The position numbers and the translations under genes were made by a program. Source: Planoprotostelium fungivorum (taxonomy: Eukaryota; Evosea; Variosea; Cavosteliida; Cavosteliaceae). From it: a DNA stretch of 35,671 nucleotides. Of the stretch, positions 1-35,671 are shown piece by piece (position 1 is the stretch's first letter; every line of letters starts with the position of its first letter). The notes below the pieces were generated by a model. It did no database searches, was not told the origin of the DNA, and saw nothing but the letters and a program-made list of their open reading frames with translations. The stretch is from assembly GCA_003024175.1 (NCBI GenBank), contig MDYQ01000190.1, positions 1 through 35,671 of the forward strand, given 5' to 3'.

Positions 1-556
1 CTGCAGATCACTCAGAGGCAGATAAACTGAGATGGAATACCCAGAAAGACCTAGAAGAGTCAAAGAAAGAGGAATCAATGAAGGCAGCTGCTGCAAAGAA
101 GAAGTCTGATCGAAAGGTTGACAAGAGTGAGTTGACGTTACCAGTGAATATATACTAATCAAGCCAGGTAATCGCCACCCTCCCCTTCAACTCGAGAACC
201 TCAACTTATTGATTTCACAACAGCGACAGTCTTACCAGGCAGAACGGAACGGAGCTCCAAACCCTAAGCACGTCATCCCTACCACAAAAACTGCCAAGAG
301 AAAGGCTGACCAGATTGAGTTGCAAGAGCTGGTTGTCATCGAAGACGACGATTCTGAGCTGAACCACCCACCGTCCAACAGCCCTGAGACGTCGCGTTCT
401 GCTTCGTCCACCATCAAGGAGTTGCTACAGACAGGCGAAGCACGCATTCAGGAGCTGAGCGACCAGCTCAAGCGGGAACAGGACCGTGTAGACCTCCTCA
501 AGAAGGGAGCCACCACCTTTGGCGAAGAGTTCATCTTTGGAAGCTTCTTCTGTTGA
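1..556 (+). CDS. C-terminal part of an unidentified charged coiled-coil protein (5' end outside window)
   Basis: The frame enters at base 3 and runs to 126. A 41-nt intron (127-167) follows, with GTGAGT donor, TACTAAT branch point and CAG acceptor. The frame resumes at 168 and stops with TGA at 554-556. The visible part is about 170 residues: a Lys/Glu/Ala-rich stretch, a basic patch (KTAKRKADQ) resembling a nuclear localisation signal, an acidic Ser/Pro segment, and a C-terminal heptad-like helix (around IKELLQTGEARIQELSDQLK) that would form a coiled coil. I recognise no family. The stop overlaps an AATAAA signal at 556-561, which supports this as the real 3' end. Function is unknown. Confidence 0.72.
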
Positions 557-561
557 ATAAA
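556..561 (+). terminator. AATAAA polyadenylation signal overlapping the stop codon
   Basis: AATAAA begins on the last base of the TGA stop. The same stop/signal overlap recurs at the FKBP-TPR and UDP-sugar transporter genes, so it looks like a habit of this genome. Confidence 0.6.
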
Positions 562-703
562 TCATGTTACACGCCGCAATCGTCCTGTTGTCTCATATGA
601 TGAATCCAAGAGTATAGGAAACATTACGTTGGTGATCAAAGAAAATTGGCTGAAAAGCAGACGAAATTTCAGTGAACGAAAACTGAGCGAAAACTGAGTA
701 CTT

Positions 704-985
704 TTATTTTATTGGTGTGAAAACGAACCCGCCGAACAATACTATCTGCACGTCTCTATTTATTTGATCGAGCTGCTGTCCCATTGACCACAATCCCGAT
801 TTGTCTGAACAGATCGCGAGTGGTTGCATTGTATTGTGTTCCTGCATATATCGCGTTATGATAGTCGTTCCCACCTCAGAATACCCATCGCTCTCGAGAG
901 GAGGTGGTATGGCAGTTGTCGTTGTTTGCTTTGTGAGAAAAACGGTTATTTTCGTCACATTATCACCGGTCCGCATTACCCCTCT
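704..985 (-). CDS. Possible 3'-terminal exon of an unidentified gene
   Basis: An open minus-strand frame of about 90 codons ends with TAA at 704-706, and the stop lies in a run containing two AATAAA signals on the minus strand. The readable end includes MGQQLDQINRDVQIVLFGGF. Upstream the minus strand has CAG acceptors and a possible ATG near 1280 (MGRETMECLDGCDVV), but I could not join these into one frame. No family is recognised. The overlapping plus-strand frame at 801-1370 has no gene-like composition. Treat this as a weak call. Confidence 0.32.
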   Translation of the reverse strand, partial: RGVMRTGDNVTKITVFLTKQTTTTAIPPPLESDGYSEVGTTIITRYMQEHNTMQPLAICSDKSGLWSMGQQLDQINRDVQIVLFGGFVFTPIK

Positions 986-1359
986 GTGGATAGAACTCCT
1001 CCTGTATCGATCGCAACGATCGTTAAGTCAGCGCAAAGGTATAAGTCTTCTCTCATCCGATGTTTGTCGGTTGGGGATAGTTGCATCTCTGTTTCTGTCT
1101 GGGTACATTATTCATGATGAATGGTGTCTCTACCGGTCTGCATCGTCTATTCTCACCGCTCGAGTTGGGGTTGAGTTCTCATCTCCCGATACCTCTGCAT
1201 TGCCAACCAGGCGTCTTCAGACTCTCAGAGATAGCCACTACATCGCATCCATCCAGACACTCCATCGTCTCTCTTCCCATCCGCGCCGTATACATCATAC
1301 AATCATCACGCGGGGAACATCTCCACACGAATCGACACCACTTCTATATTACAAAGACT

Positions 1360-3217
1360 TTATAGATTAGTCACGTGTTCCCCTCCCAACCCCATCGCAA
1401 TGGACGGCACGACGGGGAGAACGTTCTGGTTTGTGAAGGCGCTGATCTCTTCGCTGGTCATCTCGTGTCCCTCCATCGTCATCTCTCCCTCTGTATCTTG
1501 GTCCGCCTCCTGCGGCTCATCCACCGGCTCTTCCACTTCGTTATCGACCTCTTCTTCGTCGTGTCCATCCATCTTCGATCCCATGCCGTAGGCTTCAGAG
1601 GGCAGGGCGCTGTCGTTCATCATGGCCTCATCGGTCTCCGTAGCCACTTCAGTCTCTCCCATCTCCACAGACTCTGCGGCGCTCCTCTTCCTGCCTCGAT
1701 TGACGCCGGGTCTGTACTTGATGGTTAAGAGGAGGTTGTCGGAGTCGTGGAGTTTCTTCGAGTTGATGACGGTCTGCTTGCTGACGGGGAGGACCTGGGG
1801 AGTCAGATCGATCTACAACGAGCCCGTTCACCTCTCGGAGGCGGGCGAGAGGGACGTTGTCGCTCATGGCTTTGATGAGAGGACGGCGGAGGGGAGACTT
1901 CTCTGGGAGTTGTTTCATGAACTCGATGATGTTCCGGCCGATGTGTTCGAAGATCTTCGTGTCCTCTAGTTTTGGAAAACGGTTCTCTAGAATATCGTCA
2001 GATAGAGTCTAGGGTGGATGGATGATGATTGTGGACGATGGATGGATGATGATGGAACACTCGACTCACGGTGATATGACGACTCGATGTAAGCCTCCAA
2101 CATCTTCGTTCCTTCCTCCTTTCCTCCCGCCCACTCATCGATCTTCTTGTCAAACGTCTTAAGTTTGGCATACTTGTTGGCGTGTTTCGAGAAGGGCGTG
2201 GGGGTTCTGCCTTTGGCAAACTTGACGTTCTCCACCTTCAAGTCGAGCTTGCCGCCCGATCTGCATTTCCATCAGATCCCATGTTCGAATGACCTCCATC
2301 ACCTCTCTTTCTGTTTCTGATGCATGGGACACAGTCGTCTCTGTCGGATCTGTCTGTCGCAGCCCACGGCGAGGCATGTGTTGAGTTGCATCTCCTTGTC
2401 CATCTTCCTCCTTCCTTTTCCTCCTTGCTCGGCATACATCCTCTCCATGTATTGTTCGGCCAGTCCCATGCCGTCCAAGTTGTCGTTTGGATCTCCCTGA
2501 AGGCCGATATCTGCATCGTAATCTCGAACTTGATCGTTGCTGTGTCCACTGAATTGTTGCATCGCTATGTTGCGTTTAGTATAGGTTTCAGCCGGGATGG
2601 GATCTGTATGAGAAAGGATATGCCACTCACTGGGATCCTCCGTATCGTCTACGAGTGAGCGCCGATACCCTGAAGAGAGCATGTGTCCAATGGTTGGGTA
2701 CTATTCATCGTGTGAGCGATTTCGTTCCTTCCTAATTTCTTACATGCATCTGGAGGTGCTCGGATTGAACCTCAGGATCGAAGTGGTGAGCGTGGAGGGG
2801 TAGAGTGTAATGGACTCCCGCATGTACCTCCACAAATCAATCCAAATGCATTCTAAAAATGCTCCAAAGAGGTGAGGGTCTCTTGCGTCTCTTACCTGAT
2901 GGTGCGAGGCATGGCTCCCGTAAGTACCCTCATGCGTCTTATCCAGATCCTCCATACTTGATTCCTATAGAGGCGTCAGCTCCTCTGTCCTCTCTCGGTC
3001 GCATGTTGCAGCGGAGCGACGTAATCATGTGACAAATGGGGAAAAGATGAAGTCGTCCTCATAGACGAGAAGAGAGAACACATAGAGATAGAGAACGAGA
3101 AGGATAGAGAGCTGAGACTACCTGAATGTCGACCTCCGAGAACTTATAAATGAAGACATCCGGGAATTTACTCTCCGGTAGTCTACAACGATTGGAACGA
3201 AAGAGGCTCCCAAATGT
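1360..3217 (-). CDS. Zinc-motif (C3Hc3H-like) nuclear protein, possibly KANSL2/INO80D-like; start codon not resolved
   Basis: Exons on the minus strand: 3122-3217, 2896-2964, 2744-2827, 2303-2700, 2070-2260, 1832-1986 and 1360-1794, all in one frame (about 475 residues). The first ATG in the joined frame is at 2953-2955; the 3122-3217 exon (containing FPDVFIYKFSEVDIQ) splices in frame before it through a 157-nt intron with a CTGAC branch site, so the true start is probably further upstream. Near the middle is CLAVGC followed nine residues later by CPMH, a C-x4-C-x9-C-x2-H spacing like that of the zf-C3Hc3H motif in KANSL2 and INO80D. The C-terminus is strongly acidic (Glu/Asp/Met-rich). A 27-nt stretch at 2604-2630 has intron-like ends but stays in frame whether kept or removed. 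The gene is well supported; the family assignment is tentative. Confidence 0.72.
1795..1831 (-). repeat. 37-nt intron carrying the recurrent ATCTACAACG element
   Basis: The core ATCTACAACG is at 1811-1820 on the plus strand, so it is antisense to the host gene (read as CGTTGTAGAT in the intron). An AGATCGATCT palindrome overlaps it. The exon frame is continuous across the intron, so this is a genuine intron. Confidence 0.7.
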
Positions 3218-4053
3218 CTAATGCTGGGTGGAAACAGAATGGAAGGTATGTGCAGGGACGTGGAGCGAGATTCGTATAGAAATGGCCGTTTGACTGGGAT
3301 TTCTATGCGGATTGGTATTAATCAATGTTGCCAATCAGTCTTAGACACATGCTTGTTGGACACACATGACCGTATGATTGTTATGTATTGATCAGGTGAG
3401 ATATAGAACGCATCTCCGATATCTGCATGTTTGTGGATCGGTAGGCGTTGGTGATATAAAATTCCCATTTCAGCATTGGCAATCTTCATGGTGCGACGTC
3501 CTTGGTGAGTCCTTTCTGATTCGACTCGTTCTCACACGATCATCCTCTCACTGCAAATACATAGAAATCCATCACATATCACTCACCGATCTTCGCACGC
3601 ATCTACGATGATGATCGATCGTCGCCATCAACGCTCATCCCCTACTACGCCCACGACAGCCCCACCTCAACGCTATCTTCCGAATGCTCCGGTGTTACAC
3701 TTCCTATTTTCCGGTGTTCCCACCTTCATCACTGTACAACCTCTCGGACCACCCCGACCTCGGTACCACTCCACCCATAAAGACCAAATCCCGAGCGGTC
3801 GGAATCTGACTTTTCACCGAACTCCGGAAGATTGACAGAATCGTACGAATTATCTATCACCTCGATGATGAGTCAACGGGCCTTATACCTCCTTATAGAG
3901 GATATGACGTAACGTGAACATGAACTGACGTTGTCGGAAAATAGTTCGTCGCCGGAGATTTAGCCTTCCGTCCCAAGCGGGCCCGTCGGTCTCTTTGCAC
4001 GTTTGTGATCCTCTACATATCATTCTTACAGTCGTCTCTAACAGCACACACGC
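3218..4053. other. Intergenic region, no convincing gene
   Basis: This lies between the 5' end of the minus zinc-motif gene and the transporter start. The longest plus frames (3378-3611, 3608-3835) lack recognisable domains or splice partners and read as low-complexity Pro/Thr/His text. It probably holds a shared divergent promoter, and perhaps the missing first exon of the minus gene. A near copy of the intronic core (GTCTACAACG) sits just outside, at 3181-3190. Confidence 0.5.
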
Positions 4054-5729
4054 ATGTCTCTCAACTTATACGGATGGCTCGTGGCCTTCACCGCAGGAAT
4101 GGGAGGCTTCCTCTTTGGCTATGAGGTCGGCATCATCAAGTGAGTCATCGAGGGCGACGATCGCGATGACTGACGTTCTTCCAGCCAAGTCTTTCAGATG
4201 AACCCATTCAAGACTTTTTTCGGTCTGCAGACTTACGATGCAGCCACCGACACTTACACGGACACCTCTGATAACGCGGACATCACTGGATGGATCACGT
4301 TCACTTTCCTCATCGGAGCGGCGGCCGGAGCTTGCATCGTCTCGTACCCCTCGAATGCCGTGGGAAGGAAGATGACCATCATGCTGGGAGGCTTCCTCTT
4401 CATGATCGGAGTCACCATGGAGACCATCGCTGGTAACATCGCCACTCTCTACGCTGGACGCATCATCGCCGGTCTCGGTGAGCCACAGCATAGTCCTCCA
4501 ATGGGATGTCTGACCATCGCAGGTGTCGGATTCATGTCGGCCACCGTCCCCGTCTATATTTCGGAGACTGCAGAGACCACCGTCAGAGGTCGTCTCATCG
4601 CCATCTATCAATTCATGATCACCATCGGCATCTTTATCGCCACCTGCGTCAACTCTCTCATCATCGTCTACTACACAGACTCCCAGGGAGACTCAGAGTG
4701 GCGTCTGGCTTTCGGACTGCAATTCATCCCTTGCACTCTGATGATGGTCGCTCTCATCTTCCTTCCCTTCTCTCCCAGATGGCTCATCTACATGGGTCGC
4801 TCGGCCGAGGGACTCTCTGTCATCGCCAAATTGAGAAGTCGTCCAGAGGAATCTGAGGCGGTTCAGAACGAGTTCAAAGAGATCGTCCGATCGGTGAGAC
4901 GAAAATGAGATGATGTGATCTGTGTCTGATGTGACGGCAGGTGGACGAGGAGAGAGAAATCGGAGAGGGAACATGGAAGCAACTCTTCTTGAGCAAAGAA
5001 GTGCGATACCGCAACTTCCTCGGCATCACCCTCCAGTTCTTCCAGCAGGTGACATCATCTGATCTCACCTCACGATTCTAATCCCCTCTCCAGTGGACCG
5101 GTATCAACGTCATCCTCTACTTTGGTTCAGACCTTTACGCCAAACTGGGCTTCAGCAGGACTATGTCGGTCATCGGCTTTCCCCTCATCAACTCGGCCGT
5201 CAACATGGTCTCCACCCTCCCCGGCATGTGGCTGGTCGAGAGACAAGGAAGAAAGTGGCTCATGGTCGTCGGCGGAGCCGGCATGGCCGTGTCCCTCATC
5301 TTGGTCACCGTCTTCGGGCAGATCGGTTCAGACCGTGGCACCCTCGCCTCTCTCGGTGTCGGCGCCATCTTCTTCATCGAGCTCTTCACCTTCTTCTTCG
5401 CAGCCACGTGGGGTCCTGTGCCCTGGGTCTACCAGTCTGAGATCTTTCCCCTACGTCACAGAGCCAAGGGAACGTCCACCGCCACAGTGTCCAACTGGGT
5501 GTGGAACGCGGTGGTGAGCAAGGTGGCACCCCTCATCTTGGCCAAGATCAACTACTACACGTACATCATCTTCGGAGGTTTCTGTGTGGCCATGGCCATT
5601 TTCACTGCCATCGCTACGCCCGAGACGAAGGGATTGACTCTGGAACAAATCGAAGAGGTTTTCAACGGAGAGGGAAGGAAGAAGTCGGAGATGGGAGAGA
5701 TTGTACAGGCCACAGATATCAGAGCTTAA
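4054..5729 (+). CDS. Sugar-porter family MFS hexose transporter
   Basis: Plasma-membrane (or endosomal) monosaccharide transporter of the major facilitator superfamily. Five exons (4054-4139, 4185-4477, 4523-4893, 4941-5048, 5094-5729) give 497 residues, the normal family length. Diagnostic motifs appear in order: GGFLFGYEVGIINQ in TM1, NAVGRK between TM2 and TM3, PFSPRWL after TM6, QFFQQWTGIN in TM7, ERQGRK between TM8 and TM9, WGPVPWVYQSEIFP in TM10 and PETKGLTLEQI after TM12. The QQWTGIN and WGPVPW elements are the conserved sugar-pocket segments of the family. The four introns are 45-47 nt. The exact sugar and the proton-coupling mode cannot be read from sequence. It starts at the first ATG, directly before TM1. 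Confidence 0.95.
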
Positions 5730-5883
5730 GATATATATATAAAGAAGAATACGTACGAGATGTGGATGTTATCTATGGAGTACGCTGATATGTATCTATC
5801 TGGCTCGAGCGTCAGTGCACCAATAAACGTCGGTTTTATTCTTCGGGCAGTTTTTGAGATGATTAGATTTTGCGCATTCTGGG

Positions 5884-8800
5884 ATGAGGGAAGCAACGTG
5901 GCTGAAGTCATCGTTGATCTTATGCCTTCTCCTATCCACTACTATCGCTGAGGAGCGCTTGGATATACACATCATCCCACACTCCCATTGCGATCCTGGC
6001 TGGTTGAAATCATTCGATGTGAGCCCATCTTCGTGGTTCTAAACTGACGTCCCACAGGGATACTACCAAGAGTCGGTGAAACACATCTTGAACAACGTAT
6101 TAGACACACTCTCTCGCGACTCTTCGAGGACGTTCAACTGGGCCGAGATGTGAGTCGAAACGAACTCAGAACGAACTCCGTAACCCATCGTAGCTCCTTC
6201 TTCAACATGTGGTGGCAGGAACAAAGCGAAGAGCGCAGAAGCCAATGGAAGAGAATGGTTCAGAGCAAGCAGATCGAATTCATCGGAGGAGGCTACGTCC
6301 AAAACGACGAAGCGGGCTCCTCTTTAGATATTGTCATCAATCAGGTGAATCCATTATCACCGAAATCATTCGTTGACGTGACGCAGGTATCTGATGGACA
6401 CGAATGGATCCAAAAGAATTTCGGAACTCGTCCTCGTATCGCTTGGCAGATCGACCCGTTCGGTCATTCGTCTTTGACTCCATCTCTGTTCAGTCAGATG
6501 GGTTACGAGGCCATGGTCATCAACAGAATCCACCATCGTCTAAAGGTGTCACGTCTCATCGCGATGGATCGCACGTGTGAACCATCATCCAGGGTGACTA
6601 CAAGAGCAAGAAGCAGATGGAGTTCGTCTGGAAGGCCTCTCCCTCCCTCGGCGAAGAGCACTCCATGTTCACCCACGTCTTACACACTCACTACTCTGCA
6701 CCTGACGTGAGTCGACATCGATCTCTATACGTTCCTCCCTCTTTTTCTTTTCGTGCGATTCTGATCGTACATTGAAATGTGATTTTGAATGTGATGGAAG
6801 GGTTTTGATTGGGAGAATTACGGTTGGGAGATGCCGAGACAGAAGATCAGCGACAGCAACGTTGAATACAAGGCGAGAGACCTCATCAACATGCTGAGGG
6901 TGAGTCCACGCTTCGATCCCCGCCCCCGGCCTCTTTTTTGACTACTGCAGGCGAGATCTCAATCGTACAAGACGAAGCATCTGCTCGTAGCTTGGGGTGA
7001 CGATTTCAAATTCGCAAACGCCCAAGAACAATTCAGCAACATGGATCAGATCCTCAGTGCGTCTGTTCTTCACGACATCTCCCTCACTCGATTCAGAATA
7101 CATCAACGCGAATGCCGACAAGCTCAACGCGGACATCAAGTACTCCACTCTGTCTAGATACTTTGACGCAGTGAAGGAGACGACGGAGAAGGAGAAGATC
7201 AAGTTTCCACTGTACAGCGAGACGGATTTTTTTCCCTACGCAGACAACGATGATTCATACTGGACGGTGGGAACCCTCGATCGATCGAGTGGATGACACG
7301 CGCAGGGGTATTACACTTCGAGAGCTCACAGCAAGTCTTACCACAGGAGGAGCATCGCATTGATTCGCAATGCTGAGACCTTCTACACGATGGCCAGGAG
7401 CGAGATCGACAAGCTGTCCGACAAGCCTCAAATCGACGTGCAGGAACTACAGAACGATCTGGTCACCGCCAATTACGTACGTAATACGTCGGAATCGAAT
7501 TCCGACGCATCGCAGGATCTAGACCTCTTCGCACATCACGACGGCATCACGGGCACGGCCAGATCAGATGTGGTGAGAGACTATCTCGAGAGGATGGGTC
7601 GATCGCAAGAGAAGTCAAAAAAGGTCTTGAAACAGTCCGTGGAGACTCTCCTGACCCACCAGGGCCAGCGGCCGCCCCTCAAAGATAACCCAGAGCTGTA
7701 CGAGTTCTCCTCCGCGGGAGAGAAGTGCAAGCCAATCGTTCTGACCAACTCGTTGGGCTGGAATCGAATCAACACGGTGTGTGTCGTGTCTGACGGCCAG
7801 AGCTTGAGCGTGTGGAACGACAACACCGAGGTACCCAGCCAGATCTCCCCTGTCTACCTGAAGGACGGTGAGTCTACGTTCGAGTCGAGGTGGAAGGCTG
7901 AACGGCAGCAGGAGATAACGTGAAGGAAATGCCCGAACTGAACCGAAACGAAATCTGCTTCGAGGGAGACGTCAGTGGATTGGGCATCAAGACTTATTTC
8001 TTGTGCAATAACGTCAAGTCTGAGATGTCGGACGTTGCCACCGTGGAGATATTCGACAAGGCGAAACGTGAGAGGTTCTCATCATTTTCCTCTTGTAGCG
8101 GAATTTCGACGAGATTTCGATGAGATCTCGAGTGGGCTGACGGGGAGTAGAGCCCGGATCGAAGAACAAGATGATGGATGATAAGGCGGAGATGAAGATA
8201 GACAACGAATACTTCACCGTCACCTTTGGAGACAAGGGATTCATCAGTGGAATCGTAGACAAGAAATCAAAGAAGACGTACAAGGTCACCACCTCGGTGA
8301 GCTAACCCACGATAGACGGGCGGGTTGTAGATTGACGCATGCAGTACTCTGAATATCAGACGAACAGGGGAGGTGCTTACATCTTCATCCCCAGCGGTGA
8401 CGCCCAGGACGTCTGGAACGACATGAACCAACTGCACATCTTCAAAGGTGAGTTCATCTACAACGAGCCACGTGGTCACAGCCACAGGACCCATCATGGA
8501 AGAAGCCATCTTGTACTTTGGCAGACACAATATCATCCGCGTGTCGCTCTACAACCACAGGGGCACCATCAACGAACGATTCATCAGCGTCAAGCAGAAC
8601 GTCAAGAGCTCCCAGCCCAACCGCGAGCTGGTCGTCAGGTGATCCATCTACACCGTTGTAGACGGAGGTGACCCGCGACAGATACTCGACCGAGCTGAAG
8701 ACGGGGACGACCTTCTTCACGGATAACGGCATCGAGATGTTGGCCAGGACTGGCACGGGGGCCACACAGACGAGATATTACCCGATGCAATCTACCGCTT

Positions 8801-10327
8801 TCATGCAAGACTCGAGCACGGCGGTGCAGTTCACGGTGAGGAGAGTGGAGGGGTGTCGGGTTGACGGGAGTAGGTGTTGAGTCGAACGGTGTCGGGGTGT
8901 ACGATGAACAAGGAGGGATCTCTTGAGGTCATGTTGCACAGAAGTTGTCACCAAGACGATGGAAGAGGTGATGTCTACATCATCGCATCACCATCACATC
9001 ATCACCATCACATCATCACGATGATCACGATCACATCATCACCATCACATCATCACGATGATCACGATCACATCATGACAATCCTCTTCACTCTCGACTG
9101 AATCATGTCCAGGATTATCCGAGAGAATGGAAGACGGAGCACCCGTACAGAACGACCACATCCTCCTCTTGGAAGACTTGTCCCTCACCGAAATGAGAAG
9201 GCAGCAGATGCAGCTGAACCACGAGCATCCCCTCCAGATCCTGACCTCCGACCCTACGGAGAAGGAATCTTTCCTCTCCAAATACCGCACGGAGTACCAC
9301 CCCCTCGTAGAAGGTGACGTCTCGTTGTAGTCTGACGGTTGGCTGATTGTAGACAGAGGGGTTCCCCAACAACGTCCACGTCTACTCCTTAAAGTACAGG
9401 GACGCCACGTCACGCGAGATCGTCTTGCGGCTGGGTCACATCTACGAGTCGTCCAACGCGAACGAGCTCGCAAAGTCGGTCAACGTGGACATACAGGGTC
9501 TCTTCCGCGAAGACTCTTGGACCATCGACGGTATCACACAGAAGGGACTGTCTCTCAATGGTGAGAGAGAGTGTACATCACATTCTGACGGGCAACAGAG
9601 AAGGTGGAGAAGTACGTGTGGCCCGTTGATGGTACAGAGAAGGTCTCACCCCTGACCGATGCCATCCTTTCTGCCAAGAGAATCAAATCTGGCAAGCAGA
9701 ACTCGGGTGGGATTCTTCTGCTGTCGTCTATTGACACGGTGCAGACGAAGAGGGTGTCTTCTTATCCCAAGACGCTCTCGAGTTGGCGAGGAAGAAGAAG
9801 GAACAGCAGGAGAAGTTGAAGCACCAGCAGGAGGCCAACCAGACCCCGGCGGCGGCCGAGGAGGGAGCCACACCGAGAGAGGGCAACGGCAGGATCCTTC
9901 TCTCTGTCTCTGACGACGTCATCATCCACCCCGTCGAGATCAACACTTACTTGACCGCCCTGACACCGTCTGCCGCCTTCAAGCAGGAGCTCGTCGAAAA
10001 GTTCTCCTCTTCAAGCACACCTGTCAGGCCGAACAGACCGGTGGCCAAGCCACAGGCGGCTGAGCCACGCAAGCAGCAAGCGCAGGATCGAGACAGACCC
10101 AGGGTGGATGGTAAGAGGGCAAATAATGTCAACGACAGGGGAAGATTGTCCGGGGAGTCAGGTGAGAAGGTTGGAGAGGGAGGGTAGTGACGGGGGCAGG
10201 TGTGAGTGGAAACGAGGTTAGCACTCTGTTCATCCTGACGGTGGTTGGAGTGGGGTTGGTGTTGTTCTCCTTCTTGCAGCTGCAGAGGAGGAGGCTGAGG
10301 TCTTACCTCGTCAATGCTGAAAGATAA
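5884..10327 (+). CDS. GH38 class II alpha-mannosidase with signal peptide and C-terminal membrane anchor
   Basis: Hydrolyses alpha-mannose residues of N-glycans in the lysosome or secretory pathway. I join 21 exons (5884-6018, 6058-6149, 6194-6344, 6387-6545, 6593-6706, 6801-6899, 6951-7056, 7097-7266, 7306-7476, 7516-7867, 7909-8067, 8151-8296, 8345-8447, 8482-8638, 8682-8835, 8874-8967, 9113-9313, 9357-9560, 9599-9706, 9745-10161, 10200-10327) to give 1139 residues in one frame. A signal peptide (SSLILCLLLSTTIA) is followed by the zinc-site motif HSHCDPGW, then WQIDPFGHS with the catalytic Asp near residue 149, and FAHHDGITGTA near residue 406. Late domains follow the lysosomal mannosidase order (FTDNGIEM, HQDDGRG, HIYES). 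A charged Gln/Lys/Ala-rich insert lies near residues 990-1010. The last exon encodes a hydrophobic helix (about residues 1104-1122) and a basic tail (LQRRRLRSYL). That anchor is unusual for LAMAN-type enzymes. Confidence 0.95.
8448..8481 (+). repeat. 34-nt intron containing the ATCTACAACG element
   Basis: The core ATCTACAACG at 8456-8465 is in the sense orientation and fills much of this very short intron. A CCACGTGG palindrome follows it. Splicing restores the mannosidase frame at LHIFKATGP. Confidence 0.75.
8639..8681 (+). repeat. 43-nt hairpin intron of the ATCTACAACG family
   Basis: It contains TCTACACCGTTGTAGA (8647-8662), a 16-nt inverted repeat with one imperfect pair. The intron has the same length and a similar layout to 10938-10980 in the endoglycanase gene. 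Splicing gives the family-consistent text RELVVRYSTELK. Confidence 0.72.
8968..9112 (+). repeat. Intron with two tandem copies of a 37-nt CAT/CAC-rich unit
   Basis: Inside the 145-nt mannosidase intron a 37-nt unit repeats exactly at 9001-9037 and 9038-9074. It is itself built of ATCAC/ATCATC sub-repeats. The exon frame resumes at 9113 after CAG. Confidence 0.75.
9314..9356 (+). repeat. 43-nt intron with two GTTGTAG/ATTGTAG element halves
   Basis: CGTTGTAGTCTG near 9323 and GATTGTAGACAG at the 3' end are two related half-elements in the same 43-nt intron. The acceptor is the final GACAG, which keeps the mannosidase frame (LVEEGFPNN). Confidence 0.6.
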
Positions 10328-10479
10328 ATGATAGATACGAGAACTTATGATCGTCTGATATCTTGAAGGCCTGTAAATACCTAGTCAAATGGTTGCTGAT
10401 AAGGAAAATCGAAGGCGCGTCTCAGTAGAGAATTAGTATTGAACAAACGATAATGCGGGCACGACACACACACACGTTC

Positions 10480-10510
10480 AATAAAAACGGATAAGATCGA
10501 TCGTTTTATT
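10480..10510. terminator. Facing polyadenylation signals of two convergent glycosidase genes
   Basis: AATAAA at 10480-10485 on the plus strand serves the mannosidase. TTTATT at 10505-10510 is AATAAA for the minus-strand endoglycanase. The two transcripts must end within, or overlap across, about 30 bp. Confidence 0.6.
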
Positions 10511-10547
10511 CAACGGTAGATTGTCATTGGTATCACAACAGAATCGT

Positions 10548-12251
10548 CTATCTGCAGCGAGAGCCACCGGGAGTGCACTTGGGCTTTCCGTCGTTGCTGT
10601 ACTCTGAAGAGCAGCACTTGTTGGAGCACTCTGAAGAGGAAGAGCAGAACTCCCAGTCACCCTTGTTGCCTCCAGCAGTCACACACTTGGTGCCGTTGGG
10701 TGTGCACTTGGTCTTGCCATCGCCGCTGTACTGAGAGGAGCAGCATCTACAACGAGTCAATCTCCGTCGAAACGAGATGTCTCACCCGTTGGAGCATTCA
10801 GAAGAAGTGGTGCAGAAGTCCCAGTCTCCCTTGTTTCCACTGTTACCTCCTCCGTTGCCGCTGCTGCTGCCACCTCCATTTCCACTGCTACCTCCGTTGG
10901 TGTAGTTGAATCCAGCCCATGTGAACTGAGAAGCGACCTGTCTACGTGTGACCATCTACAACGTTGTAGACGGCGGTCACCTTCAGGGCGGCGGCGGCGA
11001 GTCTGACGTGGGTGTTCCAGGCGTTGCTGTTGGTGTAGTACTCGTAGTCACCGGCTGTACGATGTCACGCCGAGTCAACGAATCGATCTCACATTTGGCG
11101 TTGATGAATTGCCATGGGAACCAAGGTACACCCATGCTGTTGCAGTAGGCACCCTGGCTGCTGATGTCTCCAGCCTGAGCGTTTCCAGTGGAGCCGAACT
11201 CCTCGTAGATGACTCTCTTTCCGTACTTCTTGGCCTGTTCCCGTTCAGCCTCGATGAACGATGCATCGTGATCGTCATCGTCACCTTGTTGATGGCTGTG
11301 GGTAGGTTGTTGGTGAGGGCACCGTAACCGTCGTAGCTGTGGAGTCCGATGACGTCGATGTGCTTGCACTGGAAGTTGGCATCCTGAAGGGAATCTCTCC
11401 AGTTGTAACCACCTCCGGTGGTGACGAAGATCTTCGAGTCGATGGCGGGGCGGATGACGGCGGCTCTGTCGCAGAACCAGGTCCAGGGGCCGTTGTAAGA
11501 GTCCATGTGGCCTCTTCCTTCGTTCTGGACTCCAAAAGCCCAGATGGCTTCGGGGATGTTGGCCCAAGCTCTGAGAGGTGGTCAGATGATGATGGGGTGG
11601 AGATGTGGAGGACGCACTTGTTGTTGAAGTAGGGGTTCTTGTGGGCCAAGATGTGACGGATGCGGTTGTCGAAATCACCTCCTGCATTTTGGTAGAAGCT
11701 GACTGGGTTCTGAGAGTCTCCGTACTTCTTGGTGTAACCGTCCTGTTTCGCGTCAGATCGGAAGATGGAGGTGTGATGATATCACTCACGTGTTGCCAGG
11801 TGCCGAGAGAGTAACGATCGTGGAGGACGATGTTCAATTTGAGGCCCAACTGGCTGCATTCGTACATGAGCTTGTCGATCTTGCTCAAGATGCCTGTCGA
11901 ACATGAGATCCTCCATCACGATATCATATCACGCACCATCTTGGTAACTTCCAACGGCCCACTCTTCGACATCAGGGGTACCTGAGGCGGACGTAGACTT
12001 GTCTCCGTTGCCAATGTGGACGACAAAGATACGGATAACTTTGATGTTGGCATTCGCCAGGGCTCTCAAATGAGCACCACGGTCTGATCTCATTTCAGTC
12101 ACGACGCCTCCATCTTCCACAATCTCTCACCCGAATCGGATAGAGCCCACAAGAAATAGCTGTTGGCTCCGGACCAATTGTTGTCGGCCTGAGCGACAGC
12201 GCTCATCGCCAACAGGGCGAGAAGAGCCAAGGATACAGTCTTGCACAGCAT
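10548..12251 (-). CDS. Secreted GH5 endoglycanase (cellulase/mannanase type) with two C-terminal cysteine-rich modules
   Basis: Hydrolyses beta-linked polysaccharides outside the cell or in food vacuoles. Nine exons on the minus strand (12131-12251, 11937-12083, 11790-11893, 11618-11742, 11285-11570, 11093-11249, 10981-11054, 10786-10937, 10548-10746) give 454 residues. A signal peptide (SLALLALLAMSAVAQA) precedes the catalytic domain. GH5 landmarks are IKVIRIFVV, FGVQNEGRGHM with the acid/base Glu after Asn, and RVIYEEFGSTG with the nucleophile Glu. After FTWAGFNY comes a Gly/Ser/Asn linker and two copies of a module built on KGDWxFC, ECxxxCCSS, DGKxKCTPxG and a final Cys, probably substrate binding. 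The fold is GH5; whether the substrate is cellulose, mannan or another glucan is not decided by sequence. It is tail-to-tail with the mannosidase. Confidence 0.93.
10747..10785 (-). repeat. 39-nt endoglycanase intron whose 3' splice site lies in the ATCTACAACG element
   Basis: The element (10745-10754 on the plus strand) is read on the coding strand as CGTTGTAG|AT, so its TAG is the acceptor. The downstream exon opens with the duplicated CCSSQYS module. Confidence 0.7.
10938..10980 (-). repeat. 43-nt intron with a perfect 16-nt palindrome inside GTGACC/GGTCAC arms
   Basis: TCTACAACGTTGTAGA (10955-10970) is perfectly palindromic. On the coding strand GTGACC at the donor pairs with GGTCAC downstream, so most of the intron can fold into one stem with a small bulge. 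It is the best example of the recurrent element. Confidence 0.82.
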
Positions 12252-12642
12252 CTTTGCTCTTTGTTTCTGTTCAACACCTGCACCTCACGCTTACCGCACC
12301 GGCCCTCGTTAAGGACTGCAGCAGTGATATTCCGCGAGCGAATTTTCTGAACATCGTCAATACGGCGGGTTCAAGACAGTTGTGACTTCTTTACCTCAAG
12401 GTACATACGTCGCACCTGTCAAGCCTTTGATTGTAACATCAACCAGCAGTACTGTGACATTTTGCGCAAGGGAAGTAGAAGCAACTGCCTCGATGGTGCA
12501 AGTTTGGACGCTGCGGGGAAAGCAGGTTAACTGCGATCTTCACTAGAGTAGAGATACGAAAATCGCAACGGAATAAAACGTGGTGAAGTGTATCTACAAT
12601 GGATTTCGGATAGATGCGATCTCATCGTGCGTGGCCAACATC
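12252..12642. promoter_or_regulatory. Divergent intergenic region between endoglycanase and SOSS-B-like genes
   Basis: 390 bp separate the two start codons. No ORF with coding character is present. It should hold promoters for both genes; I see no certain TATA box. A GTATCTACAATGG sequence near 12590-12602 resembles the intronic element and may belong to the 5' leader or a leader intron ending at GCAG just before AATGC. Confidence 0.5.
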
Positions 12643-13202
12643 ATGCAGAATGCACCTCTTCAGTATTGTAAAATTGGAGATCTGAAGCCGTTTCAAAAGT
12701 GTGTCAATACGATCTTCATCATTTTGGAGAAAGGTGAGAGTTGTGCATCTGTGGATCTGACATCTTCCAGGTGAGATCACGAAGACGAAAGATGGTTCTG
12801 TCATGCAAAAAGCACAAGTAGCGGATGAGACAGCATCCATCAGCATCACACTGTGGGATAATATTGGAGATAGCTTGCAACCAGGAGACATATGTCGTCT
12901 GAGGTATATCAGCAGCCACGTCACATGATCTCACATGATTTCAGAAACGGTTACTGCACACCATACAAGAATTATCTATCTCTTTACGTCGGGCGCGCCG
13001 GATCGTTAACTCGTATTGGAGAGTGAGTACATCCGTCTACATGTATCGTCTATGTATGATTGACTGACTGCCTCGTAGGTTTACCATGCTATTCGTTGAG
13101 CAGCCGAATATGAGCCTGATTGTCTTCAGCGATGCAGAGTTGAATCCGAAGAACAGTCAGAAGGTTCTACCGGGCCAGCAGCAACCCATGAACGCCCACT
13201 GA
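12643..13202 (+). CDS. SOSS complex subunit B-type single-stranded DNA-binding protein (OB fold)
   Basis: A small OB-fold protein of the hSSB1/NABP family, which binds single-stranded DNA in double-strand break repair as part of SOSS. Four exons (12643-12733, 12771-12903, 12945-13022, 13079-13202) give 141 residues. Family text is clear: IGDLKPFQKCVNTIFIILEKG, GEITKTKDG, ISITLWDNIGDSLQPGDICR, SLYVGRAGSLTRIGEF and FVEQPNMS. The ATG at 12643 is the only in-frame Met before the conserved block. The C-terminal tail is short and Pro/Gln/Asn-rich, much shorter than in vertebrates. The second intron uses GTATAT rather than GTGAG. An AATAAA lies at 13315-13320. Confidence 0.93.
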
Positions 13203-13314
13203 AGACGTGTACAGAAGACATTTTTGAATGAACGATGAGAAGACGACTGCACACATCATCTGCAAATTCCATCACGTCATCCATCATCTACGCAATGATG
13301 ATCGCAACGACTCC

Positions 13315-13341
13315 AATAAACCGACGATTCAACCTTTTATT
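13315..13341. terminator. Facing polyadenylation signals of SOSS-B-like and F-box/SPRY-like genes
   Basis: AATAAA at 13315-13320 (plus) and TTTATT at 13336-13341 (AATAAA on minus) face each other between the two convergent genes. Confidence 0.55.
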
Positions 13342-13359
13342 TGCCATTTCAGCTCAAAA

Positions 13360-14489
13360 TCACGGTGCAACTGTTCGGTAGAGGGAAGAGATAGCCTTCT
13401 TCCACCAAGGTGCCTGATGAGCCGTGAAGAAACTGTGAGGTGAAGCTCGTATGGCAGCCAAGGGCCTCCAAGCTCGAATGAGAGATACGCGGTTGCCACC
13501 TCCAAAGAGACCAGCAAAGAGGTGAAGGTGGTCCATGACGAAGGGATATTCAACAGACTGCTCAGACATCAGTGGCGGCACAGATCGTCATCGTGATGGG
13601 ATCACCTGAAAGATGAAAGGGTGATCGTCTAAACGAGAGATCTTCAAAGATATTGTGCTCTCGCGAGGGTTGTACCAGTTGGTTTTAGAGATTCGCACCG
13701 ATATCCCTGTTTCCATTTGAGTTCGAGATGATATAGAGGTAAGCACCTATGGATGAGGTGTCCCAATTGATTCTGGGGATGGGCGTGCCTCCATCGATGC
13801 CGTAATGTCGGCCGTCGGTGGCAAACATGGAGGTGATGTGATCGTCCACGTGTTCACCCAATTGAACCTGTTGATCTGCAGGGGTCGGATGGCGGATACC
13901 CAAGACGACATGGTAAGGACCTTGAGTGCATTAGAACATCATGATCGATTGTGATGTCCCAGACGTACCATCACCTCTCTCGACTTCGAATTCAAAATGG
14001 TACAGACCCTCCGCTTGGATGTCATCGTTCAGACGAACACTGTATGAGTTACAACACGTGTCTCTCGCCACCATTCATACCTTCTACTCAATGGAGTATA
14101 CTCTTTCGGGAGTCTACAGGTTCGATCCTCATCATCCAAGATGATGTCTTCGTGTTTGAGCATGGTCCAAGGAGGAAGCCACCCTTCTCCCGTCAGTGAA
14201 CACTCAATGTACTGAACTCACAGCGTAAACGGAAGCGATCCCTCCATGTGACTTCTGATTCGCAAATGCGATCTTCTTCTAGCAGGAGACTCAGCTGATT
14301 TAATCTCTCTAGGAGAGATTTTTCTTCTTTTAATAGCCAGTGTGCGTATAACCTCTTCCAAAATGCTTGATTGTCTGTCACATAATACATGCGCCGACAA
14401 GTCTGTAACACGTGGACCAGATACCTTGGATTGAGGTGAATGATGATGTTTCTGAGGAGGTCATCTGGCAGATCGAGCAGTCCGCTCAT
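13360..14489 (-). CDS. F-box protein with a SPRY-like C-terminal domain
   Basis: Probable substrate receptor of an SCF (Skp1-Cullin-F-box) ubiquitin ligase. Six exons (14222-14489, 14081-14183, 13969-14039, 13747-13920, 13606-13706, 13360-13557) give 304 residues. The F-box begins at once: LLDLPDDLLRNIIIHLNP, then TCRRMYYVTDNQAFWKRLY. The C-terminal half is beta-rich; SVRLNDDIQAEGLYHFEFEV followed by YHVVLGIRHP resembles the core of a B30.2/SPRY domain, as in Fbxo45, but I would not insist on it. I chose the ATG immediately before the F-box; 30 more in-frame codons exist upstream to 14579. It is head-to-head with the RasGEF, 230 bp apart. Confidence 0.85.
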
Positions 14490-14719
14490 TGTTGGTGACA
14501 AAAAAAATTGAATGTTTTTATAAAAACAGAATTCTTTCAGGTCTCCAAACTGATCGCCATGCTGCATCAGTCGCAACACGTGCAGCTTAGTGAGCGAGAC
14601 AGAAGACCCAGTAAGCTCATCCGAAGCGTGGAGCTATCTTCGTCCGATGTCTTCGGTGTGTGAAGCGATAGAGTCTCCTCCGTCTGAAGATATTAGATCT
14701 AAAAACGAGAGCAGAATGG

Positions 14720-16655
14720 ATGGGCAGGCTGATGCGAGATCATCCCGATGTCTTGGAGCTCAAAGAACGTATCAGACCTCTTTATCTGGAACCCAGCTTT
14801 GGAATACGCAGAAATGCCAGTAAAACGGAAGTCAGGGACGTATTATCGAAAACAGTAGTCCTACAGATGATTGGGCAGTTTCTGAAAGAGGAAGGCTACA
14901 CCAACACCTTTGACGTTCTACAGAAACACACGTATAACACGGGTGACTCGACCGAAATGACAAAATCATCTGATTCTCACAGCCACGCCGTCGAGTGATC
15001 TCGTAGATCATTCACTGATGAATCTCTTACGCTTTGGTATTCGAGATATGAGCGAGATGTTCAGCATGCCCCAATACAATCCAGAAGAGGATGAGGAGGT
15101 GGAGGCGGCTAGCTTCTACGACTGGGCGATGACTGGTGAAGATGCATCACAAGAATCAGAAGAGACGAAACCCATCACCGATGAGAACGGAACGCTTGTC
15201 GCCGCCTCGGCGAATCAGTTGATGGGCAGGCTCATGCGTAACCCGAGTGAGGAGTGATGGTACGTGAACCACCAACTGAAACCTCGAAAGGCCAAGACTT
15301 TCTCACCAGTTTCTTTCTGGCTTATTCCATCTTCTTAAGCTCCGAACAACTGTTAGCCAAGCTGATGAAACAGTGAGTTCATAAGACAAGAATGTCGCTC
15401 ATGAGTTGAATGTTCACAAGTTATCGCCCCGAAGGAGGAGACAATGGAGCACTGTGGAAGACGATAGAAGAATGGATGACCATCGCTCGATCAGATTGGG
15501 ACGACAAACTACGCGTGTCACTGAACAATTACCTGGACACCACGATGATCAAGGACCCTGAATCCAGAAAGAGATTGCAGAATTCGATGAACAGACTGGT
15601 GCTGCGAACGGTGAGTGGCACCTACCTCTCATCTGGAGGTACCGTGAAGCTGAACAATACGACAGCATAACTCGAGACATTCCCTATTGGTGAGACAGAT
15701 TGTTCCCCCCGAACCGAAAGTCACGAAGAACATCTTCCAAGAATTTCACTTGGACGAAGTAGATGAAGAGGAAATCGCCAGGCAGCTGACCTTGGTTGAT
15801 TTTAGTATCTACGAGAAGATCAAGGTGAACGTGCAACTCCACGGGCATCGAGGCTGAACTCGTGCAGCCTTCTGATTTCATTCGGAGGACACAAGGCATA
15901 CAAGATCCGTCCGCGGCGCTGACTCATCTACTGCATAGGAGCAATTGTTTATCCGGGTGAAGTGAAATCGTACACATCCCACGACTGACGAAGACAGATG
16001 GGTGGCCTCATGCATCTTGAAGGAGTGCGTGCGTAAATCGAGACATCGGATCGTCCTTCGCTTCATCAAGATCGCAGAGGTGAAAATCTCACCCTCTTCT
16101 CATCGTTGATGGAGGACAGTATCTCCTCACACTGCAAAACTTTAACAGTTTGATGTGCATCCACGCTGGGTTTGCCAGCACACCCGTAGCAAGAATCTTT
16201 CCTGATCAGAGGAGTTTTCCGAAATGGGCCCAGGTGTCTCATCATCATCACCTCTGATCATCATCGTCTGACACGGCCAGACGACCGTACGAGAGATGCA
16301 CAGGATCTATCAGGCCAACGACTTGAATGCCAATTACAGAAGTTTCATGCAGCCCATCAAAGTACCGTGCATCCCCTGCATCCCCATCTTACTCAAATGC
16401 ATCGCCAACATCGAAGAGACTATTCCAACGAGAATGGGTAACGGCAAGTTGGTCAGCATCCACAAGTTGAACAAGTTGGGACAAGTCATCCATCAGGCGC
16501 TCAAGTATCAAGGGACAAAGTTCACTTTCTATTCGGTGTATCAGGTGGCGCTGAGATTAGAGGAGCAGAATCTCGAAGTTCTAGACGACAAGGAGAAGTA
16601 TGAAAAGTCCCTCACGATCGAGATGATGATCAAGAACGAAGGCGGCGTGGCTTGA
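14720..16655 (+). CDS. Ras guanine nucleotide exchange factor with LisH, RasGEF_N and CDC25-type RasGEF domains
   Basis: Activates a Ras-family GTPase by GDP release. Nine exons (14720-14942, 14983-15246, 15291-15372, 15421-15610, 15699-15824, 15868-15956, 15998-16079, 16120-16233, 16281-16655) give 514 residues. Order: LisH motif (VLQMIGQFLKEEGYTNTFDV, residues about 44-65), RasGEF_N around NPSQDFLTSFFLAYSIFLSS, then the catalytic domain with EEEIARQLTLVDFSIYEKIK, WVASCILKECV, NFNSLMCIHAGF, the conserved IKVPCIPCIPILL block and GKLVSIHKLNKLGQVIHQAL. LisH-RasGEF is common in Dictyostelium and relatives. The motif GRLMR occurs twice, before LisH and just before RasGEF_N. The start is uncertain: open frame continues upstream of 14720. 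It stops 79 bp from the convergent TRAPPC3 stop. Confidence 0.92.
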
Positions 16656-16734
16656 CTTTAAAATGTACAGAGGCCGCGACGGCCGAGAGAAAGAACGAAT
16701 ACAAGAGTTCGAAGATTACAAGCTCGTGATGTAT

Positions 16735-17467
<733 letters not shown>

Positions 17468-17617
17468 CTTGCTTCTCCGGGTAAATGATAAGATCTGTTT
17501 GCACCTGATTCATCGCATCGCAAATTCACAAACGATTGAGAACAACAACAGTCCGTCGGACATCGGATGAACTCTTCTGTCATTATGAACGAAGATCTGT
17601 ATGGTACATCTATTTGA

Positions 17618-18178
17618 CTATAAGCTCAGAGTCGAGTTGATCAACTTCTCCAGGGCGATGTCAAACTGCTCACAGCGGATGGGTTGCTCGATGATATAAA
17701 AGGGATTCTGTTTGCATTACATCAGTTTCGATGAGAGAGAGGGACGGACCTTCAGAACAAAGTCTGTGTATAGGACATACACTTGTTTCAATATCGCGTC
17801 GATGCCGTTTGCCGTCGGTTCTGTGATGGCATAGATCTTGACTCCTTCATTTATCATTCAGTCGACCGCGGACGAATAAGATGAAGACTTCACCCGTTGG
17901 TATTTGATATGCGAATAATCTGAACGTGTCTGTCTGGAGGAGTTGGATGCCAGAGGAGTTACCACCTGATGGTGAAGGAACAGGGCTCAGTTGAGAACTG
18001 ATGGTGTATAGACCGTGAAAAATGGAACCGTACCGTAGATAATCATTCGACTTTCCAGATTTCTCTCCCTTCTGAAATGTCTGGCACCCGTGATGAGCGT
18101 GAGAAGATGATTCGATCTCACTTGATGATAGATGACTCCTCCCGCTTTATTGATGATGTACACGCTGTAAATGATCAT
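17618..18178 (-). CDS. TRAPPC4: TRAPP complex subunit 4 (Trs23/synbindin homologue), short form
   Basis: Longin-fold core subunit of TRAPP that contacts Bet3 and forms part of the Rab1-activating centre. Four exons (18122-18178, 17894-18071, 17750-17844, 17618-17707) give 139 residues. Matches: IIYSVYIINKAGGVIYHQ, YGSIFHGLYTISSQLSP, SGIQLLQTDTFRLFAYQIPT and YVLYTDFVLKNPFYIIEQPI. Human and yeast proteins are about 219 residues; here the first block joins almost directly to the SNDYLRYGSIFHG block, so the PDZ-like insertion between longin strands is missing. Reading upstream of the ATG shows an in-frame TTCATCTACAATGAG resembling the intronic element. It is tandem with TRAPPC3 (150 bp) and divergent from the RIIa gene (146 bp). 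Confidence 0.92.
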
Positions 18179-18324
18179 CTTGTCCTTCGTCACGCAGATG
18201 ATCTGATGTGGTCGGCGGAGCTCATTGTAGATGAATGTCAATTTCAAATATTCGAAATTCTATTGTAACAGCTATTTTTAGTCTCAAGGAACAGCCAACA
18301 GACGGTAACCAAAACAACTTCATC
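18179..18324. promoter_or_regulatory. Short divergent promoter between TRAPPC4 and the RIIa gene
   Basis: Only 146 bp separate the two start codons, so both promoters and 5' leaders must fit here. A CATTGTAGATG variant of the recurrent element lies at 18225-18235. No clear TATA box is visible. Confidence 0.5.
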
Positions 18325-20216
18325 ATGTCGCGAAGCTTGCTGGAGATCGCTACCACTCCTGCTGTGGCCGATCAGATGGAGGCCATGAGATCTGTGGCTC
18401 CTCGATCCAAATACTCCACCTCCCTGACCATCCCTCCCGATTTTCCACTCATTCTAAAGAACTTCACCCGAGAGGTCAGCACTGATTGCGTTCGTGAGCG
18501 TCTCACTCATAGGTTGTAGGTTTTGCGTCATCAACCGGACGATCTATACGCATTCGCAGTGGATTATTTCGACGATGTCAAGTCGGGCAAGTGGCAACCT
18601 GTGCCACACGTTCTGGTTCCGATCACCAGAGATGGACAGAAGAACGAAGGTGGAATGCGTGCAGAGATCGACAAGCAGAGGAGACAGAGAGACGAATTCT
18701 TGCAAAGAGAGAGGCTATTAATGAGACAATCTGAGAGGGAACACAAAGATTTCGAGATCGATCTGCCGGCGGCTTCACGATCATCTACACCACAAGAGAG
18801 TGTGATTGAGGAAGCGTCAGCACCGTCTTCTAGAAAGTCCACCGCTCGCGGTGCCGGTACACCAAGAACGGCAGATGGCTCTCCCAGAAAGGTACAGACG
18901 GATTCGACTCAGCCTGCATTGTCTAGACAAAATTCCGTTCAGAAGTCAGTCGATCGCTCGACCGATGCTAAGGAAGATGCACCCAATTCAGCACGCTCAG
19001 TCAAAAAGACACCTCGCTCCAGACCCACTTCCGCTGTACCTCAACCTACGGCTGAAGCGGCGTCGACGACAGAGACGCAGCCGAGATCTCGTCCCACATC
19101 GGCCACGCGATCGAAGCCAACTTCCACGGTCAACACCCCCAGAGAGGCTGAGAAGCCGAGCACCCTCAACTCCTTACAAGGATGGAAGAAGGAAGTCGAG
19201 AGAGACGAGCAGGAAGGACTTACCTCCATCGCCCAGAGCGAAACGAAGACATCCAGACCACCGACCCACAGGAGTCAGTCTGACTCACCCAGAGGAGAAG
19301 CCACCCCCAGATCATCCATTCCCAAACCATCCAGCCGGACCAACACACCGAGAGCATCCACCGAATCCATCAAGACGCCGAGAGAATCATCCAGACCGGC
19401 CACGGCAAGAGAAGCGGAGGCTTCGACCGGTGAAACTACTTCGAGGTCGCGACCTACTTCTGCCAGAACGTCGAGACCCTCGTCCGCAACGAAATCCTCC
19501 AGACCTGCCTCTGCGACGAAATCACCGAGACCGTCATCGGCCGTACCATCAGCCACCACACCGAGAGATGCAGAGAAAGCCGAGACTGTACCTGAAGCGA
19601 AGACGCCGCGAGCAGAGGAGAATGTTTCAGAGCAAGCGCAAGCGGGTGAGGATATCTCTAATCCATTCAATGCGTCTAAAGTATTGCAGACACTCAGGAG
19701 ACCGCACCTTCTGGTTCTACATTGGAGGAATCCACGTCAGAGGACCCCACCAATGACCGAACAACCCCGAGGGAAACTGAGCCCGAGAACGAAACAGTTC
19801 AAACACAGGAACCATCTGAAGAGGCCGAGACTGAAGAATCAGAAGATGTACAAGTAGAAAGCACAGAGGAGAAGGTGGATGACAATGAAGGACATGTCGA
19901 GGCAGCTCCAGAACCATCTGAAGAGACAAACGAAACGGAGGAGAGCCACTCAAATGACGCGATCGAAGAGGAAGAGCCATCAACAGAGCAAGAAGCCACG
20001 GCTACGTCTGATGAGAAGGCTGAAGGGGAGGCTCAAGTGGTCGATGAAACAGCCTCAGAATCACAGCCAGCACCCAGCGCAGAGACGGAAACCACCGAGG
20101 GAGGGGAAGCAGTAGAAGAGACGGAGACACAAGGAGAGAAGACGATAGAGGAAGAGACGCCGACACAGGAAGGAGAGCAGAGTGAGACGGCCGAGGAAGA
20201 AGAGAGGGAGCAATAG
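18325..20216 (+). CDS. RIIa (R2D2 dimerisation/docking) domain protein with SRPTSA/TPR repeats and a Glu-rich tail
   Basis: Probable axonemal or A-kinase-anchor-binding scaffold. Three exons (18325-18474, 18520-19645, 19690-20216) give 600 residues. Residues about 35-75 carry the RIIa signature: DFPLILKNFTREVLRHQPDD, then LYAFAVDYFDD, as in radial-spoke and sperm R2D2 proteins (ROPN1L, SPA17, CABYR). A charged helix follows (AEIDKQRRQRDEFLQRERLL). Residues about 90-440 are low-complexity Ser/Pro/Arg/Thr with many SRPTSA, SRPSSA and TPR motifs, likely phosphorylated or microtubule-binding. The last 170 residues are Glu/Thr-rich. The second intron (19646-19689) joins two different frames. Its stop lies 7 bp from the stop of the next, convergent gene. 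Confidence 0.9.
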
Positions 20217-20223
20217 ATAGTAC

Positions 20224-23200
20224 TTATTCGATCGTCTTATTACACATGGGGCACTCTGCCTTTCCACCCGATTTGATCTGCACGTAACACATTTCACATA
20301 TGTTCTTGTGTCCACTGTGGTCTGTCAGATGATGATGATGATGTTGACGTGGAAGTGATGACGGTGCTGATTCTGATGATCTCACCAGGGCAAGACCACT
20401 TGCGGTGGTGCATCGAAACACACGACACATTCTTCCTCTTCTTCTTTTTGTCTCTCTTCCGCCTTCTTCAGGTTCACTTGACAATACGTATCCCAATTCA
20501 GACCTCCCGTGACGACCTGACGTCATCAGTCGCCATCGTCATCATCATCATCATCCATCTGTCCCCACCTGAACCCTCCTCTGTGCCTCCTTCAGTTCCT
20601 CTTCTCTCTGTCTCCTGCTCTCTTCCGTCATCTGAACCCTTCTCTCCATCTCCTTCAGTTCTTCCTCTCTCTGTCTCCTGCCCTCTTCCGTCCTCCGTTG
20701 CACTTCGGCAATCTTCTCTGCCAGCTTCCGTTTGTACTCTTCGTCCAATTTCAACTTGATCTCTTGTCCTTCTTCTTCTCTCTTCTTCTCTAATTCTTCC
20801 CTCAGTCTCTCCATCTCCCTCTCTGCTCTCGTCTCCATCTCTTCCTTGACCATTTTCGATTCTCTCTCCGCTCTCTGTTCTGCCTCCACCACTGCTCCAC
20901 GTCACGATGGAGACTCTCGATGTCCTCACCCTTCGCTTGCAGTAGATCTCTCGACTCGATGGCTTGTCTCAGTCGTCTGTTCTCTTCCTCCAGCTGCTCG
21001 GCCAGAATTTCCTCCTTACTCTTCTCTTCTGGTTCTACCATTCGTCATTTCAATGAGTCGAAACGAAAGAGAAGGTAACGCACCGGGCTGCATGTAGAGT
21101 GGATTGACTCTCTTCGAAGGTAAGATCCACGATGCGATGGCCTTACAGGTGGCCTTACCGTACGAGTGCACCGCTGTAGTCATCGCATCCACGAATCCCT
21201 TGTTGATGGTGGAAACGCTGAGACCGTCCCCCAATCTGGATGACATTCCACTACCGGTGGCGGGCTTCATGGCCGACAGCTTCAGACACTTCCAGCCATT
21301 GCTCGACGTCGCCTCTTTCGCTTCTGCGTCTCCCTTCGTGGGTGACATCACGCCGCTCATCTTTGTCGAATTTTCGAGGCTGTACAATTGTCCGTCTGCG
21401 GCGGAGAAGTAGATGAAGACAGTGTAGATCTGCAGGCGGTCAGTAGAGAAGAGGGAGAGGGACTACTTGTTTCGAGATCGGGGCGGGGCAGAGGGAGAGG
21501 AGCTTCTGACACGGTGGGATCCTGTGTGGATCGTCCACTCTGAAATCTGCCTGTCTCCTGACGAGTGTCTCCGTGATATCTACATCCCTCCATCCTTCAC
21601 CCGTCATCGATAGTTCGTGGATTCGATCTGGAAGTTGGTTGAGTGTGGGAGAATGACACAGGAGACGGGTGTGGAGGTGGACTCACTGTCTGTGGATTCG
21701 TCGACGTAATAGACGAACGTATTGAGGGGTGAGCTGTACGAGAGGATTCCTGCGTATGGATTGACGAGGGAGCAGTATCCCTTCTTCGTTAGGTCTTCGT
21801 GTTGCCATTTGTTCTCTCCCCAAGTCCACCACAGGTGGTGCATATGGTATTGTGGATAGTCCTGCGTTCGTTCAGCGTGATTTCTTTTCTCACGGGGTTC
21901 GATTTTCGGTGTTTTTGTCATTTTTCTCGTGACCTGAGTGTGCGCGATTTGTATCTTTTTCTATGATGTGCCTCTCTATGATGTATATCTTCTTCTTTGA
22001 TGTGTATCTCTTCTGTGTTGTATGATGTCATGTGTTGATTGACCCACCACGAAGAAGAGATGCATCGCCGTGTAAGTAGAATGGTAAGACGGTGTTCCGA
22101 TAGGTATGCACTTGTTGAACACAGACGCATTCGACATGCACTGCTGCACGTTCGTATATCCCCACCACTTTGTCCCCGTCATTTTACTCATCAGACGGCT
22201 GGCCACCGACACACTCTGTCATCATCGTCAGCCCCATCATCATGATGATCATCGTCATGATCATCATCACCTCGTTTGTTGTCACCACAGATGAATCATC
22301 CTGCCCAGTTTTCGTGGGAGAAGAGAAGACGGAAGAGCCGTAGGACAGGTGATGGATCGATGCATCTTGACCCAGATAGAAGAAGTTGCCGTCGGCGTAG
22401 ATACGGTCGGATACCAAGTGAGTTTGATCCATTCCACTCTTCTTCAGGAGGTTCCTCAATCGGTCGAGGTGGGATCGCATGTCTTCGTTCCTCGTCTTCG
22501 GTCTCTTGGCCAGCTCGTAATATGATTCTACAATGAGTCAGAGGTAGTAGAGGAAGAACAAAGTAGAGAAAGAGAAAAGTAGATGGAAGAAAGTATAAAA
22601 AGAGAAAAGTATAGAAAGAGAAAAGTAGAAAGAGAAAAGTAGAGAAAAGTGTAGAGAGAGGGACACCTGTGATGTCTCTGACGTCTCTGAGAAATTCTGG
22701 AGAGGCGAATGGATCGTCTCCGTCGTGTTTGATCCTGCGAAAGACGAAGCGGCAGAGCTCGGACGATCGATCGATGTGATCGTCCTCGATGGTGAAGAAC
22801 TCATCGTCCATGATGGTGATGGATTTTTCATCTGCCTCTTCGCACGACGTGTATTCTTCCTCTTCTCTCGCCGTTTCACTCGGAGATCTGATGGTGGTGA
22901 GTGATGATGTCTCACGGATGGAAATCACGTGAAGGGGAGTTGGCACGGAGCTGCGAAGGCCTCTTTCGACAAGTCTTCGTATTGCCACGATGAACCATAA
23001 GAGCGATACTTTTGGAGGTGATAGATATGATTATCGCTGGCGGTGAAACAGAGGTGGTCGCTCCAAGACCGAACGTCGCACCATCCCTTCAGACTTCCTG
23101 TATCACGTCAGTGACGCGAACCATGATAACATATGGAAGTGAAAATCAGACGCCGAAGAGGTCTCACCTACGGGTGTGAGGTGTGTGATACCTGCCAATT

Positions 23201-23665
23201 CACTGAGATCTCTTATCCTCCAGATCTCTTCTCCCGCTTGTGCCCTCCCACTGTCTCTTCTGTCTTCTCCCTCTGCAGTCTTTCTCAATTGATAAATGTG
23301 ATTGTCCTCTTTGGATATGTAATAGACGTAAATATTGCCGCTGGCGTGAAGATATGATTCGGGAGGTGAGATGGAGGCGGGTCCAGATGTGAGAGTCATC
23401 AGATCACTACATATCCAGCCGCTCTATTCTTGCGTCACTCGTCTACTCTTCACGAGAAACTCACTCTTCGCCAGATCCTCTCGATGATGTGTCCCTGTGT
23501 ATCAGTGAAATATACGTAATGTGCACAACTGAAGGTGAGTCAACATCTTGCATTACATCATCAAAGACAATGCATCCAAACAAATCACCTGTCCACAATT
23601 GTTTTGGCCGTAGTAAGTGTCGAAACAAACGTGGCGAGAGCCCTCACCGAAGTGAGTGCCATCAT
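20224..23665 (-). CDS. Lectin-like beta-propeller, coiled coil and C-terminal RING finger in one protein
   Basis: Fourteen exons (23589-23665, 23465-23528, 23168-23423, 22929-23097, 22667-22887, 22271-22527, 22048-22215, 21687-21861, 21467-21627, 21084-21429, 20930-21034, 20569-20891, 20386-20516, 20224-20314) give 847 residues with every junction in frame. Residues about 27-600 hold about seven repeats of the PLL/fucolectin-like type: HYVYFTDTQGHIIERIW, DNHIYQLRK, DNHIYHLQKY with WQYEDL, HHLWWTWGENKWQHEDLT, FVYYVDESTDNRIHEL, VFIYFSAADGQLYSL. A helical insert (residues about 190-290) splits the repeats. Residues 632-795 form a long Glu/Arg/Lys coiled coil. The end is a C3HC4 RING: CVVC, LPCGHKNICEMC, CPMC. 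Likely an E3 ubiquitin ligase. The N-terminus (MMALTSVRALATFVSTL) is uncertain; a signal peptide would conflict with a cytosolic RING. Confidence 0.85.
22528..22666 (-). repeat. 139-nt intron with tandem AGAAAAGTAGA-like units
   Basis: The plus strand is a run of AGAGAAAAGTAGA/AGAAAGTATA variants. On the coding strand this is an extended pyrimidine-rich tract ending in CATTGTAG. It lies in the helical insert of the propeller-RING gene. Confidence 0.7.
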
Positions 23666-24526
23666 TGTTGTCTTTGTTTGCTGTGACCCCGCAGTAGTTT
23701 CCAATTCACTGAAAATTGGTTTTTGGTTCAAACATTTGGTCTTCCAGAAGAGTTCAGATGGACCGTAGAACGAGCTTTGATGTGGAGTTCGTCGTTACGT
23801 CCTTGTTCCAGACAACATCTCACGGATGAAGCTTTTAGCGGCTCATCCTGGATAGAATTCGTGATCTCCATGAACTTTGGAATCCGTAAATGAGCGCGAA
23901 TTAATTCGAAGGAGTCAGCCAGCTGATGAACAACACTGCCGGTCTATCGTGTCGCAATGAATGAATAGGGCTTCACCCTTGTGAATCGAATCATCTTTGC
24001 GTTCGTCACTGGAGAGAGGTTTGCACCTCGAACGAATCGACACGAAGAGTCTCTGAGACTACACGTGTATTAAAGGCGATGGAGGACGGATCGTGAGAGG
24101 GTGAAGGAGTTCCAGTCAAATGTCTACACATGTGCCCTACAACACACAATCGTACTCTGAAATGTAGACAAACAACAAAAACAAGAGCACACAGTTCCGC
24201 ATCTTTGAGGATCGCCCTTCCCTTGTGGTCTTCAACGTGATACCGTCACTCAGTCTGTTGGACAGAGAGAACTTGCTGCGGTTCACACACAAACCCGAGA
24301 AGGTAATGCTTGTTTGAAATAACCAACGATTACGATTGTCATGAGAGAAAGAAGAGAGGAGTCTTCTTGGACACTATCGACGGATTTAGTCGAACTCTCA
24401 TGTTAACGAAAATGTCTCTTTAGAAGCAACATCTGGCGCAGGTCCACCTACAGACAGAGGACTGATTGTCTTTAGGGCTATTCACGTTCTGAGAGATCGC
24501 TGAGAGCGTATGCTTGGACCTAAATC
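23666..24526. promoter_or_regulatory. Divergent region between the propeller-RING and F-box/CK1 genes
   Basis: 861 bp separate the two start codons. A stretch at about 24182-24302 reads as protein-like text (QFRIFEDRPSLVVFN, then IPSLSLLDRENLLRF) and ends at a GTAATG donor, but has no ATG and a TAG just upstream. It may be an unplaced 5' exon or a fragment. Otherwise I see no gene. The region must contain both promoters. Confidence 0.45.
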
Positions 24527-27500
24527 ATGCTTCGTAGACTGTCCATAGGAGGGAAGAAGAAGGATAAGAGTAAAGCGAGCACACCTGCTAGCACTAATCC
24601 ACTTCTTCTGTCTCAAGCTCGCACATCTAGCTCCGGCAGTGGTAAGTCTTTTAATTAGACCTCTGAATCAGGTGGAAGAAGTAGAGGAACTGACGCCGAC
24701 AGAATATACGCCCCGCATTACCAATCTTTTAGAACTCCCCGAGTCTCTGCTGTGTCAGATTCTAGTTCTACTCCGCAGTGTCGATGTTATACAGTTCCTC
24801 AGTGTCAATCGACAGGTGAGAGGAGAGAATGAAAGATGAGATTAAAAGGTCACAGTGCAGAGCTATCGGAGAATCGAATCGAGTGTGGAAGATCTTGGTC
24901 ATTCGAGACTGGACGCTGCCGAATCCAAGGACGAGAGAGTGGAAGAAATACTACGAGAAGAGGTGAGACCATATTCCACATGTGATTTCGGATTATCGTG
25001 TGATTCTCATTGCCTCGCGTGACCTCCAAAGGTATCTCACCAAGACGTCTCGCGTGAAAGACATCGACCAGCCACCTGTCAACAAGAGAAGCACCGTCGT
25101 CTACTCAGCCCAAGCCGTGTCGAAGGTGAGCAGACGAGGTCAGCACGTGAACCAATGCATTCCAGATCATGGATAGAGAGACATCCAATCGTAAGAGCGT
25201 CAACTACGGTTACAACACCAACGGTAACGGTGAACACCAACCACTGGACCAACCGGAGAGAAACCATCTCATGTCATCCATCAACGAATACGATGACATC
25301 TGCGACGTACCCCCCTCCGATCAAGACGAAGGTGACTCACCCTCCATCGACATCATGCGATCTCATCCTCCATCATCTGAGATGACTTCAGGAAACAACG
25401 GAGCCGTTTCCAATACAAACAGCCCCATGTTGAGTCGGCCCAGCAGCCACTCCCTCGTCAAGAACGGAATGAACGGAGCCAACTTACTCAACGCGTCGAG
25501 AGAGAATCAGACGGCGGGAACAGAGGGGGGGAGGGAGGTCATGGTACAGTCGGGAGTACAGCAGGGCCTGCAGCCTAGCAACGGAATGGTGGCCAACGGT
25601 GCGGTGCAGATGAACCAACCTACGGGCATAGCACTGTTCAAGCAGATGGATTACATGATTTATGGAAAGTACAAACTGCTGGATAAGTTGGGGTCGGGAT
25701 CGTTTGGAGAGATCTATTCTGGGATATGTGTCACGGATGGAGAGAAGATTGCCATCAAGCTGGTGATTCATCCTCATACATCTATCTCTGTATCATCCCA
25801 TCTTACTCTCCATCTCATCACATCTTATCATCCCATCTTGCTCTATGTCATTGTATCTCATCCTAAACCATCGTATCTCATTCTATGTCTTATACGTTTA
25901 CACACATCAATCGAAATGTACTCAAGTTCCAAGGAATCACTTCGCACACGGCATCCCCAACTCCATTACGAGTCCAGAGTGTACAAGATACTGAAGGGAG
26001 GAGGTGAGAGGGACACATAGACATCGGTGACAGAGACAGTGGGTATTCCCAACGCGAGATGGTTTGGAGTGGAGGGAGACTACAGCATCATGATCATGGA
26101 TATTCTGGGCTCCTCCCTCGAGGACCTCTTTGCCTACTGCGATCGAAAGTTCTCCCTGAAGACGATTCTCATGCTCGCTCAACAGATGGTGATACATCGA
26201 TCTACAACGACATCATCTACAACGACATGAGATGTGACCCTATACAGATCCGTTTGATCGAATTCTTACACTCTAGAAACTTCATCCACAGAGACATCAA
26301 GGTGAATCCTCTCACGAATTGTAACGTGACGCCCACAGCCCGACAACTTTATGATGGGAAGGAGCAAGAAATCTTCCACTGTTCACATGATCGATTTCGG
26401 TCTGGCAAAGAAATACCGCGACTCAAAGACACACCAGCACGTCCCATACAAGACACTCAAATCTCTCACCGGTACACCCAGATATGCCTCCATCAACACG
26501 CATCTCGGTATAGGTCAGTACACAACCATGTCATCCACTCGCAAACTGACGCCACGACAGAGCAGAGTAGAAGAGATGATCTCGAGTCGCTCGGTTACGT
26601 TCTCCTCTACTTCTGCAGGGGAAATCTTCCGTGGCAAGGACTTCCCGCCAAAAACAAGAAGACGAAATATCAGAAGATCACGGAGAAGAAGGTGTGTAGA
26701 TCGTATTCGTAATACAGCATGACGAGGGTAGGTGTCCACCACGGTGGAGCAGCTGTGCGAGGGGCATCCAGGTGAGAGAGAGGAAGAGAGAAGAGCTGAG
26801 ACAGAGACAGCCGAATTCGTGACGTACCTCAAGTACACGAAAAACCTGCGCTTCGCTGATAAGCCGGATTACGATTATCTATTCAAGCTCTTTCGTGATC
26901 TATTCATTCGAAAGGGATACAAATACGATGGCATCTACGATTGGACGGTCCGCCTGCAGGTGATTATCTTCACCCTCTCTTCATCTTCACATCTCCACAT
27001 TTCACTTTTTTCATCCATCACACATTTCACCTACGATGTGATATACCACGATATAACATCTACTTGATGAATGACACACGTTATAACATCTACTTGATGA
27101 ATGACACACGTTATAACATCTACTTGATGAATGACACACGTTATGACATCTACTTGATGAATGACACACACGCAGCAAGAAGAGGCAGCGAAGGAGAGAA
27201 AGGAATACCTCGGAACGCCACGCATCGGTGGAGAGACGACGACGAGCAACATAGCGTCTGCCACGGGAACGGCGAGGGAAACGATGGCCATGACTACCGA
27301 GGCCACCTCACAGGAGCCCAGCACGTCCCACGTGGAATCGAAGCCAGAGCCGACCACACCCCCTACGACGAGAGAGAAGACGGGGACCATGCGGCAGAGA
27401 CTGTCCACTCGGCTCCTTCGTCCCATCAACTTTATGACCTCTTCGAGCGATGACGGTGAGATCATCATCAGCAGCAGCACGAGATGATGTTGTTATGGAT

Positions 27501-27625
27501 GGTGTTGATTCGTGTGAATAGTGGGGGAGAAGAAGGAAAAGAAGGAGAAGAAGGAGAAGAAAGAGAAGAAAGAAAAGAAGGAGAAGGAGAAGAAAGAGAA
27601 GAAGGAGAAGAAGGAGAAGAAATGA
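24527..27625 (+). CDS. F-box protein fused to a complete casein kinase 1 (CK1) domain
   Basis: Fourteen exons (24527-24641, 24703-24815, 24856-24962, 25032-25125, 25166-25762, 25934-26003, 26040-26188, 26248-26301, 26339-26513, 26561-26691, 26732-26771, 26811-26959, 27176-27455, 27522-27625) give 725 residues, all in frame. Residues about 45-100 are an F-box: [40 protein letters not shown] Ser/Asn/Gly-rich linker follows. From about residue 310 comes a full CK1: [92 protein letters not shown]. The tail is Thr/Glu-rich and ends in a Lys/Glu repeat. No stop or poly(A) signal separates the halves. An ATG at 25169 could start a kinase-only form. The first acceptor (24702) was chosen for its CTGAC branch site; three nearby acceptors also keep frame. 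Confidence 0.85.
26189..26247 (+). repeat. CK1 intron with a 15-nt tandem duplication of the ATCTACAACG element
   Basis: ATCTACAACGACATC at 26200-26214 is followed at once by ATCTACAACGACATG at 26215-26229, so the element is duplicated in tandem within a 59-nt intron. Flanking exons join exactly between QQM and IRLIEF, as CK1 alignment demands. Confidence 0.82.
27051..27170 (+). repeat. Intronic minisatellite, four copies of a 30-nt unit
   Basis: Four near-identical 30-nt units, each starting ATAACATCTACTTGATGAAT and ending in GACACACG(TT), sit in the 216-nt intron before the CK1 tail exon. Each unit contains a TGAATGAC segment that could act as a branch point. The last copy changes TTATAAC to TTATGAC. 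Confidence 0.85.
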
Positions 27626-27867
27626 GGAGACAGTCGGGTGAGTGAGAGAGGGAGGGGTGTGACTGATGTGGAATAGAGGAAAGAGATTGAGCATGTACGA
27701 GTAGATCATATGAACTAGTGTACACATTCTATACATAACGTAGCTTTTGTTCATTTCCTCAATAAAGACATATCAGTAGCGAAATCGAGGTTGGCTCATC
27801 TTGTACGTTTCTTGTTTGTAGACGGTGCACGTCATCTGGCCTCCACGATCACAATTTGATATCAAAG

Positions 27868-28995
27868 ATGAGTGAGACGTTTATCGCTGAGCAGGATTTG
27901 AGTGGAGATGGTAGTCTGTTGGTGAGCACGAGTTGTCCATCTAAGATGAATTGCTGATTGGTGTTAACAGAAGCAAATCATCGTGGAAGGTTCAGGCGAG
28001 AGTCCAAAGAAAGGTTCAAAAGTAACAGGTGAAGCATCTTCTCAACACATCGAATCGGTACTCAGTCGACCAAGTGCATTACATTGGAACATTGCTCTCC
28101 GATGGAAGCAAGTTCGATTCCTCACGTGACAGAGGAGAGCCTTTCGAGTTCGATATTGGAAAAGGTGAGAATGATCTACTTTCCACGACTGATATGGTAC
28201 CAGGACAAGTGATCAAAGGTTGGGACGAAGGAGTCGCAACGATGAAGAGAGGAGAGAAGAGTAATCTCATCTGCAAGCCAGAGTACGCTTACGGTGCCGG
28301 TGGATCACCACCGTCCATTCCACCCAATGCAACTCTCAAATTCGAAGTCGAGTTGTTCGACTGGGAGGTGAGACAGATCTCATCTCCACTCTTTCAAATG
28401 AGAGTGTGCCGATGTTGACGTCGATGAAGGAGGGCGAGCCAGAAGGGAAAGAAGAGAAGATGAAGGTGGCGGGAGATTTGAAGGAGAGAGGAAACAGAGA
28501 GTTCGTTGTCGATAAGGATTTCGACAAAGCCATCAGAAGCTACACGAAAGCACTCAAGATGTTCGATCAGATGTTCGGCATGGATGATGATGAGAAGAAG
28601 GAGGTCGATGCCATTCGTCTCCCCTGCTATCTCAATTTGGCTGCAGCTCAGATTAAAACGAAAGATTTCACGGGGGCAAGATTGAATTGCAACAAGGCCC
28701 TGGACATTGATGCGAAGAATGTCAAAGCTCTCTTTAGAAAGGGACAGTCCGAGATGGCTTTGAGCAACTTTGACGAAGCGAAGGCCGATTTCCAGGAGGC
28801 ACTCAAGTGAGTCCACGATGGAAGATGATGATAGACGATGATGGAAGAGTGTGAAGAGGTGGCTGATGATGCAACAGGTACTCACCCAAGAACAAGGACG
28901 TGATGAGTGAGATGGATAAATTGAAGGAGGCGGAGAAAGAGTACAAGATGAAGCGAAAGGGAATGTGGTCCGGTCTGTTTCAATCGAAGGAATAA
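27868..28995 (+). CDS. FKBP-type peptidyl-prolyl isomerase with C-terminal TPR repeats
   Basis: Immunophilin co-chaperone of the FKBP4/FKBP5 type; its TPRs normally bind the Hsp90 C-terminal peptide. Six exons (27868-27921, 27971-28028, 28066-28164, 28204-28367, 28403-28806, 28878-28995) give 298 residues. One FKBP domain: [37 protein letters not shown], then [20 protein letters not shown] and FDWE, keeping the aromatic pocket residues of an active isomerase. The TPR part contains [38 protein letters not shown] and [18 protein letters not shown]. Only one FKBP domain is present, against two or three in animal and plant large FKBPs. The C-terminus ([10 protein letters not shown]) matches the usual family end. 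The stop overlaps AATAAA. Confidence 0.93.
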
Positions 28996-28996
28996 A
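28991..28996 (+). terminator. AATAAA overlapping the FKBP-TPR stop codon
   Basis: The TAA stop (28993-28995) is embedded in GAATAAAAG, so the signal is partly coding. Confidence 0.55.
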
Positions 28997-29219
28997 AGAC
29001 CCGATGATAGCCTGCCAGACGAAAATGTTGTCCTGTGACGCATTGGTTCCGATGCTTCCACGTCTTCGTGTTTAAGAGGTAGAAAAGAGGGTCTGCTATG
29101 TCACAGCAATAGTTGGGGTGAGACGATCAAATATAGAGGCGCAAGTTTTTGGTTGTGATAAAGCTTTCTTCACTACAACGATCAAATTAGGGTCGCAACA
29201 AAAACTTTTTGAGAAGGCC

Positions 29220-30763
29220 ATGTTGGGCGGTATGGACGATGTTTCATTTTGAGTTGGACTGATCATTTCAGAAACGAACAACCCGGTGTTATTCGGGCTG
29301 CCTCTCAAATATGCATCGTTGCTGATTCTCATCTTACAAAATTCGGCCCTTGTGTTGGTCATGCGATATTCCAGAACTATGACTGGACCTATGTACATAT
29401 CTTCAACCGCCGTTTTATTGAGCGAGGTAATGAATCACATCGGCTCGAAACGACTGACGACGTCAGCTATTTAAATGTTTTATCTGTTTGATTATCCATT
29501 GGCGTCAACAGAGGGAATCATTCTCCTCGAGCATGCAAAAGTACAGCATGAAAGATCTGCGGACGGAGGTATCACTACATTGCATCTCTTTCTCTCGTAA
29601 CCCAGATCAGATCTTCAGCAGACAGAGTGGTTTCGAAAAACTACTGGTACCATCTGCATTATACACGATACAGAACAACTTACAGTATTTGGCTGCGTCC
29701 AATCTGGAAGCTGCCACCTTCCAAGTGAGTTCTCTCGTGTTCACATCTGCTGCGTCATCATCTCAATCATCTCGCAGGTGACCTATCAATTGAAGATCCT
29801 GACCACAGCTTTGTTCTCCGTTCTGATGCTGAACAAAACACTCAACACCAACAAATGGATCTCTCTCCTCATTCTCACCCTCGGTGTCGCACTCGTTCAA
29901 TTTCCATCGTCCTCCACTGCCACAACCGTAAGTCACTTGTTCTTCTCCTATACCTTCTCTCGTCTCTCTTCTTCCTCTCTATCGTTCTTGTCTGTCATCA
30001 TCTTTCATCTGATGATGACAACAGACTAACATGGGTAACCCAACTGTGGGATTGGCAGCAGTGGCGGCAGCTTGTGTTCTGTCTGGTCTGGCGGGTGTTT
30101 ACTTTGAGAAGATTCTGAAGAACACGAGTGGTTCGATCTGGCTGAGGAACATCCAAATGGGCATCGGAAGTGCCACCATGTGTGCCTTCTTTGGTGTTTT
30201 TCTCATCGATGGACATCAGGTGACTCATCGCTTTCATCTCGAAACGTTTCCGTCATCATCATCTGCATCTCCTCTTCATCATCTCATCATCATCGACACA
30301 TCTTCCATCTTCTCATCATTGATCACGTCGACCTAGGTAGTCACCGAAGGTTTCTTCATCGGTTACAATTCAGTGACCATCATGGCCATCTTAATCCAAG
30401 CCGGAGGGGGTCTCATCGTCGCCGTCGTCGTTAAATACGCAGACAACATCCTCAAGGTCCGTCCTCTCTTCTGAATCCTCTGACACCGCCCAGGGCTTCA
30501 GCACTTCTATCTCGATCTTGGTTTCCTCTCTCATCTCCGTGTGGTTATTCAATTTCCAGCTCACAACTTTATTTATGATCGGTGAGGCCTTCGCATTCAA
30601 AATGTTATCATGACAGCGATGCAGGAGCACTGTTGGTCATCTATGCGTCGTATCTCTACGGAAAGAACGAAGGTCCGATGCCGAAAGGTGAGGAGGAGAA
30701 TCATTTCAACGAGAGACGCTGACCCTTTCTATAGACACTGAAGGAGCGCGGACGGATAAATAA
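29220..30763 (+). CDS. Golgi UDP-sugar transporter, SLC35A family (UDP-galactose/UDP-GlcNAc type)
   Basis: Imports a nucleotide sugar into the Golgi lumen in exchange for a nucleoside monophosphate. Ten exons (29220-29229, 29272-29426, 29467-29568, 29611-29724, 29778-29927, 30025-30219, 30337-30456, 30494-30581, 30625-30687, 30735-30763) give 341 residues. Strong family text: [80 protein letters not shown] and [22 protein letters not shown]35A2 and SLC35A3 cannot be told apart here. The first coding exon is only 10 nt with this ATG; an open frame without Met continues upstream, so the N-terminus is less certain. The C-terminal tail is short and hydrophilic. Confidence 0.93.
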
Positions 30764-30764
30764 A
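30759..30764 (+). terminator. AATAAA overlapping the UDP-sugar transporter stop codon
   Basis: GATAAATAAAAG carries the TAA stop at 30761-30763 inside the signal. The convergent gene stop begins 28 bp away. Confidence 0.55.
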
Positions 30765-30791
30765 AGAATGTACGAAACGTTTTTTTCATTT

Positions 30792-32373
30792 TCAGCTGTA
30801 AAAAGTGGCGCCGGTGTGTGCACTGTGTTGGGGGACGCTGGTGGCTAGGAATTCCGTGTAGTAGCCGTTGATCCTCTCGAGCTCTTCCTTGTGTGGACAA
30901 CTCGGACAGTTGCAGCCGTTCAGTCTCCCGAAGAGATCGTAATCTGAGCCTGAGGATTCTTTAGAGGATGACGATCGTGTGTCGGTGATCCGATGCGTCG
31001 ATGATGTTTGTGACTGACGATGATGGAACTGACCTGCAGTCAACGCGGGAGGCTCTTTCTGTAAACCTTCCGACCAGAAGAGATCCAACATCTCGGATAT
31101 CTTTTGCGTCGATGATTCTTCCAATATCTGCTTCACAGAGTCCACCTGCATGTCACTCAGTCATGAACACGAGCGATGTGTCTACCTTATCGGTACCATC
31201 GAGAGATTGGAAGGTTCGAATCATATTGACGAAAGCGTCTTCAAAGTTGAGGGGTACCAAGGGTAGTGGATTGTTGTTATTGTTGTTGTTCTGTTTCGAG
31301 TGAGAAGTGAAGACAAGAGAGACGTGGACGATGTTTGTAGTGTGATGATGACTAGGGAATAACGTTCGAATCGAGAAGAGAGAATCTGCTCACGATGGTG
31401 TTTTCCATCGGGTCATCATCGGAGCCGGTCGATTGCAAGGGAGAGTGGAATCGTCTCTCCCATCGTATGGACTGGCCGTTGTTGTTGTTATTGTTGTTCG
31501 ATTCCATCGAAGTGTCTTCTGATTTTCCTGATGATCTGTCTTCTCTTATGGTGACCAATTGCTGTTCATCTGTCAGAACGATGGAGACACCCGAGGCACT
31601 GAACACTCACTTGCTGTTGAGAGAACAGACGCTCGATGTAATTCCTCTGCTCTTGTTGGACCTTTTCGATGCGAGAGACGCTGTCCATCAGTGTCTCCAT
31701 CATGGTCTTCTTTCGATTTGGTTCTCTCTTCTTGATCTGTTCTGGTTTCGAGATCACCTGTCGTTCGATCAGCTGATGAGGAAACTGTCTCGTCTCGTTC
31801 TTCATCAGCTGCGGTTGACAGATCTCACCTTGATGGGTGGAGTTAAGAGAGAGACACCGGGCATGTCTTCTTTGGTGATGGGATTGAATCCTCTGATCTT
31901 CACGCGGAAGCACATATCCTCATGCTGCGACGACAAGATTTTGATTCGGATCTCCGTCTCGAGAGTCCCTCCTGCATTCGTTGCTGTTGGTTTGAATTCT
32001 AATGGTTTTGCTCTGCGATCGGTTTATGGCTGAACATCAGAAGAAACTCTCACCTGACGAAGTCGACCTCCTTATCTCCCACACAATCGTATACGAGAGA
32101 CGCATCGAATGCGATCTGGCTGAAGTCTATGCGAAAGTTGGGATTCGAGCTGCCGATGGTGAAATAGAAGGGAGAGCCCTTCACGACCACGTGAACCGTT
32201 TTCTCTACCCCTCCCTTCATAATAACCTCTTCAGAGTGCGTCTTGTGTGAGAGGACGGTTAGATGTTGAGGTGGTCTATCGATGCATCAGATCGTATAGG
32301 CGGATATCGCTCACCCTTGATTGAAATGTATGCTATTGGACTGTGCCATCAACATCATAGAAGCTTGTTGCAT
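30792..32373 (-). CDS. Conserved ISKPEQ-motif protein with poly-Asn runs, possible CudA-like or other Ig-fold DNA-binding factor
   Basis: Eight exons (32315-32373, 32054-32275, 31829-32012, 31611-31757, 31394-31561, 31186-31290, 31035-31145 or 31034-31145 by base count, 30792-30949) give 384 residues. The N-terminal 200 residues are beta-rich: VHVVVKGSPFYFTIGSSNP, DFSQIAFDASLVYDC, KPLEFKPTATNAGGTLE, ILSSQHEDMCFRVKIRGF, then PPIKVISKPEQIKKREP. This layout recalls Ig-fold DNA-binding domains, perhaps the CudA family of amoebozoans, but I rely on memory and give it low weight. A short coiled coil (SRIEKVQQEQRNYIERLF), two Asn7 runs and a C-terminal helix with GCNCPSCPHKEEL follow. Gene structure is firm; function is unknown. 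Confidence 0.75.
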
Positions 32374-32722
32374 TGTGTGTCGGTATGAGATGTGTGCGAT
32401 CGGATGTCGAAAAAAAAGAAAGAAAAGACTAAACCACCACTCATCTCATCACAAATTGACAAGAAGAGTTCGTCTTCTGTATCGTTGGAACGACATCACA
32501 TATCATAATTTGGGTAGTATTACCGATCAGTGGCGAAAACACACAAAGACGGTGACAGCATAGACGGACAGACGGATCACAGTATACGAGTATGAGAGGA
32601 TCCCTCGCACTGTGAGGAATCACACACTCGAGTGCTCCCTCTCTGTGCTCCCCGGATATAGACACTTACGCAAAAATCTATATATAGGTATCCCACAGAC
32701 ACAATCAAACAAAGCGGCCGAG
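32374..32722. promoter_or_regulatory. Divergent promoter region of the ISKPEQ and EFHC genes, with a TATA-like box
   Basis: 349 bp separate the start codons. TATATATA at 32679-32686 lies 37 bp before the EFHC ATG, close enough to imply a very short leader if used. No coding frame of note is present. Confidence 0.45.
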
Positions 32723-35044
32723 ATGTCCTCGCAACTTCCACTCCTACCTGGCTATTCGGTCGGTGAAACGGTGAACTATCAGATCTAACGTTGTTCGTTG
32801 ATGCCAGACAGAGCCCCGCAAAGAGGCGTCAACAGACATTAGGATTCAAGAATGGAATCCCTATTCAGAGGCCACCTTCCAGAGGATCGAACACCAGAAC
32901 GACGCTCAACGATAGCCTCAGCTTGACGGCTACTTCATCAAGTGAGAAGATTGACGCGGACATTCAGCTCACACTCGCAGTTCCCGTCGACGAGAAGGAA
33001 TTCACGTGGGATCCATCTCTAACATACGGCGTCATGACGAAAGAGGTGCATCCGTTACACCATCCATCTTCTCACGATAACAGGTCCTCGCTCCTCGTCC
33101 AAAGAGTCGTCTCCTGCCCGAACTGGCCGCATCCACTGTTCCACCTCAGAGGATGACCAATGTGCTGACCGACCATCAGGTGAGTCTCCACACAAATCTC
33201 CATCCTCATCGTGAGCAGGTCCTCAGTTTCGAAGGTTACTTTGTCGAGGCAGTCCAATTCAGCGCCATAGAGAGGGAGAGAGTTCGAAAATGCATCGTAA
33301 ACTTTTTCCTCGAAGACGGAACCATTCTGGTGAAGGAGCCAAAAGAGACCAATTCTGGTATACCCCAAGGTGTTCTCATCCGCAGACAGAGGATCCCGAA
33401 ATCAGACAGAGACGCCTATCGTGCCGAAGATCTATCCGTGGCAAGAGAGGTGTGGTGAGGTCATCTACAGGGACATTGATTCGATCAGGTCGAATTCTTT
33501 GCCAAGCGCATTCGCTTGACTGGGGCCGACGCGTTCACGACGGGTTACTACCGAGATGTATTCGGGATCGATTTGGGACAAGCGGAAGCCGTTCCCACGG
33601 ATCCATATCTCATCCAGCGAAAGAAGATGGAGACACCGATCAAGAGGATCGTGGCGAATCCCAGCAAGGATAAGCTCAGGAAATTTTTAAAGAACGATGG
33701 AATCGTGCTGAGGTGAGCTGACATCGATTTATTGTGAAGCTTTTGTGTGATCAGATCGAGCGGTGGACTGATGGAAGCAGGTTCTACTGTTACTGGGATA
33801 ACAGAGAGAATATGTTCGGTGAAGTTCGACCCTTTGTGAGTGAACGAACGATCTGAATCGTACTGATCACTGCAAAGATCATCCATTACTTCTTGGTGGA
33901 CGACACAGTCGAAGTGAGAGAGGTACAGACTACCAACTCGGGTTATCACCCCTTCGCCATCTTCTTGAAGAGAGCCAGACTCCCCACCACTGGTGAGTTT
34001 ATTCTACTACTAGATCTCTCTCACACCGATCAGATGGAAAGGGATTCATCTCGGATAAGGACATCAAAGTCGGCAGCAATCTCAACATATTCGGACGCGA
34101 CTTTTTCATCCACGATTGCGATCGACGAACTAGAGACTATTACAAGACCAAGTTTGGATGGAATCTCGAGGCAGTCAAGACAGCGACACTTCAGGAAGAG
34201 CCTGGGTCCACGCAGAGAGTGAGACTAATCACGGTAACTCTCGTTCATTCTCTTCAGAAGCCCATTCAGAACGAAGAGACCCGCAAGAACTTCCAGAAGA
34301 TGCTGGACAACGACCACAAAGTCCTCCGATTCTCCTCTTCTCTCGTCTCCGATCAGCCGGACGATTACTCCAGAGTCTTCGTCGTATCCTTCTACCTCTC
34401 TGATGATACCGTGGGTATCTACGAGCCTCCACAACGAAATTCGGGCATGCTGGGTGGAAAGTTCTTAGAGCGAAGAAGATTGGTCAAGCCGGCCGCAGAG
34501 CTGGGGCCGAGCCAGTTTGGAGCCTCCACCCCAGGAGTTGTCACCTCGGGCAACACATTCTACGAGGCCAACGACTTTTACGTCGGTGCGGTAGTGGACG
34601 TGTTCAATCACAAGTGAGTTCCTCTCGTCAAATGTCGTTGACGAGCCTCCAGATTCTACTTGATGGATGCCGATCAGTTTGCGTTCAACTGGATGGAGGC
34701 TAACCCTGACCAATGGCCCTACTCGGACCTGCACCGGATCATGACTAGACTCCAAGAGGTCGGAGTTGTCGGTCAGATTGAAGAGGAATTACAAGTGAGG
34801 AGAATCGTAGGAATTAAAGTCCTCATCTGCACAGCGAATCGATAGCGCCAACTGGGGATACGTGTCACTGGGTGAGTTCAGAGAGGCCATCATGTCGGTG
34901 ACCAACGAGGTAGGGTGGAGTCATTTTACGTTGTTGAATCGTGTGCAGTTTGAAGAACAAGAGATCATCACTCTGGCCAGGAGATGTGACATCGAGGGTG
35001 AAGGAAAGATCAACTATGGTGAGCTGAAGAAAGCAATACAGTGA
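32723..35044 (+). CDS. EFHC1/EFHC2-type axonemal protein with three DM10 domains and a C-terminal EF-hand region
   Basis: Microtubule inner protein of cilia and flagella (Rib72/EFHC family). Twelve exons (32723-32770, 32812-33045, 33084-33179, 33219-33449, 33489-33712, 33781-33835, 33878-33992, 34034-34218, 34258-34613, 34653-34794, 34835-34909, 34949-35044) give 618 residues; human EFHC1 has 640. DM10-1: LSFEGYFVEAVQFSAIER, VLIRRQRIPKSDRDAYRAED. DM10-2: LRFYCYWDNRENMFGEVRPF, HYFLVDDTVEVREVQTTNSG, NIFGRDFFIHDCD. DM10-3: VLRFSSSLVSDQ, VSFYLSDDTVGIYEPPQRNS, FYVGAVVDVFNHKFYLMDAD. The end matches the family EF-hand region: ARRCDIEGEGKINYGELKKA. Its presence implies that the organism builds axonemes. 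Confidence 0.96.
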
Positions 35045-35217
35045 AGTGTGACATTGTTTATTCGTACTATTGATCAAACAAATTTAAAATGAAGTACTCA
35101 CCTCATCATGGATCTGATCGTACATATACTTTCTGCAGATAGCGACAAATAGTTTCACCGTGATGAGGATAGATTCACTTCATAAGTACGAAATTGTTTG
35201 TTTACACGACTGAGGTT

Positions 35218-35570
35218 TTATTTGACCTCGAGGAGCTCGTGTAATTTTCCGCGCTTGATGGCGGCCAGAGTATCATCACAGCCACCGATGTGTTGCTGCT
35301 TGACGAAGACGTTGGGCACAGTAGACTGGTTGGTCTTCTTCTTCAGGTATTCTTGGATGGCGCTTCCATTGTCGATCTGGTCCAACTCCAGAATCTTGGC
35401 ATCAGCTCCAAGTTCCTTCAGAGCAGATTTGGCACGTGTGCAGTAGGCTACACATAATTGTGAGTGATCTCTTCTGAAATCTACACAGCAGACTCACGGC
35501 AGTATGACTTTGAGAAGACAACGACACTGTTGTCCTTGATAAGTGATTCGACTTGTGATTCTACGCTCAT
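35218..35570 (-). CDS. Dithiol glutaredoxin (CPYC active site)
   Basis: Cytosolic thiol-disulfide oxidoreductase using glutathione. Two exons (35498-35570, 35218-35447) give 100 residues, the normal size of classical glutaredoxins. Motifs: VVVFSKSYCPYCTRAKSAL with the CPYC redox centre, STVPNVFVKQQHIGGCDDT with the cis-Pro and glutathione-binding GG, then LHELL at the end. The single 50-nt intron splits the proline codon of CPYC. It is convergent with the EFHC gene (173 bp between stops). Confidence 0.95.
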
Positions 35571-35671
35571 GGTTGTTTCGTGTTGTTTGTTTTGTTCTGT
35601 TCTCTCTGGTTCTGGACTTCCTGGTGTGACGTCATTCAAACGAGTTTTCACTCCAAGAGGAAATAAAACCA

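Follow-up and report, generated by a model that had tools for sequence, protein, structure and literature searches.

A Predicted Single-Gene Combination of an F-Box and a Complete Casein Kinase 1 Domain in Planoprotostelium fungivorum

Predicted Structure of the Probable F-Box/CK1 Gene

The window analyzed here (35,671 nt) is the whole of one contig (C136) of an assembly of 36.9 Mb in 471 contigs. On its forward strand, 14 exons between positions 24527 and 27625 join, as the initial annotation had proposed, into one frame of 725 residues whose sole stop lies at the end, and all introns (13/13) start with GT and end with AG. The predicted protein contains, in this order, an F-box (residues 47-88), a linker, a complete CK1-type kinase that begins at about residue 309, and a Lys/Glu tail.

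The gene model was self-trained on the window and on 14 other stretches of the same genome; at convergence, it contained 62 genes and 213 introns, with a median intron length of 43 nt, donors close to AG|GTGAG and acceptors close to CAG. For the leave-out model, six rounds of re-estimation were run from the full model with positions 23901-27650 excluded. Exons 1-5 and most of the kinase exons were placed by splice scores. For the intron 26772-26810 and the start of exon 6, CK1 homology was used instead, as the gene model either read through these features or put them in the wrong place. The gene model missed the introns 25763-25933 and 26772-26810, set exon 6 wrongly when the locus was left out, and failed to include the first exons of two other kinases of this genome, those of contigs C454 and C47.

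Exon 1 (24527-24641) runs in frame from an ATG through a basic, Ser-rich N-terminus (residues 1-38). Its coding score was -4.1 with all data and -4.5 in the leave-out model, and its donor is weak (0.87); exon 1 and this donor are the least certain piece of the gene model. Intron 1 (24642-24702, 61 nt) was given a revised end, with an acceptor score of 2.58. Two alternative ends, at 24732 and 24678, had acceptor scores of -2.13 and -2.94; the latter was rejected for its weak score, and an end at 24671 was discarded since it broke the frame when checked by hand. The total of the gene model was about 2 nats higher with the weak 24732 acceptor than with 24702; the 24732 acceptor would shorten exon 2 at its start while keeping the F-box from LP onwards. 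Exon 2 probably starts at 24703.

Exon 2 (24703-24815) encodes the first part of the F-box, a stretch of 27 residues assigned with F-box HMMs, and its leave-out coding score (-1.1) was the highest among the six readings. Intron 2 (24816-24855, 40 nt) falls within the F-box, with an acceptor of 2.96 and a donor of 6.03, which is the 95th percentile among predicted donors. The end of the F-box and a W..RDW..WKKYYEK stretch are encoded by exon 3 (24856-24962; coding score +9.1, leave-out +6.3), for which, taken alone (35 residues), structure prediction gave two helices with a mean pLDDT of 64.4. Intron 3 (24963-25031, 69 nt; donor 5.41, acceptor 1.32) precedes exon 4 (25032-25125), the bridge between F-box and kinase (residues 112-143). 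Intron 4 (25126-25165, 40 nt; donor 5.30, AAG|GTGAGC; acceptor 0.54) is in phase 0, in agreement with the initial annotation. The donors of introns 2-4 thus scored 5.3-6.0, predicted introns having a median of 3.6, and 95% of the GT sites on the forward strand of the window scored below about 2.0 as donors.

Exon 5 (25166-25762) encodes a linker of about 165 residues and then the start of the CK1 domain. The linker, which is probably disordered, was assigned by its coding score, +47.9 against -103 and -90 (leave-out, +32.8 against -103 and -93). The remainder of the CK1 domain, supported by homology, is encoded by exons 6-12 (25934-26003, 26040-26188, 26248-26301, 26339-26513, 26561-26691, 26732-26771, and 26811-26959), and exons 13 and 14 (27176-27455 and 27522-27625) encode the C-terminal tail up to the stop, ending in Lys/Glu repeats. 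An AATAAA lies downstream of this stop, at 27761. The Lys/Glu tail is encoded by a 9-base tandem repeat of 11 copies in the last exon (27526-27621), and its length may therefore vary.

A Complete CK1 Kinase Domain

That a full CK1 kinase begins at about residue 310 was confirmed. Pfam Pkinase matched residues 312-534 of the predicted protein (93.8 bits), and phmmer against PDB chains gave an E of 4.6e-138 to 3sv0_A (“Casein kinase I-like”) and of 4.1e-136 to CK1 delta (4tw9_A). The hallmarks of CK1 are a VAIK-type Lys, HRDxKPDN, DFG, and a CK1-type stretch of 10 residues; here we found IAIKL at 338, HRDIKPDN at 429, DFG (in DFGLAKK) at 452 and the 10-residue stretch at 492. Judged from its sequence, this half is a CK1 family kinase with a full catalytic domain. 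It is 63% identical to the CK1 of contig C454 and 44% identical to that of contig C84, two hand-spliced kinases of the same genome.

Like members of the CK1 family (delta/epsilon/alpha type), the kinase domain matches CK1 structures over its whole length, but in the predicted protein about 300 residues, the F-box among them, stand ahead of the kinase. In two kinome papers, the CK1 members of Dictyostelium are described, like CK1-group kinases elsewhere, as being without additional domains (PMC1420674), and the same is stated for the CK1-group kinases of Phytophthora (PMC3019232). If the fusion is real, this usual trait of CK1 does not hold for the present kinase.

We also scanned viral contigs with a CK1 alignment and obtained nine loci, seven of which (L034-L040) are CK1-like kinases of about 300 residues, the two others being distant matches. 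The seven are 43-44% identical to the window kinase; no F-box was seen by eye in the same ORF as any of them, nor do these ORFs leave room for one. The scan of a further contig collection gave four weak matches in bacterial records, with 26-30% identity over the kinase part.

Positions 27047-27169, in an intron of the CK1 gene of the window, are taken up by 4.1 copies of a 30-base tandem repeat (97% matches). By eye, a different short repeat lies in an intron of the corresponding kinase part of the C84 CK1 (about 2770-2900, reverse strand).

A Probable F-Box Ahead of the Kinase

The initial annotation had placed an F-box at about residues 45-100, and a match was indeed observed there, at residues 47-88, although below the gathering score of Pfam: with residues 1-143 as query, PF00646 scored 20.0 bits for a cut-off of 20.5, and 17.0 bits in the whole protein. 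PF12937 (18.1 of 24.3 bits) and PF15966 (13.5 of 32) matched the same place, both below their cut-offs. Because Pfam alone was not decisive, we built an F-box HMM of this genome from 39 of 40 fetched F-box stretches, those that were long enough. With this HMM, the domain ranked first of 20,001 when compared with 20,000 shuffles of its own sequence (15.3 bits, the next scoring 11.3). In a splice scan of 15 loci (324 kb with both strands counted, 3,646 introns, 7,953 peptides from long ORFs or plausible splicing), it reached 17.2 bits and ranked sixth of 7,953, with an E of about 1.8e-7 per peptide. Five peptides ranked higher: three readings of a single F-box of contig C84 that was itself used in training (as one of the 39 rows), one peptide of locus L028, and the window's other F-box, at 14.2-14.6 kb.

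The score depended on the junction between exons 2 and 3, being 17.2 bits when spliced at 24816-24855, 11.3 and 10.6 bits with other acceptors, and 9.9 bits unspliced. Homology and splice signals thus agree on the intron 24816-24855, the highest score being obtained where the splice signals are strongest. The F-box consensus consists of LP, hydrophobic positions, and a W near the end, and by eye these positions are kept in residues 47-88. The search of PDB with the F-box half gave a best E of 0.57, F-box only protein 2 appearing at E 1.5. No close copy of this half was found in the genome, where the seven matches were four to itself and three at E 0.02 to 0.16.

These data bear on the alternative in which the fusion is real but the F-box no longer binds Skp1, leaving a CK1 with an odd N-terminus and no SCF. 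Such a loss would be consistent with Pfam scores below threshold; the conserved consensus positions and the 17.2 bits obtained with the genome’s own F-box model argue against it, and we regard it as unlikely, though the least unlikely of the alternatives. It partly coincides with the outcome, considered below under the preferred explanation, in which the protein has neither of the proposed roles.

One Gene or Two

Without removal of intron 3, translation would stop at once (TGA at 24964-24966), and the CK1 could begin at an ATG at 25169, about 200 bases further on; the case for a single gene therefore rests on exon 4 and on introns 3 and 4. Retention of intron 4 likewise leads to a stop (TAG at 25174-25176). 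The claim that no stop separates the two halves consequently stands for the spliced path only. As for the poly(A) signal, said to be missing between them, AATAAA is indeed absent from 24816-25657, but this means little because such a signal follows the stop within 200 nt in only 11 of the 61 predicted genes (compared with 108/2,000 random and 3/295 coding stretches). None of the words enriched upstream of 55 predicted genes was judged usable.

Two neighboring genes could thus be present, a short F-box gene made of exons 1-3 and ending at the TGA, and an ordinary CK1 gene starting at 25169, whose product, with an N-terminal extension beginning MDRETS, would be a plausible protein. The 200-base spacer offers enough room, since same-strand gaps of 62, 112, 149 and 207 nt are predicted among 33 elsewhere. 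The one-polypeptide reading nevertheless scores better than the two-gene reading. In the leave-out model, F-box and CK1 scored 73.09 as one gene and 63.68 as two, a difference of 9.41 nats, which was again obtained with exon 2 fixed at 24703 (71.02 versus 61.61). The spacer also contains a coding-like exon with good splice sites: exon 4 scored +9.0 in frame, against -4.0 and -17.1 in the other forward frames (leave-out, +6.8 against -3.5 and -16.7).

As a null test, other sequence was put in place of the 200 bases that precede the CK1 ATG (24969-25168), with the donor of intron 3 kept. The value of 9.41 was reached by 2 of 800 non-genic 200-mers (mean 2.49), the other 798 falling short, and by 1 of 500 dinucleotide shuffles (mean 1.59). 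Values above 0 were obtained for 746/800 non-genic draws and 442/500 shuffles; the method leans towards joining, so that only the size of the score counts, and the observed one lies outside this lean. For all 16 predicted same-strand neighbor pairs less than 1 kb apart, the joining score was between -68.24 and -0.07, a control that is partly circular because the same model had called these pairs separate. Taken against the short gaps and the immediate stop, these results make the two-gene alternative rather unlikely.

The unforced parse of either model, full or leave-out, ran from exon 3 through exons 4 and 5 into the kinase; when the locus was left out, exon 3 began at 24861. The unaided parse started at the ATG at 24829 (all data) or 24784 (leave-out) instead of 24527, leaving out the first part of the F-box. 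Forcing the F-box into the gene cost 7.0 to 10.5 nats (9.0 in the leave-out model with exon 2 at 24703), a cost repaid only by F-box homology. The single F-box/CK1 polypeptide of the initial annotation is accordingly preferred where it is compared with two genes, but its first exons are absent from the unaided parse. A lone kinase gene starting at 24829 or 24784, with only the second half of an F-box and so no F-box at all, the exon 2 match being due to chance or decay, would account for this best unaided parse, for the negative coding scores of exons 1 and 2, and for the lack of a Pfam match to the second half alone, but it is improbable given that the F-box homology spans the exon 2/3 junction and peaks at its best splice sites, and given the strength of the intron 2 donor. 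We consider the single-gene F-box/CK1 architecture, as a gene prediction, to be likely.

Other F-Box and Kinase Loci in the Genome

At least 108 F-box matches were present in the genome at E 0.001 or better, with 150 of 205 candidates scored. Skp1-family matches occurred at three places, and cullin-family matches numbered 29 when counted exon by exon, some of them on duplicate contigs; the SCF machinery therefore exists in this genome. Cullin matches with equal scores were noted on C364:11132-13214 and C391:8-2090, perhaps haplotype copies or the result of a recent duplication.

No F-box was found within 3-4 kb upstream of the three other CK1-group loci (C454, C84, and C47), so that, among these stronger kinase matches, the fusion has no second witness. 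At C84, the CK1 is followed downstream by a different predicted gene and only then by an F-box, and this pair was rejected. By eye, we compared 108 F-box places with 145 kinase places (126 of 1,404 kinase candidates scored). Close same-strand F-box/kinase pairs at C168, C149 (two pairs), and C362 were rejected since another predicted gene separated them in 4/4 cases, the gene model not predicting the F-box exons themselves at these four pairs. A fifth same-strand pair, at C65, is about 5 kb apart.

The CK1 of C84 is adjoined by a spliced predicted gene (C84:1765-2318, reverse strand; L016) with a weak match to Hcp (PF05638, 20.7 bits for a cut-off of 23.5). Hcp is the tube protein of the bacterial type VI system, and L016 is possibly of bacterial origin.

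Comparison With Known Systems and Proposed Function

In the substrate receptors of SCF ligases, the F-box is joined to WD40, LRR, or other domains, and one F-box of this genome lies, by eye, beside WD40-like frames (L006). The predicted protein has in common with these receptors a probable F-box near its N-terminus, followed by another domain, but where they carry a binding domain it has a protein kinase. A kinase and an E3 are also found in one chain in animal MAP3K1, with its PHD/RING. Plant U-box proteins offer a further comparison; the U-box binds E2 directly, an F-box would work through Skp1-Cul1, and the U-box protein kinases are of another group. As predicted here, a kinase and a ubiquitin-ligase module stand in one chain in these plant proteins, PUB groups being defined partly by a protein kinase domain, according to PMC8875423.

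In deGradFP, a nanobody is joined to the F-box. PMC9277568 describes this engineered SCF system with its anti-GFP nanobody; as proposed here, SCF is steered to its ligand by a new binding module, but deGradFP is man-made and its module is not a kinase. CK1 and SCF beta-TrCP act on one substrate, for example YAP (PMC7733671), as a kinase and an F-box protein in separate chains, whereas a single chain is predicted in the present case.

The titles and abstract openings of the open-access papers searched yielded no F-box/CK1 fusion, which agrees, as do the two kinome papers (PMC1420674 and PMC3019232), with the earlier statement that none had been described. Among passages of a survey of domains, F-box included, that are fused to those of transposons or viruses, no F-box/kinase pair was seen (PMC12062965). 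The domain order F-box-CK1 was not found in these publications; it is built from known families, and the sequence comparison covers this one eukaryotic genome.

Our preferred explanation, which we hold to be fairly likely, is that of one gene encoding an F-box, a long linker, and a complete CK1, the product being an SCF-docked kinase. The F-box would bind Skp1 and so dock the kinase on the SCF (Skp1-Cul1) ligase, and the kinase domain, on its linker of about 165 residues, would take the usual place of WD40 or LRR domains, holding and phosphorylating the substrate. Provided that the gene is single, there is about an even chance that the kinase is an SCF substrate receptor in this manner. It is less probable that the main effect of the F-box is a shorter-lived kinase, through ubiquitination in cis, and less so again that the protein has neither the receptor nor the self-destruct role. 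CK1 enzymes are regarded as constitutively active and as being placed by partners such as FAM83 proteins, as summarized in PMC7733671; we infer that a built-in F-box could either position the kinase or restrain it by self-ubiquitination. More tentatively, the protein may be a natural SCF subunit whose receptor is itself the degron-writing CK1, the substrate being phosphorylated and ubiquitinated in one docking, with canonical CK1 kept separate in the genome.

CK1 and SCF act in turn, as separate proteins, in several signaling and clock pathways. If the single-gene reading is true, phosphorylation and the ubiquitination that follows it would here have been wired together by evolution, CK1-group kinases would no longer be free of extra domains as a rule without exception, and the chain would suggest a design for a kinase-guided degrader. 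If there are two genes, the locus holds an ordinary CK1 and, next to it, a short F-box gene that is just as ordinary.

Other Features of the Contig

A second, clear F-box gene is located on the same contig, at 14193-14633 of the window on the reverse strand (PF00646, 38.5 bits). Rfam gave no match at gathering scores on the window. Also on the reverse strand, positions 10548-12251 encode a predicted protein whose start is signal-like and whose C-terminus carries two Cys-rich repeats; for this protein, there was no Pfam match at E 0.05. The window further contains a DM10/EF-hand gene; this family is associated with cilia, and the host is thus perhaps a ciliated or flagellated protist.
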